From the NCBI GenBank assembly GCA_943846595.1, contig OX044355.1:1453501-1517500 (forward strand): a stretch of DNA of 64,000 nucleotides, written 5' to 3'. Source of the DNA: an uncultured Polaribacter sp. (lineage in GTDB: Bacteria; Bacteroidota; Bacteroidia; Flavobacteriales; Flavobacteriaceae). Made by a program: the position numbers and the translations under genes. Shown in pieces: positions 1 through 64,000 of the stretch (position 1 is its first letter; each line of letters begins with the position of its first letter). The notes under the pieces are model-generated. The model saw nothing but the letters and a program-made list of their open reading frames with translations, searched no databases and had not been told where the DNA came from.

Positions 1-639
1 TGCATTTTCTGGATTTACATCGATAAAACGGGCGTAGTTAATCATTGAAAATAACACGTCACCAAATTCTTTTTCAGTGTTTGCTTTATTCCCTTTTTTT
101 ATTTCTTCGTTTAGTTCTTCCAGTTCCTCCTGTACATTTTCCCAAACTTGCTCGGGTTTTTCCCAATCAAAACCAACACCAGTTACTTTTTCTTGAATTC
201 GAGATGCTTTTACCAATGCAGGTAAGCTATTAGGCACACCCTCCAATACAGATTTTTTGCCTTCTTTGAGTTTTAGTTGTTCCCAATTTCTTTTAACATC
301 TTCTTCGTTATCAACTTTTACATTTCCATAGATGTGAGGATGTCTACTAATTAGTTTGTCCGAAATCGAGTTGGCTACATCGCCAATGTCAAATGCTTTT
401 TTTTCACTTCCTATTTTTGCATAAAAAACAATATGCAGCAATACATCTCCTAATTCTTTTTTTATTTCTTGTAAATCATTATCCAGAATAGCATCAGCAA
501 GTTCATAGGTTTCTTCGATTGTAAGATGACGAAGACTTTCCAATGTTTGCTTTTTATCCCAGGGACACTTCTCGCGAAGCTCATCCATAATATCTAACAA
601 TCGATTAAAAGCAGCTAACTGTTCTTTTCTTGAATTCAT
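1..639 (-). CDS. mazG: MazG nucleoside triphosphate pyrophosphohydrolase (partial, C-terminus beyond window)
   Basis: MazG hydrolyses (d)NTPs to NMP and pyrophosphate, a cytosolic house-cleaning and stringent-response-related role. The 213 codons run from an ATG at 639 and continue past base 1. The N-terminal half shows the family opening around ELREKCPWDKKQT and the metal-binding helices (TIEETYELADAI, then KKELGDVLLHIVF). A second MazG repeat begins later (QEELEELNEEIKKGN, then EKEFGDVLFSMINYARF), so this is the two-domain form, and only the last few tens of residues are missing. It is the last visible gene of the leftward ruvX-def-DUF5606-mazG group, an order common in Flavobacteriaceae. 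Confidence 0.93.
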   Translation of the reverse strand, partial: MNSRKEQLAAFNRLLDIMDELREKCPWDKKQTLESLRHLTIEETYELADAILDNDLQEIKKELGDVLLHIVFYAKIGSEKKAFDIGDVANSISDKLISRHPHIYGNVKVDNEEDVKRNWEQLKLKEGKKSVLEGVPNSLPALVKASRIQEKVTGVGFDWEKPEQVWENVQEELEELNEEIKKGNKANTEKEFGDVLFSMINYARFIDVNPENA

Positions 640-762
640 TTTTTATTGAGTTTCAACGTTTCTGTAATAAAACGCGCTAACGAAAGAAACTGTAGCCTGC
701 ATCAGCGCAATACAAAGAATGCATCAGAATCTTGTTATACACAATACTACGAAAAACGGAGA

Positions 763-1185
763 TTATACCTTTTCTGAATTTTCTGTAGCAGTTGCCTCTA
801 TTTTAGAGAAGTCTAAACCGGCATCCACTAAAATATTATACCATTGTATGATCTTCTTTATGTTTGAAGTATATACTCTTTCCTCATCGTATTCTGGCAA
901 TATTTCAGAAAAATAACTCTTCAGTTTATTTCCACTCTCTTTGTGAGAAATACTTTCTTTTCCAGCTTCTTTTTCAAATATTTTTTTAAAAATATTTAGC
1001 AATAAAACTTCTTCTTCATAGGTATATATGGCAATGTTTTCTAACATGCTAATATTCTGAGTTGAAGTAATCGGAAATCTCTTTTTATCGTGTAAAGAGG
1101 CGACGATAACCCCTGTCTTTGTTTGTGAAACTACTTCGAATAATCCTGGTTTACCAGTAACTGCAATAATTTTACTAAATTCCAT
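763..1185 (-). CDS. DUF5606 domain-containing protein
   Basis: This 140-residue soluble protein has no signal peptide or membrane segment. The N-terminal half (MEFSKIIAVTGKPGLFEVV, then KTGVIVASLHDKKRFPI) looks like a small beta-rich SH3-like domain. The C-terminal half is a helical segment ending in an acidic, low-complexity tail. I recognise it as the Bacteroidota-restricted family DUF5606, whose biochemical role is unknown. It lies 28 bases downstream of def on the same strand, so it is probably cotranscribed with it. The position between def and mazG recurs in flavobacterial genomes and hints at a housekeeping role, which is inference. Confidence 0.85.
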   Translation of the reverse strand: MEFSKIIAVTGKPGLFEVVSQTKTGVIVASLHDKKRFPITSTQNISMLENIAIYTYEEEVLLLNIFKKIFEKEAGKESISHKESGNKLKSYFSEILPEYDEERVYTSNIKKIIQWYNILVDAGLDFSKIEATATENSEKV

Positions 1186-1213
1186 CTGTGTCTTTTTTAT
1201 CTTAATTAAAAGC

Positions 1214-1804
1214 TTATTTACCTTTTTTTATATTTGGAAAACGCATTCTATAGTCTGCTTTAATCTTTCCTTTTGAAATATTTTCTAATTTCTTTTTAAT
1301 AATTCTTTTCTTCAATGATGAAAGTTTATCCGTAAACAAAATCCCCTCAATATGATCATATTCGTGCTGAAATACTCTCGCTGCTAAACCTTCTAAAACT
1401 TCTGTGTGTTTTTTAAAGTTTTCATCCTGATATTCAATGGTTATTTTTTCTTTTCGTAAGACATCTTCTCGAACATCTGGAATGCTCAAACAGCCTTCGT
1501 TAAAAACCCATTCTTCGCCTTCTTCCTTTATAATTTGAGGATTTATAAAAACGCGATTAAAATTTTTTAAGGCAAAACGATCTTTTTCCGATAAACCTTC
1601 ATCATCCGCAAAAGGAGAAGCATCAATTAAAAAAACACGAATTGCTTTTCCAATTTGTGGAGCAGCCAAACCAACACCAGAAGCATTATACATGGTTTCT
1701 TTCATGTTAGAGATTAACTGATCTAACGCTGGGTAATCTGCGTCAATGGGAACTCCTACCTTCCTTAAAACAGGATCTCCGTAGGCAACAATAGGTAATA
1801 TCAT
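1214..1804 (-). CDS. def: Peptide deformylase
   Basis: Removes the N-formyl group from nascent polypeptides at the ribosome, using a metal ion, usually Fe2+. All three family motifs are present: GVGLAAPQ at residues 43-50, EGCLS at 103-107 with metal ligand Cys105, and QHEYDH at 146-151 with ligands His147 and His151 and catalytic Glu148. The length of 196 residues is normal for a bacterial type 1 enzyme with a basic C-terminal helix. The start ATG at 1804 gives the expected MILPIVAYGDPVLR opening. The gene follows ruvX by about 96 bases and precedes DUF5606. Confidence 0.97.
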   Translation of the reverse strand: MILPIVAYGDPVLRKVGVPIDADYPALDQLISNMKETMYNASGVGLAAPQIGKAIRVFLIDASPFADDEGLSEKDRFALKNFNRVFINPQIIKEEGEEWVFNEGCLSIPDVREDVLRKEKITIEYQDENFKKHTEVLEGLAARVFQHEYDHIEGILFTDKLSSLKKRIIKKKLENISKGKIKADYRMRFPNIKKGK

Positions 1805-1900
1805 TTATTTGTTTTTAAGGCTTCAAAAGTACGATTTACAATTTCGATTCGCCAATTTTAGATTGTGAATTTATAGTTTAAAATCAATTTAAATTTCTTT

Positions 1901-2311
1901 TTATTGATTATAAAGGTAAGATTGTAAAATTATTGTGGCGCTAATTTCATCCACCAATGCTTTGTTTTTTCGTTGATTTTTGTTCAGACCACTATCAATC
2001 ATTGTTTGAAAAGCCATTTTAGAGGTAAAACGCTCATCTACACGATGTATTGGGATTTTTGGAATTTGTTGTTCTAATTTCTTTAAAAAAGGAACAATTA
2101 GTGTTTCACTTTCACTATCCGTATTGTCCATTTGCTTTGGTTTTCCCACCAAAAAGAGATCTACTTTCTCTTTTGAAATATAGGTCTTTAAAAAGCCTAA
2201 TAGCTCTTTAGTATCTACCGTTGTTAATCCAGAAGCAATAATTTTCATTTCATCTGTAACGGCAATACCTGTTCGTTTTTTTCCAAAATCAATAGCTAAA
2301 ATTCTCCCCAA
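1901..2311 (-). CDS. ruvX: RuvX/YqgF-family putative Holliday junction resolvase (TTG start)
   Basis: YqgF/RuvX proteins have an RNase H-like fold and are implicated in pre-16S rRNA 5' end processing and Holliday-junction cleavage. Motifs visible are LAIDFGKKRTGIAVTD at the N-terminus, FLVGKPKQMDN in the middle, and HRVDERFTSKMA followed by KKNQRKNKALVDEISATIIL near the end, which carry the conserved acidic residues. The reading frame is open upstream to 2425, but the family begins right at GRILAIDFG and there is no ATG there. A TTG at 2309-2311 gives a normal 136-residue protein, and a flavobacterial -7 box lies just upstream. I therefore choose the TTG start. The longer 174-residue version adds non-conserved residues that would overlap the promoter region. 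Confidence 0.9.
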   Translation of the reverse strand: MGRILAIDFGKKRTGIAVTDEMKIIASGLTTVDTKELLGFLKTYISKEKVDLFLVGKPKQMDNTDSESETLIVPFLKKLEQQIPKIPIHRVDERFTSKMAFQTMIDSGLNKNQRKNKALVDEISATIILQSYLYNQ

Positions 2312-2327
2312 ATTATAATATTTTACG

Positions 2328-2335
2328 CAAAAATA
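2328..2335 (-). promoter_or_regulatory. Putative -7 box for ruvX
   Basis: Read on the minus strand the octamer is TATTTTTG, a match to the Bacteroidota -7 consensus TAnnTTTG, 16 bases upstream of the chosen TTG start. No TTG-type -33 element lies at the usual 17-23 base spacing, so this is only moderate support. It favours a short leader and the internal start codon. Confidence 0.35.
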
Positions 2336-2377
2336 CGAAATTAAACAACGATCGGTAATATGTTTAAAAAATGTATA

Positions 2378-2411
2378 TTTGTCTAGGTATTTAACCTTAG
2401 TTTTATATTTG
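2378..2411 (+). promoter_or_regulatory. Promoter for dapD (TTTG / TATATTTG)
   Basis: TTTG at 2378-2381 and TATATTTG at 2404-2411 are separated by 22 bases and fit the Bacteroidota housekeeping promoter pattern (-33 TTG, -7 TAnnTTTG, 17-23 base spacer). The dapD ATG is 20 bases downstream. A second TATATTTG occurs at 2374-2381, so a tandem upstream start is possible. Confidence 0.6.
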
Positions 2412-2430
2412 TAGAAACGAAACAATTTAA

Positions 2431-3246
2431 ATGAAAGAAATTAGAGAAATTATAGAATTAGCATGGGAAAATCGTGATTTGTTGAAAGAAGAAAAGACAA
2501 TTCAAACAATCCGAAAAGTTGTTGATTTATTAGATAAAGGTGCTCTTAGAGTTGCAGAACCTACAGCATCTGGTTGGCAAGTGAATGAATGGGTAAAAAA
2601 AGCAGTTGTTTTATATTTTCCAATTCAAAAAATGGAAACTTTAGAAGCAGGGATATTTGAATATCACGATAAAATACCCTTAAAAAGGAATTTTGCTGAA
2701 AGAGGAATCCGAGTAGTGCCCAATGCAGTGGCGCGTCATGGATCTTTTATAGCCTCTGGCACAATATTAATGCCAAGTTACGTTAATATAGGAGCCTATG
2801 TAGACGAAGGTACCATGGTAGATACCTGGGCAACCGTTGGATCGTGTGCTCAAATAGGTAAAAACGTTCATTTATCTGGTGGTGTTGGTATTGGAGGAGT
2901 TTTAGAACCTTTGCAAGCCGCCCCAGTGATTATAGAAGATGGTGCTTTTATCGGATCTCGATGCATTGTTGTTGAGGGGGTACGTGTAGAGAAAGAAGCT
3001 GTCTTGGGTGCAAATGTAGTATTGACAATGAGTACCAAGATTATTGATGTAACTGGTGATACACCAATAGAAATGAAAGGAATTGTACCTGCAAGATCTG
3101 TAGTCATTCCTGGAAGTTATGTGAAAAAGTTTGCAGCGGGAGAATACAATGTTCCTTGTGCATTAATTATTGGAAAAAGAAAAGAAAGTACAAATAAAAA
3201 AACATCCCTAAATGACGCCTTGAGAGAATATGATGTAGCTGTTTAA
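2431..3246 (+). CDS. dapD: 2,3,4,5-tetrahydropyridine-2,6-dicarboxylate N-succinyltransferase
   Basis: Transfers succinyl from succinyl-CoA to tetrahydrodipicolinate in the succinylase branch of lysine and diaminopimelate synthesis, in the cytosol. The 271 residues have the expected helical N-terminal domain (VNEWVKKAVVLYFP), then a left-handed parallel beta-helix of hexapeptide repeats (roughly residues 100-230) containing MPSYVNIGAYVDEGTMVDTW and GVGIGGVLEP, then a C-terminal strand region. Length is typical. It has its own promoter and starts a rightward series, though the following glycosyltransferase begins only 10 bases later, so read-through is likely. Confidence 0.97.
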   Translation: MKEIREIIELAWENRDLLKEEKTIQTIRKVVDLLDKGALRVAEPTASGWQVNEWVKKAVVLYFPIQKMETLEAGIFEYHDKIPLKRNFAERGIRVVPNAVARHGSFIASGTILMPSYVNIGAYVDEGTMVDTWATVGSCAQIGKNVHLSGGVGIGGVLEPLQAAPVIIEDGAFIGSRCIVVEGVRVEKEAVLGANVVLTMSTKIIDVTGDTPIEMKGIVPARSVVIPGSYVKKFAAGEYNVPCALIIGKRKESTNKKTSLNDALREYDVAV

Positions 3247-3256
3247 AAAAAAATTG

Positions 3257-4009
3257 ATGAAAAAGATTACCGCAATTATTCCTACATTAAATGAAGAAAT
3301 CCATATTGAAGAAGCTATCAATTCGGTCAGATTTGCCGACGAAATTATAGTGATCGATTCTTTTAGTAGTGATAAAACAGTAGAATTAGCCCAAAAGCAC
3401 CATGTAAAAATCATTAAGCGAAAGTTTGATGATTTTTCTTCACAAAAAAACTTTGCGATCGATCAGGCACAACATGATTGGATTTATATTTTGGATGCAG
3501 ATGAAAGAGTAACGCCTGATGTAGAAAATGAAGTGTTGGAAGCCGTTAAAAACCCTGGAAATCATGTTGGTTTCTATGTGCGAAGATCTTTTTATCTTTC
3601 TGGAAAAATTGTCAAATACGGAGGTTTTCAAAGAGATAAAGTAGTCCGTTTATTTTTAAAAGAATTCTGCAGATACAACGGAAATCACGTTCATGAAACG
3701 ATCTTAGCGAATGGAAAATTAGGTTTTTTTAAGCATAAAATTGACCATTATTCATACCGGAATTATAACCACTATATCGAAAAACTAAATCATTATGCCG
3801 CTTTAAGAGCAAGACAATTGCAAGCGCAAGGTAAAACGGTAAATTTATACCATATTTTAATCAAACCTCCTGTGCGTTTTTTTGTACATTATATAGTTCG
3901 CTTAGGTTTCTTAGATGGATTTTCAGGTTTTTTAATTGCAAAAACACACGCATATGGGGTTTTGACAAGATATATTAAACTCTGGTTATTCAATCAAAAA
4001 ATTTCCTAA
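3257..4009 (+). CDS. Family 2 glycosyltransferase, WaaE/KdtX-like
   Basis: A GT-A fold transferase predicted to add a sugar to lipopolysaccharide core or another cell-surface glycan. The N-terminus TAIIPTLNEEIHIEEAI and the DSFSSDKTVELA segment are typical of the nucleotide-sugar binding half. The LDADERV motif supplies the DxD-type metal site near residue 80. The C-terminal half is basic and aromatic (RFFVHYIVRLGFLDG), as in WaaE-like proteins that sit against the inner face of the membrane. I start at the ATG at 3257, because an in-frame TTG three bases earlier adds nothing. Its stop codon directly abuts the ATG of the next gene, which supports a functional pairing. The acceptor sugar cannot be predicted. 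Confidence 0.85.
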   Translation: MKKITAIIPTLNEEIHIEEAINSVRFADEIIVIDSFSSDKTVELAQKHHVKIIKRKFDDFSSQKNFAIDQAQHDWIYILDADERVTPDVENEVLEAVKNPGNHVGFYVRRSFYLSGKIVKYGGFQRDKVVRLFLKEFCRYNGNHVHETILANGKLGFFKHKIDHYSYRNYNHYIEKLNHYAALRARQLQAQGKTVNLYHILIKPPVRFFVHYIVRLGFLDGFSGFLIAKTHAYGVLTRYIKLWLFNQKIS

Positions 4010-4990
4010 ATGAAGAAAGATGAAGTACCCGTAATAGATGCTGTAATCATGTGGGTAGATGGGAACGATCCTTTTCATAAGGCAAAAATGGAAAACTATT
4101 TAGAGTATTCTCATGCTATAAATAACAAATCTTTGAGAACTCGGTATGATCATGTAAATGAAATCGAATTCTGCGTAAAGTCAATTTTAAAATATGCAGA
4201 ATTTGTTAGAAATATTTTTATCGTTACTGACAACCAGACGCCAGATTTTTTAAAAGACCAAGCCAAAGCACAACGAGAATTCCCAAATGTTTTTATTGTA
4301 GATCACAAAGTAATTTTTGAGGGCTACACACACTATTTACCAACATTTAATTCAAGATCAATAGCGACGATGATTCATAGAATACCGGGTCTTTCTTCCT
4401 CTTTTATCATTTTTAATGACGATGTATTTTTAATAAAAAAAGTATTTCCAACCGATTTTTTTATCAATGATAAGCCAGTTATTCGCGGCGTTTGGAAGCC
4501 TTTTGATGAAAATGTCTTTTTTAAAAAAGTAAAACGCGTTTTTTTACAACGATTTAATAAAGTAAAACTAGAAAGAGCAGGACACTATAAGGCACAACAA
4601 CTGATTGCAAAGAAAACAGGGTTTCATCAATATTTTAAATCCCATCATGTTCCGCTCCCAATCAGAAAATCTACTATTGATACTTTTTTAAAGGAACATG
4701 AAGAAGCTCATATCAATAATATTACTCACCGATTCAGACATGCTACTCAATTTTTACCCGAATCATTATCAAATCATATCGAAATAAAAAATAATACGGC
4801 TATTTTGTTAAATGATTATAAACTATCTTACATTCAAAACTACAAGAAACCTTTTTTATGGTTAAAATATAAATTAAGAAGTGCGGATGAAAATGGAAAT
4901 AAATTATTTTTATGTTTGCAAAGCTTAGACCAGTGTCCCCCCGTGAAATTGAGTTTTATTAAAAAATGGCTTCAAGAAAAGTACAATTAA
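4010..4990 (+). CDS. Stealth-family hexose-1-phosphate (capsule-type) phosphotransferase
   Basis: Stealth proteins transfer sugar-1-phosphate units to build phosphodiester-linked surface polysaccharides and are related to eukaryotic GlcNAc-1-phosphotransferase. The CR1 signature IDAVIMWVDGNDP is at residues 9-21. CR2 follows with RTRYDHVNEIEFCVKSI and NIFIVTDNQTP. The conserved SSFIIFNDDVFL block lies near residue 135, and CR3/CR4-like segments (KSHHVPLPIRKST, ITHRFRHATQF) follow. The 326 residues match the family and there is no signal peptide. The preceding transferase stops immediately before this ATG (TAAATG), so the two are probably translated together to decorate a surface glycan. No other capsule genes are in view, so the polymer is unknown. 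Confidence 0.88.
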   Translation: MKKDEVPVIDAVIMWVDGNDPFHKAKMENYLEYSHAINNKSLRTRYDHVNEIEFCVKSILKYAEFVRNIFIVTDNQTPDFLKDQAKAQREFPNVFIVDHKVIFEGYTHYLPTFNSRSIATMIHRIPGLSSSFIIFNDDVFLIKKVFPTDFFINDKPVIRGVWKPFDENVFFKKVKRVFLQRFNKVKLERAGHYKAQQLIAKKTGFHQYFKSHHVPLPIRKSTIDTFLKEHEEAHINNITHRFRHATQFLPESLSNHIEIKNNTAILLNDYKLSYIQNYKKPFLWLKYKLRSADENGNKLFLCLQSLDQCPPVKLSFIKKWLQEKYN

Positions 4991-4993
4991 GCA

Positions 4994-5551
4994 ATGATGA
5001 GTGATTTAATAAAAGAAGCATCCCAGCACTTAACAGACGGAAATGTCCTATTGTACCCAACTGATACCGTTTGGGGAGTTGGATGTGATGCCTGCAATTT
5101 TGAGGCGGTTGCTAAAGTATTTCAGCTTAAAAAAAGAGCTGAAAGCAAGAGTCTAATTGTTTTGGTGAGTTCTATTTCTATGTTAAAAAAATATGTGACT
5201 GTTCCTCAACGTGTGATAGAACTTCTTAAAAAATCAAAGAAACCAACAACAATTATTTATGAACATCCAATAGGATTTGCAAAAAACGCAATCGCCACCG
5301 ATGGTACCATTGCCATAAGAGTTGTACAAGATTCATTTTGCAGAAAATTGATCAAAAAATTCCAAAAACCAATTATTTCAACTTCTGCAAATATAAGCGG
5401 AGCAGCAACCCCAAAATCATTTCAAGAAATTAGCCAACCAATTTTGGAAGGTGTTGATTATATAGTAAATTTGCACGAGAATCGAGCCTGTACAAAACCT
5501 TCTACAATTTTAAAAGTCGTAGGCAGCGAAGTTCAGGTTTTAAGAGCATAA
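4994..5551 (+). CDS. tsaC: YrdC/Sua5-domain L-threonylcarbamoyladenylate synthase
   Basis: Makes threonylcarbamoyl-AMP from threonine, bicarbonate and ATP for the universal t6A37 tRNA modification. The 185 residues form a single YrdC domain with the Sua5 C-terminal extension absent, so this is the TsaC-type form. Characteristic segments are LYPTDTVWGVGCDA, KKRAESKSLIVLVSS, GTIAIRVVQD and ISTSANISGAATP. Two in-frame ATGs at 4994 and 4997 are equally plausible starts. It is four bases downstream of the Stealth gene and just upstream of cca, another tRNA maturation gene, so the pair may be coregulated. Confidence 0.93.
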   Translation: MMSDLIKEASQHLTDGNVLLYPTDTVWGVGCDACNFEAVAKVFQLKKRAESKSLIVLVSSISMLKKYVTVPQRVIELLKKSKKPTTIIYEHPIGFAKNAIATDGTIAIRVVQDSFCRKLIKKFQKPIISTSANISGAATPKSFQEISQPILEGVDYIVNLHENRACTKPSTILKVVGSEVQVLRA

Positions 5552-5578
5552 GAATCAATCTAAAAGAGGCGTCAATCC

Positions 5579-7006
5579 GTGACAAATAGCAATACAAATT
5601 TCAAAGCGGCAATTTCATCAGAAATTTTCACCGTAATTTCAAAAGCATCAAAATTATTATCCATAGACAGTTATGTGATTGGAGGTTTTGTACGTGATTT
5701 TTTCCTAAAAAGAGGTACTGCCAAAGACATCGATATTGTAGCCATTGGAAGTGGGATTGAATTGGCTGAAAAAGTAGCCCGTTTACTGCCAAATAAACCA
5801 AAAGTGCAAGTTTTTAAAACCTACGGAACTGCTATGTTGCGTTATAAAGATGTTGAAATTGAATTTGTAGGTGCTAGAAAAGAGTCCTATTCAGAAGAAA
5901 GTAGAAATCCTGAAGTTTCTGAAGGAAGTTTGGTAGACGACCAAAATAGGCGCGATTTTACAATTAACGCGTTGGCACTAAGTTTAAATGAGTTGAATTT
6001 CGGTGATTTGTTAGACCCTTTTCATGGGATGTATGATTTAGTAAATAAGAATATTAAGACCCCTCTAGATCCAGACATTACCTATTCCGATGATCCCTTG
6101 AGAATGATGCGGGCCATTCGATTTGCAACGCAATTAAATTTTACAATCGAATCGAATTCCCTACAAGCCATTGCGAAAAATTCTGAAAGATTACAGATTA
6201 TTACTCGCGAACGTATTGTTGATGAATTGCATAAAATCCTATTGTCTGCAAAGCCTTCAATTGGTTTTTTACATCTAGAAGAAACAGGGTTATTGAGTCA
6301 GATATTACCCGAGTTAATCAACTTAAAAGGAGTAGAAGAGGTAGAAGGACAGAAACACAAAGATAATTTCTATCATACACTAGAAGTTGTTGATAATATT
6401 TCAAATAATACAGAAGATGTTTGGTTGCGATGGGCGGCACTATTGCATGATATTGGGAAAGCACCCACCAAAAAGTTTAGTAAAAAAGTAGGTTGGACGT
6501 TTCATTCTCATGAGTTCGTGGGCGCTAAAATGGTTTACAAACTGTTTAAGCGATTAAAAATGCCACTAAATAACAAGATGAAGTTTGTCCAGAAAATGGT
6601 CTTATTAAGCTCTCGACCAATTGTATTGGCGAGCCAAGTTACCGATGCCGCAGTGAGGCGTTTGGTATTTGATGCTGGTGATGATATTAATTCTTTAATG
6701 ACGCTCTGTGAAGCCGATATTACCACCAAAAACCCAAAAAAATTTAAAAGATACCATCAAAATTTTGAATTGGTTCGTGACAAAATTAAAGAAGTTGAAG
6801 AAAGAGATCGGGTACGTAATTTTCAACCACCCGTTTCCGGTGAAGAAATTATGAAAACGTTTAATTTAAAACCGTGTAAAGAAATTGGTCAAATCAAAGA
6901 AGCAATTAAAGAAGCGATTTTAGATGGTAAAATACCAAATGAGCATCAAGCTTCTTATGCTTTTATGATTGAAAAAGGAGAGCAACTAGGACTTCAAAGA
7001 CACTAA
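5579..7006 (+). CDS. cca: CCA tRNA nucleotidyltransferase with HD domain (GTG start)
   Basis: A class II nucleotidyltransferase that adds or repairs the 3' CCA end of tRNAs. The head domain has GGFVRD at residues 35-40 and the catalytic aspartates in AKDIDIV. The RRDFTINALA block follows, then a helical neck region. From about residue 255 there is an HD metal-dependent phosphohydrolase domain (LLHDIGKAPTKK, HSHEFVGAKM), giving 475 residues, the usual Bacteroidota architecture. The start is a GTG at 5579, and no better ATG precedes the conserved head. tRNAs here lack an encoded CCA (see the tRNA operon near 41 kb), so this activity is needed. It converges on the DUF6029 gene with only five bases between stops. 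Confidence 0.93.
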   Translation: MTNSNTNFKAAISSEIFTVISKASKLLSIDSYVIGGFVRDFFLKRGTAKDIDIVAIGSGIELAEKVARLLPNKPKVQVFKTYGTAMLRYKDVEIEFVGARKESYSEESRNPEVSEGSLVDDQNRRDFTINALALSLNELNFGDLLDPFHGMYDLVNKNIKTPLDPDITYSDDPLRMMRAIRFATQLNFTIESNSLQAIAKNSERLQIITRERIVDELHKILLSAKPSIGFLHLEETGLLSQILPELINLKGVEEVEGQKHKDNFYHTLEVVDNISNNTEDVWLRWAALLHDIGKAPTKKFSKKVGWTFHSHEFVGAKMVYKLFKRLKMPLNNKMKFVQKMVLLSSRPIVLASQVTDAAVRRLVFDAGDDINSLMTLCEADITTKNPKKFKRYHQNFELVRDKIKEVEERDRVRNFQPPVSGEEIMKTFNLKPCKEIGQIKEAIKEAILDGKIPNEHQASYAFMIEKGEQLGLQRH

Positions 7007-7011
7007 TTACT

Positions 7012-8655
7012 TTAAAAAGACATGGTTATATTTGCAGAAATCCCAGTACTTTCTGGAACATTTCTACAGACCCCACCTATACAAATTAACCCCCCACGTT
7101 GTCTTCCGTAATTTAATGCAAATCGATGTGCCCCTACGGTATAACTTCCGCCTACATTGTAGTAATGAATTTGTTGGTCGACATCGTCATTCCCATAGTT
7201 GTAAATATCGTTTATATAAACAGCTAATTTTGACGTAGCATTGTATTCAACAGTTCCACCAGCCCAATTTTTTCGATCATCATTGGTTGCTAAAAGCTGC
7301 GCTTCAAAACGCAACGACTTTCCTTTACCCATTTTGTAGGTAGCTTCACTTACAAAGATGTTAGCATTGATTTCTCCAAAGGTTTCTTCAATATATCTTT
7401 TGTTATAGGACTGGTTTACATAATAAAATATAGTGTTCCATTGTTTGGACCATTTTTTACGAACTTCGAAACTCAGATCTGAAAAATACTTTTGGCCAAA
7501 ACCAAAGAAATCCATTTCATAATCAAAACTAGCAAAGTCATAATCTGCCTTTAGCCCATGCCAAGAGGAGAAGTTTAAAGCAACTTTAGCTCCGTATTTT
7601 CCACCTAAGAAAGTCCCTTTTTTTAGCTTATAAAAAACATCAATTTGCCCTCCAATTTCACCAGATTTAATAAGAGATGGGTCTTGAAAGGAAACTTGAG
7701 GTTGTGCTTGATAAACATAGATGTTTGTTAATAGATAGTCGTGCTGTTTTGTTAAAGCGGGCAAGTAGTTTACTACACTTTCATTGTAAATGTTTCCATT
7801 GGCTTCTCTGTCAGAAAAAAGGTTCATATTTTCCATCCTTCTAAACGTTGCATTGATACCGAGTCCTTTTTTTGCATATCCAAAATTCGCTAGCACAGCT
7901 GCTCCTTTTTTTGCATTTTTGATTTGATTTTGAATGATTACTGCATCTTTTCCTTTGGCAACATACTCAAGATTGGAATAAAAATGATCTTTTGAAAACT
8001 CTATTCGGCTAGAAAATAAATCGGTTCTGTTGTTGTAATCAAAATTCGTTTCGGTCTTTTCTTGCGACCGACCTACATAACTAAACCCAGCACTCAAAGA
8101 TGAAGTTTCAAAGTTTAGGGCAGATGAGATGTCAAAGTCCGAATTAAAACCAATGATATTTCCTTTAGAAATAGCAAATCCTTTTCGTTGGTTTGCATAA
8201 AAACTAGTAAAATGTAAGTATTCTTTTGGACTATATTTAAAGCGTCCACCTAGAAGGGCATTGTTAATCCCTAATTGACGATCTTCCCAAGATCTTAAAA
8301 TGAGGCCACTTCCAAACTGTTCATAAAAATGCCCCAAGGTAACTTCTATTTTACCTGTATTATATCCGAGATAGTACAATCCCAGATTTGTTTTGTCTAA
8401 GTTTGGAGAATAATTTAGCATCGCTTTTGGTTCATAACTTTCTACTTGCAAACCCGCATAAAAGTTTTTATAAGAATAGTCGATTTTAAAAAAGTTATTC
8501 GATCGAAATCGGTTCGATTCCAGAAAATCACCTGTTTTTGAATCATCTAAGTAATATTGAGAATTCGATTCAAACCCGTAAGAAATATCATGGTCTTCTT
8601 GTGAAAATGAAACGAAAGAAATTAGAAGTATAATGAAGAGTATTGATTTTTTCAT
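7012..8655 (-). CDS. DUF6029 family outer-membrane beta-barrel protein
   Basis: The 547-residue product starts with a clear signal peptide (MKKSILFIILLISFVSFSQ) and continues as alternating amphipathic strands rich in aromatic residues and Asn/Gly turns, ending in the beta-barrel-type terminal residues ISANITMSF. I recognise DUF6029 from features such as LGHFYEQFGSGLILRSWEDR. The family is confined to Bacteroidota and its function is not established. The TlpA-type thioredoxin gene sits directly upstream on the same strand with a 17-base gap. An Omp28-like lipoprotein with its own CxxC is divergent just beyond, which suggests a shared envelope redox or export job (inference). Confidence 0.85.
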   Translation of the reverse strand: MKKSILFIILLISFVSFSQEDHDISYGFESNSQYYLDDSKTGDFLESNRFRSNNFFKIDYSYKNFYAGLQVESYEPKAMLNYSPNLDKTNLGLYYLGYNTGKIEVTLGHFYEQFGSGLILRSWEDRQLGINNALLGGRFKYSPKEYLHFTSFYANQRKGFAISKGNIIGFNSDFDISSALNFETSSLSAGFSYVGRSQEKTETNFDYNNRTDLFSSRIEFSKDHFYSNLEYVAKGKDAVIIQNQIKNAKKGAAVLANFGYAKKGLGINATFRRMENMNLFSDREANGNIYNESVVNYLPALTKQHDYLLTNIYVYQAQPQVSFQDPSLIKSGEIGGQIDVFYKLKKGTFLGGKYGAKVALNFSSWHGLKADYDFASFDYEMDFFGFGQKYFSDLSFEVRKKWSKQWNTIFYYVNQSYNKRYIEETFGEINANIFVSEATYKMGKGKSLRFEAQLLATNDDRKNWAGGTVEYNATSKLAVYINDIYNYGNDDVDQQIHYYNVGGSYTVGAHRFALNYGRQRGGLICIGGVCRNVPESTGISANITMSF

Positions 8656-8672
8656 AGGTAGGATAATTACGA

Positions 8673-9158
8673 TTATTTAGAATGCTTTTTTATGATTTCA
8701 TACAATTCCTCTTCCGCTCCTGGAGCATATCCCGTATGTCTGTATACAATTTCATTGCCTTTTAGTACCACTACATGCGGAATCAAAGTAATATTCAGTG
8801 CTCTTTTTAATTCCTGGTTTTTATCCAATAAAATCTGATAGTCCCATCCTTTTCCGTTGATCATTGGTTTAATTCTTTTCTGGGTGCGAGAATCGTCCGT
8901 AGACATCGCAATAATCTCAACACTTGTTTCCTCTTGCCAATCTTCATAGACATCGCTAATCGCATCTAGCTCATTAATACAAGGAACACACCAAGTAGCC
9001 CAAAAAGCTAAAACGGTTACCTTATCCTTGGAAAGTTGACTTTCAATCGATACCGATTTGCCTTTTAATGTATTTACATTTATATTGGGAATGTTTTTCT
9101 GAGAGAAGCAAGTTGCCGAAAAGGCAACAAGAAAAAGGAATACTATTTTTTTTATCAT
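8673..9158 (-). CDS. TlpA-family periplasmic thiol-disulfide oxidoreductase
   Basis: A short (161 residue) exported thioredoxin-like protein. The signal peptide is MIKKIVFLFLVAFSATCFSQ. The mature domain carries the redox motif in LAFWATWCVPCINELDAI (CVPC near residues 56-59) and a cis-proline region near ITLIPHVVVLK. No DUF4369 or other extra domain is present. The neighbouring DUF6029 barrel lies 17 bases downstream in the same transcript, so this protein may keep cysteines of partners in that module reduced or help fold them. Substrate is unknown. Confidence 0.9.
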   Translation of the reverse strand: MIKKIVFLFLVAFSATCFSQKNIPNINVNTLKGKSVSIESQLSKDKVTVLAFWATWCVPCINELDAISDVYEDWQEETSVEIIAMSTDDSRTQKRIKPMINGKGWDYQILLDKNQELKRALNITLIPHVVVLKGNEIVYRHTGYAPGAEEELYEIIKKHSK

Positions 9159-9353
9159 TGGGAGATTTTGTGTTTAAATGAAAGAAAACTAGGAAGCATA
9201 GTGAACCTAAATTGATTTTTTATCTTGATTGCTATTTGTTTACATTAATATTTGTTAATAAAAATTTGTTTATGTATTAAAATTTACTGTTATTTACTCA
9301 GTAAATTAGAAAAATCATTTCAGTAACTAAATTCAAATATAAATAATTAACTA

Positions 9354-10652
9354 ATGAAATCCTTCAAGTCAGCCTATTTTATTGCAGTTATCACAACTCT
9401 TTTTTTATTTTCATGTGCTTCTTCAGAAGAACCAGGAGATACAGTTACTCCTCCGCCAGTATCATCAGTAACGTCGATTGTACTTTCCTCCGACAAAACT
9501 TCTTTTGATGAAGGTGAATCGGTTGTTTTTGCTGTAAAAACAAATTTAAATACAGTAGTTACCTCAGATTCTTCTTTTAAAGTAAATGGGACTAGTATCT
9601 CTGGAAACTTCTATACACCACCTTCCCCAGGAACTTATTCGGTTGTTGCAACCCATGATACATTTACGAGTAATCAAGTTACGCTCACCGTAAATGAAGT
9701 TGCTACGGTAACCGCTATCGAAATTTCTTCAAGTGAACTCGCACTGGCAATTGGACAAGTAACTAACTTTTCGGTTGCTGCTACTTACAGTGATGGTTCT
9801 ACACAAGATGTAACAGCCGACTGTCAGTACGTTGTTAATAATACGGTTTTTAATGGCAGTAGTTATTTAGCTACCGCTGCAGGATCGGTCACTGCAAAAG
9901 CAACATTTTCTTCAATAACCAGTAATGAAATCACCATTCAGGTATCGGATGTTTCCTTACCTACAACTTATACGAAAAAAGCAATTATAGAAGATTATAC
10001 CGGAACCTGGTGTGGATGGTGTCCACGAGTCTCTTATGCCATTAGTTTGGTAGAAGCGGAAACGGATAAGGTTTTTGCCGTAGGAGCACATATTGGTGAT
10101 GCAATGGAAAACACATATTCATCTGCATTAAAAAACGCATTTGAAGTTACAGGATATCCAACGGCCTATGTCAATAGAGCAGCAGAGTGGAACTACCCAG
10201 AACCTAGTAATGTAGCGCAGGCCGTTAATACTGCTCAAGGGTCTACAAATGTAGGTTTGGCAGTGGGGGCTTCTTTAGATGGATCTACAATGAATATTTT
10301 AGTGAGTACTGGTTTTGCTGAAAGTGTAAGTGGAACTAAAATAGTAGTTTTTGTTTTAGAAGATGGAATTCTTGCCAATCAGGCGAACTATACAAGTTAT
10401 TATGGCGGAGGGAGCAACCTTTCAAACTTTGAACACAATCATGTTTTAAGGTATTCAGCAACAGCTGTATTAGGAGATGATACTGAATCAGCAGTAGGTT
10501 TAACGCACAAACCATATACTGTTAATCTTTCTTCTTACGGAGTTTCTAATGTTGAGAATACCGCTGTTCTTGCTTTGCTAGTAGACGCTACAGGGAAAGT
10601 AGTTTTAAACGCCCAGTACACAAAAGTAAATCAAAGTACCTCCTTTGATTAA
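9354..10652 (+). CDS. Omp28-related lipoprotein with Ig-like repeats and thioredoxin-like CxxC domain
   Basis: An SPII signal peptide ends at the lipobox FLFSC with the lipidated Cys at residue 21. Two bacterial Ig-like (BIG2-type) domains follow: about residues 36-115 (VTSIVLSSDKTSFDEGESV) and 116-198 (VTAIEISSSELALAIGQV). From residue 208 there is an Omp28/thioredoxin-like domain with IIEDYTGTWCGWCPR, giving a CGWC redox pair at Cys220 and Cys223. The C-terminal 150 residues are beta-rich. It is divergent from the TlpA-DUF6029 pair across a 195-base AT-rich gap. It is likely a surface or periplasm-facing lipoprotein, and a redox role is inferred from the CxxC only. Confidence 0.88.
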   Translation: MKSFKSAYFIAVITTLFLFSCASSEEPGDTVTPPPVSSVTSIVLSSDKTSFDEGESVVFAVKTNLNTVVTSDSSFKVNGTSISGNFYTPPSPGTYSVVATHDTFTSNQVTLTVNEVATVTAIEISSSELALAIGQVTNFSVAATYSDGSTQDVTADCQYVVNNTVFNGSSYLATAAGSVTAKATFSSITSNEITIQVSDVSLPTTYTKKAIIEDYTGTWCGWCPRVSYAISLVEAETDKVFAVGAHIGDAMENTYSSALKNAFEVTGYPTAYVNRAAEWNYPEPSNVAQAVNTAQGSTNVGLAVGASLDGSTMNILVSTGFAESVSGTKIVVFVLEDGILANQANYTSYYGGGSNLSNFEHNHVLRYSATAVLGDDTESAVGLTHKPYTVNLSSYGVSNVENTAVLALLVDATGKVVLNAQYTKVNQSTSFD

Positions 10653-10676
10653 TTATGAGGATACCTAATTAAAATG

Positions 10677-10704
10677 AAACTGTCTTTTTAAGGCAGTTTT
10701 TTTT
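10677..10704 (+). terminator. Rho-independent terminator after the Omp28-like gene
   Basis: A hairpin with arms AAACTGTC and GGCAGTTT (one G-U pair) around a short A/T loop is followed by a run of T residues. It lies 25 bases after the stop codon. Confidence 0.8.
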
Positions 10705-10741
10705 GCTTAAAATTTTGCCACTTGATAGAATGAAGATGTGT

Positions 10742-10786
10742 AATAATCGCTCAAAAAAGATGGCAGAAATGAAACGAGCGATTATT
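10742..10786. repeat. 11-bp perfect inverted repeat in a convergent intergenic gap
   Basis: AATAATCGCTC at 10742-10752 is exactly complementary to GAGCGATTATT at 10776-10786, with a 23-base loop. It sits between the convergent Omp28-like and ABC exporter genes. There is no strong T-run, so it may be a second weak terminator or a protein-binding palindrome. The rest of 10705-10949 shows no gene. Confidence 0.55.
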
Positions 10787-10949
10787 TCTAATTCCTCTTA
10801 TCAATTTTCGATTTGATGCCTATACTGAAAGTGATTTTTAAACGGGCTACAATACTTGTTTAGTAAACATCCAGCAGAGCTGTCTTCCCAGAGGTAATTT
10901 GCTTAGAGCAGCTCATTTTGTAAAAATAAAAAGAACTTTGTTTCATTGT

Positions 10950-12779
10950 TTAGCTAAGCGATTGCATATTTACGAGTTTGAAGTATTCTCCTTTGTTGGC
11001 AAGTAAATCTTGGTGTTTTCCTTCTTCCACAATTTTTCCTTTTTTTAGCACCACAATTTTATCTGCTTTCTGAATGGTAGACAATCTATGTGCAATGACT
11101 AAAGAAGTTCTATTTTGCATCATTTTTTCTAAAGCAACTTGAACCAGTTGTTCCGATTCAGTGTCTAAAGCAGAAGTTGCTTCGTCTAAGATCATGATTG
11201 GTGGATTCTTTAAAACGGCTCTGGCAATTGACAACCGTTGTTTTTGACCTCCAGAAAGCGTATTTCCACTATCCCCAATGTTCGTGTCAAATTTCTTTGG
11301 TAAATGTTGAATGAACTCATTTGCATTTGCAATTTCTGAGGCTTCTAATACGGCCGAGTCTGTTGCGTTTTGAGCACCCAATTTAATATTGTTTGCAATC
11401 GTATCATTGAATAGGATGGAGTCTTGTGAAACAATACCCATTAGCGCTCGCAATGATTTTTTGGTAACCGTTTTAATGTTTATGCCATCAATAAATATTG
11501 CGCCTTCATTTACATCATAAAAACGAGTTATTAAATTGGCTAATGTAGATTTTCCACTTCCAGACTGTCCTACCAAAGCAACCGTTTCTCCTTTTTTAAT
11601 GGTGAGTGAAAAGTCTTTTAAAACCTCGTCATCCTTATATTTAAAAGCGATGTTTTTGAATTCAATTTCATTTGTAAATTCATTTTTCACAAGTGCATTT
11701 TCGAGGTCTTTAATTTCATTATTAGCATTCAAAACATCCATAATTCTTTCTGCGGAAGCCTCTCCCTTTTGTATTTTGTAAAATGCCGTTGTAATTAATT
11801 TTATAGGGTTCAAAACGGTATAAAACAAGACAATGTAGCCAAAGAATTCATCGGGTTTTAAATTGCTAGTTTTTGATAAAACCTCCGAACCTCCATACCA
11901 TAAAATGGCAATGATGGTTGCAGAACCTAAAAACTCACTCATTGGTGATGCCAGTGTTTGTCTGTGAAAAACACTGGTCATCAAATTTTTAAACTCTTTG
12001 GTAGATGCGTTGAACTTTGAGGCTATTATTTTTTCAGCATTAAAACCTTTTATGATTTTTAAACCGGTTAAGGTCTCTTCTATAAAGGATAAGAAATTAC
12101 CGGTTTCTTTTTGGGCTTTTACGGATTTTGCCTTTAGTTTTTTACTGATTGAAGAAATGATAAATCCAGAAACTGGCAATAAAATAAACACAAAAAGTGT
12201 CAATTTTAAACTCATGAAAAACATGATGGAGATTGCAATAATTACAGTTAGTGGTTCTCTTACAATCGTTTCAATAGATGTTAAAATAGAAACTTCCACT
12301 TCTTGCACATCTGCGGTCATTCTTGCAATAATATCTCCTTTTCTTTTTTCAGAAAAATAAGCAATGGGTAAGGTTACGACTTTATGATACAGTTCATCAC
12401 GCAATTCTTTTACAATTCCAGTTCTTAAAAAAGTAATGGAGTAGGAGGCTAAGTAACGAAAGAAATTTTTCAAGAAAAATAACGATAACGCTAATAAACA
12501 GATAAACAACAACGTGTTGATTGTTCCTTCCGTTTCTATTTTTATAGAGATGTAATGGTAAAAAAGATCTTTCAAATAGCCTCCAATTTGGGGAATACCC
12601 TCGTAAGTAGGCTTTGTGGTTACTTTATTTTCTGTACCAAATAAAATTCCTAAAACAGGGATAAAAGCCAATACAGACAGCACATTAAAAATGGCATATA
12701 AAATATTAAATACCACGTTCAATACGGTGTATTTTCGATATCCTTTTTCGTAATTTAAAATGTCCTTAAAATAGCTCAT
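10950..12779 (-). CDS. MsbA-like ABC exporter (fused permease and ATPase)
   Basis: A type IV half-transporter of 609 residues that would act as a homodimer in the inner membrane, probably flipping lipid A, glycolipid or another hydrophobic substrate. About residues 15-330 form the six-helix transmembrane domain (VLNVVFNILYAIFNVLSVLAF and later helices). The C-terminal nucleotide-binding domain has Walker A GQSGSGKS, Q-loop in IVSQDS, signature LSGGQKQR, Walker B IMILDEATSALD and the switch histidine in VIAHRLS. The start ATG overlaps the stop of the upstream phosphomutase by one base (TAATG), so the two are translationally coupled. Substrate identity is not determined by sequence. Confidence 0.92.
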   Translation of the reverse strand: MSYFKDILNYEKGYRKYTVLNVVFNILYAIFNVLSVLAFIPVLGILFGTENKVTTKPTYEGIPQIGGYLKDLFYHYISIKIETEGTINTLLFICLLALSLFFLKNFFRYLASYSITFLRTGIVKELRDELYHKVVTLPIAYFSEKRKGDIIARMTADVQEVEVSILTSIETIVREPLTVIIAISIMFFMSLKLTLFVFILLPVSGFIISSISKKLKAKSVKAQKETGNFLSFIEETLTGLKIIKGFNAEKIIASKFNASTKEFKNLMTSVFHRQTLASPMSEFLGSATIIAILWYGGSEVLSKTSNLKPDEFFGYIVLFYTVLNPIKLITTAFYKIQKGEASAERIMDVLNANNEIKDLENALVKNEFTNEIEFKNIAFKYKDDEVLKDFSLTIKKGETVALVGQSGSGKSTLANLITRFYDVNEGAIFIDGINIKTVTKKSLRALMGIVSQDSILFNDTIANNIKLGAQNATDSAVLEASEIANANEFIQHLPKKFDTNIGDSGNTLSGGQKQRLSIARAVLKNPPIMILDEATSALDTESEQLVQVALEKMMQNRTSLVIAHRLSTIQKADKIVVLKKGKIVEEGKHQDLLANKGEYFKLVNMQSLS

Positions 12780-14494
12780 TATTTCAGTTGCATTTCTTTA
12801 ATAATTCGTTGAATCTTTGCATCCAGTTCTACTTCAGTCTTTTCTGCATTATTAGTGGTATCTAAAGGAGTATTGACACTAAAATAAAACTTAATTTTAG
12901 GTTCCGTTCCACTTGGCCTCGCAGCAATCCTAGTTCCTTTATCTGTTTGATAAATTAACACATTTGATTTTGGTAATTCAATATTGATTTCTTTGCCTGT
13001 GATCAAGTTCTTTTCAATAGAGGCGTTGTAGTCTGAGAGCGTTACAACCCTTTCCCCATCAATTTCCGTTAAAGGATTGTTTCGCATGTCGCTCAATATT
13101 TGCTGAATTTGTGCAGCACCATCCATTCCTTCTTTGACAATCGCAATTAAATGTTCCTTATAAAAGTTGTTTTCCACATAAATCGCTAACAATTCTTTGT
13201 AAAAAGAACTACTATTTTGTTTTGCATATGCAGCAACCTCACAGGCCAATAGCGTTGCCGTAACAGCATCTTTATCTCTCACAAAATCACCAACCATATA
13301 GCCAAAACTCTCTTCACCACCTCCAATAAAGTCCATGGTTTTATAGTCTTGAATCATTTTGGCAATCCATTTAAAACCTGTTAAACCCACTTTGGTTGCT
13401 ACTCCGAAATTTGCAGCAATTTTATTGACCAATTCTGTTGAAACAATCGTTGACCCAATGAATTGATTTCCATTGATACGGCCTTCCTCTTTCCATTTTT
13501 TTAATAAAAATTGTGTCATAACAACCATGGTCTGGTTCCCATTCATCAATTTCATTTTTCCATCAACATCTCTAACAGCCACCCCCAATCGGTCACAATC
13601 TGGATCAGTACCGATCACAATATCTGCACCGATTTTATTTGCCAAATCAGTAGCCATTTTTAAGGCTTCTGGTTCTTCTGGATTTGGAGATTTTACAGTA
13701 GGAAAATCGCCATCAGGAATTCTTTGTTCTTTAACAATATGCACATCCGTATATCCTGCTTTTTCCAATGCCTCTGGAACTGAAACAATAGAAGTTCCAT
13801 GTAAAGAAGTAAAAACAATTTTTAAATTTTTACGATCTATGTTTTCTGACAAAGAACCATTTTTTACGGCACCTTCCACAAATGCATCATCCACAGTTTT
13901 TCCAATTTCCTCGAGAAGCGTATTGTTTGCATTGAAGTTTATTTCAGAAAAGTCAATCGCTTTTACCATGCTGATAATTCCATGATCATGAGGAGGAACA
14001 ATTTGTCCGCCATCTGCCCAATATACTTTGTAACCATTATATTCAGGCGGATTGTGAGAAGCTGTTAAAACAATACCCGCATCACAAGCTAGATGACGTA
14101 CTGCAAAAGACAGTTCGGGTGTTGCACGTAAATCTTCAAACAAAAACACTTTGATGTTATTTGCGGTGAATACATCGGCAACAAGTTTTGCGAATTTTTT
14201 GCTATTGTGTCTGCAATCATAGGCAATGACAACTTTCAGTTGTTCTTTCTGAACGTTTTTAATCAAATAATTAGAAAGTCCTTGTGTAGCTCTACCGAGT
14301 GTATATTTATTGATTCTGTTGGTTCCAGCACCCATGATCCCCCTCATTCCACCAGTACCAAATTCGGTGTCCTTATAAAATCGGTCTGTCAATTCTGGTG
14401 AATTGCTGTCTATGAGTTGCTGAATTTCTTGTTGTGTTTCTGCATCAAAAGTAGAAGAAAGCCATTGCTTCGCATTCTCTAAAATTTCGTTCAT
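12779..14494 (-). CDS. Phosphohexomutase (phosphoglucomutase/phosphomannomutase family)
   Basis: Interconverts hexose 1- and 6-phosphates to supply nucleotide sugars for glycan synthesis. All four family loops are present: the phosphoserine loop TASHNPPEYNGYKVYW with Ser146, the metal-binding GTDPDCDRLGVAV, the sugar-binding GGGEESFGY, and the phosphate-binding RPSGTEPKIKFYF near the C-terminus. The length of 571 is that of the long PGM2-like branch common in Bacteroidota. It lies between a polyprenyl-phosphate glycosyltransferase upstream and an MsbA-like exporter downstream, consistent with an envelope glycan or lipid pathway. Substrate preference (glucose, mannose or ribose phosphate) cannot be decided. 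Confidence 0.93.
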   Translation of the reverse strand: MNEILENAKQWLSSTFDAETQQEIQQLIDSNSPELTDRFYKDTEFGTGGMRGIMGAGTNRINKYTLGRATQGLSNYLIKNVQKEQLKVVIAYDCRHNSKKFAKLVADVFTANNIKVFLFEDLRATPELSFAVRHLACDAGIVLTASHNPPEYNGYKVYWADGGQIVPPHDHGIISMVKAIDFSEINFNANNTLLEEIGKTVDDAFVEGAVKNGSLSENIDRKNLKIVFTSLHGTSIVSVPEALEKAGYTDVHIVKEQRIPDGDFPTVKSPNPEEPEALKMATDLANKIGADIVIGTDPDCDRLGVAVRDVDGKMKLMNGNQTMVVMTQFLLKKWKEEGRINGNQFIGSTIVSTELVNKIAANFGVATKVGLTGFKWIAKMIQDYKTMDFIGGGEESFGYMVGDFVRDKDAVTATLLACEVAAYAKQNSSSFYKELLAIYVENNFYKEHLIAIVKEGMDGAAQIQQILSDMRNNPLTEIDGERVVTLSDYNASIEKNLITGKEINIELPKSNVLIYQTDKGTRIAARPSGTEPKIKFYFSVNTPLDTTNNAEKTEVELDAKIQRIIKEMQLK

Positions 14495-14526
14495 TTCGTT
14501 ATTATTTATTACTGCAAAGATACAGT

Positions 14527-15483
14527 TTAGAAATTGAGTTTTTCTTTTATTCTATAGTGTTTTATAGTGTCTTTTGATTTTATGATGAGTTCCCCAATAA
14601 ATCCAGATAGAAACAATAAGGTTCCCAAAATCATAGCAGTTAGGGCGATGTAAAACCATGGATTCTCGGTCACTAAAATAGTACTAGAACCCTTGTACAA
14701 TTTATACAATTTTACGGCACCTATGTAAAATGCCGAGATGGTACCAAATAAAAACATAAAAGTTCCCCACAGCCCAAAAAAGTGCATGGGTCTTTTACCG
14801 AATTTTGAAAGAAAAGAAATGGTGATTAAATCTAAAAAACCATTGACAAAACGTTCCATACCAAACTTGGTAACTCCATATTTTCTTGCTTGATGCTGTA
14901 CTATTTTCTCTCCAATTTTAGTAAAACCTTCGTTTTTTGCTAAAACAGGAATGTAGCGGTGCATCTCTCCGCTCACTTTTACAGTTTTAACCACAATGTT
15001 TTTATAGGCTTTTAATCCGCAATTAAAATCGTGTAATTTTAAACCAGAAGTTCTTCTGGCAGCCGCATTAAATAATTTTGAAGGGATATTTTTAGTAATA
15101 AGGTTGTCGTAGCGTTTCTTTTTCCATCCCGAAATTAAGTCGAAATCTTCTTTGATGATTAAATCGTAGAGTTCAGGAATTTCATCGGGATTGTCTTGTA
15201 AATCTGCATCCATGGTAATGACTACATCACCTTGTGCCAATTCAAAACCTGCATCCAAAGCTTGAGATTTTCCGAAGTTTTTCTGGAATCGAATGCCTTT
15301 TACGGCCTCGTTTTCTTGAGATAGTTTTTCGATCATGTTCCAAGAACGATCGGTACTCCCATCATCAATAAAAATAAGTTCGTATGTATAACGATTGGAT
15401 TGCATGACTTTTGCAATCCAATCGTGTAATTCTTGTAAGGATTCGTCCTCGTTAAGAAGTGGTATGACTACCGAAATATCCAT
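14527..15483 (-). CDS. Family 2 glycosyltransferase, DPM1/GtrB-like, with two C-terminal membrane helices
   Basis: A polyprenyl-phosphate sugar transferase. The GT-A domain is obvious: DISVVIPLLNEDESLQEL, FIDDGSTDRSW, and the metal site MDADLQDNPDEIP around residue 92. Two hydrophobic helices follow after residue 230 (GLWGTFMFLFGTISAFYIG and FYIALTAMILGTLLFLSGF), and the C-terminus is basic and cytoplasmic. This layout matches ArnC/GtrB proteins that load a sugar onto undecaprenyl phosphate. The 318-residue length fits. It lies 32 bases upstream of the phosphohexomutase on the same strand, so the three genes ending with the ABC exporter may form one operon. Confidence 0.9.
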   Translation of the reverse strand: MDISVVIPLLNEDESLQELHDWIAKVMQSNRYTYELIFIDDGSTDRSWNMIEKLSQENEAVKGIRFQKNFGKSQALDAGFELAQGDVVITMDADLQDNPDEIPELYDLIIKEDFDLISGWKKKRYDNLITKNIPSKLFNAAARRTSGLKLHDFNCGLKAYKNIVVKTVKVSGEMHRYIPVLAKNEGFTKIGEKIVQHQARKYGVTKFGMERFVNGFLDLITISFLSKFGKRPMHFFGLWGTFMFLFGTISAFYIGAVKLYKLYKGSSTILVTENPWFYIALTAMILGTLLFLSGFIGELIIKSKDTIKHYRIKEKLNF

Positions 15484-15570
15484 AGGTTAAAAATTAAAGC
15501 GAATTTTTGAAGAAACAAAAGTAACCCTAATTCTACTTTTTACCTAAAAAGGAACCTTTTTAACTTGAAT

Positions 15571-16098
15571 TTAGTAATTGTCTTCTTCTGTTCTTTTCAT
15601 TATAGCCCCAGCAATAGCAGAAGATACGAAGCCTAAAAAAGCGAATAATAATAGTCCTAAAGAATCTCCAATAATCGTTCCTTGAAATTTCGATTGCATA
15701 GCTACTTGTGCTTCGGTCTGTTCCTCCGTTAATCCCCTCTCTAGGTATGCTTGTGTTTGCACTTCTGCTACTTGAGTATAAAAATCAGGCTCAATTAAGG
15801 TAGAAAATACACGAACATAAATAACATTGATTAATGTTCCCATTAATACAATACCAACACCAATTTTTACAGCTTGTCCCCATGATAAAAAACCTCCATT
15901 ACTTTTTTTGAATTTTGAGTTACCAATGATCGGAAATAAAATTAAGCAAACTGCCAAGACTCCGATATTTATAAGTCCCCCAGTAGTAGTGAGATGCATC
16001 GCTGCGGCATAGAGCAATAAGTTTGTGAAAACAACAATTAATCCATAATAAAGCCCATAATTTAAAATAATATTTTTACTATTCGCTTGGTTTTCCAT
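15571..16098 (-). CDS. DUF4199 domain-containing membrane protein
   Basis: A 175-residue integral membrane protein with four predicted helices: about residues 12-33, 38-58, 75-97 and 140-165. Helices 3 and 4 are separated by a charged stretch rich in Glu and Gln (EVQTQAYLERGLTEEQTEAQ), as in DUF4199 proteins of Bacteroidota. The family has no known function. It lies 87 bases upstream of the GtrB-like gene on the same strand, and could be the first gene of that transcript. Confidence 0.85.
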   Translation of the reverse strand: MENQANSKNIILNYGLYYGLIVVFTNLLLYAAAMHLTTTGGLINIGVLAVCLILFPIIGNSKFKKSNGGFLSWGQAVKIGVGIVLMGTLINVIYVRVFSTLIEPDFYTQVAEVQTQAYLERGLTEEQTEAQVAMQSKFQGTIIGDSLGLLLFAFLGFVSSAIAGAIMKRTEEDNY

Positions 16099-16246
16099 GA
16101 TTTTAATTTTTTAGTTAAAAGTTGACAAATGTATTAAATTCCTTTTGATGTTTATAAGTATTAATTAAACAATTGATTAGTAGTCAAAATTTTAAAAAGT
16201 TACAAAATTTTGACATTTTTTTAACGGTAGAATTAAAAATAGATTG

Positions 16247-16254
16247 TAGATTTG
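16247..16254 (+). promoter_or_regulatory. Putative -7 box for the SRP RNA gene
   Basis: TAGATTTG matches the TAnnTTTG consensus and ends about five bases before the first strongly paired base of the RNA. No good -33 TTG lies at standard spacing. Confidence 0.4.
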
Positions 16255-16357
16255 CTGCGGCAAGTTCTACACAACTAGCTCCCTTTGAATCCTCCAGGGC
16301 GGGAACGCAGCAAAGGTATTAGGTTGTAGCAGTGTGATGTAGGTAGCTTGCCATTTT
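16255..16357 (+). ncRNA. ffs: Signal recognition particle RNA, small bacterial type (4.5S)
   Basis: The RNA scaffolds Ffh for cotranslational targeting to the membrane, where it meets FtsY (also encoded here near 24 kb). The conserved tetraloop domain is recognisable in CCTCCAGGGCGGGAACGCAG followed by CAAAGGTA. The flanks fold into a long helix: GGCAAG at 16259-16264 pairs with CTTGCC at 16347-16352, continued by TTCTAC with GTAGG. A T-run directly after the 3' arm acts as terminator. Length of about 100 bases is right for flavobacterial SRP RNA. Exact ends are approximate. Confidence 0.9.
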
Positions 16358-16359
16358 TT

Positions 16360-16629
16360 GTACCCCAAAGTTTCCTTTTAAATGGAGCATTTCTCTCCGT
16401 TCTTTTTTCTTCCATTTGTAGTGAAACCCTAAAAACTATTGTAGTAACTTTTACAATTGTTTATAAAACATAAAAAAATACTTTTATTCCAGATATAAAA
16501 TTGTGTTTGAGTGCCTATCTTTGCTTTTAATAGAGAAGCGATTCTCTTTTTTGTAGCACGCTAAAGAACGCATGGTGAAAATCGCTTTGAAACTCACATA
16601 ACATTGAATTCATAACTAAATACATTCAT
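16360..16629 (+). other. Leader region upstream of transaldolase
   Basis: These 270 bases carry no convincing gene. TATCTTTG at 16516-16523 matches the flavobacterial -7 consensus, which would give a leader of about 100 bases before the transaldolase ATG. A -33 element is not clear. Part of the leader (GAGAAGCGATTCTC at about 16533-16546) is self-complementary. Confidence 0.35.
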
Positions 16630-17283
16630 ATGAAATTTTTTATCGATACAGCAAATTTAGCACAAATACAAGAAGCACAAGCTTTGGGTATTTTAGATGG
16701 AGTAACCACCAACCCTTCTTTAATGGCCAAAGAAGGAATTACTGGACAAGCAAACATCATCAATCATTACAAAGCAATTTGTGAATTGGTAGAAGGCGAT
16801 GTATCAGCAGAGGTAATTGCAACCGATTTTGATGGAATGGTAAAAGAAGGAGAAGCTTTGGCGGCCTTAAATCCACAGATCGTGGTGAAGTTACCAATGA
16901 TAAAAGATGGAATAAAAGCCTGTAAATATTTTTCATCAAAAGGAATTAAGACCAATGTAACCTTAGTATTTTCAGCAGGACAAGCATTGTTAGCTGCCAA
17001 GGCAGGTGCTACCTATGTGTCTCCTTTTATTGGTCGTTTGGATGATATTTCTACGGACGGATTAAATCTAATTTCAGAAATTCGTTTGATTTATGATAAT
17101 TACGGGTTTGAAACTCAAATTTTAGCTGCTTCTGTGCGTCACACCATGCATATTATTGATTGTGCAAAAATAGGTTCCGATGTAATGACAGGACCTCTAA
17201 GTGCTATTGAAGGTTTGCTTAAGCACCCTTTAACCGATATTGGATTGGCAAAATTCTTAGCAGATTATAAAAAAGGAAACTAG
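16630..17283 (+). CDS. Transaldolase, short (TalC/FSA-like) type
   Basis: A class I aldolase of the pentose phosphate pathway that forms a Schiff base with a dihydroxyacetone unit. The 217 residues show the short-form pattern: MKFFIDTANLAQIQEA, GVTTNPSLMAKEG, the Schiff-base lysine in IVVKLPM, NVTLVFSAGQALLAAKAGA and SPFIGRLDD. The final segment has GPLSAIEGLLKHPLTDIGLAKF. In Bacteroidota proteins of this length are usually annotated as transaldolase, but fructose-6-phosphate aldolase activity is possible and cannot be ruled out by eye. It is followed by menD after 70 bases. Confidence 0.92.
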   Translation: MKFFIDTANLAQIQEAQALGILDGVTTNPSLMAKEGITGQANIINHYKAICELVEGDVSAEVIATDFDGMVKEGEALAALNPQIVVKLPMIKDGIKACKYFSSKGIKTNVTLVFSAGQALLAAKAGATYVSPFIGRLDDISTDGLNLISEIRLIYDNYGFETQILAASVRHTMHIIDCAKIGSDVMTGPLSAIEGLLKHPLTDIGLAKFLADYKKGN

Positions 17284-17353
17284 AAAGTTTTTCGTTTTTA
17301 GTGACTCACTTCTAACTGATAACTTTTTAAATCTTTCAAAAGGTTTAAAAAAA

Positions 17354-19012
17354 ATGTACCCAAAAAAAGAATTAGCACAATTGGTTATTGCAGCCTGTCA
17401 TCAATTTGAAATTGATACGGTTGTCATTTCTCCGGGTTCGCGAAATGCGCCATTAACCGTTGGTTTTTCAAATCATAAAGATTTTAAAACAATCAGCCTA
17501 GTTGATGAACGTTCTGCTGCTTTTTTTGCATTGGGTATCGCCCAACAAACCAAAAGACCCGTTGCTGTTTTATGTACTTCAGGATCTGCATTACTAAATT
17601 ATTATCCGGCCATTGCAGAAGCTTTTTACAGCAATATTCCATTGGTTGTTATTTCTGCCGATCGCCCAAAACATTTGATTGATATTGGCGACGGTCAAAC
17701 AATTCGACAAGAAAATGTCTTTGAAAATCACATTTTGTTTTCGGCAAATTTAATCGAGAACCCAAGATTCAAAGCTCGGAATTCTCAGTTACTAGGAGAA
17801 GCCCTACAAGTTGCGACATCCAATCAAGGTCCAGTGCATATAAATGTTCCTTTTGATGAACCGTTGTATGAAACGGTAAAGACCTTAGAGAACTTTCATT
17901 TCCCTCATATTTCGATGAGTTCTGTGGACAATTCACACGTAAATTATTCTTTTTTTGGCGATGTTTGGAATGCTGCCAAGAAGAAAATTATATTAGTAGG
18001 CGTTAATTATCCAGATGAAAAAATAAACGAGCTGATGCATTTTTATGCCGACGATTCTTCTGTTTTAATCCTTACGGAAACCACTTCTAACTTGCATCAT
18101 AAAAATGTAGTAGATGCCATCGATCAATTGATCTTTTCTTTAAGTGATGCCGAATTTAAAGCATTGCAACCAGAGGTGTTGATTACTTTCGGAGGCATGG
18201 TGATTTCCAAAAAAGTCAAGCAATTTTTACGAAAGTACCCCCCAAAACACCATTGGGATATTGATTCGAAAAAAGCGACAAATACCTTTTTTTGTCTCAC
18301 AGAATTTATTCAACAAGATCCAATTGCCTTTTTTGAAACCTTTCACAAACAAGTAAATAAAGTAGCAACAGATTACCAACAGAAATGGTTGCGATTACGA
18401 GATGAGAAAAGAGCAAAACATCATGGGTATTTGTCCACCATTGAACATTCAGACTTTAAAGTTTTCGAACAGGTTTTAGAGAGTATTCCGGCACATTCGA
18501 ATCTGCAAGTGAGTAACAGTGCTATTATTCGATATGCACAGTTATTCTCTATAAAAAAATCCATCAATGTTTTTTGTAATCGCGGAACTAGTGGGATTGA
18601 TGGGAGTACGAGTACTGCAATTGGAGCCGCTTTTTCAAGTGAAAAGCAAACCGTTTTTATTACGGGTGATTTGAGTTTCTTTTATGATAGCAATGCTTTA
18701 TGGAATGCACACATTCCTGCAAATTTTAGAATTATCATTATAAATAATTCAGGAGGGGGTATTTTTAAAATCATTCCAGGTCCATCTACCACCAATGCAA
18801 CAGCTTATTTTGAAACCCCACATTGTTTAACTGCTGAAAATTTGTGTAAAATGCACGGTTTTGACTACCAAGTAGCAGCAACTACCGAAAACGTACAAAA
18901 CGAATTGCAAGGGTTTTATACACCCTCAGAAAAGCCAAAGATTTTAGAAATTTTTACGCCAAGTGCAAAAAATAATTTAGTTTTAACAGCCTATTTTAAA
19001 TATATACAGTAA
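17354..19012 (+). CDS. menD: MenD, SEPHCHC synthase
   Basis: A thiamin diphosphate-dependent enzyme that condenses isochorismate and 2-oxoglutarate in menaquinone synthesis. The N-terminal domain has VVISPGSRNAPLTVGF and the catalytic glutamate region LVDERSAAFFALG. The middle domain follows, and the C-terminal diphosphate-binding motif begins at FITGDLSFFYDSNALWNA and ends in INNSGGGIFKIIPG. Length is 552, normal for the family. The stop overlaps the next ATG by one base (TAATG). menB follows one gene later, so this is a men operon in which other steps must lie elsewhere in the genome. Confidence 0.97.
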   Translation: MYPKKELAQLVIAACHQFEIDTVVISPGSRNAPLTVGFSNHKDFKTISLVDERSAAFFALGIAQQTKRPVAVLCTSGSALLNYYPAIAEAFYSNIPLVVISADRPKHLIDIGDGQTIRQENVFENHILFSANLIENPRFKARNSQLLGEALQVATSNQGPVHINVPFDEPLYETVKTLENFHFPHISMSSVDNSHVNYSFFGDVWNAAKKKIILVGVNYPDEKINELMHFYADDSSVLILTETTSNLHHKNVVDAIDQLIFSLSDAEFKALQPEVLITFGGMVISKKVKQFLRKYPPKHHWDIDSKKATNTFFCLTEFIQQDPIAFFETFHKQVNKVATDYQQKWLRLRDEKRAKHHGYLSTIEHSDFKVFEQVLESIPAHSNLQVSNSAIIRYAQLFSIKKSINVFCNRGTSGIDGSTSTAIGAAFSSEKQTVFITGDLSFFYDSNALWNAHIPANFRIIIINNSGGGIFKIIPGPSTTNATAYFETPHCLTAENLCKMHGFDYQVAATTENVQNELQGFYTPSEKPKILEIFTPSAKNNLVLTAYFKYIQ

Positions 19013-19434
19013 TGGATTTACAAGAAGGAGATAAAGTGCAGCTCATTATAGAGACCGAAACCAATTTAGGATATACGATTTTAATTGATGAGGAATATGA
19101 CGGTTTGTTATATCGAAATGAAATTTTCCAAGATTTGGAAGAAGGCATGGAAGTTACTGGCTATATAAAAACACTCAGAGAAGATGGTAAAATAGATGTT
19201 TCATTACGACCACAAGGTTTTAGAAATGTAATCAATTCGGATGTAGACAAAGTACTTCATAAGTTAGAAGCGAGTAGAGAAGGGTTTGTTTTATTGACCG
19301 ATAAAAGTTCCCCAGAAGCGATTCGATTTCAAATGCAAATGAGTAAAAAGGCATTTAAAAAAGCCGTTGGAAACTTATACAAGCAAAAACGAATCACTAT
19401 TGAATCAGATCGAATTGTCTTAATAAAAGCGTAA
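19012..19434 (+). CDS. S1-like RNA-binding protein with winged-helix C-terminus (short CvfB-like)
   Basis: A 140-residue cytosolic protein. Residues 1-70 form an S1/OB-like domain (LGYTILIDEEYDGLLYRNEI, then GYIKTLREDGKIDVSLRP). The rest resembles the winged-helix end of CvfB (REGFVLLTDKSSPEAIRFQM, SKKAFKKAVGNLYKQ). It is about half the length of the full CvfB protein of Firmicutes. It is lodged between menD and menB with one-base and three-base junctions, an arrangement seen in other flavobacteria. Its link to quinone synthesis is unknown, and translational coupling may be the only connection. Confidence 0.82.
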   Translation: MDLQEGDKVQLIIETETNLGYTILIDEEYDGLLYRNEIFQDLEEGMEVTGYIKTLREDGKIDVSLRPQGFRNVINSDVDKVLHKLEASREGFVLLTDKSSPEAIRFQMQMSKKAFKKAVGNLYKQKRITIESDRIVLIKA

Positions 19435-19437
19435 AAT

Positions 19438-20277
19438 ATGATAAAAGCGGATTGGAAAACAGTCAAAGTATACGAGGACATTACCTATACAAAGTCGAAC
19501 GGAGTTGCCAGAATAGCCTTCAATAGACCCGATGTTCGGAATGCGTTTCGACCAAAAACGACCAAAGAATTATACGATGCCTTTTACGATGCAAGCGAAG
19601 ACGTAAATATAGGTGTTGTTTTATTGTCTGCAGAAGGACCAAGTACCAAAGATGGAGTGTATTCCTTTTGTTCAGGAGGTGATCAAAAAGCCCGCGGACA
19701 CCAAGGTTATGTAGGAGATGATGGCTACCATCGTTTAAACATACTCGAAGTACAGCGATTGATTCGTTTTATGCCAAAAGCAGTAATTGCTGTTGTTCCA
19801 GGCTGGGCAGTAGGTGGAGGTCATAGTTTGCATGTTGTTTGCGATTTGACATTGGCTTCAAAAGAACATGCTATTTTTAAACAAACAGATGCCGATGTTA
19901 CCTCATTTGACGGGGGTTATGGTTCAGCGTATTTGGCAAAAATGGTCGGTCAGAAACGAGCAAGAGAAATTTTCTTTTTAGGAAGAAATTACTCAGCACA
20001 AGAAGCCTATGAAATGGGGATGGTAAATGCTGTAATTCCGCATGAAGAGTTAGAAGATACCGCATTTCAATGGGCACAAGAAATTTTAGAAAAATCGCCA
20101 ACCTCTATAAAAATGTTGAAGTTTGCCATGAATTTAACCGATGACGGTATGGTGGGACAGCAAGTTTTTGCTGGTGAAGCCACCCGATTGGCCTATATGA
20201 CCGAAGAAGCAAAAGAAGGAAGAGATGCTTTTCTGGAGAAAAGAAAACCCAATTTTCCTAAAAAGTGGATCCCATAA
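19438..20277 (+). CDS. menB: 1,4-dihydroxy-2-naphthoyl-CoA synthase
   Basis: A crotonase-superfamily enzyme closing the second ring in menaquinone synthesis. Recognisable segments are RIAFNRPDVRNAFRPKT, the oxyanion-hole part FCSGGDQKARGHQGY, PGWAVGGGHSLHVVCDLTLAS, and TDADVTSFDGGYGSAYLAK, then the C-terminal FLEKRKPNFPKKW typical of MenB. Length 279 is usual. It is the last of the menD-S1-menB transcript. Confidence 0.97.
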   Translation: MIKADWKTVKVYEDITYTKSNGVARIAFNRPDVRNAFRPKTTKELYDAFYDASEDVNIGVVLLSAEGPSTKDGVYSFCSGGDQKARGHQGYVGDDGYHRLNILEVQRLIRFMPKAVIAVVPGWAVGGGHSLHVVCDLTLASKEHAIFKQTDADVTSFDGGYGSAYLAKMVGQKRAREIFFLGRNYSAQEAYEMGMVNAVIPHEELEDTAFQWAQEILEKSPTSIKMLKFAMNLTDDGMVGQQVFAGEATRLAYMTEEAKEGRDAFLEKRKPNFPKKWIP

Positions 20278-20350
20278 ATATTTTTTTAGCGCGCTACAAT
20301 CTTTCAATGTAAGTTATCTCATGTAGTGGAAGTATAAATGTTTGAAATGT

Positions 20351-21220
20351 ATGAAATCACAAGTAGTTACTTTTTTAATACAATGTCCAGATCAAAAAGG
20401 ATTGGTTGCTAAAATTACAAATTTCTTTTACGAAAAAGGGTTCAATATTTTAAGTAGCCAACAGTATGTGAATTCCATAGAAAAAAAGTATTTCATGCGC
20501 ATTCGATTGGATGCGGAGGAAGCGAGCATTTCTAAAACAGCTCTTGAAGCGTGTTTTTTAAAAATGGCCAAACCCTTACAACTAGACTGGTCTGTGAATT
20601 TTGGGGGCGAAAAACAAAATGTTGCCATTATGGTCTCTCATACAAGTCATAATCTATATGATTTGCTAGCACGTCAAAAAGAAGGGAGTTTAGAATGTAA
20701 TATTAAGTTGATTATTAGTAATCATCCTAAATTGAAACCTATTGCAGAAATGTTTGGAGTTCCATATCATTATTTACCGGTGACAGCAGAGACAAAATTA
20801 CAGCAAGAATCTCAAATCATAGCACTATTGGCGTCAAACGAGATCGATTTGGTGATTATGGCAAGGTACATGCAAATATTATCTTCCAATTTTATCAATC
20901 ATTATCCAGAGAAAATTATTAATATTCATCATTCTTTTTTACCCGCATTTCAAGGTGCAAATCCCTATAAAAAAGCCTATGACCGGGGTGTAAAATTAAT
21001 TGGAGCTACGGCACATTATGCTACAGAAGATTTAGATGAAGGGCCAATAATTGTGCAGAATGTTGAATCTGTAACACACGATAGTACCCCGAAAACGTTA
21101 AAAAAAATAGGGGCAGATATCGAAACGTTGGTTTTGTCAAGAGCAGTAAATTGTCATTTGCAAAGTCAAATTATTGTTTCTGGGAACAAAGCGATTGTTT
21201 TTCCAGAGGCAGGAGAGTGA
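20351..21220 (+). CDS. purU: Formyltetrahydrofolate deformylase
   Basis: Hydrolyses 10-formyl-THF to formate and THF, balancing one-carbon pools and feeding formate for purine synthesis. An N-terminal ACT-type regulatory domain (VTFLIQCPDQKGLVAKITNF) is followed from about residue 85 by a formyltransferase fold with the catalytic Asn-His pair in NIHHSFLPAFQGANPY and the aspartate in EDLDEGPIIVQ. I chose the ATG at 20351 because the family starts just before the ACT domain. An in-frame TTG at 20342 is unneeded. Length is 289, normal for the family. Confidence 0.94.
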   Translation: MKSQVVTFLIQCPDQKGLVAKITNFFYEKGFNILSSQQYVNSIEKKYFMRIRLDAEEASISKTALEACFLKMAKPLQLDWSVNFGGEKQNVAIMVSHTSHNLYDLLARQKEGSLECNIKLIISNHPKLKPIAEMFGVPYHYLPVTAETKLQQESQIIALLASNEIDLVIMARYMQILSSNFINHYPEKIINIHHSFLPAFQGANPYKKAYDRGVKLIGATAHYATEDLDEGPIIVQNVESVTHDSTPKTLKKIGADIETLVLSRAVNCHLQSQIIVSGNKAIVFPEAGE

Positions 21221-21298
21221 TTTAAATGAAGAAGCATACGAAAAAAAAATTCCCAGAGAGGGGATTCAGAATTCATAAATTGTACACCTATTTTGAAG

Positions 21299-21901
21299 AT
21301 GATCTGTATTGGGCGCAATTACGCAAAACACATTGAAGAATTGGCGAATGAAAGACCTGAACATCCGGTGGTTTTTCTAAAGCCAGATTCTGCTATTTTA
21401 CCGAGGAAAAACCCCTTTTTTATACCACCATTTTCAGACGATATTCATTATGAAGTGGAGGTTTTGGTGAAAATTAATAAAGTTGGCAAATACATTTCAG
21501 AAAAATTTGCGCACAAATATTATGATCAAATTGGTTTGGGAATCGATTTTACCGCTCGCGATGTGCAGGCAAAATGCAAAGAAAAAGGCTTGCCTTGGGA
21601 AAAAGCAAAAGCCTTTGACGGCAGTGCGGTAGTTGGCGAATTTTACCCAAAAGAATACTTTGATTTAGAAAATTTAAAATTTCAATTGACCAAAAACAGC
21701 CTGTTGGTTCAAGATGGAAATACCAATGAAATGCTTTGGAAAATCGATGCATTGATCAGTTATGTATCGCAATACTTTACCTTGAAAAAAGGCGATATTA
21801 TTTTCACGGGAACACCAGCAGGAGTAGGGCGCGTTGTAGAAAACGACGTTTTAGTAGGAACCATAGAAGGGAAAGAAGCTTTTCATATTCGAGTAAAATA
21901 G
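21299..21901 (+). CDS. Fumarylacetoacetate hydrolase family protein
   Basis: A short (200 residue) single-domain FAH-fold protein of the kind that includes acylpyruvases and 2-hydroxyhepta-2,4-diene-1,7-dioate isomerases. The metal-binding EVE triad is seen in HYEVEVLVKI, followed by GIDFTARDVQAKCKEKGLPW and AKAFDGSAVVGEF. Near the C-terminus GDIIFTGTPAGVG is the conserved catalytic end. The ATG at 21299 begins MICIGRNYAKH, the family's usual start. An earlier TTG is ignored. Actual substrate is unknown, and acylpyruvate or oxaloacetate decarboxylation are common activities of such small FAH proteins. Confidence 0.9.
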   Translation: MICIGRNYAKHIEELANERPEHPVVFLKPDSAILPRKNPFFIPPFSDDIHYEVEVLVKINKVGKYISEKFAHKYYDQIGLGIDFTARDVQAKCKEKGLPWEKAKAFDGSAVVGEFYPKEYFDLENLKFQLTKNSLLVQDGNTNEMLWKIDALISYVSQYFTLKKGDIIFTGTPAGVGRVVENDVLVGTIEGKEAFHIRVK

Positions 21902-21964
21902 GGTGTACATTGACCACGCTGCAAAGTAAATACAGCGAGGGTTCCTTTTAGAAATCAACATAAA

Positions 21965-23209
21965 ATGAAAGCAGAAATTATAACAATTGGAGACGAGATT
22001 TTAATCGGTCAGATTGTAGATACAAACTCACAGTGGATTGGAACTGAATTGAATAAAATTGGCGTTTCGGTATACCAAATAACCTCTATTCAAGATGACA
22101 AGCAGCACATTTTAAACGCATTCAAAGAAGCACAAGAAAGAGCTGATATCGTATTGATTACTGGAGGATTAGGTCCTACAAAAGATGATATTACCAAACA
22201 TACCATTGCAGAATACTTTAATGATACCTTGGTTTTAAACGAAGATGTTGTTGCTCATATAGAACAGTTGTTTAAAACCTACAACATTCCTTTTGGCAAT
22301 CTAAATCGTTTGCAAGGAATGCTGCCTACAAAGGCCATCTACCTTAAGAATGAAGTAGGAACTGCACCGGGAATGTGGTTTCAAGAAAACAATACTGTTT
22401 TTGTTTCGATGCCTGGTGTGCCTAACGAGATGAAACATCTAATGCGGAATTATGTACTGCCGAAAATTCAGCAAGAATTTCAACTTCCCTTTATCATTCA
22501 TAAGACCATAATGACCTATGGACAAGGGGAAAGCATTGTTGCCGGACGTATCGAAGATTTTGAAAACAATTTACCTTCCTATGTCAAACTAGCTTATTTG
22601 CCAAATTATGGACGTGTTCGACTGCGATTGACAGCAAAAGGGAACGACCTTCGAGTTTTAGAAGACACCTTAGCCACTTTAATTGAACATCTGTATCTAC
22701 TCATACCAGACATTATTGCAGGTTTGGATGAAACAGGTACGATTGAGCAAAAAGTGGGGGATTTATTGAAAGCAAGAAATCAGACAATTTGTACCGCAGA
22801 GAGCCTCACAGGAGGAAGTATTGCCGCACATCTAGTTGCCGTTCCAGGTGCTTCCGCGTATTTTAAAGGGAGCTTAGTGGTGTACACCGCATTGTTAAAG
22901 CAAAGGCTTCTAGATATTCCAAAAGAATTCATTGAAAAACACCGTGTTGTGAGTCCCGAAGTTGCCCAGCAAATGGCCATCAATGCAAGAGCAATCATGC
23001 AAACAGATTATGCGGTTTCAGTAACTGGAAATGCAGGTCCAACCACAGACGTAAATACGGAGGGTGTTGGATTTGTGTACATTAGTATTGCTTCCCAAAA
23101 GGGGGTAATAACCCAAGACTTTAACTTTGGCCAACCCAGAGATAAAGTCATCAAAAGAACTGTAAACAAAGCCCTTGAATTATTATCGAAAGAAATTGAG
23201 AAAATTTAG
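21965..23209 (+). CDS. cinA: CinA-family nicotinamide-nucleotide amidohydrolase
   Basis: A two-domain protein of 414 residues. Residues 1-170 are a COG1058/MoCF-like domain (EIITIGDEILIGQIVDTNSQW, ITGGLGPTKDDIT, FVSMPGVPNEMKHLM) with ADP-ribose pyrophosphatase activity in relatives. From about 255 is the PncC deamidase domain (CTAESLTGGSIAAHLVAVPGAS, and SVTGNAGPTTDVNTEGVG). PncC converts NMN to nicotinic acid mononucleotide in NAD recycling. The name comes from its competence-induced gene in streptococci, but a competence role is not implied here. The next genes have their own promoter. Confidence 0.94.
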   Translation: MKAEIITIGDEILIGQIVDTNSQWIGTELNKIGVSVYQITSIQDDKQHILNAFKEAQERADIVLITGGLGPTKDDITKHTIAEYFNDTLVLNEDVVAHIEQLFKTYNIPFGNLNRLQGMLPTKAIYLKNEVGTAPGMWFQENNTVFVSMPGVPNEMKHLMRNYVLPKIQQEFQLPFIIHKTIMTYGQGESIVAGRIEDFENNLPSYVKLAYLPNYGRVRLRLTAKGNDLRVLEDTLATLIEHLYLLIPDIIAGLDETGTIEQKVGDLLKARNQTICTAESLTGGSIAAHLVAVPGASAYFKGSLVVYTALLKQRLLDIPKEFIEKHRVVSPEVAQQMAINARAIMQTDYAVSVTGNAGPTTDVNTEGVGFVYISIASQKGVITQDFNFGQPRDKVIKRTVNKALELLSKEIEKI

Positions 23210-23218
23210 CAAATTTGT

Positions 23219-23250
23219 TTTGTTGGAACTCAAAAAAATGTGTAAATTTG
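23219..23250 (+). promoter_or_regulatory. Promoter for the rpmB-rpmG-DUF4295 operon
   Basis: TTTG at 23219-23222 and TAAATTTG at 23243-23250, with a 20-base spacer, match the flavobacterial promoter consensus. The first gene starts at 23293, giving a leader of about 35 bases. Confidence 0.7.
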
Positions 23251-23292
23251 CACCTCGTTTAGAGATAATACAATAAAAACGACCCAGAAGAG

Positions 23293-23532
23293 ATGTCTAA
23301 AGTTTGTGAATTAACAGGAAAAAAAGCCATGGTAGGAAACAATGTTTCTCATGCTTTGAATAGAACAAAAAGAAAATTTAACGCGAATCTTATGACGAAG
23401 CGTTTCTATATACCAGAAGAAGATAAATGGGTACGCCTAAAAATATCTGCATCTGCGTTAAAAAATATTAATAGATTAGGTATTTCTGCAGTTATTAAGG
23501 ACGCGAAAGCGAACGGATTTTTAACGAAGTAA
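23293..23532 (+). CDS. rpmB: 50S ribosomal protein L28
   Basis: A 79-residue basic protein of the large ribosomal subunit. Recognised from [19 protein letters not shown] at the N-terminus and the conserved [19 protein letters not shown] block. Only one cysteine is present near the N-terminus, so this is the zinc-independent form. It is the first gene of a three-gene operon with rpmG 26 bases downstream. Confidence 0.97.
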
Positions 23533-23558
23533 TCGCACCTCAATAAATATATACAGAG

Positions 23559-23741
23559 ATGGCAAAAAAAGGAAACAGAGTTCAAGTGATATTAGAGTGT
23601 ACAGAACACAAAGCAACTGGTCAACCAGGAACTTCTAGATACATCACAACTAAGAATAAGAAAAATTCTCCTGATAGAATGGAAATTAAGAAATTCAATC
23701 CTATCTTAAAGAAAATGACAGTTCATAAAGAAATTAAATAA
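23559..23741 (+). CDS. rpmG: 50S ribosomal protein L33
   Basis: A 60-residue basic ribosomal protein. The N-terminus [18 protein letters not shown] and the block [20 protein letters not shown] are typical of L33. The CxxC pairs of zinc-binding L33 paralogues are absent and a single Cys remains, so this is the zinc-free form. The next small gene starts seven bases downstream. Confidence 0.97.
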
Positions 23742-23748
23742 TTAGGAC

Positions 23749-23901
23749 ATGGCAAAGAAATCAGTAGCATCGTTACAGACAGGAGCAAAAAGACTAACCA
23801 AAGCTATAAAAATGGTAAAGTCTCCAAAAACAGGAGCTTACATGTTTGTAGAAACAATTTTAGATCCTTCTAAAGTAAATGACTTTTTAGCAAAAAAGTA
23901 A
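23749..23901 (+). CDS. DUF4295 family small basic protein
   Basis: An ORF of only 50 residues, too short for most cut-offs. It begins MAKKSVASLQTGAKRLTKA, has SPKTGAYMFVETILDPSKV in the middle and ends DFLAKK. I recognise it as DUF4295, a Bacteroidota-specific family always placed after rpmB-rpmG. Its basic composition and location suggest a ribosome-associated protein, which is an inference. A terminator follows 22 bases after the stop. Confidence 0.9.
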   Translation: MAKKSVASLQTGAKRLTKAIKMVKSPKTGAYMFVETILDPSKVNDFLAKK

Positions 23902-23923
23902 TTACTTTACACACAAAATATTT

Positions 23924-23960
23924 AAAGCTACTTCCTCATATAGAAAGTAGCTTTTTTTAT
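23924..23960 (+). terminator. Terminator of the rpmB operon
   Basis: Arms AAGCTACTT and AAGTAGCTT form a 9-bp stem with a 10-base loop, followed by a T-run. It separates the ribosomal protein operon from ftsY. Confidence 0.85.
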
Positions 23961-24089
23961 ATCTTTACATTTTTGCGAACCATTAGATACCAAAATCGCG
24001 TTTCCAATAGATTAAATAGTGGCATTCCAATGCTCTGTAGGAGCTGTGGCTATGATTTTAGAAAGTAAGAAATAGCACAAATACAAACT

Positions 24090-25043
24090 ATGAGTTTTTT
24101 TAAAAACATATTTTCAAAAGAAAAAAAAGAATCCTTAGACAAAGGCTTGGAGAAAACAAAAACGAGTTTTTTTTCAAAACTATCGAAAGTTGTTGCTGGA
24201 AAATCGAAGGTAGACGATGATGTTTTAGATCATTTAGAAGAAGTTTTAGTAGCCTCAGACGTTGGTGTTGCTACTACCTTAAAAATTATAAACAGAATCG
24301 AAGAACGTGTTGCCAAAGACAAATATGTGGGTACCGATGCTCTCAACGAGCTGTTGCATGAAGAAATTGCCGGATTATTATCTGAAACCAACCTTGGCAA
24401 CGAATCTGAATTTACAGTTCCTGCAACTAACAGCCCACACGTGATTATGGTAGTGGGTGTAAACGGAGTGGGAAAAACAACAACGATTGGTAAATTGGCC
24501 AGTCAGTTTAAAAAACAAGGCTTAAAAGTCGTCTTAGGCGCAGCAGATACTTTTAGAGCTGCCGCCATTGATCAATTACAGATTTGGGCAGACCGAACCC
24601 AGGTGCCTATTGTACGGCAAGAAATGGGTTCCGACCCAGCCTCTGTGGCTTTTGATACGCTTAGCTCGGCCCTTACACAAAACGCTGATGTGGTGATTAT
24701 AGACACTGCTGGACGCTTGCACAATAAGGTAAACTTGATGAACGAACTCACAAAAATAAAACGGGTTATGCAAAAAGTTGTTGCCGCTGCACCGCATGAA
24801 GTTTTGTTAGTTTTAGACGGTTCTACAGGACAAAATGCTTTTGAACAAGCCAAACAATTTACCAAAGCCACGGAAGTTACTTCTTTGGCAGTTACAAAAT
24901 TAGACGGGACTGCAAAAGGGGGCGTTGTCATTGGAATTTCTGACCAATTTCAAATTCCTGTAAAATACATTGGTGTTGGTGAAGGCATTGACGACCTGCA
25001 AGTATTTAACAAGCATGAGTTTGTAGATTCTTTTTTCAAGTAA
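24090..25043 (+). CDS. ftsY: Signal recognition particle receptor FtsY
   Basis: An SRP-type GTPase that docks ribosome-SRP complexes at the inner membrane. A short charged N-terminal segment (FKNIFSKEKKESLDKGLEK) is followed by the helical N domain and the G domain: G1 GVNGVGKTTTIGKLA, the insertion-box part GAADTFRAAAIDQL, G3 DTAGR, G4 TKLD with GTAKGG, and the closing YIGVGEGIDDLQVF. Length 317 indicates the short form without the long acidic A domain, usual in Bacteroidota. Its partner RNA is encoded upstream at about 16.3 kb. Confidence 0.97.
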   Translation: MSFFKNIFSKEKKESLDKGLEKTKTSFFSKLSKVVAGKSKVDDDVLDHLEEVLVASDVGVATTLKIINRIEERVAKDKYVGTDALNELLHEEIAGLLSETNLGNESEFTVPATNSPHVIMVVGVNGVGKTTTIGKLASQFKKQGLKVVLGAADTFRAAAIDQLQIWADRTQVPIVRQEMGSDPASVAFDTLSSALTQNADVVIIDTAGRLHNKVNLMNELTKIKRVMQKVVAAAPHEVLLVLDGSTGQNAFEQAKQFTKATEVTSLAVTKLDGTAKGGVVIGISDQFQIPVKYIGVGEGIDDLQVFNKHEFVDSFFK

Positions 25044-25083
25044 ACTGCTAAAAATAATATTTGCCTTATTTTTCGATACTAAG

Positions 25084-25108
25084 AACCGCCTGATGCGGTT
25101 TTTTTTGT
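25084..25108 (+). terminator. Terminator after ftsY
   Basis: Perfect 6-bp GC-containing stem AACCGC/GCGGTT with a 5-base loop and an eight-base T-run, 40 bases after the ftsY stop. Confidence 0.88.
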
Positions 25109-25536
25109 TTCAATAATATAACAATCTCACTGTAATCACGTTGATTTTTTTTGTTAAAAAATTAAATTAACATTTGTTTATTAAAAATATTTTTTTACTT
25201 TTTTAAATTTCAGAAGAAAAAAAACAGGTAGTGTCCTAAACTGGCGCTTTTGTAGAAATTGTAAAATTTAGAACTGATAATCAAGGTTTTAAAAAAACAA
25301 AAACCCACTTTATTATGGGGGATGCACGTTCATTGAAATACTAAAAGTTTCTTAAAAGCCGTTATTACAGGGATTGTTGCTACGTCGTGTCCTAAATTGG
25401 CGCTTGGAAAAAAGGCGTTGGTTTTGTGGGCAATGCTGCTCAATTCAATACGAGTAAAACCACACGATACTATTGTGCCCTTGCTTTTTATATAGTTACT
25501 TTTTTTATTCCTTATCTTTGAGAAACAAATATTCTC
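25109..25536. other. Intergenic stretch with a short direct repeat and a possible gene relic
   Basis: No complete gene is visible in these 428 bases. A 19-base sequence beginning GTGTCCTAAA occurs at 25231-25249 and again at 25387-25405 with one C/T difference, same orientation, 156 bases apart. An open stretch from 25337 to the TAG at 25493-25495 reads KSFLKAVITGIVATSCPKLA and continues ALGKKALVLWAMLLNSIR, which looks protein-like but has no start codon. It may be the end of a decayed gene or insertion element. The amidase promoter region occupies the right end. Confidence 0.4.
25513..25520 (+). promoter_or_regulatory. Putative -7 box for the amidase gene
   Basis: TATCTTTG fits TAnnTTTG and lies 16 bases before the amidase ATG at 25537. 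No TTG is found at 17-23 bases upstream, so the promoter is incomplete by consensus. Confidence 0.45.
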
Positions 25537-27180
25537 ATGAAAAATAGCCTCATTTTACTCGTAATCGTCCTTTTATTAGTAGCTTGTCAACAAAAAGCGC
25601 CAACACCTTTTTTTACAAAATACAATGAAACCGTTGCTTTAGAAAAACAAAAAGCACATGAAAACAAGCGCATGCAGTTTCAGCTTTTTCAATCGAAACA
25701 CATCGATTTAAACGACGTTTTTAAGCCTTTCGAAAAAGAACTTTCTGCCTTCTCAGAGGCCAATTACGAGGCGTTAAAACCCTTAATTTTAGAACAAGAC
25801 ATTCCGTCACTCCAACAAAGTGTGAAAGCAGGAAAACTGACTTATGAAAAACTGACCTTGTTCTATTTATATCGAATTCGGAAATTTGAAAGCGATTCGA
25901 CATTGTCTTTAAATAGTATTATTTCATTAAATCCGAAGGTATTAGCACAAGCAAGAGAAAAGGACAAAAACAACGTATCAGACTTGTTTTTTGATATTCG
26001 TATGTATGGGATGCCTGTTTTGTTAAAAGACAATATCAATACCAAAGACATGGCCACCACAGCGGGGGCTGTTGCCATGCAATACAACGATACCCAAAAG
26101 GATGCTTTTATTGTTGAGAAATTAAAACAAGACGGAGCATTGATTTTAGGAAAAGTAAATTTAAGCGAATGGGCCTATTTCTTCTGTTCAGGTTGTCCTT
26201 TGGGCTATTCAGCAATGGGGGGTCAGACGCTAAATCCTTATGGTCGCGCTGTTTTTGAAACTGGAGGCAGCTCAGCAGGGAGTGGAGTAGCGGTAGCAGC
26301 AAATTTTGCTGTGGCTGCTGTTGGAACCGAAACTTCAGGGTCCATAACATCACCTTCGAGTCTGAATTCTGTCGTGGGATTGAAACCAACCGTAGGCGTG
26401 TTAAGCAGAACCGGTATTGTACCCATTTCCTCCACCTTAGACACCCCCGGACCCATGACTAAGAACGTCACCGATAACTACATTCTCTTAAAGGCAATGT
26501 TAGGAAAAGACACTACAGATGCTGCTTCAATTAGCTACGAATTGGATGCGGAGCTAGAAATGGATGCCCCCTTAAAAGGAAAAAGAGTTGGGGTGTTAAA
26601 ATCCTTGTTAACCGATTCAATATATGCAGAGACAATGGGCACCCTGCGAAAAGCAGGAGCCGAATTGATTACAATTAGCCCCCCAGAAGTTTCATTTGCT
26701 GGTTTCATTACCTTGTTGAATATTGAAATGAAACACGATTTGCCAACGTATTTAACTACTCACGCTAGCACATCTGTAAAAATTAACAGCATACAAAGCG
26801 TACTCGATTTTAATAGAAAAGACAGTTTGTTACGCGCACCCTACGGGCAACAACTCTTTGAAGGCATTGTAAATGATACCACTACTTTGGCAGAATTGGA
26901 AGTGATAAAGCAGCGGTTACAATTGGAAGGTGCAACGTATTTCAGTGCTTTAAACACCGAGAATTTGGAGGCAGTTTTATCCATAAACAACTATCATTCT
27001 GGCATGGCAGCAATGGCAAATCATCCCACTTTAACAGTGCCTATGGGGTATAAAGAATCTGGTGAGCCTATCAGTTTAACCTTTATTGGAAAACCTTTTA
27101 CAGAATTAAAATTATTGGCATTGGGCTCTGCATTTGAGCAATTGACAAAAACAAGAAAAATGCCCAAGAAATATCAGTAA
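25537..27180 (+). CDS. Amidase-signature family lipoprotein
   Basis: A 547-residue Ser-Ser-Lys hydrolase exported as a lipoprotein (LLLVACQQ, lipidated Cys17). The amidase signature is intact: the catalytic lysine in VLLKDNINTKDM, the glycine/serine-rich GGSSAGSGVAVAANF, and the nucleophile region TETSGSITSPSSLNSVVGLK. The C-terminal part has HPTLTVPMGY. A periplasmic location makes a tRNA-dependent GatA role unlikely. It more probably hydrolyses peptide or amino-acid amides. It is a single-gene unit with its own promoter and a bidirectional terminator. Confidence 0.93.
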   Translation: MKNSLILLVIVLLLVACQQKAPTPFFTKYNETVALEKQKAHENKRMQFQLFQSKHIDLNDVFKPFEKELSAFSEANYEALKPLILEQDIPSLQQSVKAGKLTYEKLTLFYLYRIRKFESDSTLSLNSIISLNPKVLAQAREKDKNNVSDLFFDIRMYGMPVLLKDNINTKDMATTAGAVAMQYNDTQKDAFIVEKLKQDGALILGKVNLSEWAYFFCSGCPLGYSAMGGQTLNPYGRAVFETGGSSAGSGVAVAANFAVAAVGTETSGSITSPSSLNSVVGLKPTVGVLSRTGIVPISSTLDTPGPMTKNVTDNYILLKAMLGKDTTDAASISYELDAELEMDAPLKGKRVGVLKSLLTDSIYAETMGTLRKAGAELITISPPEVSFAGFITLLNIEMKHDLPTYLTTHASTSVKINSIQSVLDFNRKDSLLRAPYGQQLFEGIVNDTTTLAELEVIKQRLQLEGATYFSALNTENLEAVLSINNYHSGMAAMANHPTLTVPMGYKESGEPISLTFIGKPFTELKLLALGSAFEQLTKTRKMPKKYQ

Positions 27181-27199
27181 TCAGTAAATAGTGCATAAA

Positions 27200-27231
27200 A
27201 AAAAGCGAAGTTGTACAACTCCGCTTTTTTT
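27200..27231. terminator. Bidirectional terminator between amidase and TlpA-like genes
   Basis: AAAGCG and CGCTTT arms are extended by AGTTGTACAACT, a perfect palindrome, with A- and T-runs on the two sides. It serves the convergent genes on both strands. Confidence 0.88.
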
Positions 27232-27251
27232 ATAGCTGTTATGTAGGTATC

Positions 27252-28280
27252 TTAAATGCCCAATGAAGTAAACAATTCCGTTAATCTTGGTTCCGAAGGT
27301 CTAGGTGCATTCGCATCGACAATATTTCCCTTTGGATCAACTAAGATAAATCGTGGAATTCCATTTATTTTATAGGCTTTTTGAAAAGAAAAATCTTTTC
27401 CAGACCAAAGTTGAATTCCGCCCATTTGTTTTGCCTTTACAAAATCTCTCCATTTCTTTTCTGCAGCTTCCCAAGAACCACCATTTCTTCTGGATTCATC
27501 GGTAGAAATACTTACAAATTCAATGTTTTTATTTTTATAGCTGTCTTCTAATTTTTTCAAATAAGGAATTTGTTGAATGCAAGGTCCACACCAAGTGGCC
27601 CAAACATCAATATAAACATATTTTCCCCTAAAAGAAGCCAAGGATTTTGTGCCCCCTTTATAAGCGACATAATCGGTAAAAGCAGGGGAGGGAGTTCCAG
27701 GTGCATTTTGTAGATTTTCTGCATAGGCTTTTTGGAAGAAATTGACCATTTGTACACTTTGTTTTTTGGCATCTGCTGATAAGGTACTGTCCAAATTTTT
27801 ATAAGAGCTAACAATGCTATCAAAATCTTTTTTCAAACTTGCTACTTTTTCTTCAAAGGATTGTTTGTCTAGTTTTAAAATCAATTCAGGATTTCCAATA
27901 CTTTTACTCATTGCAATTTGAGCTAAGATATAATTGCTATTGTCAGCACCCTTTCCCGTATAGGTAAAACTTTCCATGAATACCTCTGCATCTCCAGTGA
28001 TCTGAATATCAAATCCATTTTTAAGATACAAAGGAGCTCTTTTAGCGAAACTTGTTTGAAATGTATAAATGTCTGCTTTCTCCACTTTTAAAGTATCGTT
28101 GAAAGAACCATCGGTGTTGATTTTAATCGTTTTAAGAATGCCTGCTTGATTACTAATAGTAATTAAAGAATCTTTGTTGTTCTCTAATTTACCTGAAACT
28201 CTAGCATAGTCTTTAGGAGCTTCTTGTCCACATGATGTTAAGATAGCGATGCTAAAAAGTAATAGTCCTAATTTTTTCAT
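27252..28280 (-). CDS. DUF4369-TlpA thiol-disulfide oxidoreductase lipoprotein
   Basis: A 342-residue lipoprotein (AILTSCGQE, Cys near residue 17) with an N-terminal DUF4369 beta domain (about 25-120: RVSGKLENNKDSLITISN), a helical linker, and a C-terminal thioredoxin-like domain with VYIDVWATWCGPCIQQIPYL (CGPC) and a proline-containing GIPRFILVDPKGNIV. Such proteins face the periplasm and reduce disulfides, often for c-type cytochrome maturation or oxidative-stress repair. The gene stands alone. It differs from the short TlpA near 9 kb by its DUF4369 domain and lipid anchor. Confidence 0.92.
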   Translation of the reverse strand: MKKLGLLLFSIAILTSCGQEAPKDYARVSGKLENNKDSLITISNQAGILKTIKINTDGSFNDTLKVEKADIYTFQTSFAKRAPLYLKNGFDIQITGDAEVFMESFTYTGKGADNSNYILAQIAMSKSIGNPELILKLDKQSFEEKVASLKKDFDSIVSSYKNLDSTLSADAKKQSVQMVNFFQKAYAENLQNAPGTPSPAFTDYVAYKGGTKSLASFRGKYVYIDVWATWCGPCIQQIPYLKKLEDSYKNKNIEFVSISTDESRRNGGSWEAAEKKWRDFVKAKQMGGIQLWSGKDFSFQKAYKINGIPRFILVDPKGNIVDANAPRPSEPRLTELFTSLGI

Positions 28281-28391
28281 TCTTTGAAATTTAAATTTGA
28301 TAGCAAATATAGTACATTATAGAATATAAATAGTTAAAATAGTTGTGTATGCAGCTTCAAATTTGCACTTTTGAAAAACAATACAACCGTT

Positions 28392-29900
28392 ATGAGTACA
28401 ATACATTATATCGATTCCCAGCCGCTTGATTTAGTGAAAATCCAAGAAATTATTTCCTCGGACGCAACATTAGCACTGTCGGATGTTGCCATTCAGAAAA
28501 TCGAGAAATGCAGATTTTATTTGGATGAGAAAATGAAATCGATTTCGAAACCTATTTATGGAATTAATACTGGTTTTGGAGCCTTGTACAATGTAAAAAT
28601 TGCGGGCAATAATTTACAAAGACTACAAGAAAATCTTGTGATGAGTCATGCATGTGGAACAGGAGAAGAGGTATCTCCAGAGATTGTGAAATTGATGTTG
28701 CTGTTTAAAATCCAATCCCTAAGTTTTGGGCATTCGGGCGTGCAATTGGTCACGGTGAATCGCTTGATTGATTTTTATAATAATGCCATCTTTCCAGTCG
28801 TGTATTCCCAAGGTTCTTTGGGAGCCTCGGGAGATTTATCGCCTTTGGCACATATGTCGCTGCCATTAATTGGTTTGGGGGAAGTACGGTATAAAAATGA
28901 AAAAATTACTGGAGAAAAAGTATTAGAAATTTTCTCTTGGAACAAAATAAATTTACAGTCCAAGGAAGGTTTGGCATTGCTTAATGGAACCCAGTTCATG
29001 TCGGCCTTTGGAATTCATTGCTTATTGCAATCTCACAAGTTGTCCTATTTGGCGGATTTAATTGGAACCCTTTCTTTGGAAGGTTTTGATGGAAGAATAG
29101 AGCCTTTTAATGAATTGATTCATTATGCAAGACCCCACAACGGACAACTAAAAACAGCTGCAAGAATTAAAGATTTTTTACAAGATAGTGCATTGATTTT
29201 GCAAGAAAAACAGCATGTTCAAGATCCCTATTCTTTTCGATGTATGCCACAAGTGCACGGAGCAACAAAAGATACCATTCAATTTGTAACCAAGACCTTT
29301 TTAACAGAAATAAATTCAGTGACTGACAATCCCAATATTTTTGTGGAAGAAGATGCCATTATTTCTGGTGGAAATTTTCACGGTCAGCCATTAGCATTAG
29401 GGCTTGATTTTTTAGCCATAGCAATTGCGGAATTAGGGAATATTTCTGAGAGAAGAACCTATCAGTTGGTTTCTGGGCACCGTCATTTACCCCCGTTTTT
29501 AGTGTCAAATCCAGGATTAAATTCAGGATTTATGATTCCGCAGTATACGGCTGCAAGTATTGTGAGTCAGAACAAACAATATGCAACGCCGGCGAGTGTC
29601 GATTCGATTGAATCGAGCAATGGGCAGGAAGATCATGTTTCTATGGGCGCCAATGCTGCAACCAAGTGTAAAAAAATAGTGGATAACTTACAAGCTATTT
29701 TGGCAATTGAACTCTTTACGGCTTCTCAAGCATTGAGTTTTGGGAATGGCAAAACGTCTCCCTTTTTAGAATCGATGGTGGGTTTGTTTCGACAAGAAGT
29801 TTCGATTGTGCAAGAAGATAGGGTGTTGCATTATGACATTGCCAACGCCTCGAAATTTATTGCTTCTTTAGAAATTGATTCGAAAGAATTGTTTGACTAA
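28392..29900 (+). CDS. hutH: Histidine ammonia-lyase
   Basis: Converts L-histidine to urocanate and ammonia with an MIO cofactor self-formed from Ala-Ser-Gly, visible as ASG at residues 145-147 in QGSLGASGDLSPLAHMSL. Tyr56 in PIYGINTGFG and the substrate-selecting Ser85-His86 pair in ENLVMSHACG favour histidine over tyrosine or phenylalanine. Later blocks include TDNPNIF and NGQEDHVSMGANA. I start at the ATG at 28392 (502 residues) rather than the in-frame TTG at 28371. No hutU, hutI or hutG lies nearby, so the rest of the pathway must be elsewhere, or the enzyme feeds another use. Confidence 0.94.
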   Translation: MSTIHYIDSQPLDLVKIQEIISSDATLALSDVAIQKIEKCRFYLDEKMKSISKPIYGINTGFGALYNVKIAGNNLQRLQENLVMSHACGTGEEVSPEIVKLMLLFKIQSLSFGHSGVQLVTVNRLIDFYNNAIFPVVYSQGSLGASGDLSPLAHMSLPLIGLGEVRYKNEKITGEKVLEIFSWNKINLQSKEGLALLNGTQFMSAFGIHCLLQSHKLSYLADLIGTLSLEGFDGRIEPFNELIHYARPHNGQLKTAARIKDFLQDSALILQEKQHVQDPYSFRCMPQVHGATKDTIQFVTKTFLTEINSVTDNPNIFVEEDAIISGGNFHGQPLALGLDFLAIAIAELGNISERRTYQLVSGHRHLPPFLVSNPGLNSGFMIPQYTAASIVSQNKQYATPASVDSIESSNGQEDHVSMGANAATKCKKIVDNLQAILAIELFTASQALSFGNGKTSPFLESMVGLFRQEVSIVQEDRVLHYDIANASKFIASLEIDSKELFD

Positions 29901-29911
29901 AAAATAGCTTA

Positions 29912-29942
29912 CAAAAAAATCCCAAAAGCTTGTTTGGGATTA
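29912..29942 (-). terminator. Terminator of clpC
   Basis: A 9-bp stem AATCCCAAA/TTTGGGATT with a 6-base loop. The T-run follows on the minus strand (A-run 29913-29919 on plus), so it ends the leftward clpC transcript. hutH converges on it. Confidence 0.8.
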
Positions 29943-29947
29943 TAATG

Positions 29948-32545
29948 TTAAGATTCAGAAGTTGTTTCAGAACTTATTTCTGGGGTTGTTTCTGTTTCCG
30001 TTCTTATTTCAGGTTTTTTCTTTCCTTTCTTAATTTTGATTGTCAATGCACTTTTTGCTTCGTCTAGATCCATGGCAATGGTATCGCCTTCGGAGAGTTT
30101 AGAATTTACTATCTCTTCTGCTAATGCATCTTCAATGTACTTCTGTATGGCTCTTTTAAGCGGTCTTGCACCGTACTTCTTATCAAACCCTTTCTCTGCT
30201 ATATAATCTTTTGCTTTGTCACTTAGATGCAAGGTATATCCTAAATCTGCGATGCGCTGAAGTAATTTATCCAATTCAATATCGATGATGGAGTGAATGT
30301 CTTCTTTTTCGAGCGCATTAAACACGATGACATCGTCAATTCTATTTAAAAATTCTGGAGCGAAAGACTTTTTCAATGCACCTTCAATCACCGATTTTGC
30401 ATGTGCGTCTGCCTGTGCATTTTTTGATGTGGTTCCAAAACCAACACCACCACCAAAGTCTTTTAGTTGACGAGCACCAATGTTGGAGGTCATGATAATG
30501 ATGGTATTTCTAAAATCAATCTTACGCCCTAAACTATCCGTAATGTGTCCGTCATCTAAAATTTGCAATAAGGTGTTGAATACATCGGGATGCGCTTTTT
30601 CGATCTCATCTAATAAAATTACAGAATAAGGCTTTCTTCTTACTTTCTCCGTTAGTTGTCCTCCTTCTTCGTAGCCCACATATCCAGGAGGCGCTCCAAT
30701 TAAACGAGAGATGGCAAATTTTTCCATGTATTCGCTCATGTCAATTCGAATTAAAGAATCGTCAGAATCAAATAATTCCCGCGCCAAAACTTTAGCCAAC
30801 TGTGTTTTTCCAACACCAGTTTGTCCTAAGAAAATAAAAGAACCAATCGGTTTATTAGGATCTTTTAAGCCTACTCTGTTTCTTTGAATGGCTTTTACTA
30901 CTTTGGTTACTGCTTCATTTTGACCGATTACTTTTCCTTTAATAAGTTGTGGTAATTCGTGCAAACGATTGGTTTCTGCTTCTGCAACTCTGTTTACAGG
31001 AATCCCCGTCATCATAGAAACAACTTCTGCAACATTGTCTTCGGTCACCACTTCTCGATTTAGTTTCGAGTGGTCTTCCCATTGTTTTTGTGCAGAATCT
31101 AATGCCGCTTCGATATTTTTTTCATCGTCTCGTAATTTGGCAGCTTCTTCATATTTTTGCCCACTGACTGCTTTTGTTTTGCGGTCACGGATTGTTTCTA
31201 ATTTTGTTTCCAGTTCTAAAACTTGTTGTGGGACAACAATGTTTGTAATGTGAATTCGAGAGCCCGCTTCATCCAAAGCATCGATTGCTTTGTCAGGTAG
31301 GTAACGATCTGTCATGTATCTGTTGGTTAACTTTACACAAGCTTCTATGGCATTGTCGGTATAGTTTACATGATGGTGTTCTTCATATTTACTCTTGATG
31401 TTTTGTAAAATTTGAATGGTTTCTTCTACCGAGGTAGGTTCTACGATTACTTTTTGAAAACGGCGTTCTAGTGCACCGTCTTTTTCAATGTTGGTTCTAA
31501 ATTCATCTAAGGTTGTTGCACCAATACATTGTATTTCTCCTCTTGCTAGAGCAGGTTTCAACATGTTGGAGGCATCGAGAGATCCGGTGGCACCTCCCGC
31601 ACCAACTATGGTATGAATTTCATCGATAAATAAAATGATGTCGTCGTTTTTTTCGAGTTCATTCATGAGCGCTTTCATGCGTTCTTCAAATTGACCCCGG
31701 TATTTTGTTCCCGCAACCAAACTGGCCAAATCTAAAGAAACCAAACGTTTGTCAAATAAAATTCGAGAAACTTTACGTTCTATAATTCTTAATGCCAATC
31801 CTTCTGCAATGGCAGATTTACCTACACCAGGTTCTCCAATTAGCATTGGGTTGTTTTTCTTTCGTCTGCTTAAGATTTGAGAGACCCGTTCGATTTCTTT
31901 TTGTCGACCCACTACAGGGTCTAGCTTCCCCAATTCAGCAAGAGCCGTTAAATCTCTTCCAAAGTTATCTAGTACGGGTGTTTTAGATTTTTTGGATACT
32001 TTTCCTTTTTGAGGTTGTTTTGGTTCGAATGGGTTTGATTTTTCTGATTCAAAAGCATCATCAGAGGGAGTTTCTGCAATTGGGTTCGAAGGTAAATCGT
32101 CGTTTACATGTAAATCTTTATAGATGGCTTTTGTACCATCATAATTTACATTGTATTTGTGCAATAGTTTTGTTGCTGGGTCATTTTCATTGCGCAAAAT
32201 GCAGAGTAATAAATGCGCAGTATCTATGGCTTCACTTTGGTAAAGTTTTGCTTCTAAAAAAGTGGTTTTAAGTGCTTTTTCTGCTTGCCGTGTGAGGTGT
32301 AAGTTTTTAATGTTATTTTGTGTTTCAAGGGAAGGCTCTGCTGGATTCAACTGTTCTAGTTTTTTGCGCAAGAGCAGGAAGTCAACATCAAAAGCGGTTA
32401 AAATTTCAATTGCTTTTCCATTTCCCTTTTTAATCAATCCTAAAAGAAGATGTTCTGTGCCAATAAAATCGTTGCCCAAACGCAAAGCTTCATCTTTGCT
32501 GTAGGTAATTACGTCTCTAACCTTTGGTGAAAAATTTTCGTCCAT
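29948..32545 (-). CDS. clpC: ClpC ATP-dependent Clp protease unfoldase
   Basis: A HSP100 AAA+ unfoldase that delivers proteins to ClpP in the cytosol. In order: two Clp N-terminal repeats (residues 1-150), an acidic linker, D1 with Walker A GEPGVGKS and Walker [10 protein letters not shown], a UVR-like middle segment ([19 protein letters not shown]), D2 with Walker A GQTGVGKT and Walker [13 protein letters not shown], and the D2-small domain ([20 protein letters not shown]). The C-terminal tail is low-complexity Thr/Glu/Ser. 865 residues is typical. The middle segment is short, so ClpB is excluded. It is monocistronic with its own terminator. Confidence 0.95.
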
Positions 32546-32808
32546 ATCTTTTTTCTTTATAGTGTAAATTTAATCCTTTTTTTAGAAGAAAAATACAAAA
32601 AATAGCTTGTTGGGGAGAAAAGTAAGGATTAGGGGCTTTAAAAACTGCAAAAGTACTTGAAAATCAGTAAGATAAATCAATGTTAAAAAATGCATAAAAA
32701 TGTTGATAACTCTTTGCTTATAGAAACGCTAAAACCTTTGTAAATACTGAGAGAAATAGTATCTTGCCTTGTTTAAAAAATAGGACTAAAATTTAATAGG
32801 ATATAAAT

Positions 32809-35337
32809 ATGGCAGACGGAGAAAAGTTAATTCCGATTAACATTGAAGAGCAGATGAAATCTGCGTACATCGATTACTCGATGTCAGTGATAGTTTCAAG
32901 AGCATTGCCCGATGTAAGAGATGGTTTAAAACCCGTTCATAGAAGAGTATTGTTTGGGATGCATGAGTTAGGAATTAAAGCAACTGGATCGTATAAAAAA
33001 TCGGCAAGAATTGTTGGGGAGGTTTTAGGGAAGTATCACCCACACGGGGATACTTCAGTGTATGATTCTATGGTGCGTATGGCTCAAAACTGGAGTGTAC
33101 GCTACATGATGGTGGACGGTCAAGGGAACTTTGGTTCTGTCGATGGTGATTCTCCAGCTGCAATGCGTTATACGGAAGTTCGAATGCAGAAAATATCGGA
33201 AGATATGTTGGCGGATATCGAAAAGGATACTGTTGATCATCGTTTGAATTTCGATGATACCTTGCAAGAGCCAACAGTGTTGCCAACAAGAATTCCAAAT
33301 CTATTGGTCAATGGAGCATCTGGAATTGCGGTGGGTATGGCAACTAATATGGCGCCACATAATTTAACAGAAGTTATTAACGGCACCATTGCTTATATTG
33401 ATGATAATGATATAGATATTGATGGATTGATGCAGCACATAACTGCGCCAGATTTTCCAACAGGAGGGACTATTTATGGGTACGATGGTGTAAGAGATGC
33501 TTTTCATACTGGCCGTGGACGGATTGTAATGCGTGCTAAAGCCGTTATTGAAGAAGTGAAGGGCAGAGAGTGTATTATTGTTACAGAGATCCCTTACCAA
33601 GTGAATAAGGCAGAAATGATTAAAAAAACTGCTGAATTGGTCAATGACAAAAAATTAGAAGGAATTGCAAACATCCGCGATGAATCTGATAGAAATGGAA
33701 TGCGTATTGTATATGTCTTAAAACGAGATGCAATACCAAACATCGTTTTAAATAAATTATACAAATACACCCAATTACAAACTTCTTTTAGTGTCAATAA
33801 TATTGCGCTTGTAAAAGGGCGTCCAGAACAATTAAATTTAAAGCAGCTGATTCACTATTTTGTTGAGCACCGACATGAAGTTGTTGTTCGAAGAACAGAA
33901 TTTGAATTAAAGAAAGCAGAAGCAAGAGCTCATATTTTAGAAGGCTTAATTATTGCATCTGACAATATAGATGAGGTGATTAAAATTATTCGAGGATCTA
34001 ACAATGCAGATGCAGCCAAAGAGGCTTTGATTGCTCGTTTTGAATTGTCTGAAATTCAGTCCAAAGCAATCGTAGAGATGCGTTTGCGCCAGTTGACAGG
34101 ATTAGAGCAAGACAAATTGCGTGGAGAATATGATGCGATTATTCAAACAATTGCAGATTTAAAAGATATTTTATCAAACGAACCAAGACGTTACCAAATT
34201 ATAAAAGACGAATTACTTCACATCAAAGACAAATATGGTGATGATCGTAGATCTGTCATTGAATATGCAGGTGGAGACATGCGAATTGAAGACATGATTC
34301 CAAATACCAAAGTAGTGGTTACGATTTCGAATGCCGGCTATTTAAAGCGTACAAATCTTGAAGAGTATAAGGTTCAGAACCGTGGAGGAAGAGGTCAAAA
34401 AGGAGCAACCACTCGAAATGAAGATTTCTTAGAGCATTTATTTGTTGGAACCAACCACCAATATATGATGTTCTTTACCCAAAAAGGAAAAGTGTTCTGG
34501 ATGCGTGTGTATGAGATTCCAGAAGGGGGTAAAAGCACCAAAGGGAGAGCCATGCAAAACTTAATCAATATCGAACAAGATGACAAAGTAAAAGCATTCC
34601 TAGTAACACAAGACTTAAAAGACGAAGACTATATCAATAGCCACTATGTAATTATGGCTACTAAAAAAGGACAAGTTAAAAAGACTTCTTTAGAACAATA
34701 TTCTCGTCCAAGAACCAACGGAATCAATGCCATTACGATTAAGGATGGAGATGAATTGTTAGAAGCAAAATTAACGACAGGTGATAGTCAAGTAATGTTA
34801 GCATTGGCCTCTGGGAAATCGATTCGTTTTGAAGAAGCTAAAACCCGTCCAATGGGAAGAACCGCTTCTGGAGTTAGAGGAATTACCTTGCAACATGAAA
34901 ATGATGAGGTAATTGGTATGGTAGCGGTGAATGACATGGAAAGTAATATTTTAGTCGTTTCAGAAAAAGGATACGGAAAACGTTCTAAATTAGAAGATTA
35001 TCGAATTACCAATCGGGGAGGTAAAGGTGTAAAAACTTTAAATATCTCAGAAAAGACAGGAGACTTAGTTGCCATTAAAAATGTAGATGATAACAATGAT
35101 CTAATGATCATTAATAAATCTGGATTGACCATTCGTATGGCTGTAGAAGATTTAAGAGTGATGGGACGAGCAACACAAGGAGTTCGTTTAATTAATATTA
35201 AAGATTCTGATAGCATAGCAGCAGTCGCAAAAGTAGCCCATGAAGAAGATTCAGTTGAAGACCTCGAAGATGGTACTGAAAATGCAAACGAAGATGGCAC
35301 GGATAATGATAGTAATTTATCAGAAAATCAAGAATAA
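32809..35337 (+). CDS. gyrA: DNA gyrase subunit A
   Basis: The breakage-reunion subunit of gyrase, which introduces negative supercoils with GyrB. The active-site tyrosine is Tyr121 in [10 protein letters not shown]. The quinolone-determining region reads [11 protein letters not shown], with Thr82 where E. coli has Ser83 and Asp86 retained at the Asp87 position. The winged-helix and tower domains follow, and the C-terminal beta-pinwheel includes the GyrA-box-like [10 protein letters not shown]. An acidic tail ends the protein ([17 protein letters not shown]). 842 residues is normal. A 263-base gap precedes it, with no confident promoter match. The TPR protein follows after 23 bases. Confidence 0.97.
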
Positions 35338-35360
35338 CAACCAACTAAATCCCCAATACA

Positions 35361-36605
35361 ATGAAAAAACAACTAATAGCATTCTCTCTGGCTCTGATGT
35401 CAATGGGAGTATTTGCACAAAAAAACGAACTAAAAGCGGCAGCTAAAGCCATTAAAAAACAAAATTTTGCGGCAGCCGTTGCTTCAATTTCAGCAGCCGA
35501 AGCCTTAATGGGCAACATGGACGAAAAATTAAAAGCAAAATTTTACTTCTTAAAAGCCCAAGCTTTTGCAGGACAAAAGAAATACAGTACAGCAGCCAAT
35601 GCTTTTTCGACCCTTTTTGCTTATGAGAAAGAGATTAGAAAGCAAAAGTATACCAGCAAAGCAAAACCAATGCAAGGCCAATTGACCAAAGAGGTATCAG
35701 AAAAAGCATTGAAATTATACAATGACGAAAAAGACTATAAGAACGCAGCGGAGTTGTTTTACTTAACCTATAAATTGAGTCCTAAAGACACTGCTTTTAT
35801 GTACAATGCTGCGGTGAGTGCAACCCAAGCAAAAGAATTAGATCTTGCATTGACTTACTACAGAAATTTGAAAAGTCTTGGTTATACTGGAATTGTGCTA
35901 GAGTATTTTGCGACGAATAAAGAAACGGGAGAAGAAGAGCGTATTGATACAAAGGCTCAAAGAAATCTGTATGTCAAATCTGGGCAATATACCAATCCAC
36001 AGGATAAGGGATCTAAATCTAAAAAAGCGACTATTGTTAAAAATATTGCTCTAATCCTAAAAGATCAAGGGAAAATAGATGAGGCGGTAACTGCAATTAA
36101 AGAAGCAAGAATAGAAAATCCAGCAGATTTAAATTTACTTTTAGCGGAAGCTGAATTGTATATTAAATTAGAAAAAATGGATCTCTTTGGTGAACTTATG
36201 GAACAAGCGACTAAAATGGATCCAACGAATCCTACCTTGTTTTTTAATTTGGGGGTTGTTAACTACAACCAAGATAAAGTTGAAGAAGCACAAGGGTACT
36301 ATAAAAAAGCCATTGAGTTAGATCCAACATACAGAGATGCTTATTTAAATTTAGGTTTGTCAATCTTAAACAAAAGAGTTGCCATTGTTGAAGAAATGAA
36401 TAAAAGTTTAAATGATTTTGATAAGTATGACGCATTGGAGCAGAAACAAAAAGATGTTTGTAATGAAGCCTTACCTTATTTAATCAAAGCGGATGCATTG
36501 AAAAGAACATTGGATACAGTAAAGACACTTTTAAACATCTATGATACCATAGAAAACGATGAAAAGTCTGATGAGTTTAGAGCTTTGTACAAGAGCATGA
36601 AATAA
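35361..36605 (+). CDS. Exported tetratricopeptide-repeat protein
   Basis: 414 residues with a cleavable signal peptide (LIAFSLALMSMGVFAQ) and several TPR units. The clearest are at residues 115-150 (LKLYNDEKDYKNAAELFYLT), 220-265 (IALILKDQGKIDEAVTAIKE) and 285-335 (LFFNLGVVNYNQDKVEEAQG and PTYRDAYLNLGLSI). It is a soluble periplasmic scaffold or chaperone-like protein. It lies 23 bases after gyrA, so it is probably cotranscribed. The pairing gyrA-TPR is frequent in flavobacteria, but no functional link is known. A terminator follows. Confidence 0.88.
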   Translation: MKKQLIAFSLALMSMGVFAQKNELKAAAKAIKKQNFAAAVASISAAEALMGNMDEKLKAKFYFLKAQAFAGQKKYSTAANAFSTLFAYEKEIRKQKYTSKAKPMQGQLTKEVSEKALKLYNDEKDYKNAAELFYLTYKLSPKDTAFMYNAAVSATQAKELDLALTYYRNLKSLGYTGIVLEYFATNKETGEEERIDTKAQRNLYVKSGQYTNPQDKGSKSKKATIVKNIALILKDQGKIDEAVTAIKEARIENPADLNLLLAEAELYIKLEKMDLFGELMEQATKMDPTNPTLFFNLGVVNYNQDKVEEAQGYYKKAIELDPTYRDAYLNLGLSILNKRVAIVEEMNKSLNDFDKYDALEQKQKDVCNEALPYLIKADALKRTLDTVKTLLNIYDTIENDEKSDEFRALYKSMK

Positions 36606-36623
36606 AGCTATTATTCCAAAATA

Positions 36624-36656
36624 TAAAAAACCGAAACAATTGTTTCGGTTTTTTTA
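36624..36656. terminator. Bidirectional terminator after the TPR gene
   Basis: A 10-bp perfect stem AACCGAAACA/TGTTTCGGTT with a minimal loop is flanked by A- and T-runs. It ends both the rightward gyrA-TPR transcript and the leftward NlpC/P60 gene. Confidence 0.88.
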
Positions 36657-36659
36657 TGC

Positions 36660-37460
36660 TTATATAATTTTTTTAATCACTCTTAATTTGTGGGTATGTT
36701 TTTGAAGGTCTACATTGTAAATGCCACTATGGTCTAGGGTGTCTATTCGTACCTTTCCATGGGCATGAATGATTTTATAATCCTTCATAATAATTCCTAC
36801 ATGGGTAATGTTTCCTTCGTCATTGTCAAAAAAGGCCAAATCTCCTGCTTCACTTTCTTCAATAAAACTGAGGACTTCTCCTTGAGTAGCTTGTTCTTTA
36901 GCGTCTCGTAATAGTTGAAATCCACACAGTCGGTAAACCATCTGCGTAAATCCCGAACAATCAATTCCAAAAGGCGTTCTTCCTCCCCATAAATAAGGAG
37001 CGTTTAGAAACAATATTGCTTTTTTGACAAGGGCCTCTTTGGGCAATTGTTCTTTAAAAACCGCACCATCATAAGAAAACCGTGTATCATTAATTGCAAA
37101 AGCATTGTTTTCCAAAAGAGGGAGTCGCGCTCCAAGCGGGATGGTGGTCAATCTGTTTTGAGTGTCTGTAATGAAATCGACATACTCTCCAGAATATTTT
37201 TGAGTTTCTTGGGAGAGTTTGTTGAAAAGTGTTTCTGAGATTTCTTCGTATTGTTTGTTGTCAATATATCCTTCGTAATCATCGTGATGGAGTTTTATTT
37301 TACTCCATTTCTTCTCCTTTTCCAAAACTTCAAAAGATTCACCAAATAAAACTTGGTTTACCATTTCTGAGGCATCTGTAGCTTCTCGGCGAAGCGGGAC
37401 AATACTTAAATTACAAATTCCGTATACCAATTTTTTGTTGTTGTGTTTAAATATTTTCAA
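36660..37460 (-). CDS. NlpC/P60 (C40) peptidase with SH3-like domain
   Basis: A 266-residue putative murein peptidase. Residues 1-75 form an SH3b-like cell-wall binding domain (CNLSIVPLRREATDASEMV, VLEKEKKWSKIKL). From about 150 the C40 domain has catalytic Cys in GIDCSGFTQMVYRLCG, His in ITHVGIIMKD, and a third polar residue near KIIHAHGKVRID. No signal peptide is evident, so it acts in the cytosol on recycled muropeptides (as YkfC-type dipeptidyl peptidases do) or leaves by an unrecognised route. Its start overlaps the upstream thiolase by 14 bases. Confidence 0.9.
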   Translation of the reverse strand: MKIFKHNNKKLVYGICNLSIVPLRREATDASEMVNQVLFGESFEVLEKEKKWSKIKLHHDDYEGYIDNKQYEEISETLFNKLSQETQKYSGEYVDFITDTQNRLTTIPLGARLPLLENNAFAINDTRFSYDGAVFKEQLPKEALVKKAILFLNAPYLWGGRTPFGIDCSGFTQMVYRLCGFQLLRDAKEQATQGEVLSFIEESEAGDLAFFDNDEGNITHVGIIMKDYKIIHAHGKVRIDTLDHSGIYNVDLQKHTHKLRVIKKII

Positions 37461-38622
37461 TTATCATGGCACTAGCACCACCACCACCGTTACAAATTCC
37501 GGCAGCACCAATTTTGGCATTATTTTGTTTTAGAATGGATGTCAATGCGATGACAATTCGAGCGCCAGAAACACCTAAAGGATGCCCTAAGGAAACCGCA
37601 CCACCATTCACATTTACGTTCTCATCGGTAATGCCTAAGAGTTTCATGTTGGCCAAACCAACAACTGAGAAAGCTTCATTCAATTCAAAATAATCTACGG
37701 CATCTAGGGCAATGTTTGCTTTTGCTAAGGCTTTTGGAATTGCTTTTGCCGGTGCAGTTGTAAACCATTCTGGAGCTTGGGCTGCATCTGCATAACTTCT
37801 AATTTTTGCTAGGGGTTTGATTTTTAATTCGGCAGCTTTTTCTGCGGACATTAAAACCAATGCAGCACCTCCGTCATTAATGGTGGACGCATTTGCTGCA
37901 GTAACAGTTCCGTCTTTTGTGAAAGCGGCTCGCAAAGCAGGTATTTTTTCAATTTTTACGTTTTTATATTCTTCGTCTTCCGAAAAAATAATTGGATCTC
38001 CTCGTCTTTGTTGTATGGTTACGGGCACAATTTCGTCTGCAAACTTTCCTGCTTTCCAGGCTTTTGCAGATCGCTGGTAAGACTGAATCGCGAAGGCGTC
38101 TTGTGCCTCTCTAGAAAAGGCATGTTCAATTGCGCAGGCATCTGCACAAACTCCCATGGCTACTTCTTCATAAGCATCTACAAGACCATCTTTCTGCATT
38201 CCGTCTTCTAGGGTAATGGACCCAAATTTATTGCCATTTCGGGCGTGTTGGTAATGTGGAATTCGACTCATGTTTTCCATTCCTCCTGCAACCACGATGG
38301 TGGCATCGCCAATAGCAATGGCTTGGGCGGCGAGCATGATCGATTTCATACCCGATGCACAAACTTTATTAACGGTTGTACAGGGTACATTATTTGGAAT
38401 GCCAGCATAGATGGCTGCTTGTCTTGCAGGGGCTTGTCCTAAGCCTGCAGAAACAACATTTCCCATATAGACTTCGTCTACCTGTTGAGGTTGTAAATTA
38501 ATTTTATCTAAAGCGCCTTTGATAGCGATGGCTCCTAATGTTGTTGCTGGTATAGAAGACAAGCTCCCCATAAAACTTCCAATTGGAGTTCTAGCAACAG
38601 ATACAATTACAACTTCTTTCAT
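37447..38622 (-). CDS. Acetyl-CoA C-acyltransferase (thiolase)
   Basis: A thiolase-superfamily enzyme that makes or cleaves acetoacetyl-CoA or 3-ketoacyl-CoA. The acyl-accepting Cys88 is in TTVNKVCASGMKS. The histidine is in VSLGHPLGVSGAR and the second Cys is in GICNGGGGASAMIIE near the C-terminus. 391 residues is the usual length. No fadB-type partner is adjacent, so whether it works in fatty acid degradation or as an acetoacetyl-CoA thiolase is open. Its 3' end overlaps the NlpC/P60 gene by 14 bases. Confidence 0.94.
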   Translation of the reverse strand: MKEVVIVSVARTPIGSFMGSLSSIPATTLGAIAIKGALDKINLQPQQVDEVYMGNVVSAGLGQAPARQAAIYAGIPNNVPCTTVNKVCASGMKSIMLAAQAIAIGDATIVVAGGMENMSRIPHYQHARNGNKFGSITLEDGMQKDGLVDAYEEVAMGVCADACAIEHAFSREAQDAFAIQSYQRSAKAWKAGKFADEIVPVTIQQRRGDPIIFSEDEEYKNVKIEKIPALRAAFTKDGTVTAANASTINDGGAALVLMSAEKAAELKIKPLAKIRSYADAAQAPEWFTTAPAKAIPKALAKANIALDAVDYFELNEAFSVVGLANMKLLGITDENVNVNGGAVSLGHPLGVSGARIVIALTSILKQNNAKIGAAGICNGGGGASAMIIENI

Positions 38623-38755
38623 AGGTTATCGATGGATTTCATTGGTTTTTCTATTGCGAAAATAACCATTTTTAATCAATTTAAGTTTTATAAGTCTCAG
38701 TGAATTTCACGCCTTGCTTTTTTTACTGTAAATTTGTAGGAGTAATCTTTTTTCT

Positions 38756-40813
38756 ATGCGCAAAATTGTAAATAAAATTTATCAAAACAATACGATTATC
38801 TATAAGGTATTATTATTTCTAATGACCACAGTGGCGATTGTTTATTTGTTTCCTAAGGGCGGACAGTTTAAATATGAATTTAACAACGGAAAGGTTTGGG
38901 AATACGACAATTTGTATGCTACTTTTGATTTTGCGATTCAGAAAACAGCGGCCGAGATTATTCAAGAAAAGAAGTCCGTTTTCGCCAACTCGACATACTA
39001 TTTCTTAAAAAATCCTGCAGTAGAACAGGAGGTTTTGGCTAATTTTAAAAAGCGTTTCACACTCTTATTAGAAAATGATTCTTTAACGGAAGCTGTCTTG
39101 AGGAACTATAAACAGAAAGGAGAGAAAATAATTCAGAAAGTATATGCCAATGGATTTATAGAAGTGACCAGTGAAGGAGTGATTCCCGAGGAGAACATGA
39201 TGGTGGTTTTAAAAGACAACAATCGAATAGAAGATGTTGCCTACAAGACATTTTTAACTTCGAATCGGGTATTTTTAGAGATCAAAAAAGGATTGGAAGA
39301 CATTCAAAACTACGATGTTAAGAACACCGTTCTCACTATTTTATCAGAAATTATAAAACCCAATGTTTCATTTGATGCTGATTTTACAGAGAAAATGCTA
39401 GCAGCAGATTTGAAAGCTATTTCATATACCAAAGGGAAAGTTTCTAAAGGGAAGTTGATTATTTTGAAAGGAGACATTGTAGAAGGAGAAAATTTAGCCA
39501 TTTTAAACTCTCTAAAAAGTGAATTTGAATCGAAGGTTTGGACAGAGTCTTATTACAATTGGATTGTTTTTGGCTATACCATCTTAGTTGCTTTGGCTTT
39601 ATTGATGTTGCTTTTGTTCTTGTACAAATACCGTATTGAAATCTTTAAGAATAATAACAAGGTTACCTTCATTTTTCTGAATGTGTTTTTAATGATTTTT
39701 ATACAGACGTTGGTCATTAAATACAATTCCGACTATTTGTATGTGGTACCTCTAAGTATTTTACCCATTGTTTTAAAAGCTTTTTTTGACGCACGCTTGG
39801 GACTGTTTACCCATGTTTTAACCATTTTATTGCTTGGTTTTATTGTTCCCAATAGTCTTGAGTTTATTTACTTACACATTATTGCAGGGATCGTCACTAT
39901 TCTTACGGTTTCTGAACTCTACAAGCGGGCTAATTTGTTTATTTCAGTAGGGCAAATTACGCTTATTTATATGTTAACCTATTTCGCCTTTTCAATTATT
40001 AAAGAAGGGGATGCCTCACAGATCAATGGTTTTTATTTTATGATGTTTGTGGCCAATGGAATTTTGTCATTTTTGTCCATATTTTTCATTTACATTTATG
40101 AGAAAATTTTTGGATTGGTTTCAGATGTTACCTTATTGGAACTCTCAAATACCAATAGCAAACTTTTAAGAGAATTGAATGATAAAGCACCTGGGACCTT
40201 TCAACATTCTGTGCAAGTCGCTAATTTGGCAGAAGCTGCAGCCAATGAAATTGGTGCCAACTCGATGTTGGTCAGAACCGGAGCGTTGTATCATGATATT
40301 GGAAAAATACCAAATCCGATGTATTTTACGGAAAACCAAACTACGGCGGTAAATCCACATACCGATATTTCTTTTGAAGACAGTTCTAAGATCATTACTG
40401 ATCATGTAATTAAGGGGATTGAATTGGCAAAGAAGTACAATTTACCGGATCGAATTATCGATTTTATTCGAACACATCACGGTACAAGTACTACCTATTA
40501 TTTTTACATGAAAGAGAAAGCGCAGAATCCAGAGGTAGATATTAAGAAGTTTCAATACAAAGGACCGATTCCTTTTTCCAAAGAAACGGCTATTTTGATG
40601 ATGTGTGATGCTGCGGAAGCGGCTTCAAAAAGTATTAAAGTACCCTCGGCAATTTTAATTGATGAATTGATCAATAAAATTATAGACAAACAGATGAGTG
40701 AAGGGCAATTTTTAAATTCTAATATCACATTTAGAGAGATCGAAATCATTAAGAAGGTGATTAAGAAAAAGTTAATGAATATCTACCATTTACGGGTGGA
40801 ATACCCTGAATAA
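38756..40813 (+). CDS. 7TM-HD phosphohydrolase (PgpH-like c-di-AMP phosphodiesterase candidate)
   Basis: A 685-residue membrane receptor of the 7TMR-HD family. An N-terminal helix (IIYKVLLFLMTTVAIVYLF) is followed by an extracytoplasmic 7TMR-HDED domain (about residues 40-270), then about seven helices (270-455), then an HD domain with FQHSVQVANLAEAAANEIGA, TGALYHDIGKIPNP, DHVIKGIELAKKY and RTHHGTSTTYYF. Relatives such as Listeria PgpH degrade c-di-AMP, so that is the likely role. TAAATTTG at 38729-38736 is a good -7 box 20 bases before the ATG, without a clean -33. The tRNA operon follows. Confidence 0.92.
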   Translation: MRKIVNKIYQNNTIIYKVLLFLMTTVAIVYLFPKGGQFKYEFNNGKVWEYDNLYATFDFAIQKTAAEIIQEKKSVFANSTYYFLKNPAVEQEVLANFKKRFTLLLENDSLTEAVLRNYKQKGEKIIQKVYANGFIEVTSEGVIPEENMMVVLKDNNRIEDVAYKTFLTSNRVFLEIKKGLEDIQNYDVKNTVLTILSEIIKPNVSFDADFTEKMLAADLKAISYTKGKVSKGKLIILKGDIVEGENLAILNSLKSEFESKVWTESYYNWIVFGYTILVALALLMLLLFLYKYRIEIFKNNNKVTFIFLNVFLMIFIQTLVIKYNSDYLYVVPLSILPIVLKAFFDARLGLFTHVLTILLLGFIVPNSLEFIYLHIIAGIVTILTVSELYKRANLFISVGQITLIYMLTYFAFSIIKEGDASQINGFYFMMFVANGILSFLSIFFIYIYEKIFGLVSDVTLLELSNTNSKLLRELNDKAPGTFQHSVQVANLAEAAANEIGANSMLVRTGALYHDIGKIPNPMYFTENQTTAVNPHTDISFEDSSKIITDHVIKGIELAKKYNLPDRIIDFIRTHHGTSTTYYFYMKEKAQNPEVDIKKFQYKGPIPFSKETAILMMCDAAEAASKSIKVPSAILIDELINKIIDKQMSEGQFLNSNITFREIEIIKKVIKKKLMNIYHLRVEYPE

Positions 40814-40840
40814 AAAAAACACAAATTTATTAAAATTACC

Positions 40841-40871
40841 TTGCGAAAGTCTAATTGTAATACTACATTTG
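40841..40871 (+). promoter_or_regulatory. Promoter of the tRNA-Ser-Pro-Arg operon
   Basis: TTG at 40841-40843 and TACATTTG at 40864-40871, spaced by 20 bases, match the flavobacterial promoter consensus. The first tRNA starts 43 bases downstream. Confidence 0.65.
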
Positions 40872-40913
40872 CACTCGCAATTTTTAATATCAAACGCGAT
40901 TTTGATATCAAAA

Positions 40914-40997
40914 GGAGAGGTGCCAGAGTGGTAATGGAGCAGATTGCTAATCTGTCGACGGGTAACTGTCGCCAGGGTTCGAGTCCCTGTCTCTCCG
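40914..40997 (+). tRNA. tRNA-Ser (anticodon GCT)
   Basis: The acceptor arm GGAGAGG pairs with TCTCTCC, and the discriminator is G. The anticodon stem-loop CAGATTGCTAATCTG carries GCT. A long variable arm (TCGACGGGTAACTGTCG) identifies a class II serine tRNA, and the T loop GGTTCGAGTCC is canonical. CCA is not encoded. First gene of a three-tRNA operon. Confidence 0.97.
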
Positions 40998-41015
40998 CAA
41001 ATAGAATATTGCACT

Positions 41016-41090
41016 CGGGGTGTAGCGTAGCCCGGTTATCGCGCCTCGTTTGGGACGAGGAGGTCGCAGGTTCGAATCCTGCCACCCCGA
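41016..41090 (+). tRNA. tRNA-Pro (anticodon TGG)
   Basis: Acceptor arm CGGGGTG pairs with CACCCCG, and the discriminator is A. The anticodon arm CCTCGTTTGGGACGAGG carries TGG, and the T arm is GCAGGTTCGAATCCTGC. CCA is not encoded. Second gene of the operon. Confidence 0.97.
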
Positions 41091-41120
41091 CACAGTTGGT
41101 CGTAACAACTTTAAAATTAC

Positions 41121-41194
41121 GGGCTCTTAGCTCAGCTGGATAGAGCACCTCCCTTCTAAGGAGGCGGTCGAAGGTTCGAATCCTTCAGGGCTCA
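41121..41194 (+). tRNA. tRNA-Arg (anticodon TCT)
   Basis: The acceptor arm GGGCTCT pairs with AGGGCTC through G-U pairs. The anticodon arm CCTCCCTTCTAAGGAGG carries TCT, and the T arm is GAAGGTTCGAATCCTTC. CCA is not encoded. It is the last tRNA of the operon and the tRNA directly adjoining the integrase-relic island, so its 3' end is the obvious candidate for the original attachment site. Confidence 0.97.
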
Positions 41195-41197
41195 CAT

Positions 41198-41229
41198 AAA
41201 CCTTACTAGAAATAGTAGGGTTTTTTGTT
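41198..41229 (+). terminator. tRNA operon terminator, also left copy of a 32-bp direct repeat
   Basis: The hairpin AAACCTTACT/AGTAGGGTTT with loop AGAAAT is followed by T6. The same 32 bases recur with a single difference at 45346-45377. As left copy of that repeat it may mark one edge of an inserted segment. As a terminator it ends the tRNA transcript. Confidence 0.8.
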
Positions 41230-41344
41230 GGGTAAAACTTAATGTTAATAAGGGTTTTCAACAATCCATACTGTTCTTGAAATTACTTACAGCACAGTTA
41301 AAGTTAAAGCAAAATTTTTAATCATTTAGTACTTTTGATAAATA

Positions 41345-41366
41345 TTTGGCAGACATTTGGCAGACA
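41345..41366. repeat. Tandem 11-bp direct repeat TTTGGCAGACA x2
   Basis: Two perfect adjacent copies at 41345-41355 and 41356-41366. The 11-base period is close to one helical turn, as expected of paired protein-binding sites such as integrase arm sites (inference). They lie between the tRNA-Arg terminator and the first integrase relic. Confidence 0.8.
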
Positions 41367-41407
41367 TTTTAATTCAGAGATTTTTATACCTCTTAAGTGG
41401 GTTTGAC
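41367..41407 (-). pseudogene. Relic A: 3'-end remnant of a tyrosine recombinase gene
   Basis: On the minus strand this segment reads THLRGIKISELK, matching the C-terminal end of the integrase family whose better-preserved copies (B, C and D) read T(C/Y)LRG(L/F)E. At DNA level it matches relic C at 32 of 41 positions without gaps. The coding end after ELK is replaced by the 11-bp repeats. It is transcribed toward the tRNA genes. It lies directly before the first small cargo gene. Confidence 0.7.
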
Positions 41408-41428
41408 TTGTATTTCTTATATTTGAGT

Positions 41429-41809
41429 ATGAAAAATTTACTTCTGTTATTATTTATACCTATTGTTTGTTTTGGACAGGAAGTTGAATTACCTGCACTA
41501 AGACTTAGTAATAATTTTTCAAAACCTTATAGAGTTTTAAAGACAACAATTTCAGATAAATCTTTGTTTAAACAGAATTATAATAATACTGACTTAACAC
41601 TTGATTATGTTATTAGGTATCATTTTTACACCTCAATCGATTTAAATGAAGGAGAAAATCAATTAATAAGTATGGATGGTACAAAATTTAATCTTTCTTC
41701 AGAAAATGCTAAGGATTTAACTGATGAGGTCATCTCGTTAGTGGGTGGGATGTATTTTGGTAAAAAAGAATTTAATGCGTTTAAAGAACTAAATAAAAAA
41801 ACGAACTAA
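41429..41809 (+). CDS. Hypothetical exported protein (first island gene)
   Basis: A 126-residue protein of no family I recognise. It has a signal peptide (MKNLLLLLFIPIVCFGQ) and a mature part with alternating polar and hydrophobic stretches (VLKTTISDKSLFKQNYNNTD, YVIRYHFYTSIDLNEGENQ). The frame is open upstream to 41357, but that part overlaps integrase relic A and would bury the signal peptide, so I start at the ATG at 41429. A TATATTTG box ends only three bases before this ATG, so a leaderless transcript or another promoter is possible. Its stop codon overlaps the stop of integrase relic B on the other strand. Confidence 0.7.
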   Translation: MKNLLLLLFIPIVCFGQEVELPALRLSNNFSKPYRVLKTTISDKSLFKQNYNNTDLTLDYVIRYHFYTSIDLNEGENQLISMDGTKFNLSSENAKDLTDEVISLVGGMYFGKKEFNAFKELNKKTN

Positions 41810-41868
41810 ACCATAGGCATATCCTCCTCCTTCAGTTCTACTATTTCTAAACCTCTTAAACAGGTTAG
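41806..41868 (-). pseudogene. Relic B: 3'-end remnant of a tyrosine recombinase gene
   Basis: Minus-strand translation ends LRGLEIVELKEEDMPMV followed by TAG at 41806-41808, the characteristic C-terminus of a flavobacterial tyrosine recombinase. Upstream there is a two-base deletion relative to relic C and homology stops after about 21 codons, so only the last sixth of the gene's final domain remains. Same orientation as relics A, C and D. Confidence 0.85.
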
Positions 41869-41898
41869 ATACTTTTCTTATATTTGAAAAAAGATATT

Positions 41899-42366
41899 AT
41901 GAAAACATTAGTAAGAAATATCATAATTTTAGTTTGTTTAATCTTATTTTTAAGTTGTTCTGTTACAAATATTAAAATCTCTGAAAATCCAAAACTTGGC
42001 TATATTCAAACTAATTATATTAGTGGTCAGCTAAAAAACAAAACGTATATGAAAATTGATACTTTAGGTAACTGGATTTATAATGGTATTTCAAAATCTT
42101 ATTATAAAAATGGTCAGCTAAAGTCTGAAGGGAACTTCAAAAATAATAAACAAGATGGTCAATGGAGATCGTATTATGATAACGGTCGGTTAAAGTCCAA
42201 GGTATACTACAAAGACGGAAAAGAAGATGGTTTATCTAATTTTTATTACAAAAACGGGCAGTTAAAGCAAAAAACAAACAATAATAATGATAAGCCAGGT
42301 GGAATTCCAGCTGGATTTTGGGAAAATGGAAGTTCTAGAAGACAGATTAAACCAATAAAAAACTAA
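41899..42366 (+). CDS. MORN-2-repeat (YwqK-like) lipoprotein
   Basis: A 155-residue lipoprotein (LILFLSCSVT lipobox). The mature part consists of toxin-antitoxin YwqK/MORN-2-type repeats: SKSYYKNGQLKSEGNFK, WRSYYDNGRLKSKVYYKDGK and SNFYYKNGQLKQK, ending with a variant GFWENGSSRRQ. YwqK-like proteins are often called antitoxins, but a surface lipoprotein form is common in Bacteroidota and its function is unknown. I start at the ATG at 41899. TATATTTG at 41879-41886 is a plausible -7 box for this gene. It is the second cargo gene, set between integrase relics B and C. Confidence 0.82.
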   Translation: MKTLVRNIIILVCLILFLSCSVTNIKISENPKLGYIQTNYISGQLKNKTYMKIDTLGNWIYNGISKSYYKNGQLKSEGNFKNNKQDGQWRSYYDNGRLKSKVYYKDGKEDGLSNFYYKNGQLKQKTNNNNDKPGGIPAGFWENGSSRRQIKPIKN

Positions 42367-42405
42367 TAGTTTATAGTTAAAACAAAAGAATTTTATAGAC
42401 AACCA

Positions 42406-42478
42406 CTAAACCATAGGCATATCCTCTTCTTTCAATTCAGCTATTTCTAAACCTCTTAAATAGGTTAAACTTACATTT
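42406..42478 (-). pseudogene. Relic C: 3'-end remnant of a tyrosine recombinase gene
   Basis: Minus-strand translation is NVSLTYLRGLEIAELKEED and then MPMV and TAG at 42406-42408. This is the least altered of the four remnants, with about 24 sense codons. Similarity to an integrase stops abruptly just before the NVS residues, where a stop codon appears. It lies between the second and third cargo genes. Confidence 0.87.
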
Positions 42479-42510
42479 ATTTAATTTATAAACCTTTCTG
42501 TTTCTTTCAT

Positions 42511-42526
42511 GGGCTGTTTTTGGGCT
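42511..42526. repeat. GGGCT double repeat, 11-base period (copy 1)
   Basis: GGGCT at 42511-42515 and 42522-42526, start to start 11 bases. The surrounding roughly 46 bases, including a long T-run downstream, closely match the segment at 43557-43602 ahead of the fourth cargo gene. This is possible recombinase arm-site or leader duplication. Confidence 0.6.
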
Positions 42527-42581
42527 ATATAAATTAATTTTTTTTTATATATTGTGCGCCTAACTTAAATTAAACAATATT

Positions 42582-42827
42582 ATGAAGATCAAACAAATTT
42601 TAATGGCAGTTGTTTTTACAGCTGTTTTAGTAGGTTGTGGAGGTACAGATCCTAAAGAAGCTGGTGAAAAAGCAGGAAAAGAAGTATGTGAAAAAATGAA
42701 ATCTGGCGACTTTACTCAGTCAGATGCGAAAAAGTTTATGGAGGAGGCAAAGGCGAGCATAGACAATGAAGAAGATGCTGCAATATGGATGAAAGCATAT
42801 TTGGCAAAATTTATGGATTGTAATTAA
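42582..42827 (+). CDS. Small hypothetical lipoprotein
   Basis: An 81-residue SPII lipoprotein: MAVVFTAVLVGCGGTDPKEA, with the lipidated Cys at residue 19. The mature part is about 60 residues, strongly charged and helical (EKAGKEVCEKMKSGDFTQSD, then KKFMEEAKASIDNEEDAA), ending in KFMDCN with a last Cys that may pair with the inner one. I do not recognise a family. It is the third gene in the island, 104 bases after relic C, and has a terminator of its own. Confidence 0.75.
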   Translation: MKIKQILMAVVFTAVLVGCGGTDPKEAGEKAGKEVCEKMKSGDFTQSDAKKFMEEAKASIDNEEDAAIWMKAYLAKFMDCN

Positions 42828-42896
42828 AATTTAATTCTTAACTCAAATTTTTTTGTTTTAATAATTATGTTCAATATTTCGAAAAATTATCTACTA

Positions 42897-42930
42897 AAGA
42901 GTAATCAGAAATGGTTACTCTTCTTTTTTG
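42897..42930 (+). terminator. Terminator after the small lipoprotein gene
   Basis: An 8-bp stem AAGAGTAA/TTACTCTT with a 10-base loop, followed by TCTTTTTT-type T-rich sequence, 70 bases after the stop codon. Confidence 0.75.
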
Positions 42931-43048
42931 CAGAAAACTCAAGTATATAATGGTTTTAAGAGTGTCCTAATTGAGTGTTAAACTGTTGATAATCCTTACT
43001 TCTTATTTAAAAACTAATAAATTCTATAATTAGGATTAATTTTTTCAT

Positions 43049-43410
43049 TTAATTAATAGTCATCTCTTCCTCCTTGAATTCAGTAAATTCAAATCCTCTT
43101 AAGTAAGTCAGAGATACATTATAGAGGAATGTCCCACAGCTTTCTGTAGCTTGGTTATAGAATCTGTTTTTTAGAGATTTCTATAGCTCCAAAATACCTA
43201 AACGAACCCTTGTTTAAAATATACTTGATTGTCTCTTAAAACGATTCCAAAGGGTCTTAAAGTAATCTTGATTTAATGCTTGTTGTCTTCCAGAAAAGAT
43301 ATTATGATGCCGTTCTCCTTCTACAAGTAGTTCTCTAATATATGTTGGAACTGGAACGATTCTGTTTCTTCCAGATTTATTTCTATTACCAGATAAATGA
43401 GTGTATGTAA
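43049..43410 (-). pseudogene. Relic D: degenerate catalytic domain of a tyrosine recombinase
   Basis: The largest integrase remnant. Reading the minus strand from right to left it shows SGNRNKSGRNRIVPVPTYIR, then ELLVEGERHHNIFSGRQQAL, NQDYFKTLWNRFKRQS, then across frameshifts FGAIEISKK, TKLQKAVGHSSI (the conserved HxxR..GH.S region) and NVSLTYLRGFEFTEFKEEE with a TAA at 43049-43051. At least three frame changes and internal stops make it non-functional. The N-terminal arm and core-binding domains are not detectable to the right. Its C-terminus is homologous to relics A-C, showing what they derive from. Confidence 0.85.
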
Positions 43411-43558
43411 GTTAAAGGCACAACTTATATGTTTACTCTTAAAGGATTTTCTCAAGTTCTAAAAATAATTAAACTTTATAGAAATAGTACCTAAATTCGC
43501 TTGCAGAAAATATGTTTTTTTTTACAAAACAAGATCAATTTGAGATTAGAAAATAGAT

Positions 43559-43574
43559 GGGCTGTATATGGGCT
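43559..43574. repeat. GGGCT double repeat, 11-base period (copy 2)
   Basis: GGGCT at 43559-43563 and 43570-43574. It has the same spacing and similar flanks as the copy at 42511-42526, again lying between an integrase relic and the following small gene. Confidence 0.6.
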
Positions 43575-43672
43575 TATTAATTAGTTTTTTTTAATTAGAT
43601 TGCCAACCAATAACGTCTGAACTACCCGAATAAGACTTTAAATTGAAGTAGGGATACTCTAAAATCAATATT

Positions 43673-44023
43673 ATGAAAACTATTAAAGTACTTGGATTAT
43701 TATTTGCTTTTTTTATTAGCACTACAGCTTTTACGAATATAGAAAACGCGACAAATAATCCGCTTGAAATTTCTGTTAACCCAATAGATGATTGTGCTAA
43801 ATTTTTAAAAGATTACGAAAAGTTTATTGACAAATACATTGTGGTTTTAAAGAAGTACAAAGCTAACCCAACGGACATGTCCATAATGCAAGATTATACT
43901 GAACTTGCTTCGAAAGCTGGAAAATTTTCCTCCAAGAATCCAGGTAATTGTTCTGTGGACCAAACATTAAAACTTGCAAAAATTGCAGAAAAACTAACGA
44001 AGGCCATGTCAAAAATGTATTAA
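43673..44023 (+). CDS. Hypothetical exported protein with a helical mature domain
   Basis: A 116-residue protein with a signal peptide (VLGLLFAFFISTTAFT). The mature part has two cysteines (DDCAKFLKDYEKFIDKYI and NPGNCSVDQTLKLAKIAEKL) and a predicted helical bundle with the segment KKYKANPTDMSIMQDYTEL. It resembles DUF6591-type exported proteins of Bacteroidota, but I am not certain of the assignment. It is the fourth cargo gene, 262 bases after relic D, followed by a terminator. Confidence 0.75.
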   Translation: MKTIKVLGLLFAFFISTTAFTNIENATNNPLEISVNPIDDCAKFLKDYEKFIDKYIVVLKKYKANPTDMSIMQDYTELASKAGKFSSKNPGNCSVDQTLKLAKIAEKLTKAMSKMY

Positions 44024-44055
44024 GACGAAGGCAAAATATAAGTTTTGTTAAACAC

Positions 44056-44087
44056 AAAAACCTCCTTAACAGGAGGTTTTTGTTTTA
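44056..44087 (+). terminator. Terminator after the fourth island gene
   Basis: Stem AAAAACCTCC/GGAGGTTTTT with a 6-base loop followed by GTTTT, 33 bases after the stop. Confidence 0.85.
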
Positions 44088-44261
44088 CTAAATAATTAGA
44101 GTAATTAAAAACAAAATTACGATTAAAAAGGATTGACCATTTAAAGATGAGATGATTTTAAAAAATAATGAATTGAAAAAATACCCTACAGTTGTGATTA
44201 AATTTAAGAAAATTTTGTCCCAAAACCTTTTAAAATAAACAATTTACTCCACGTTAATTGT

Positions 44262-44704
44262 ATTAAAAATTTACTATTAATTCGAGTTATTTCATCACGT
44301 TTTTATCAACTAACGCTCAAGATTCTATAGATTGCAAAGAGACGATACAGGCAGGTTCAAAATTTTCCTTTGTTTCAGACGATAGGTATTTTGGCGGCCA
44401 AGTTAATGCGATGGTATTATACCGTTTCACAAATCCACCTCAGGCTGACGTTCGTGGAGGGTTAGGATTTTGTGTTAGAAAATTTGATGCTCGAATTAGC
44501 ATCGCTGCTCGCTAGTTCTTAACTGAATCTTGGATTGCATACGGCGAGCATAACCGATTATCCACAGCTATAGATGGTGCAGGTTCTGGAGTTGGTTACA
44601 AAGTAATCATTTGCAATTGTGTAGAATTTAATCCAATGCCAAGCGATCGTATAGCATCTGAAGAACTTGACCTTACAATGGGTTTTCCAATTCGATTTCA
44701 ATAA
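44262..44704 (+). pseudogene. Decayed gene for a secreted protein
   Basis: A single reading frame can be followed from about 44300 to the TAA at 44702-44704, interrupted by a TAG at 44513-44515. It reads FLSTNAQDSIDCKETIQAGS, later FGGQVNAMVLYRFTNPP, and after the stop FLTESWIAYGEHNRLSTAID ending MGFPIRFQ. The signal peptide lies in another frame (IKNLLLI) and lacks an ATG, so there is also a frameshift and a lost start. The remains suggest an exported protein of about 145 residues with a possible beta-barrel or jelly-roll character. Family not recognised. Codon use is more GC-rich than the flanking island DNA. 44088-44261 shows nothing else. Confidence 0.72.
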
Positions 44705-44829
44705 TCAGTTTTAAATTATGGTAAGCTTCACAGAAATGTGAGCCTTTCTTATTGGGATTCGCCTAAGTTAATTGCATTTAACAACTAATTTAGCTAAATT
44801 TGATATATTAACTAAAACATATGTAACAA

Positions 44830-45321
44830 ATGAAAAAAATAGTAGGCATATTTGCCTTGGTCGTTGTGTTGTATTCTTGCAATCAAACAACAGAAGTAAT
44901 TGAAAACAAGCAAGCTGGCGAATGGGTTTCATCGGGTGCTAAATATTCAATGGGAGACGATGCCAACGTCGCCACTGTAAAAGCTTTTATAGAAGGGTAT
45001 GAAAAGATGAATGTTGAAACCATCTTTAATCTTTCTCAAGATTCTGTAAGAGTATTTTTACACAATCTAGAAACACCCATGTATATGAACAGAACATTGC
45101 TCACTCAAATGTTTTCGAATTTCGACTCCATTCAAGCGACCCCAGTTTATTTTTTACCCTACCAAGTAGCAGGATGGGACCAAAGTATCGTACAAGTGGT
45201 TTCTAAAGAAAAACGATTTCTAAAAGACGGAACCATAGAAAATGTGCGTTTGTTAGAAAAATTTATAATTGACAAAGACGGAAAGGTGTCAACAATTCGC
45301 CAATTCGATGCTGCTTGGTAA
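44830..45321 (+). CDS. NTF2-like (SnoaL-type) lipoprotein
   Basis: A 163-residue lipoprotein (VVVLYSCNQT, lipidated Cys17). The mature part has the look of an NTF2/SnoaL cone fold: a helix ANVATVKAFIEGYEKMNVET, then strands around DSVRVFLHNLETPMYMNR, and a paired end IENVRLLEKFIIDKDGKVS followed by TIRQFDAAW. It probably binds a small molecule or is a structural envelope protein. It is the last gene before the right copy of the 32-bp repeat. Confidence 0.8.
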   Translation: MKKIVGIFALVVVLYSCNQTTEVIENKQAGEWVSSGAKYSMGDDANVATVKAFIEGYEKMNVETIFNLSQDSVRVFLHNLETPMYMNRTLLTQMFSNFDSIQATPVYFLPYQVAGWDQSIVQVVSKEKRFLKDGTIENVRLLEKFIIDKDGKVSTIRQFDAAW

Positions 45322-45342
45322 ACTTTTTACTCGTGTAGTCCT

Positions 45343-45377
45343 AAAAAACCTTACTAGAAATAGTAAGGTTTTTTGTT
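45343..45377 (+). terminator. Terminator and right copy of the 32-bp direct repeat
   Basis: Stem AAAAAACCTTACT/AGTAAGGTTTTTT with loop AGAAAT. Positions 45346-45377 match 41198-41229 at 31 of 32 bases. It ends the NTF2-like gene. As right copy of the repeat it may mark the right boundary of the segment inserted next to tRNA-Arg. Confidence 0.8.
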
Positions 45378-45772
45378 TTCTGTTCATAATTCAACCCACT
45401 TATTCCTCTAAAACGACCACTTATTCTTTATAAGCCCCATTTATTTATTGATACTTTTTTAAAGTGTAAATGACTTAATTATCATTTATTTTTATTGAGT
45501 ATTTACGATCCAATAATACAAAGCTATCGCTACAAATAATGTTGTGAATTAATTTTAAATTGTATTTCATGTGTTGCAATAATTAACGTCGCAGTTCCTG
45601 AAAGTTGTGAATTGATTTTAAATTGTTTTTCAACACACCTTTTTTGAGAAAAGAGCCAAGTAGAGCTCATTAATCCTCTTACGCAGGTTTTTAAACTGTT
45701 TTTCCGTTTTTAATGAATTGAAAAATGAAGGTCAGGTATAATTAATCTATCCTGTCTTTTTGAAAAATTAAT
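45378..45772. other. Intergenic gap with CRISPR-like repeats and a weak integrase-end match
   Basis: No gene is visible in these 395 bases. They hold the 29-bp repeat pair listed separately. They also hold CCTCTTACGCAGGTT at 45675-45689, which matches relic B's equivalent segment at 13 of 15 bases and reads TCVRGL on the minus strand, so it may be a very worn fifth integrase end. The YdeP-type gene converges from the right without a clear terminator. Confidence 0.4.
45541..45632. repeat. Two 29-bp direct repeats resembling the start of a type II-C CRISPR repeat
   Basis: Copies at 45541-45569 and 45604-45632 share 27 of 29 bases, begin GTTGTGAATT and contain TTTTAAATTGT. The period is 63 bases. 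The opening decamer is the one typical of flavobacterial type II-C CRISPR repeats, but the usual closing AACAAC-like end is missing and sequences after the 29 bases differ. No cas gene is in the window. GTGTTG at 45571-45576 can pair with CAACAC near 45631. A degenerate array remnant is one reading, an RNA structure another. Confidence 0.45.
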
Positions 45773-48076
45773 TTATAAATTGGCAGTCTCTTTCGCTATT
45801 GAGATGACAACTGTTTTAGAAGTAGGTGTATTGCTAATGTCAGCTTTGCTTTTAATAGGAACCAATACGTTTGTTTCAGGAAAATAGGTAGCAGTGCATT
45901 GCCTTGGAATATCGTAAGGAACTATCAAAAAGCCCAAAGCATGCCTTTCCTCACCATTAAAATGACTGGTTAAATTTACCTTATCTAATTTTTGAAGCCC
46001 ATGCTGTTCCATGTCATCAGGATTCATAAAAATAATTCTACGCTCATTTAAAACTCCTCGATACCGATCATTTAAGCCGTATATCGTTGTGTTGTATTGG
46101 TCATGAGTGCGGATGGTCATCATTAAAAATTGATGATCTTTCAATGGTATAGCTGAGGGTTTATTGTTGCTAAAATTTGCTTTTCTTGAAGCTGTTGGTG
46201 TAAAGTCATTCTCCCGTGCGTTGTTGGGTAAGGCAAATCCGCCCGGAATGCGAACTCGTTGGTTGTAATTTTGAAAACCTGGAATTGTCGCTTCAATTTT
46301 CTCTCTGATGAAATCATAGTTACCAACCATTCCCGACCAATCTGTTGTTGTGTTTTGGAGTGTTGCCTTCGCTAGTCCAGCTACGATTGCTGGTTCACTT
46401 AACAATTGGTTGGAGTGCGGCATTAAATGTCCCTTTGATTGATGCACCACTCCCATGGAATTTTCTACCGTAATAAATTGTTCTCCCGAACTTTGAAAGT
46501 CTTTTTCAGAACGTCCCAAACAAGGGAGGATCAACGCTTTTTTTCCGTGAATTAAATGACTTCGATTCAATTTTGTTGATATTTGAACAGTCAGGCTGCA
46601 TTGCTGGATTGCTTTGGCAGTAAACTCAGTATCGGGAGTAGCAGAAATAAAATTGCCGCCCATTCCTATAAATACCTTTGCTTTTTTCTGATCCATGGCC
46701 TCAATGGCTGAAACAACATCATAACCATGTTTCTTGGGAGCGCTGAATGAAAATACCCTTTCTAGATTCTTTAAAAAAGCTTCTTTTGGTTTTTCCCAAA
46801 TACCCATGGTACGATCTCCTTGAACATTAGAATGTCCACGAACAGGACAGGTACCAGCTCCTTTTTTTCCAATACTTCCTTTTAATAATAACAAGTTCAC
46901 AATTTCTCGAATATTGTCTACAGAATTTTTGTGTTGTGTCAAACCCATAGCCCAACAAACAATAATACGTTCATTTTGAATGATGAGTGTGGTTGCTTTT
47001 TCTATAGAAGAGAGAGATAAACCCGTTTGAGGTAATAATTCTTCAATCGTGTAGCTATCTAAATCTTCTAAAAAAGCGTCAAATCCTGCAGTTTTTTCTT
47101 GGATGAATTGATGATTAAAAACACTGTTCGGTTTTTCATTTTCTTTCGATTTCATCAATTTTAAAATAATCTTTAACAATGCAACATCACCATTTATTTT
47201 TACTTGTAGAAATAAATCCGTTAAATTCTGTCCCTTTCCCATCCATTTTAAAGGGTTTTGTGGGTCTTTGTAATTGCGTAAGCCAACTTCTGGAAGGGGG
47301 TTTATCGAAATTATTTTTCCCCCATTCTTTTTCGTTTGACTCAAAGCTGTTAGCATTCTAGGATGATTTGTTCCTGGGTTTTGCCCCATAACAATTACCA
47401 AATCTGCATGACTAAAATCATCCAATGTAACCGATCCTTTTCCAATTCCTAATGTTTCAGAAAGTGCAACGCCACTGGACTCATGACACATATTAGAACA
47501 ATCTGGTAAGTTGTTTGTTCCAAATTCTCTTACAAAAAGCTGGTATAAAAAAGCTGCCTCATTGCTTGTTCTTCCCGAAGTATAAAAAATAGCTTCGTGA
47601 GGAGATTTTAATTCGTTTAATGTTTTGCCTATGATATTAAAAGCGGCATCCCAAGAAATTTCTTCATAGTGATTTTTTCCTTCTGGCAAATACATGGGAT
47701 GTGTAATCCTTCCACTTTTTCCAATTTCATAATCAGACATTACCGAGAGCTCTTGCACTGAATGTGTGGCAAAAAATAGGGGAGAAACCTTGTTTTTTGT
47801 CGCTTCTTCCGCAACGGCTTTTGCACCATTTTCACAATACTCTGCTAAAAAAGCACGTTTGGCATCTGGATCTGGCCATGCACATCCAGGACAATCAAAG
47901 CCATTTTTTTGATTTAAATTTTTTAATAAAACAATTCCTTTAACCAGTCCAACCTCTTTTTTAATGTGCGACATTGCCGATGTAATTGCTTTTACACCCA
48001 CAGCGGAGGTGGGGATTTCTGCCAATTGAATTCCCGTTAACTTCGTTGGTGGTTGTGCTTGAATTTTTTTTTCCAT
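45773..48076 (-). CDS. FdhF/YdeP-family molybdopterin oxidoreductase
   Basis: A 767-residue bis-molybdopterin guanine dinucleotide enzyme of the YdeP group. The N-terminal FDCPGCAWPDPD has only a CxxC (Cys62, Cys65) instead of the four-cysteine iron-sulfur site of classical formate dehydrogenases. The cofactor and active-site segment is LPDCSNMCHESSG, followed by VIVMGQNPGTNHPRMLTAL. The C-terminal domain has DQYNTTIYGLNDRYRGV. There is no twin-arginine signal, so it is cytosolic. The function of YdeP is not settled (acid-stress association in E. coli). fdhD is nine bases upstream on the same strand, in keeping with a sulfurated Mo cofactor. Confidence 0.92.
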   Translation of the reverse strand: MEKKIQAQPPTKLTGIQLAEIPTSAVGVKAITSAMSHIKKEVGLVKGIVLLKNLNQKNGFDCPGCAWPDPDAKRAFLAEYCENGAKAVAEEATKNKVSPLFFATHSVQELSVMSDYEIGKSGRITHPMYLPEGKNHYEEISWDAAFNIIGKTLNELKSPHEAIFYTSGRTSNEAAFLYQLFVREFGTNNLPDCSNMCHESSGVALSETLGIGKGSVTLDDFSHADLVIVMGQNPGTNHPRMLTALSQTKKNGGKIISINPLPEVGLRNYKDPQNPLKWMGKGQNLTDLFLQVKINGDVALLKIILKLMKSKENEKPNSVFNHQFIQEKTAGFDAFLEDLDSYTIEELLPQTGLSLSSIEKATTLIIQNERIIVCWAMGLTQHKNSVDNIREIVNLLLLKGSIGKKGAGTCPVRGHSNVQGDRTMGIWEKPKEAFLKNLERVFSFSAPKKHGYDVVSAIEAMDQKKAKVFIGMGGNFISATPDTEFTAKAIQQCSLTVQISTKLNRSHLIHGKKALILPCLGRSEKDFQSSGEQFITVENSMGVVHQSKGHLMPHSNQLLSEPAIVAGLAKATLQNTTTDWSGMVGNYDFIREKIEATIPGFQNYNQRVRIPGGFALPNNARENDFTPTASRKANFSNNKPSAIPLKDHQFLMMTIRTHDQYNTTIYGLNDRYRGVLNERRIIFMNPDDMEQHGLQKLDKVNLTSHFNGEERHALGFLIVPYDIPRQCTATYFPETNVLVPIKSKADISNTPTSKTVVISIAKETANL

Positions 48077-48085
48077 CCGTTGCTT

Positions 48086-48877
48086 TTATTTTAAATAGTT
48101 GGGATTGGCATAAATCGTCATTTTTTTAGCTCTCGTAAAGCCAATCAAACAAATACCAAACTCTTTAGAGAAATCTACAGCCAAGGACGAACACGCTGAA
48201 ACCGCTACAATGATTGGTATTTTTGCGATAAAAGCTTTGGATACAATTTCATACGAAACACGTCCACTAACTAGCATAAAAGTAGCTTCGTTCAATTGCT
48301 TTTTGAGCAATAACTCACCAATAACTTTATCAACAGCATTGTGTCTTCCAATATCTTCTTGAATGCTCAACAAGGTATTATTTGCATTAAATAGCGCTGC
48401 AGCATGACTGCCCCCAGATATTTTAAACGTTTTTTGATGTGATTGCATTGTGCTAAACATTTTTTGAATATTTGTAGCTGTCATTGCATTTTTAAGGTTT
48501 ATGGAATCACCAAAAACGGCAAGGTCTTTTAATTCTTGTTTGCCACAAATCCCACAAGAAGAAACCGATAACAAGGTTCGTTTATTCAAATATCCTTTTC
48601 CCAATGCTTCTTTAGCTATGGTAATGTTTACTATGGTTTCACCGCTTTTTTTTACCTCAATTACTTCAAAATGAAAAATAGCTGCTTGCTTATAGATATC
48701 TTCTGCAAACAGCAATCCTCTCACCAATTCAAGATCATTGTCGGGTGTTCTCATGACCACCGTATAAGGTTTGTTATTAATATTTATTTGAAGGGGTGCT
48801 TCAATAACCAAGGCATCCTCTGTTTTGAGTTGTGTTTTTGGAAGTATTTTTATCCCCTGGTAATTAAGTGTTTGCAT
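48086..48877 (-). CDS. fdhD: Formate dehydrogenase accessory sulfurtransferase FdhD
   Basis: Transfers sulfur from a cysteine desulfurase to the molybdenum cofactor before insertion into formate dehydrogenase-like enzymes. The sulfur-relay cysteines are in SVSSCGICGKQELKD. The FDDT/GGSHAAALF region (FKISGGSHAAALFNANNTLL) and EDIGRHNAVDKVIGEL are typical, as is LVSGRVSYEIVSKA. 263 residues. It directly precedes the YdeP-type gene in the same transcript, so that enzyme is its presumed client. Confidence 0.95.
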   Translation of the reverse strand: MQTLNYQGIKILPKTQLKTEDALVIEAPLQININNKPYTVVMRTPDNDLELVRGLLFAEDIYKQAAIFHFEVIEVKKSGETIVNITIAKEALGKGYLNKRTLLSVSSCGICGKQELKDLAVFGDSINLKNAMTATNIQKMFSTMQSHQKTFKISGGSHAAALFNANNTLLSIQEDIGRHNAVDKVIGELLLKKQLNEATFMLVSGRVSYEIVSKAFIAKIPIIVAVSACSSLAVDFSKEFGICLIGFTRAKKMTIYANPNYLK

Positions 48878-48957
48878 TTGAATAATTTTGTTTCCTTACA
48901 AACTTACTAAAAATGTCCTTGAATAATTACACGAAAGGTCTTGAAAGTTCTTTCAAT

Positions 48958-50133
48958 TTAAACTTTCCTGCAAAAAAGCACTATTTGCTTGTTATCCAAG
49001 TTGGTTGTAAAGAATATAAACACTTGTCCACCCTCTTTTATTTTAGTTTCTTTCCGAATTTGAGCAACACTTTTTGGGAAATTTCGAATTGTAATATTTG
49101 CTTTTTCTTGGCCAATGAATTTCTTTATTTTCTTTTTGTCGTAGGGCATTGATTGGGTGATGATAAATTGCCTGCCAGGAAAATCCATTAATTGGTCTGA
49201 AGTATACAAATGCGAATGTTGATGAAGTTTAAAGACCTTCAATTGATGACTGATTTCATGAAATCCTCCAGATTTTAAGATGGCTGCATTGGGCTCATAG
49301 AGATAAGTAAGGGGAGGCGAGTAGGTTGACTTTGCTGCTGATTGATGGTTAAATTCAATTTGTTGAAGGGAATTTTTTTGATAATTAATGGCTTCGACCC
49401 TGATAGTATTCGGCGGATTCTTTTCCAATAAAAAAAGCAGTTCTTTCACTTCATTATTGAAAGCTATTATCTGAACTTTTACAACGCTTTTTAATTCTTT
49501 GATGGTGTTGCTAATGTCTAATATTGGTGATGTTTTTATAAGTATTTGTGTTGCTTTTGTAAAAAGAAATTCAATTTTTGGAGGGATGTACGGCAAACAA
49601 TCTTTCAATAAAAAAACTTTTCCTTTTGCGTCATGCCTTCTCGATGGGTCAATAAAAACACAATCAAATTTTTGAGAAGTTTTCTTTAAAAATTGTAAGC
49701 CGTCACCTGCAAAGGTTTCAATATTATCAATATTTAATTGCTTAAAATTATGGGCAACAATTTCAGAAAGTTGATCGTTAATTTCACAATGTACTACTTT
49801 CTTAAACTGTTTAGAAAAGGCATGTGCATCAATTCCAAAACCTCCAGTAATGTCGATTACAGAATCGCCAGAAATTAATGATAATTTATGTGCAGCAGCA
49901 ACTTCAGAAGACGTTTGTTCGATGCTTATTTTTGTAGGATAATAAATGCTTTCTGTTGAAAACCAAGTAGGTAATTTTTTCTCTGATTTTTGTTTCGCAA
50001 TAATTTGATTTGCTAATTCTTGCACAGAAACCTTTTCGAAAGGACTCCCTTTTAAGATCAGTTTTGTGATTTCAGTTTTTAAATTTGCTGAAATATATTC
50101 TTGAACTTCGGAATGTAAAATGGCTAAATTCAA
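48958..50133 (-). CDS. Class I SAM-dependent methyltransferase with THUMP-like (PG_1098-type) C-terminus
   Basis: A 391-residue cytosolic protein. An N-terminal helical region is followed by a Rossmann methyltransferase domain with the SAM motif VIDITGGFGIDAHAFSK, VHCEINDQL, and the motif IV-like CVFIDPSRRH. From about residue 260 it matches the ferredoxin-like and THUMP-like domains of Porphyromonas PG_1098-type proteins (YLYEPNAAILKSGGFHE, QFIITQSMPYDKKKIKKF). The Bacteroidota family has no proven substrate, but the THUMP-like end points to RNA. It ends six bases before the previous gene region and is followed by fdhD. Confidence 0.85.
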   Translation of the reverse strand: MNLAILHSEVQEYISANLKTEITKLILKGSPFEKVSVQELANQIIAKQKSEKKLPTWFSTESIYYPTKISIEQTSSEVAAAHKLSLISGDSVIDITGGFGIDAHAFSKQFKKVVHCEINDQLSEIVAHNFKQLNIDNIETFAGDGLQFLKKTSQKFDCVFIDPSRRHDAKGKVFLLKDCLPYIPPKIEFLFTKATQILIKTSPILDISNTIKELKSVVKVQIIAFNNEVKELLFLLEKNPPNTIRVEAINYQKNSLQQIEFNHQSAAKSTYSPPLTYLYEPNAAILKSGGFHEISHQLKVFKLHQHSHLYTSDQLMDFPGRQFIITQSMPYDKKKIKKFIGQEKANITIRNFPKSVAQIRKETKIKEGGQVFIFFTTNLDNKQIVLFCRKV

Positions 50134-50139
50134 AGAAAA

Positions 50140-51222
50140 TTAGAGATCTTTGGTTAATGTCTTTACAATTTTGTTTTCGGAAAGAAACTCTTTTAAAATT
50201 ACTTTCAATGCTGTATAAAGTGGGACCGCAGTAATCATTCCTATAATTCCAAATAATAAGCCACCAATAATAATGATTAAGAAAATTTCTAATGGATGCG
50301 ATTTTGTTGTCTTTGAGAAAATAATTGGTTGACTTGCAAAATTATCAACGAGTTGTGCGATTAAATAACCAATCATCACATACGAAGTTGTTGGCAGAAT
50401 GACCGTTTGAAAATCTTGGCCAATATTACTAGTCATCGACAAAATAAACATAATGACAGCACCAATTAATGGTCCAACATAGGGAATTAAATTTAAAAGA
50501 GCACACAAGAAGGCAATGACAACCGCATTATTGATGTCAAAGATTAAAAGAATGATGGTATACAATATAAAGAGAATCGAAATTTGAAAAATCAATCCAA
50601 TAAAATATCGAGAGAGTAAGTTGTTGATTTTTTCTAAAGAATCAGTAAACCTACCTTTTGTTTTGTTTGGAACTAAAAGGAGGATGCCATTTTTTAGTAT
50701 TTTACGATCCTTCATCAAGAAGAATGAAATAAATAAAACTGAAAATAATCCCACACTAAAAGAGCCAACGGTTCCAACAATTGCGTTTAAGAAGTTAGGG
50801 ATTTCTTTAAATTGAGAAATCAAATCAATATTTTTTAATTCCGATAATACATCAATCCCCTTAGCGGAAAAATAAGCGTTAATTTGATTGAAAATACTTT
50901 GAATATTTTGCTGTAAGCCATCTATTTGTAAGAGCGATAAACTTTCACCTTGTTCAGTAATTAATGGGATAAACATTCCAATTAACCCAGAAACAAGGGT
51001 CAACATAAATAGCATAGTACTGATTACCGAAAGTGTGTTTGGGAACTTTAATCGCCGTCTTAAAAACAAAGTAATAGGTCCTGTAATTAACGATAATATT
51101 CCAGCAATAATCACATAAATAATGACGGATTGAATTTTATATAGAAAAAATAGAAAGCATGCAATTCCTACTAATATGCTCAGCGCTCTCAAGATGCCGT
51201 TGGAAATGATTTTTGTATTCAT
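50140..51222 (-). CDS. AI-2E family (PerM-like) transporter
   Basis: A 360-residue integral membrane protein with about eight helices in the PerM/AI-2E order: two near the N-terminus (ILVGIACFLFFLYKIQSVII), a long amphipathic region with MFIPLITEQGESL, then a cluster including FSVGLFSVLFISFFLMKDRK, LLNLIPYVGPLIGAVI and IIIIGGLLFGIIGMITAVPL. Relatives export signals or act as ion antiporters, so the substrate is open. The ORF extends upstream to 51327, but that part overlaps the next gene. I chose the ATG at 51222, which overlaps the upstream stop codon by one base (TAATG). Confidence 0.9.
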   Translation of the reverse strand: MNTKIISNGILRALSILVGIACFLFFLYKIQSVIIYVIIAGILSLITGPITLFLRRRLKFPNTLSVISTMLFMLTLVSGLIGMFIPLITEQGESLSLLQIDGLQQNIQSIFNQINAYFSAKGIDVLSELKNIDLISQFKEIPNFLNAIVGTVGSFSVGLFSVLFISFFLMKDRKILKNGILLLVPNKTKGRFTDSLEKINNLLSRYFIGLIFQISILFILYTIILLIFDINNAVVIAFLCALLNLIPYVGPLIGAVIMFILSMTSNIGQDFQTVILPTTSYVMIGYLIAQLVDNFASQPIIFSKTTKSHPLEIFLIIIIGGLLFGIIGMITAVPLYTALKVILKEFLSENKIVKTLTKDL

Positions 51223-52499
51223 TATATTGTTGCTTTTACTTCGCCCATACTTAATTTTCTTCCCCCACCAAAAGAATGACTCGTTGGTAAAAGTGTACCG
51301 CTTTCTGTGGTGATCCATTGGTCCCAAGTGGCAGGAGTTCCCTCCATTTTCATCGAAGGTACAAACATTTTATAACTTTTTGGAATGAAGTCTTCATCTA
51401 AAAGCCATAAATAAGCGTCACCTGGTGTTGTTCCACCAGAGGTGTATTTTACCAGCAAAGCGTCTTTACCGGCTTCCTTTTGAATACTTCGTATAATTCC
51501 CTTTTCAAACAGTTTGTGAGGAGCCACCAACCAAAAACTGTCATTGTTAAAAAGATTGGTTGCCTTTGTAATGAGCTGTTTATTTTTTGTTATAGATAAT
51601 TTATTATAATAGTAAATACTGCTTTTTTCTAAATTATTTGGGTGCAATACTACCCGAATACTATCCCATGAAACAGTAACAATATGCTGTGCTTTGTCCC
51701 ATTTATAAGTACGTCTTCCACCAAAACTCCATTCGATATGATTGGTTTTTTTATAATTGTCATGTTTGATCGCTTTCAGTATTTTATGGGCAATAGCATT
51801 TGCTTTTGGATTGTATGATTTTACATTTCCCATCGGCAGTTTCATCCCAAACAATGAAAGTGTGTGTGATGTGGGTAAAAGAATTCCAGATTCTGTAGTC
51901 TTTAGAGAGCTCCAAGAAGCCTCAATACCACCAATAGGAATTATTTGTGTCCACATTTTAAATGAAATTGGCAGTCCAGATTCCCCCAAAATCCATAAAT
52001 AAGAATCCCCTGGAGTCGTTCCTCCTGAAGTATAAGTTATGAGAAGAGCATCTTTCCCTTGATGTTTTACGATCCTTCTTTCTGTACCAGCATCAAAAAC
52101 CTTATAGGGAGCGACCAGCCAAAATGAATCGTTGTTGAAATAGGCTGTTGCCGTGGCAATTAACGCTGGATTGTCAACTTCTTGATTGTCGATGAAAACC
52201 CTACTTTTAGAAGGTGAAATTGTATTTAATTCTACCTTGTTTTTACCCCATGAAACGCGCACTTTATTCTGGTTTTTAAACCATTTGTAATGATGTTCAT
52301 TTCTGAAACTCCATTCTAATACCTCGGTGCTTTTATAGGCCTCAGAATTCATTGCTTGCAACATTTTTGTAGCCAAAGCATCTGCATCTTTTCCTTTTTT
52401 ACCTATGGGCAGTGCCTCGTTCTTAGAAACAAAGAAAATAACTCCCGTTAGTATTAATAACAGGAACAACACGCCAATAATTTTGAAAAATATTTTCAT
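51222..52499 (-). CDS. Membrane-anchored protein with an internal tandem duplication
   Basis: A 425-residue protein with one N-terminal hydrophobic anchor (IGVLFLLLILTGVIFFVS). The rest is two copies of about 190 residues. Copy 1 spans about 40-225 and copy 2 about 232-425. Equivalent blocks include TEVLEWSFRNEHHYKW and TNHIEWSFGGRRTYKW, YFNNDSFWLVAPYKVFDAG and LFNNDSFWLVAPHKLFEKG, YTSGGTTPGDSYLWIL and YTSGGTTPGDAYLWLL, and LLPTSHTLSLFGMKLPMG and LLPTSHSFGGGRKLSMG. Beta-rich, possibly LolA-like in overall type, but I recognise no family. It is coupled to the AI-2E permease by a one-base overlap. Confidence 0.8.
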   Translation of the reverse strand: MKIFFKIIGVLFLLLILTGVIFFVSKNEALPIGKKGKDADALATKMLQAMNSEAYKSTEVLEWSFRNEHHYKWFKNQNKVRVSWGKNKVELNTISPSKSRVFIDNQEVDNPALIATATAYFNNDSFWLVAPYKVFDAGTERRIVKHQGKDALLITYTSGGTTPGDSYLWILGESGLPISFKMWTQIIPIGGIEASWSSLKTTESGILLPTSHTLSLFGMKLPMGNVKSYNPKANAIAHKILKAIKHDNYKKTNHIEWSFGGRRTYKWDKAQHIVTVSWDSIRVVLHPNNLEKSSIYYYNKLSITKNKQLITKATNLFNNDSFWLVAPHKLFEKGIIRSIQKEAGKDALLVKYTSGGTTPGDAYLWLLDEDFIPKSYKMFVPSMKMEGTPATWDQWITTESGTLLPTSHSFGGGRKLSMGEVKATI

Positions 52500-52536
52500 T
52501 TAAATCGATGCTATTTTAAGCGAATTTAATTCTTTT

Positions 52537-53149
52537 TTAGAAGTTATTTTTATTTTGCTCGTAATAATCTAAGATGTGTTTTGGGATTTCCATGTTTTGT
52601 GGCTTACCTTCATCGGCTATTGGGTATTCAGCAATTTGTTTTATTGGAATTAATCCTGCCCAAACATCCAATTCGTAATCTTCTGGTTCATCTACCACGC
52701 CTAGATCTCTAATCAACCAAGGTTCGATCAAATTCTTGGTGATTCATTTTACGAATTCCATCCCATCTTCCTTTCATCATATGTTCCATAAAACACAAAA
52801 GAGCTGCGTTTTTATCTGCAATTTCTTCAATTTTTTTTGCAGTCCCAAACAAGGTTACAGACCTGTAATTTACAGAGTGATGAAATCCAGACCAAGCCAT
52901 CACCAATGCATCCAAATGCGTCACAGTCATACTCATTTCTTTCACAGCTAGCAAAGAAGTTAGCATTCTGTTGGCATTCGAACCATGAAAGATAATACGA
53001 TTGTCTCGACTTCCATAGGCCATTGGAATTGCAATTGCTTTGCCTTGATAGGTGTAACTTACATATCCAACAAAACCAGCATCTAAAATGGAGTTTATTT
53101 TCTCAACATCATAGGTGGCTCTATTGGCCCCTCTTTTTACGGTATTCAA
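52537..53149 (-). pseudogene. Pyridoxamine 5'-phosphate oxidase family protein, broken by an internal deletion/frameshift
   Basis: The N-terminal 146 codons (53149 to 52709) give a flavin-binding split-barrel of the PPOX type: GFVGYVSYTYQGKAIAIPMA, IIFHGSNANRMLTSLL, and WDGIRKMNHQEFDRTLVD, then a stop. The C-terminal part continues in another frame (52731 to 52537) as LGVVDEPEDYELDVWAGLIP and ends DYYEQNKNNF. In intact relatives the strand after TLV runs a dozen or so residues further before a segment such as VVDEPEDYE, so about that much appears deleted. If expressed, only the truncated FMN domain would be made. A sequencing error would not explain the missing residues. Confidence 0.72.
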
Positions 53150-53174
53150 TTTGATTTTTCGTAGGCTTTCATTT

Positions 53175-53699
53175 TTATATTTTTTTTAGAAGTATTAAAT
53201 TTCTGTAGGCGCTTTCTCCAACTACAAAATCAATATCTCCAGTTTTTTTGAATCCATGTTTTTGATAAAAATTAATTCCTTTCGTGTTTTTATAATATAC
53301 TGCTAGCCAGATATTTTTAAAATGAAGTTGTTTTGCTGTTTTTAAAAGAATTTTCTGCAATTTTGTTCCAATTTTATAGCCAGTAAAATCATCTAAAATA
53401 TAGATTTTTTCTAATTTACAGGAATTCAACTCTTGAGAATTAGGAGGGGTATTGTTCAATGAAAGCTTTGCAAAACCGATGGGTAATTCATCTGAAAATA
53501 CAATCCAATATAGATTTTTAGCTTCCTTTAATTCATCCCTAATTTTAGAAACTGAATAAGCATCATTATAAAATTCAAATAACTCTTTTTTATTTTCAAT
53601 ATATCTCCCATGAGATTGCGTGTAAGTAACTCTTCCTAATAATGCAATCGATGTTGGGTCCGCTGAATTTGCTCTTCTAATTTCAATGTTTTCTTTCAT
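53175..53699 (-). CDS. GNAT family N-acetyltransferase
   Basis: A 174-residue acyltransferase of the GNAT fold. Strand 4 and motif A read LEKIYILDDFTGYKIGTKL, with the pyrophosphate-binding loop in the TGYKIG part, and motif B has NTKGINFYQKHGFKKTGD. The acceptor is not predictable. Its start overlaps the DUF1272 gene by 17 bases, so the two are translationally coupled in the leftward group. Confidence 0.88.
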   Translation of the reverse strand: MKENIEIRRANSADPTSIALLGRVTYTQSHGRYIENKKELFEFYNDAYSVSKIRDELKEAKNLYWIVFSDELPIGFAKLSLNNTPPNSQELNSCKLEKIYILDDFTGYKIGTKLQKILLKTAKQLHFKNIWLAVYYKNTKGINFYQKHGFKKTGDIDFVVGESAYRNLILLKKI

Positions 53700-53964
53700 T
53701 GCTTTTAGGAGATTGTTTTTTTTTAGTTTCGAGGTCTTTTGGTTTAAAAACTACTTTGGATGAAGCAGGATATTTTGCAATCATTTCGATGGGTCGTATT
53801 GGTCGTTCTAAAAGATTGCCAGCACAACTTGGACATACATTATTAAAAAGAGTGCTTGCACAGGTTTTACAATAGGTACATTCAAAAGAGCAAATCATTG
53901 CTTCGGTGGATGTGTTTGGTAAAGCCGAATTGCAATGTTCACAGGTCGGTCTAATTTCTAACAT
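53683..53964 (-). CDS. DUF1272 family zinc-finger-like protein
   Basis: A 93-residue cytosolic protein rich in cysteine: RPTCEHCNSALP, CSFECTYCKTCAS, NVCPSCAGNL. The four paired cysteines look like a structural zinc site. It is the family DUF1272, found in many bacteria and of unknown role. A lysine-rich C-terminal tail (ETKKKQSPKSNERK) is added. It overlaps the RluA-type gene by 7 bases and the acetyltransferase by 17, a tight translationally coupled run. Confidence 0.9.
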   Translation of the reverse strand: MLEIRPTCEHCNSALPNTSTEAMICSFECTYCKTCASTLFNNVCPSCAGNLLERPIRPIEMIAKYPASSKVVFKPKDLETKKKQSPKSNERKH

Positions 53965-54821
53965 GATGGAATTATTTTTTTGAATTTATCTGGAAGTTCT
54001 TTTTCAATCCGCATCTGCTGCTTTGTAAAAGGGTGGGTAAATTCTAACACTCCAGCATGCAAGTACAAACCTTTTCCATGTAATATCAATCCCTCTTTTC
54101 CATATTCTTTATCGCCTAAAATAGGATTTCCAAGGGCAGCGACGTGTTTTCTAAGTTGATGCCTTCTTCCTGTTTTTGGTGATAATTTCACCCAATTTAA
54201 AAAACCAAATCGATCTGATTTTACACTTTCTAATACAGCATAATCGGTGGTTGCTATTTTTTCATCAATCGGTATACTAATGCTCCCAGAGGTTTCCATT
54301 TTCCCAATCGTAATGGCAAAATATGTTTTACGAATCTTTTTATTTTCAAACAAAGTATTCAAAGCAAGAATACTAGCACTCGTTTTTCCGACAAGTAGCA
54401 ACCCCGTTGTTGGGTAGTCTAATCGATGTGTAGGCCTTGGTCTTACAGCATCCAATTGGGCGCTTTTTTGTAAATTTTGCTGTAAGGCGTTGTCGATTGT
54501 TTTAAACTTATTTCCACTCACTAAAATACCAGCGGGCTTGTTGATAATTGCCAAATAATCATCTTCGAATACCACCTCTAAATCAAATATTAATCTTTTA
54601 AAAGCAGAAGAATTCTCGGGTTGGTACAGCGTTATTTTTTCTCCTCCAAGTATAAATTGTGCCGTGGTAGCGATACAATCATTAATGTAAATGAGTTTCT
54701 TTTTGATGGCTTTTTTAATGCTAGATTTTGTCGGAATCGTTTTGAAAACACCTACCGCATATTCTTGAAAACGGATTGGGTTTTCTAGATTAGGGACGAG
54801 ATGTGTTTCTTTTATTTCCAT
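53958..54821 (-). CDS. RluA-family pseudouridine synthase
   Basis: Isomerises uridine to pseudouridine in rRNA or tRNA. An S4-like N-terminal part is brief (KKLIYINDCIATTAQFILGG). The catalytic domain has the active aspartate in PRPTHRLDYPTTGLLLVGK (where relatives have HRLDxxTSG), the conserved LSPKTGRRHQLRKHVAAL and LGDKEYGKEG. The length is 287. The position of the target uridine is not predictable. The start overlaps the VOC gene stop by one base. Confidence 0.9.
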   Translation of the reverse strand: MEIKETHLVPNLENPIRFQEYAVGVFKTIPTKSSIKKAIKKKLIYINDCIATTAQFILGGEKITLYQPENSSAFKRLIFDLEVVFEDDYLAIINKPAGILVSGNKFKTIDNALQQNLQKSAQLDAVRPRPTHRLDYPTTGLLLVGKTSASILALNTLFENKKIRKTYFAITIGKMETSGSISIPIDEKIATTDYAVLESVKSDRFGFLNWVKLSPKTGRRHQLRKHVAALGNPILGDKEYGKEGLILHGKGLYLHAGVLEFTHPFTKQQMRIEKELPDKFKKIIPSC

Positions 54822-55240
54822 TATTTTGCAAACAATTGATTGAGATCTTTAAAGGCCTTGAATTCCAGAGCATTGTTTTCTGGATCGTTAAAGAAAAGCG
54901 TTGCTTGTTCGCCAACTTTCCCTTCAAAACGAATCGTAGGTTCAATGATAAAACGGGTATTATTCGCTTTTAGTCTGTTCGCCAAATCCAGCCAAACTTC
55001 CCAAGTTAAAACCACGCCAAAGTGAGGAACCGGAACATCATGACCGTCTACCACATTTGAAATTCTTTGCGGAGTAAAATCCTCTTTTTGATGAATGACT
55101 AATTGGTGTCCGAAAAAATTAAAATCGACCCAATGTGCTGCACTTCTTCCCTCTTCACACTGTAAAATATCTCGGTAAAAAGTACGGCATTTTTCTAAGT
55201 TTTTAACAGGAATAGCGATGTGAAAAGGTTGAATGCTCAT
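54821..55240 (-). CDS. VOC superfamily (glyoxalase/dioxygenase-like) protein
   Basis: A 139-residue protein of two beta-alpha-beta-beta-beta units. It begins [20 protein letters not shown], giving the first metal-ligand His, has [10 protein letters not shown] and [15 protein letters not shown] in the middle, and ends [15 protein letters not shown] with the last Glu ligand. Relatives in Bacteroidota are annotated as dioxygenases. The substrate is unknown. It is the first gene of the coupled VOC-RluA-DUF1272-GNAT run. Confidence 0.9.
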
Positions 55241-55281
55241 ATTTTTATTTTTAAAATTTCATGTTGTTCTGGTGAAAAAGG

Positions 55282-56976
55282 CTAAAACCCCACAGCAGCG
55301 TCATCACCCCGTTTGTCGGCACCGCCTTCTAACTGTCCGTTTTCTAAAACTAAAATGGCGGCAACTTTTCCAATAACAATTGCATTGCTTTCATCCAATT
55401 GATAGTTCAATTGTTTCAATTCAGATTTTACAGTATTTGAAAAACTGTTTGGTTCCATCTTAATTACATCCGGCATCCATTGATGATGAAATCTTGCCGC
55501 ATTTACGGCATCTTGCATGCTCATGTCAAATTCATGTACATTCAAAATGGTTTGTAATACAGAGGTTATAATTGTAGATCCGCCGGGTGTTCCTACCACC
55601 ATAAATAGTTTTCCATTTTTTTCTACAATGGTTGGAGTCATTGAGCTTAGCATTCTTTTTTCGGGTGCAATTTCGTTTGCTTTTGCACCTAGTAGTCCAA
55701 ACATATTAGGCACGCCTGGTTTACTACTAAAATCATCCATTTCGTTGTTTAAAAAGAACCCTAATTCACTACTGTATAATTTGGATCCATAACCACCATT
55801 AATCGTTGTGGTAACCGATACAGCGTTTCCAAATTGATCTACAATAGCATAATGGGTGGTTTCATCACTTTCAATAATTTCGATGTTCCCATGTGCCACT
55901 TCTGATGATAAGGTTGCTTTCTCAAAAGAAAAATTTTTCATTCTCTTTTGAGAATACGCTTTAGAAATGAGTTCTTTTTGAGGAATGTTCACAAAATCTG
56001 GGTCGCCCAAAAAGAAACTGCGATCTGCATAGGCACGTCTTTCTGCCTCGGTGATTACCTGTATTGATTTTGTTGTGTTATGGCCAAATTCACTTAAATT
56101 AAAAGGCTCTATTGCATTCATAATCTGAGACAAGCATATACCACCACTTGAAGGAGGTGACATTGAAATAATCTTCAAATCATCATAGGTGAAAGTGATG
56201 GGGTCCCTCCATTTTGGTTCGTATTTTTCTAAATCTTCCAAAGTAATAATTCCGCCGTTCTCTTGTATAAATTTTACCAGGCGCTCTGCGGTTGCTCCCT
56301 TGTAAAACTCATCCCGACCATTTTTCTGAATTCTTGATAGGGTTGCAGCCAAAGCACTATATTTTATGGTGTCATTTTCCTTCCAGGATTTGTTGAAAAG
56401 TATTGGTTTCTTATTCGCTTTCAAAAAAGAAGCTTGAAATTTAGCAATTCTTTTTTCTTGTTTTTTTGTAACAATCACACCTCTTTTCGCCAATGCGATA
56501 ACAGGCGCTAGAATTTCTTCTATGGAAAGCGTTCCAAATTTTCTATGAACTTCAAAAACACCTGCTACTGTTCCAGGAACGCCAACCGCCATTGCACCGA
56601 GGGTACTTTTTCCTTCAATAACCGCCTTGTTTTCATCTAAATACATGTCTTTAGATGCTGCCAATGGTGCTTTTTCGCGGTAATCTAAAGCACCCGTTTC
56701 TCCGGCCTTATTTCGGTAAACCATAAATCCTCCACCACCAATATTCCCAGCATAGGGATAGGCTACTGCTAAGGCCAATTCTGTAGCAACCATTGCATCA
56801 AAAGCATTTCCGCCTTTTTGTAAAATAGTAGTACCAATTATAGATGCTTCTTCTCTTGCAGAAACTACCATGGCTTTTTCTGAGGTGACCCCTCTATTTT
56901 TAATCGTTGCATTTTCTGAAGACTTACAGCTTAGAATGACTAAAGAAATGACAATAAGGAGCATACTTTTTTTCAT
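55282..56976 (-). CDS. ggt: Gamma-glutamyltransferase, lipoprotein form
   Basis: An N-terminal nucleophile hydrolase that cleaves glutathione and gamma-glutamyl amides in the envelope. An SPII signal (VISLVILSCKSS) puts the protein in the membrane, facing the periplasm. The large subunit has the family opening GGNAFDAMVATELALAVAYP and GNIGGGGFMVYR. Self-processing occurs before the catalytic Thr in ESDETTHYAIVDQFGNAVS (about residue 375). The small subunit contains PSSGGICL-type earlier and MLSSMTPTIVEKNGKLFMVV and GTPGGSTIITSVLQTILN. 564 residues is typical. Confidence 0.94.
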   Translation of the reverse strand: MKKSMLLIVISLVILSCKSSENATIKNRGVTSEKAMVVSAREEASIIGTTILQKGGNAFDAMVATELALAVAYPYAGNIGGGGFMVYRNKAGETGALDYREKAPLAASKDMYLDENKAVIEGKSTLGAMAVGVPGTVAGVFEVHRKFGTLSIEEILAPVIALAKRGVIVTKKQEKRIAKFQASFLKANKKPILFNKSWKENDTIKYSALAATLSRIQKNGRDEFYKGATAERLVKFIQENGGIITLEDLEKYEPKWRDPITFTYDDLKIISMSPPSSGGICLSQIMNAIEPFNLSEFGHNTTKSIQVITEAERRAYADRSFFLGDPDFVNIPQKELISKAYSQKRMKNFSFEKATLSSEVAHGNIEIIESDETTHYAIVDQFGNAVSVTTTINGGYGSKLYSSELGFFLNNEMDDFSSKPGVPNMFGLLGAKANEIAPEKRMLSSMTPTIVEKNGKLFMVVGTPGGSTIITSVLQTILNVHEFDMSMQDAVNAARFHHQWMPDVIKMEPNSFSNTVKSELKQLNYQLDESNAIVIGKVAAILVLENGQLEGGADKRGDDAAVGF

Positions 56977-57028
56977 ATTTTTTCATATTTTTTCTGTTTT
57001 ATAATACCTGTAAAGGTGTCCTATTTTT

Positions 57029-57652
57029 TTAGGTTTCTTTATTTTGAATTTCTAATTTTCCAGATTGAGTCAACAGTTGTAATTTTTGCTGAGTAAAAAC
57101 TCTTAAGTCTTGAAAAAATAACTTAAAATCAGTCTCAAATTGCGCATCTAATTTTTTTAAATCTTCAATGGCTAAATGCATTTGAGACTTTCCTTTTGTT
57201 CTGCGATTCAATCCATTTAACACCTTTTCAATTCCATCGGTATATTGGTAATTAAATAAGATGTTGTATTCAATCATATAGTGAATGAATTGTTGTGATT
57301 TTTCTGGAAGTTCTGGAGCCTTTTTAGCAAAAAAAGTATTGATGGCATTGGTATAATTTTCAAATGGAATTGCTGAGTATGTGGACCAGTTTTTAGCTAA
57401 ATAATGATCAAAGAAAATATCAATAATCACACCATCATAATGTCTGTAGCGTTCATGCAAACGTCTTTTACTTTTTCGAACCACTTTATGGGCGTCCGTA
57501 AAGGTGTCTATTTCTCTATGCAGTATAATACCTTGTTGAATTTCCTTAGATAAATGACTAAAATTATTCCCTCTAATATGATCCGCAATAAAATTACCAA
57601 TTAGAATATTGGAATTGTTTTGAGATAAATATAAGTGAGCTAAAAAATTCAT
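57029..57652 (-). CDS. Acyl-carrier-protein phosphodiesterase-like protein (DUF479/AcpH)
   Basis: AcpH proteins remove the 4'-phosphopantetheine group from ACP. The N-terminus MNFLAHLYLSQNNSNILIGN, HIRGNNFSHL and GIILHREIDTFTDAH carry the conserved metal-binding His and Asp, as in the HD-like DUF479 family. FDHYLAKNWSTYS follows. I set the start at the ATG at 57652 because MNFLAHLYL is where the family begins. A TTG further upstream gives six extra residues. 207 residues. It is separated from dnaN by a terminator. Confidence 0.9.
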   Translation of the reverse strand: MNFLAHLYLSQNNSNILIGNFIADHIRGNNFSHLSKEIQQGIILHREIDTFTDAHKVVRKSKRRLHERYRHYDGVIIDIFFDHYLAKNWSTYSAIPFENYTNAINTFFAKKAPELPEKSQQFIHYMIEYNILFNYQYTDGIEKVLNGLNRRTKGKSQMHLAIEDLKKLDAQFETDFKLFFQDLRVFTQQKLQLLTQSGKLEIQNKET

Positions 57653-57667
57653 GTAAGTAAATGTAAA

Positions 57668-57698
57668 CAAAAAACCACAACTAGAAAGTTGCGGCTTT
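57668..57698 (-). terminator. Terminator of dnaN
   Basis: On the minus strand a stem GCCGCAACT/AGTTGTGGT (one G-U) with a short loop precedes a six-base T-run. It lies 31 bases after the dnaN stop. Confidence 0.8.
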
Positions 57699-57728
57699 TA
57701 TATTGTACTATTTTTTGTGTTATGATAA

Positions 57729-58847
57729 TTAACTATTCAACATCACAGGCATTACCAACATAGTTACCTGTTCACCTTCGTCTGTCCCATCGATTGGTGT
57801 TAAAATTCCTGCTCGGTTTGGTAAGGACATTTCAATCAAAATCTCATTGGAGCTTAGGTTGTTTAGCATTTCGCTTAAAAAACGAGAGTTAAAGCCAATT
57901 TGCATATCATCTCCTTGGTAATCACAATTTAAACGTTCATCCGCTTTGTTTGAAAAGTCTAAATCTTCCGCAGAAATATTCAATTCAGTTCCCGCCATTT
58001 TTAACCGAATTTGATGTGTTGTTTTGCTAGAGAAAATAGAAACACGTCTTACAGAATTTAAAAAAGAAGCTCTGTCTACAGTTAATTTATTTGGATTCTC
58101 TTTTGGAATTACTGCTTCGTAATTTGGATACTTCCCATCAATTAAACGACAGATTAAAACAACATTGTCAAAAGTAAACTTTGCATTTGCATCGTTGTAT
58201 TCAATAGTCACTTCATTGTCAGAACCCCCTAAAACACTTTTTAATAAGTTTAAAGGTTTTTTGGGCATGATAAATTCTGCTGTTTGATTTGCAGCGACAT
58301 CAGTTCTTGTATATTTCACCAATTTATGAGCATCTGTTGCTACAAAAGTCAATCCTTGTGTACTAAATTGAAAGAAAACACCACTCATTACTGGGCGTAA
58401 GTCATCATTTCCAGCAGCAAAAATTGTTTTCGAAATGGCAGTTGCTAGGATATTGGATGGAATGACTGTACTACTAGGGGAAGGAAGAGAAACCGCTTTT
58501 GGAAACTCATCACCACTAAAATAAGCCATGTCATATTTCCCTTGATCAGAACTAATTTCAATGGTATTGCTACCTTCAGTTTTGAATGTTAATGGCTGAT
58601 CTGGAAAGGTTTTTAAAGTGTCTAACAATAAACGTGCAGAAATTGCAATTGCACCGTTAGTATCACTTTCAATATCAACAACCGAACTCATTGTGGTTTC
58701 TAAATCCGATGCAGATACTTTTAATTTATTTTCAGAAATTTCAAATAAGAAATTATCTAAAATTGGTAAGGTGTTATTACTATTTATTACGCCCCCTAAA
58801 ACTTGTAATTGTTTTAGTAGTTGCGAACTGGATACAATAAATTTCAT
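57729..58847 (-). CDS. dnaN: DNA polymerase III beta subunit (sliding clamp)
   Basis: A ring-shaped clamp that tethers the replicative polymerase. 372 residues fold into three repeated domains: about 1-120 (MKFIVSSSQLLKQLQVLGGV), 128-245 (ILATAISKTIFAAGNDDLRP, VMSGVFFQFSTQGLTFVATD) and 250-372 (ASFLNSVRRVSIFSSKTTHQ). The C-terminus ends VTMLVMPVMLNS, the usual clamp edge. It lies apart from dnaA here, which is common in Bacteroidota. CAAATATA at 58874-58881 gives a -7 box TATATTTG on the minus strand. Confidence 0.96.
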   Translation of the reverse strand: MKFIVSSSQLLKQLQVLGGVINSNNTLPILDNFLFEISENKLKVSASDLETTMSSVVDIESDTNGAIAISARLLLDTLKTFPDQPLTFKTEGSNTIEISSDQGKYDMAYFSGDEFPKAVSLPSPSSTVIPSNILATAISKTIFAAGNDDLRPVMSGVFFQFSTQGLTFVATDAHKLVKYTRTDVAANQTAEFIMPKKPLNLLKSVLGGSDNEVTIEYNDANAKFTFDNVVLICRLIDGKYPNYEAVIPKENPNKLTVDRASFLNSVRRVSIFSSKTTHQIRLKMAGTELNISAEDLDFSNKADERLNCDYQGDDMQIGFNSRFLSEMLNNLSSNEILIEMSLPNRAGILTPIDGTDEGEQVTMLVMPVMLNS

Positions 58848-59146
58848 TGTTTGAATTTTCTTAATTAGTCTTACAAATATAATCTTATTATGTGATTTTA
58901 AAAATTAATTTATTAACAGGTTATAAGCATTCTTTTCAAGCATTTTTTAAATGTTATAATTTTGTTAATTACAGAAATTTACTTGATAAAAAGCTACATT
59001 TGTTTTTAGTAGTTTTTTAGGTAAGTGGGCATAGATTTTATTGATAGCTTGTCTTTAAATTGCTTAAAATTGATTTTTAGTAGTTGATTAAAGTGCGCTT
59101 TATCATTACAATGCATGAGTTGGGATGGATTGAATAATTTTATACT
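58848..59146. other. Divergent intergenic region between dnaN and the PIG-L gene
   Basis: No gene is seen in these 299 bases. The minus strand has a dnaN -7 box (TATATTTG) at 58874-58881. The plus strand has TACATTTG at 58995-59002, a possible -7 box that would leave the PIG-L transcript with a leader of about 140 bases. Neither has a clear -33. Confidence 0.4.
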
Positions 59147-61666
59147 ATGAAAAAAATAATAGTTTTTAGGGTTGCTTTTTTAATGATTTCAATATCTGTA
59201 ATTGCTCAAAAACCTCAAAAGTTAAGTTCAAACCAGATTTATGAAAAAATTCAAAAGCTTAATTTTATTGGGTCGGCTATGTACATTGCCGCACATCCAG
59301 ACGATGAAAATACACGATTAATTGCCTATTTATCCAACGCTATAAAAGCAAGAACAGCATATTTGTCCTTAACTAGAGGTGATGGAGGGCAGAATTTAAT
59401 TGGACCCGAAATTAGAGAATTGTTAGGAGTCATTAGAACCCAAGAACTATTGGCAGCAAGAAATATTGATGGCGGTTCACAATTTTTTACAAGAGCCAAT
59501 GATTTTGGGTATTCCAAGCATCCCGATGAAACGTTGAAGATTTGGAACAAAGAAAAAGTACTGAGTGATGTTGTATGGGCAATTAGAACCTATAAGCCCG
59601 ATATAATAATCAATCGATTTGATCACAGAACACCTGGAACAACCCATGGACATCATACTAGTTCTGCCATGTTGAGTTTTGAGGCTTTTGATCTTGCTGC
59701 GGATGCATCTAAGTATGCAAACCAATTAAAGGCGACCACTGTTTGGCAGCCCCAAAGGTTGTTTTTTAATACCTCCTCTTGGTTTTATAGAAATCAAGCC
59801 GATTTTAAAAAAGCCACAGAAGGAAAATTGACTTCTTTTGACGTTGGCGTTTATTATCCCCTAAAAGGTCTTTCCAATAATGAATTGGCTTCCATGGCAA
59901 GCAGTCAGCATTTGTGTCAAGGATTTGGAAGGTTGTCTACCCGTGGTGGTCAAAAGGAGTATGTAGAATTTTTAAAAGGCACTCCATTAAAAGATACTGA
60001 AGATTTATTTTCAGGGATAAACACTACTTGGAACCGTTTGAAAAATGGGGGTGAGATTGGAGAGGTTTTATACGAAGTGGAAGCGAATTTCAATTTTGAA
60101 AATCCTTCCAATCACTTACCTGCATTGCTTCAATCGTACCGTAAAATACAACAGTTAGAAAACAAACACTGGGCAAAAATCAAAGAAAAAGAAATTTTAG
60201 AAATCATTGAGGCCTCTGTAGGATTGTATCTAGAGGCTTCTGCAGCGAGTTCATCTGCGGTACCCAATGCTGAAATTCAGGTGCAATTTGAAGCCCTAAA
60301 CAGAAGTGAATTTACAATTGATCTTGTTTCCTTAAAAATAATCCCTTCTGGTAAAGTGATCGAAAAAGATCAAAATTTAGCTTTCAATGAGAAATTAAAT
60401 TTTAAAGAAGTTATTTCCACAGAAAACACCACATATTCGGCGCCCTATTGGTTAAAGAAAGAAGCTTCTTTGGGCATGTATTCTGTTGATGAACAGCAAT
60501 TAATTGGATTGCCAGAAACCCCTCGACCCCTTCAAGTGCAGTTCAATCTTTTAATTGACAATGCAGAAATTTCTATTGTAAAAAACGTTGTCAGACGATA
60601 TGCAGAAAGGGCCCTCGGAGAAATTTATGCCCCTTTTGAAATTTTACCAAAAGTGACCACAAAATTGGAAGACAAAGTCATTCTTTTTTCTGACAATGCT
60701 CCGCAAGAAGTTTCGGTAGAAATTCTTGCAGGTGCTGCCAATACCTCAGGAAAGGTTTTCTTGGAAGTGCCAAATAATTGGACGGTTTCTCCTGAAGAAA
60801 TCGAATTTTCAATTGCTCAAAAAAAGGACAAACAAACCGTCGTGTTTTATGTAGCTCCGCCTAAAAATGAGTCTGAAGGCGTTTTAAAAGTGGTGGCGGT
60901 TTCTGAAGCAAAAGAATTTAGAAACGAATTGATAGCGATTGATTACAATCATATTCCAAAGCAATCAGTTTTAATGAAGTCGGAAGCAAAAGTGGTTCGA
61001 TTGAATATCCAAAAAGCAGGAAGTTATATCGCCTACATTAAAGGTGCAGGAGATACCGTTCCAGACAATCTACGGCAAATAGGGTATACCGTTGTGACGG
61101 TGAACCCTGAAGATATTTCTTTTGAAAACTTAAAAAAATACGATGCAGTTGTTCTGGGGATTAGAGCTTATAATGTAGTGAAAGTACTAAAGTTTAAACA
61201 AAAGTACCTTTTAGAATATGTTGAAAACGGTGGCAATATGATTGTACAATACAATACCAGCAGAAACGTTGATGTTGGTGCACCATTTTCGCTAAACTTA
61301 TCCAGAGATCGTGTGACTGACGAGTTTTCCGAAGTTCAAATTTTAGACAAGAGTCATTCGTTGTTAAACTTCCCAAATAAGATTACCAATAAAGATTTTG
61401 AGGGTTGGGTACAAGAAAGAGGATTGTATTTTCCCGGATCTTGGAGCAAAGAATACACCCCTATTTTATCTATGAATGATAAAAATGAAACCCCTAAGAA
61501 TGGAAGTTTACTGATTGCGAAATATGGAAAAGGAAATTACATATACACAGGGTTAAGTTTTTTTAGAGAGCTTCCAGCAGGTGTCTCTGGTGCTTACAAG
61601 TTGTTTGCAAATATGTTGTCAGTAGGGAAGAATAAGATCACTATTAAAAAAGAAATTAAAAAGTAA
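59147..61666 (+). CDS. PIG-L family deacetylase, exported
   Basis: An 839-residue exported protein (signal peptide MKKIIVFRVAFLMISISVIA). The N-terminal PIG-L/LmbE domain has the zinc motif AAHPDDEN at residues 49-55, TRGDGGQNLIGPEIRELLG and the distal His pair in TPGTTHGHHTSSAML. The long C-terminal half (about 330-839) is beta-rich: an NPCBM or Ig-like region and finally a ThuA-like or glutamine-amidotransferase-like segment (DAVVLGIRAYNVVKVLKFKQ, GNMIVQYNTSRNVD). The family deacetylates N-acetyl sugars. It heads a rightward group with a symporter, which suggests sugar or amino-sugar catabolism. Confidence 0.9.
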   Translation: MKKIIVFRVAFLMISISVIAQKPQKLSSNQIYEKIQKLNFIGSAMYIAAHPDDENTRLIAYLSNAIKARTAYLSLTRGDGGQNLIGPEIRELLGVIRTQELLAARNIDGGSQFFTRANDFGYSKHPDETLKIWNKEKVLSDVVWAIRTYKPDIIINRFDHRTPGTTHGHHTSSAMLSFEAFDLAADASKYANQLKATTVWQPQRLFFNTSSWFYRNQADFKKATEGKLTSFDVGVYYPLKGLSNNELASMASSQHLCQGFGRLSTRGGQKEYVEFLKGTPLKDTEDLFSGINTTWNRLKNGGEIGEVLYEVEANFNFENPSNHLPALLQSYRKIQQLENKHWAKIKEKEILEIIEASVGLYLEASAASSSAVPNAEIQVQFEALNRSEFTIDLVSLKIIPSGKVIEKDQNLAFNEKLNFKEVISTENTTYSAPYWLKKEASLGMYSVDEQQLIGLPETPRPLQVQFNLLIDNAEISIVKNVVRRYAERALGEIYAPFEILPKVTTKLEDKVILFSDNAPQEVSVEILAGAANTSGKVFLEVPNNWTVSPEEIEFSIAQKKDKQTVVFYVAPPKNESEGVLKVVAVSEAKEFRNELIAIDYNHIPKQSVLMKSEAKVVRLNIQKAGSYIAYIKGAGDTVPDNLRQIGYTVVTVNPEDISFENLKKYDAVVLGIRAYNVVKVLKFKQKYLLEYVENGGNMIVQYNTSRNVDVGAPFSLNLSRDRVTDEFSEVQILDKSHSLLNFPNKITNKDFEGWVQERGLYFPGSWSKEYTPILSMNDKNETPKNGSLLIAKYGKGNYIYTGLSFFRELPAGVSGAYKLFANMLSVGKNKITIKKEIKK

Positions 61667-61725
61667 AATTTGAATTGCCGAATGAACAGGGGTAAGGATG
61701 AAGTCGTTTCAAAAAAGCATGCAGC

Positions 61726-61833
61726 ATGAAAAAAAATAAATACACTTGGAAAAAAGCATACACATGGGTTTTAGTAGCAAATGTGGTGTACATCTTAATT
61801 TTCATATTCATTGCTAATTATTTTACCGTTTAG
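61726..61833 (+). CDS. 35-residue single-pass membrane peptide
   Basis: An ORF of 35 codons, ATG to TAG: a basic head (MKKNKYTWKKAYTW) followed by one hydrophobic helix (VLVANVVYILIFIFIANYFT). It lies three bases before the symporter ATG and 59 bases after the PIG-L gene, so coupled translation is likely. It could be an accessory subunit of the transporter, as known for some other symporters, or a leader peptide. The sequence has the composition of a real membrane peptide, but no family is recognised. Confidence 0.6.
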   Translation: MKKNKYTWKKAYTWVLVANVVYILIFIFIANYFTV

Positions 61834-61836
61834 ACT

Positions 61837-63705
61837 ATGGAAATTGCAAGTAAATTACACCTCGTAGATTGGATTGTATTATCGATTACGCTTTCTTTTA
61901 TAGTTATTTATGGGACCTATGTTACCCGAAAAAACAAGAATGTTACCGATTATATCAAAGGAGGTAGTGATAGCAAATGGTGGACCATCGGGTTGTCTGT
62001 AATGGCAACACAAGCCAGTGCAATTACTTTTTTATCAACACCAGGACAAGCATTTCACAGTGGGATGGGATTTGTTCAATTCTATTTTGGTTTGCCCATT
62101 GCAATGGTGATTATTTGTGTCGTTTTTATACCCATTTATCACAAACTGAAAGTCTACACAGCCTATGAATTCTTAGAAGGGCGATTCGACTTAAAAACGA
62201 GGAGTTTGGCCGCAATATTATTCTTAATTCAACGAGGATTGGCTGCCGGAATTACCATTTATGCTCCCGCAATTATATTATCAGCAGTCTTAGGTTGGGA
62301 TTTGTTATCACTCAATATTCTTATCGGCTTTTTAGTCATTATTTATACTGTTTCTGGAGGAACGAAGGCCGTAAATGTTACGCAAAAGCAACAAATGGTA
62401 ATTATATTTATTGGAATGGTCATTGCTTTTTATATGATTTTGAGTCAGTTACCAGTTGATATTACATTTACCAAAGCCCTTGAAATTGCAGGCGCAAGTA
62501 ATAAAATGGAGGTCATTGATTTCTCCTATGATTTAAGCAATCGATATACCATTTGGACCGGAATTTTAGGTGGAACTTTTTTAATGTTGTCCTATTTTGG
62601 AACAGATCAAAGTCAGGTACAACGATATTTGTCAGGAAAATCGATTCGAGAAAGTCAAATGGGATTGATTTTCAATGGACTATTAAAGGTGCCGATGCAA
62701 TTTTTTATCTTGCTGATTGGGGTGATGGTTTTTGTTTTTTATCAGTTCAATCCCTCTCCGTTAAATTTCAATCCGGGTGCAAATGAAGCCGTTTCAAAAT
62801 CAAAGTACACAACAGTATATCGCGCGTTAACGGAAGCACATATCGCGATAGAAAATAAGAAGAAAGCCATTTTTTCTGATGGATTTCAAGCAGACGAAAA
62901 AGAACAAATTCAAGAATTAAATACCCAAGATTTAGTGCTAAAAAAAAGGTCTAAAGTAATTATTGATGCAATTGACAAAACGAATACCTTGGAAAAGATA
63001 GAATCGAATGACAAAGATTATGTATTCATACATTTTATTCTTAACAACCTTCCTCGGGGTTTAATCGGCTTGTTGTTGGCCGTTATCTTATCGGCAGCAA
63101 TGTCTTCCACAGCCTCTGAATTGAATGCGTTGGCAAGTACGACTACCATGGATTTGTATCGAAGAAATTTACCAGCTGAAAAGAACGAAGCGCATTTTGT
63201 AAAGGCCTCAAAATGGTTCACCTTAATTTGGGGACTCGTAGCGATATCTATTGCTTGTGTGGCAAATTTGTTTGAAAACTTAATCGAATTGGTCAATATT
63301 ATCGGTTCTATTTTCTATGGAAATGTGCTGGGGATCTTTTTGCTCGCCTTTTTCTTTAAAAAAGTAAATGGAAATGCTGTTTTTAAAGCTGCGATTATCA
63401 CGCAAGTACTTGTTTGTTTGATTTTCTATTTTGGAATTTATGCTTTAAAATCGGAAGGGTTGGAGCCTATAATAAGTTACTTATGGTTGAATTTTATTGG
63501 TTGTATTCTCGTATTATTCTTCGCTTTATTATTTGTTTATAAACTGATAAATAAACAAAGCAGAATCATTTTACTGATTACTTTTTTGACCATTTTAAAA
63601 ATCACTTATGATCTCTTAAGGGATGTTTCCTTAAATATTACCCATGTAATTTCCTTAATTGTCTTGTTTTTCTTTTTAGGTTTTTTTAATATTAAAAAAG
63701 AGTAA
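61837..63705 (+). CDS. Sodium:solute symporter (SSS family)
   Basis: A 622-residue transporter with about 13-15 membrane helices, the LeuT-like fold of SSS proteins. It starts ASKLHLVDWIVLSITLSFIV, and the conserved GGSDSKWWTIGLSVMATQAS gives the sodium and substrate region. YTVSGGTKAVNVTQKQQMVI and SYFGTDQSQVQRYLSGKS follow. A long charged loop (about residues 320-385, AIENKKKAIFSDGFQADEKE) is inserted between helices, as in Bacteroidota SSS proteins near PIG-L genes. AAMSSTASELNALASTTTMD is near the C-terminal core. Substrate is unknown, perhaps an amino sugar or sialic-acid-like compound. Confidence 0.92.
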   Translation: MEIASKLHLVDWIVLSITLSFIVIYGTYVTRKNKNVTDYIKGGSDSKWWTIGLSVMATQASAITFLSTPGQAFHSGMGFVQFYFGLPIAMVIICVVFIPIYHKLKVYTAYEFLEGRFDLKTRSLAAILFLIQRGLAAGITIYAPAIILSAVLGWDLLSLNILIGFLVIIYTVSGGTKAVNVTQKQQMVIIFIGMVIAFYMILSQLPVDITFTKALEIAGASNKMEVIDFSYDLSNRYTIWTGILGGTFLMLSYFGTDQSQVQRYLSGKSIRESQMGLIFNGLLKVPMQFFILLIGVMVFVFYQFNPSPLNFNPGANEAVSKSKYTTVYRALTEAHIAIENKKKAIFSDGFQADEKEQIQELNTQDLVLKKRSKVIIDAIDKTNTLEKIESNDKDYVFIHFILNNLPRGLIGLLLAVILSAAMSSTASELNALASTTTMDLYRRNLPAEKNEAHFVKASKWFTLIWGLVAISIACVANLFENLIELVNIIGSIFYGNVLGIFLLAFFFKKVNGNAVFKAAIITQVLVCLIFYFGIYALKSEGLEPIISYLWLNFIGCILVLFFALLFVYKLINKQSRIILLITFLTILKITYDLLRDVSLNITHVISLIVLFFFLGFFNIKKE

Positions 63706-63770
63706 TAAATATCAAGGAGATTCATTCAGTTCCGAGATGCAGTAAGTGCGATGATTCGTTTTATATGCTA

Positions 63771-64000
63771 CTAATACCAACGTTTCTTTTTCTTTTTTGA
63801 AGCTTCCGATTTTCGACCTTTTTTGTGCTTGCTAATCGTGTTGGGCTGTTTCTTTTGTTTCTTAGGTTGTACTCGTGGATAAGGGTGGTCTGTAATGACT
63901 TTAATTGGTCTTTGCAGTAATTCTTCAATGGTTTTGATGTACGCATCTTCATCTGGGCTACAGAAAGAAAACGCAATTCCAGATTTCCCAGCTCTTCCGG
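63771..64000 (-). CDS. DEAD-box RNA helicase, RhlE-like (C-terminal part only)
   Basis: A partial gene cut by the window end, ending with TAG at 63771-63773 (76 codons seen). The first residues, GRAGKSGIAFSFCSPDEDA, are the last helicase motif (HRIGRAGK type), then a basic tail with KKQKKQPNTISKHKKGRKS and KKKKKRW. The tail binds RNA in RhlE-like proteins of Bacteroidota. A different-frame ORF here is only a shadow. The stretch 63706-63770 holds nothing else. Confidence 0.85.
   Translation of the reverse strand, partial: GRAGKSGIAFSFCSPDEDAYIKTIEELLQRPIKVITDHPYPRVQPKKQKKQPNTISKHKKGRKSEASKKKKKRWY

Follow-up and report, generated by a model that had tools for sequence, protein, structure and literature searches.

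Integrase tails and small genes beside tRNA-Arg

The window analysed here is a 64,000-nucleotide stretch of the genome of an uncultured Polaribacter sp. Within it, a tRNA-Arg(TCT) gene (41121–41195, plus strand; ARAGORN, Rfam), the presumed functional target gene of an integrative element, is followed at +151 and +162 by paired TTTGGCAGAC repeats (41346–41370, plus strand), which are presumed arm-type integrase sites at the right end of that element. Four copies of the 3' end of a tyrosine integrase gene (hereafter tails) lie beyond, all on the minus strand. Tail A (about 41369–41424) is the most decayed copy and the last site of the array; tails B (41806–41875) and C (42406–42475) are integrase 3' ends devoid of an integrase body and putative recombination sites; and relic D (43049–43411), left from the 3' portion of an integrase gene in decay, consists of a tail (43049–43118) and about 290 nt of decayed body. 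Relative to a relic C probe, identity amounts to 84% for B, 76% for A and 74% for D, and the relics share the in-frame sequence ...LTYLRGLE..ELKEEDMPMV followed by a stop, which spans and follows the catalytic tyrosine. The original prediction, that A to D carry one and the same integrase C-terminal tail, is thereby confirmed.

It was also proposed that each relic is followed by a small plus-strand gene. This holds for A, B and C, which are followed by cassette gene 1 (41429–41809, a small exported protein), cassette gene 2 (41899–42366, a MORN_2-repeat lipoprotein-like protein) and gene 3 (42582–42827, a small lipoprotein-like protein); cassette genes 1 and 2 each have a −7 promoter motif, TATATTTG, at 41418–41425 and 41879–41886, respectively (plus strand; recognized by sequence and motif statistics). 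It does not hold for the plus-strand gene at 43673–44023 (a small exported protein with a DUF6591 match): located within the element, it sits past the 5' side of relic D with no pair of tails around it, and is therefore not a unit of the array. The interval between C and D contains a stretch resembling a tRNA-Met flank. Other elements also use tRNA-Arg as a target.

On the left, the element presumably ends at a second stretch of tRNA-Arg 3' flank (44723–44785, plus strand), recognized by alignment with the relative G019, in which two copies of this flank agree in 45 of 46 columns. A left end near 44723 fits better than a 32-nt repeat (41198/45346), which was considered as an attachment duplication and set aside because its second copy is the terminator of the gene at 44830–45321, the repeat thus looking like a shared terminator; G019 has the same gene with the same flank. 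The copy of the element at tRNA-Arg is decayed, and no intact integrase gene was found in the window's own element, which counts against reading the units as cassettes; an intact integrase encoded 1.2 Mb away (C1:278343–279386) could be available in trans to the array.

Tails and units across genomes

Relic C has 21 copies in its own chromosome at E ≤ 3.1e-11, the next match having an E-value of 0.36, which rules out chance; by comparison, when four other tyrosine-recombinase genes of the same genome served as controls, each of their 3' ends proved to be single copy. The tail repeats are not confined to this genome either, as the approximately 70-nt integrase 3' end is present in 36 of the 146 sampled genomes of the genus (this figure and those below on tails and loci are among the matches and genomes listed). 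Removal of exact duplicates (269 to 236) left 236 distinct tails, 140 of which have no integrase body. The 5' boundary of the tails is sharp and the body score is bimodal; on the other hand, 16 of the 236 tails have an intermediate score and some integrase bodies are ragged at the cut, both of which speak against cassettes. Duplicate loci (L066, L068, L089 and L099) were excluded from the tail–body and array-row comparisons.

Tail copies are spaced by a median of 670 bp, and all tails lie on one strand in 58 of 59 multi-tail loci. Intervals longer than 4 kb, shorter than 60 bp or with runs of N being uncounted, 102 intervals were compared: the longest ORF is antisense in 91, sense in 9 and absent in 2, and exactly one ORF of at least 60 aa is found in 79. 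The nine intervals with a sense ORF count against the cassette reading. Where neighbouring tails of the scanned loci are separated by less than 4 kb, ARAGORN detected no tRNA in the gap (fragments could be missed).

Two units of the window recur elsewhere, adjoining another gene: 41368–41888 (cassette gene 1) is 93.3% identical to a segment of locus L058, and 41804–42435 (the MORN cassette) is 97.6% identical to one of L274. The gene 3 region (42543–42854) is 88% identical to a segment of L105, where flanking tails are absent. More generally, we found 16 cross-locus cassette pairs at least 85% identical, with neighbours that differ between genomes; the window–L058 pair is not among them because tail A fell below the cut-off of the tail census, and it was compared separately. 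In 6 of the 16 pairs, one genome has the cassette fused to an integrase body and the other has it fused to a bodyless tail. In ungapped comparison, identity is at most 0.53 over the 40 nt before the first tail (14 of 16 pairs), at least 0.88 at the 3' end of the gene (13 of 16) and at most 0.50 after the second tail (15 of 16). Against the cassette reading, the start side of the cassette is at least 0.80 alike in only 6 of the 16 pairs, again ungapped.

The −7 promoter motif adjoins 45 of the 140 bodyless tails, as compared to none of 89 tails with a body. According to a simple rule, signal- or lipobox-like N-termini are present in 73 of 90 cassette proteins versus 16 of 63 background ORFs; the 90 proteins were hand-picked from 94 family representatives plus the array genes of the window's own genome, short or doubtful ORFs being excluded, and include the product of the 43673 gene and of four L009 genes that are not between two tails. 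Gene names such as polyprenyl synthetase are presumptive. The idea that the arrays are defence islands was rejected, since PADLOC finds only four families, with one member each, among the 90 proteins.

Inside the tail, an inverted repeat, AACCT-N7-AGGTT, extends across the catalytic-tyrosine codon. Of 200 tails, 106 have arms that are complementary at 4 or all 5 positions, compared with 0–9 when the arms are slid; they are well kept in about half of the full-length tails only, which counts against cassettes. The anticodon arms of tRNAs have the same 5-7-5 plan, and the tRNA copy adjoining the integrase gene of L088 is a chimera of two tRNA-Met genes whose switch falls in their shared anticodon loop, CTCATAA. 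In the MORN pair (window and L274), the second tail is common through index 33, including a rare spacer base, and then diverges. Such alignments indicate that cassettes swap partners between genomes within the tail, the exchange point probably being the core. Two observations go against the core: the excess likeness of shared cassettes in the second tail fades gradually, to about index 50 (n = 7), and some sites retain the arm alone, among them a G019 site and, in L274, the MORN cassette's first tail. Sharing of identical spacers by adjacent tails was unsupported (0.23 versus 0.17 at random), which likewise counts against the cassette reading.

We also considered the codon-frame signal of the tails. 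In frame, 62 ungapped bodyless tails (37 of them open to the stop) display 238 synonymous versus 199 non-synonymous codon differences, the wrong frames giving 81/365 and 22/419, and the 72 tails with a body 419/120. This signal was set aside as ambiguous, as descent from integrase genes alone may account for it in the bodyless tails.

The integrase and its tRNA-borne element

Arrays with an intact recombinase, whose search had been recommended, do exist: integrases of 347 aa head some arrays, and in L011, L057, L065 and L092 a row of cassettes comes after the integrase gene. The protein matches Pfam PF00589 (44.7 bits), and its catalytic R, K, H/R, H and Y residues are conserved columns. A Foldseek search with the predicted model, which begins with a three-stranded sheet and a helix, gave lambda integrase as the best match (1z1b, E 3.2e-9) and the integron integrase 2a3v as the second entry; the model has a pTM of 0.52, and its C-terminal 55 residues are poorly predicted (pLDDT about 50–66).

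Arm-type repeats are found at both ends of the elements. At the right ends, motifs like those of the window lie at +118 to +201 after the tRNA in all nine elements looked at, the motif having been chosen after inspection of the left ends. Copies of part of the tRNA occur at both ends in L071, L072 and L105; elsewhere, fragments adjoin the integrase gene. The platform is thus a small lambda-type integrative element residing in tRNA genes, and the suspected tRNA link is real but a property of this whole element, not of each unit.

A phage or plasmid origin was rejected: none of 30 pattern matches in viral contigs is a relative of the integrase and the tail pattern is absent there too, phage records contained no tail, and plasmids yielded only matches to the integrase at 23–27% identity, on two plasmids.

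A cassette model and its alternatives

We regard it as likely that these loci are rows of mobile cassettes with one gene each, carried on small lambda-type tRNA elements, and that recombination takes place at the last ~70 bp of the integrase gene of the element itself. The site would comprise a 17-bp core (the AACCT-N7-AGGTT repeat over the catalytic-tyrosine codon) and a ~45-bp arm encoding the integrase C-terminus, and each cassette would combine a copy of the tail with a single small gene that runs antisense to the integrase and in many cases has a promoter of its own. Insertion would follow when the tail of a circular cassette recombines, in the core, with that of the integrase gene or of a further cassette; since the integrase 3' end would itself be the site, the enzyme would thereby gain a full new C-terminal tail, and the row would become longer. 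We infer that this integrase family catalyses cassette exchange and that circles are the intermediates; expression would proceed from the cassette's own promoter. Support for the suggested cassette system, with the integrase end forming part of the recombination site, comes from the sharp 5' boundary of the tails, the units with different neighbours and the arrays headed by an intact integrase.

One could instead suppose that the tails merely provide portable homology, the units being spread by RecA-type homologous recombination without any site-specific reaction. The length (70 nt) and good conservation of the tails, the gradual fading of second-tail likeness (n = 7) and the fact that neighbouring spacers need not match would agree with this explanation, which we nevertheless consider unlikely: it accounts neither for single genes joined to bodyless tails with a sharp 5' boundary nor for the excess of the 5-7-5 repeat over the slid control, and homologous recombination is inefficient on 70 nt at 70–90% identity. 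Even less probable, in our opinion, is the other possibility raised at the outset, namely successive integrations of whole elements at the tRNA, each later reduced by deletion to an integrase end and one gene. The varied truncation points of integrase bodies in arrays (L128, L009, relic D), the tRNA-Met-flank-like stretch between C and D and the targeting of tRNA-Arg by other elements are in its favour. It fits poorly, however, because 140 of the 236 tails are entirely bodyless and, in the scanned loci, ARAGORN detected no tRNA separating close tails; moreover, the same gene–tail unit recurs with different neighbours.

Integrons are the textbook recombinase system collecting single genes, and the proposed tail cassettes are like theirs in several respects: rows of uniformly oriented single-gene units behind a tyrosine integrase; units common to, and reshuffled between, arrays; and compact units in which the stop of the gene abuts the site. 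Despite the unit array adjoining a tyrosine recombinase and the second rank of 2a3v in Foldseek, we give almost no credence to a true integron (IntI, attI, attC) of unusual lineage. The proposed tail cassette system would work like an integron (none was claimed at the outset) yet fails tests of integron identity: the integrase scores 20.0 bits with the TIGR02249 model (cut-off 265), and RNAalifold detected no attC-like conserved fold in 30 tails (−0.19 kcal/mol, 6 pairs). The best structural match of the predicted model is lambda integrase, its three-stranded sheet and helix suggest an arm-binding-type N-terminus unlike that of integron integrases, and arm-type repeats are present in the DNA. 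A further difference is that the site lies within the integrase's own coding sequence; the counterpart of attI, where cassettes would enter, would be the 3' end of that gene. A promoter motif is present in many cassettes and may set them apart from integron cassettes, which mostly lack promoters of their own and depend on a common one.

Among other systems, Xer/pdif modules are likewise small gene modules bounded by tyrosine-recombinase sites, but to our knowledge pdif sites are not part of any gene. SSV-type integrases also have their attachment site inside the integrase gene; there, integration splits the gene, but the tails described here would each make it whole. With tRNA-targeted elements and genomic islands that encode lambda-type integrases, the present elements share the tRNA copies at the ends, the arm-type repeats at both ends and the integrase gene beside one end; what sets them apart is the multiplication of the integrase 3' end, whose copies delimit single-gene units.

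Tycheposons, compared on tRNA and recombinase only, resemble these elements in being bound to tRNAs, encoding a tyrosine recombinase and occurring in pelagic marine bacteria; the part of their description covered mentions no cassette rows bounded by a recombinase 3' end (PMC10872708). Vibrio SE elements, also marine, moved by tyrosine recombinases and contrasted with integron cassettes, are described in the portion covered as 7 kb long and having four coding sequences in common, two of which are recombinases (PMC9345347), as opposed to the one-gene cassettes here. In the portion of the IntegronFinder 2.0 paper covered, a complete integron is named in only one of the Bacteroidetes proper, Salinibacter ruber (PMC9024848). 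The tail-cassette arrangement is not described in the covered portions of these three papers or of PMC9892861 and PMC7366714, nor did a limited search of open-access PMC full texts show a description among the papers listed.

Marine flavobacteria of different species have the same units in differing rows, and the arrays look as if a phage-like integrase had evolved a gene-capture system of its own, resembling an integron. With somewhat less assurance than for the cassette arrays themselves, we lean towards the broader view that this is a second, independently evolved cassette system, in which cassettes enter at the very codon that specifies the active-site tyrosine of a phage-like tRNA integrase, each cassette supplies a new working C-terminus, and a pool of mostly small exported or membrane proteins is common to pelagic Flavobacteriales across species, families and integrases of differing tRNA targets. 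If true, cassette capture would have arisen convergently in marine flavobacteria, built from an ordinary phage-type integrase by way of its own 3' end, and the question of the origin of integrons would therefore become directly testable; it would also come to light that these bacteria exchange small lipoproteins and membrane proteins from a pool.

The tRNA-Arg locus in the window and in relatives

Beyond tRNA-Arg(TCT) (41121-41195), the minus strand carries one sequence in four copies (A, B, C and D), with small genes on the plus strand between them. The in-frame product of these copies is the C-terminus of a tyrosine integrase, the catalytic tyrosine with its surroundings and what follows (...LTYLRGLEIAELKEEDMPMV*), and we refer to this 3' gene end of ~70 nt as the tail. 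Copies B and C are clean, A is decayed, and D consists of the tail plus a further ~290 nt of a decayed integrase. In our numbering, the tail runs from index 0 (TGTAAGTTTAACC...) to index 69, the stop codon. An AACCT-N7-AGGTT inverted repeat, the core, occupies index 9-25 (spacer 14-20) with the tyrosine codon inside; the arm is the ~45 bp encoding the C-terminus. Two features suit a decayed element of 3.5 kb: arm-like repeats at 41346-41370, at its candidate right end, and a second occurrence of the tRNA-Arg 3' flank at 44723, at its candidate left end. The stretch between the gene at 42582 and copy D (42828-43020) is 81-86% identical to tRNA-Met 3' flanks in other genomes; it is perhaps the remnant of a tRNA-Met-site element, or a shared terminator.

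The equivalent place differs among relatives: genome G014 has an array of two cassettes (a cassette being one small gene, antisense to the integrase, joined to a tail copy) with other genes, G010 has the neighbouring genes of the window and no array, and in G029 only about 390 bp separate the tRNA from the next gene. The tRNA-side contig of G019 is collinear with the window as far as the start of tail A at 41367, which is also the contig end; the two flank copies of this genome are alike in 45/46 columns. At the G019 tRNA-Arg locus (L300 30-1057, G019:C32), an arm-only tail (index 28-70) follows a different 319-aa ORF, which reads like a candidate tyrosine recombinase.

Arrays of single antisense genes

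The genome's own 2.31-Mb chromosome (C1) holds 21 significant copies of a 95-nt relic C probe: 14 at 903-915 kb, three at 114-115 kb, one at 271.6 kb, one at 279.3 kb and two in the window. As a control, four further recombinase genes of this genome were examined, and each has a single-copy 3' end. The largest array (L009 5189-16700, C1:903.2-914.7 kb) has 14 tail copies and contains many DUF6090-like genes, lipoproteins, one cupin-like gene and several internal integrase fragments. An intact 347-aa integrase is encoded at C1:278343-279386, with a 5'-altered tRNA-Met copy about 50 nt away; after it come two antisense genes separated by a weak tail.

At E<=0.001, a tail model based on sequence only gave matches in 36/146 genomes of the genus sample, the own genome included, and in 20/110 when good-quality genomes alone are counted. 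At least two matches were present in 24/146 and one weak match in several others. In the order sample, 29/395 genomes had matches (E<=1e-4), many of them weak, and 11 of these had at least two. The phylum sample gave 3/395: the own genome, plus two others with one weak match each. A protein scan yielded 73 loci, nearly all in Flavobacteriales or other Bacteroidia and many in marine MAGs, and reached the integrase C-terminus in 67 of them. As a descriptive observation, many-tail genomes in the genus sample are mostly small (about 1.4-2.6 Mb), and most genomes >3.5 Mb have zero or one weak tail match.

Among 236 distinct tails, loci from relatives included, the similarity of the upstream sequence to an integrase body is bimodal: 131 score <30, 16 score 30-60 and 89 score >=60, the background maximum being 29 in 60 shuffles. 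Intervals ending in a bodyless tail (n=102) have a median length of 670 bp, and exactly one ORF of at least 60 aa is present in 79 of them. In 91 intervals the longest ORF runs antisense to the tail (median coverage 88%); it is sense in 9, and 2 have none. All tails lie on the same strand in 58/59 multi-tail loci. The first ORF after 62 body-bearing integrase ends is antisense in 46 cases, sense in 14 and missing in 2, with a median of 31 nt from gene stop to integrase stop in the antisense cases. A unit is thus ordered as core, arm, gene (read from stop to start), promoter and the core of the following unit. TAnnTTTG, given in PMC7366714 as a Bacteroidota -7 promoter consensus, adjoins 45/140 bodyless tails versus 0/89 body-bearing ones, 2.9% of shuffles and 4/140 in reverse orientation.

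As to cargo, the Pfam matches of 90 cassette proteins cover 55 families (DUF6090 with 5 members, MORN_2 with 4, and 48 families with one member each). By a simple rule, signal- or lipobox-like N-termini are found in 73/90 cassette proteins versus 16/63 background ORFs (2/31 for those up to 300 aa).

Cassette sharing and the integrase

Among 117 cassette ORFs, 16 cross-locus pairs show at least 85% protein identity. In ungapped comparisons, identity is at least 0.88 at the gene 3' end in 13/16 pairs and at least 0.80 on the gene start side in only 6/16, and falls to at most 0.53 over 40 nt ahead of the first tail (14/16) and at most 0.50 over 40 nt past the second (15/16). In 6/16 pairs one genome has the cassette fused to an integrase body, the other to a bodyless tail. 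One cassette family crosses a family boundary within the order, linking L267 to L057 and L058 (86-90%). Window segments 41368-41888 and 41804-42435 recur in L058 (93.3%) and L274 (97.6%), respectively, where the arrays adjoin what we take, from its sequence, to be a polyprenyl-synthetase-like gene, with tRNA-Met next to it in L058; given these different neighbours, the locus is other than that of the window. In the window/L274 pair, second-tail identity extends up to index 33, with a rare G at index 14 in both, and is lost beyond; in several other pairs first-tail likeness begins at about index 20-26. This points to a change of partner at the core or just beside it. However, any two tails are alike anyway (0.6-0.7 for random pairs), and the excess similarity of the second tail, pooled over 7 pairs, is gone only by about index 50. 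The first tail of the L274 copy is, moreover, the arm alone.

The integrase model (mean pLDDT 82, pTM 0.52, C-terminus weak) has a three-stranded sheet plus one helix at its start; its top Foldseek match is lambda integrase (1z1b), and the closest solved structure by sequence is 4a8e, a XerC-like recombinase. Mean identity among 29 integrases is 0.84 for residues 321-347, 0.74 for 180-320 and 0.39 for 1-170, with the best 20-residue windows at 201-220 (0.91) and 301-320 (0.89). Residues 321-347 are conserved as strongly as the catalytic motifs, in keeping with a double role as protein C-terminus and DNA site. In the integrase set A5, the N-terminal halves (1-170) share ~39% mean identity while the catalytic half and tail (180-347) are nearly the same, which suggests that the N-terminal, putatively targeting parts were exchanged.

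Integrative elements, proposed mechanism and known systems

Several loci have the layout of a conventional integrative element. Some 50-60 nt separate a tRNA copy from the integrase start, with paired arm-type repeats in this gap; the integrase, cassettes and other genes come next, and a second tRNA of that kind lies 4.1-10.6 kb away from the first. ARAGORN calls both copies in L071, L072 and L105; for L073, L074, L082, L087 and L088 the first copy was recognised by reading, as a fragment next to the integrase, and L121, examined on the second-tRNA side, has a truncated integrase. Similar repeats, by a motif picked after viewing the left ends, follow the second tRNA at a distance of 118-201 nt in 9/9 elements examined. 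A small gene of 83-96 aa (MNTTGKKFGGRQKGTPNKL... or MPF.SETA.QAG...) recurs at L072 11941-12231, L074 12855-13145, L087 12274-12525, L097 11405-11695, L105 11995-12246 and L121 12121-12372; its PHROG match is weak and falls in a family of unknown function.

The targets are tRNA-Met (two kinds), tRNA-Arg(TCT), tRNA-Ala and, by reading of the anticodon arm, tRNA-Asn. The anticodon arm is a 5-7-5 stem-loop, and the tail core has the same plan, with at least 4/5 core pairs in 106/200 full-length tails versus 0-9 with one side slid. Beside the L088 integrase, the tRNA copy is chimeric: it joins two tRNA-Met genes, with the switch point inside the anticodon loop CTCATAA common to both. In L091 and L093 the tRNA-Ala fragment next to the integrase (170 nt upstream of position 10001) is oriented opposite to its counterpart in L097 and L100, as though insertion in either direction had been possible at the palindromic anticodon arm.

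Most likely, the integrase would recognise the 3' end of its own gene as a core site. Recombination there with a cassette tail would insert the cassette and supply the integrase with a new, complete C-terminus. Catalysis, circles and expression we infer. This mechanism does not account for neighbouring spacers being barely above random likeness (0.23 vs 0.17), for arm-only sites, or for the ragged cuts in some integrase bodies.

The likeness to integrons lies in the way the cassette array works. However, the integrase scores 20 bits against an integron-integrase cut-off of 265, and the tail sites show no fold that is conserved; on both of these defining tests the system falls short of being an integron. 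The arrangement is undescribed among the matches listed in the open-access full-text literature. We rate the construction of this tail-bounded cassette system as new and its principle as convergent with integrons; if the kind were defined by function alone, it could be counted as a new variant.
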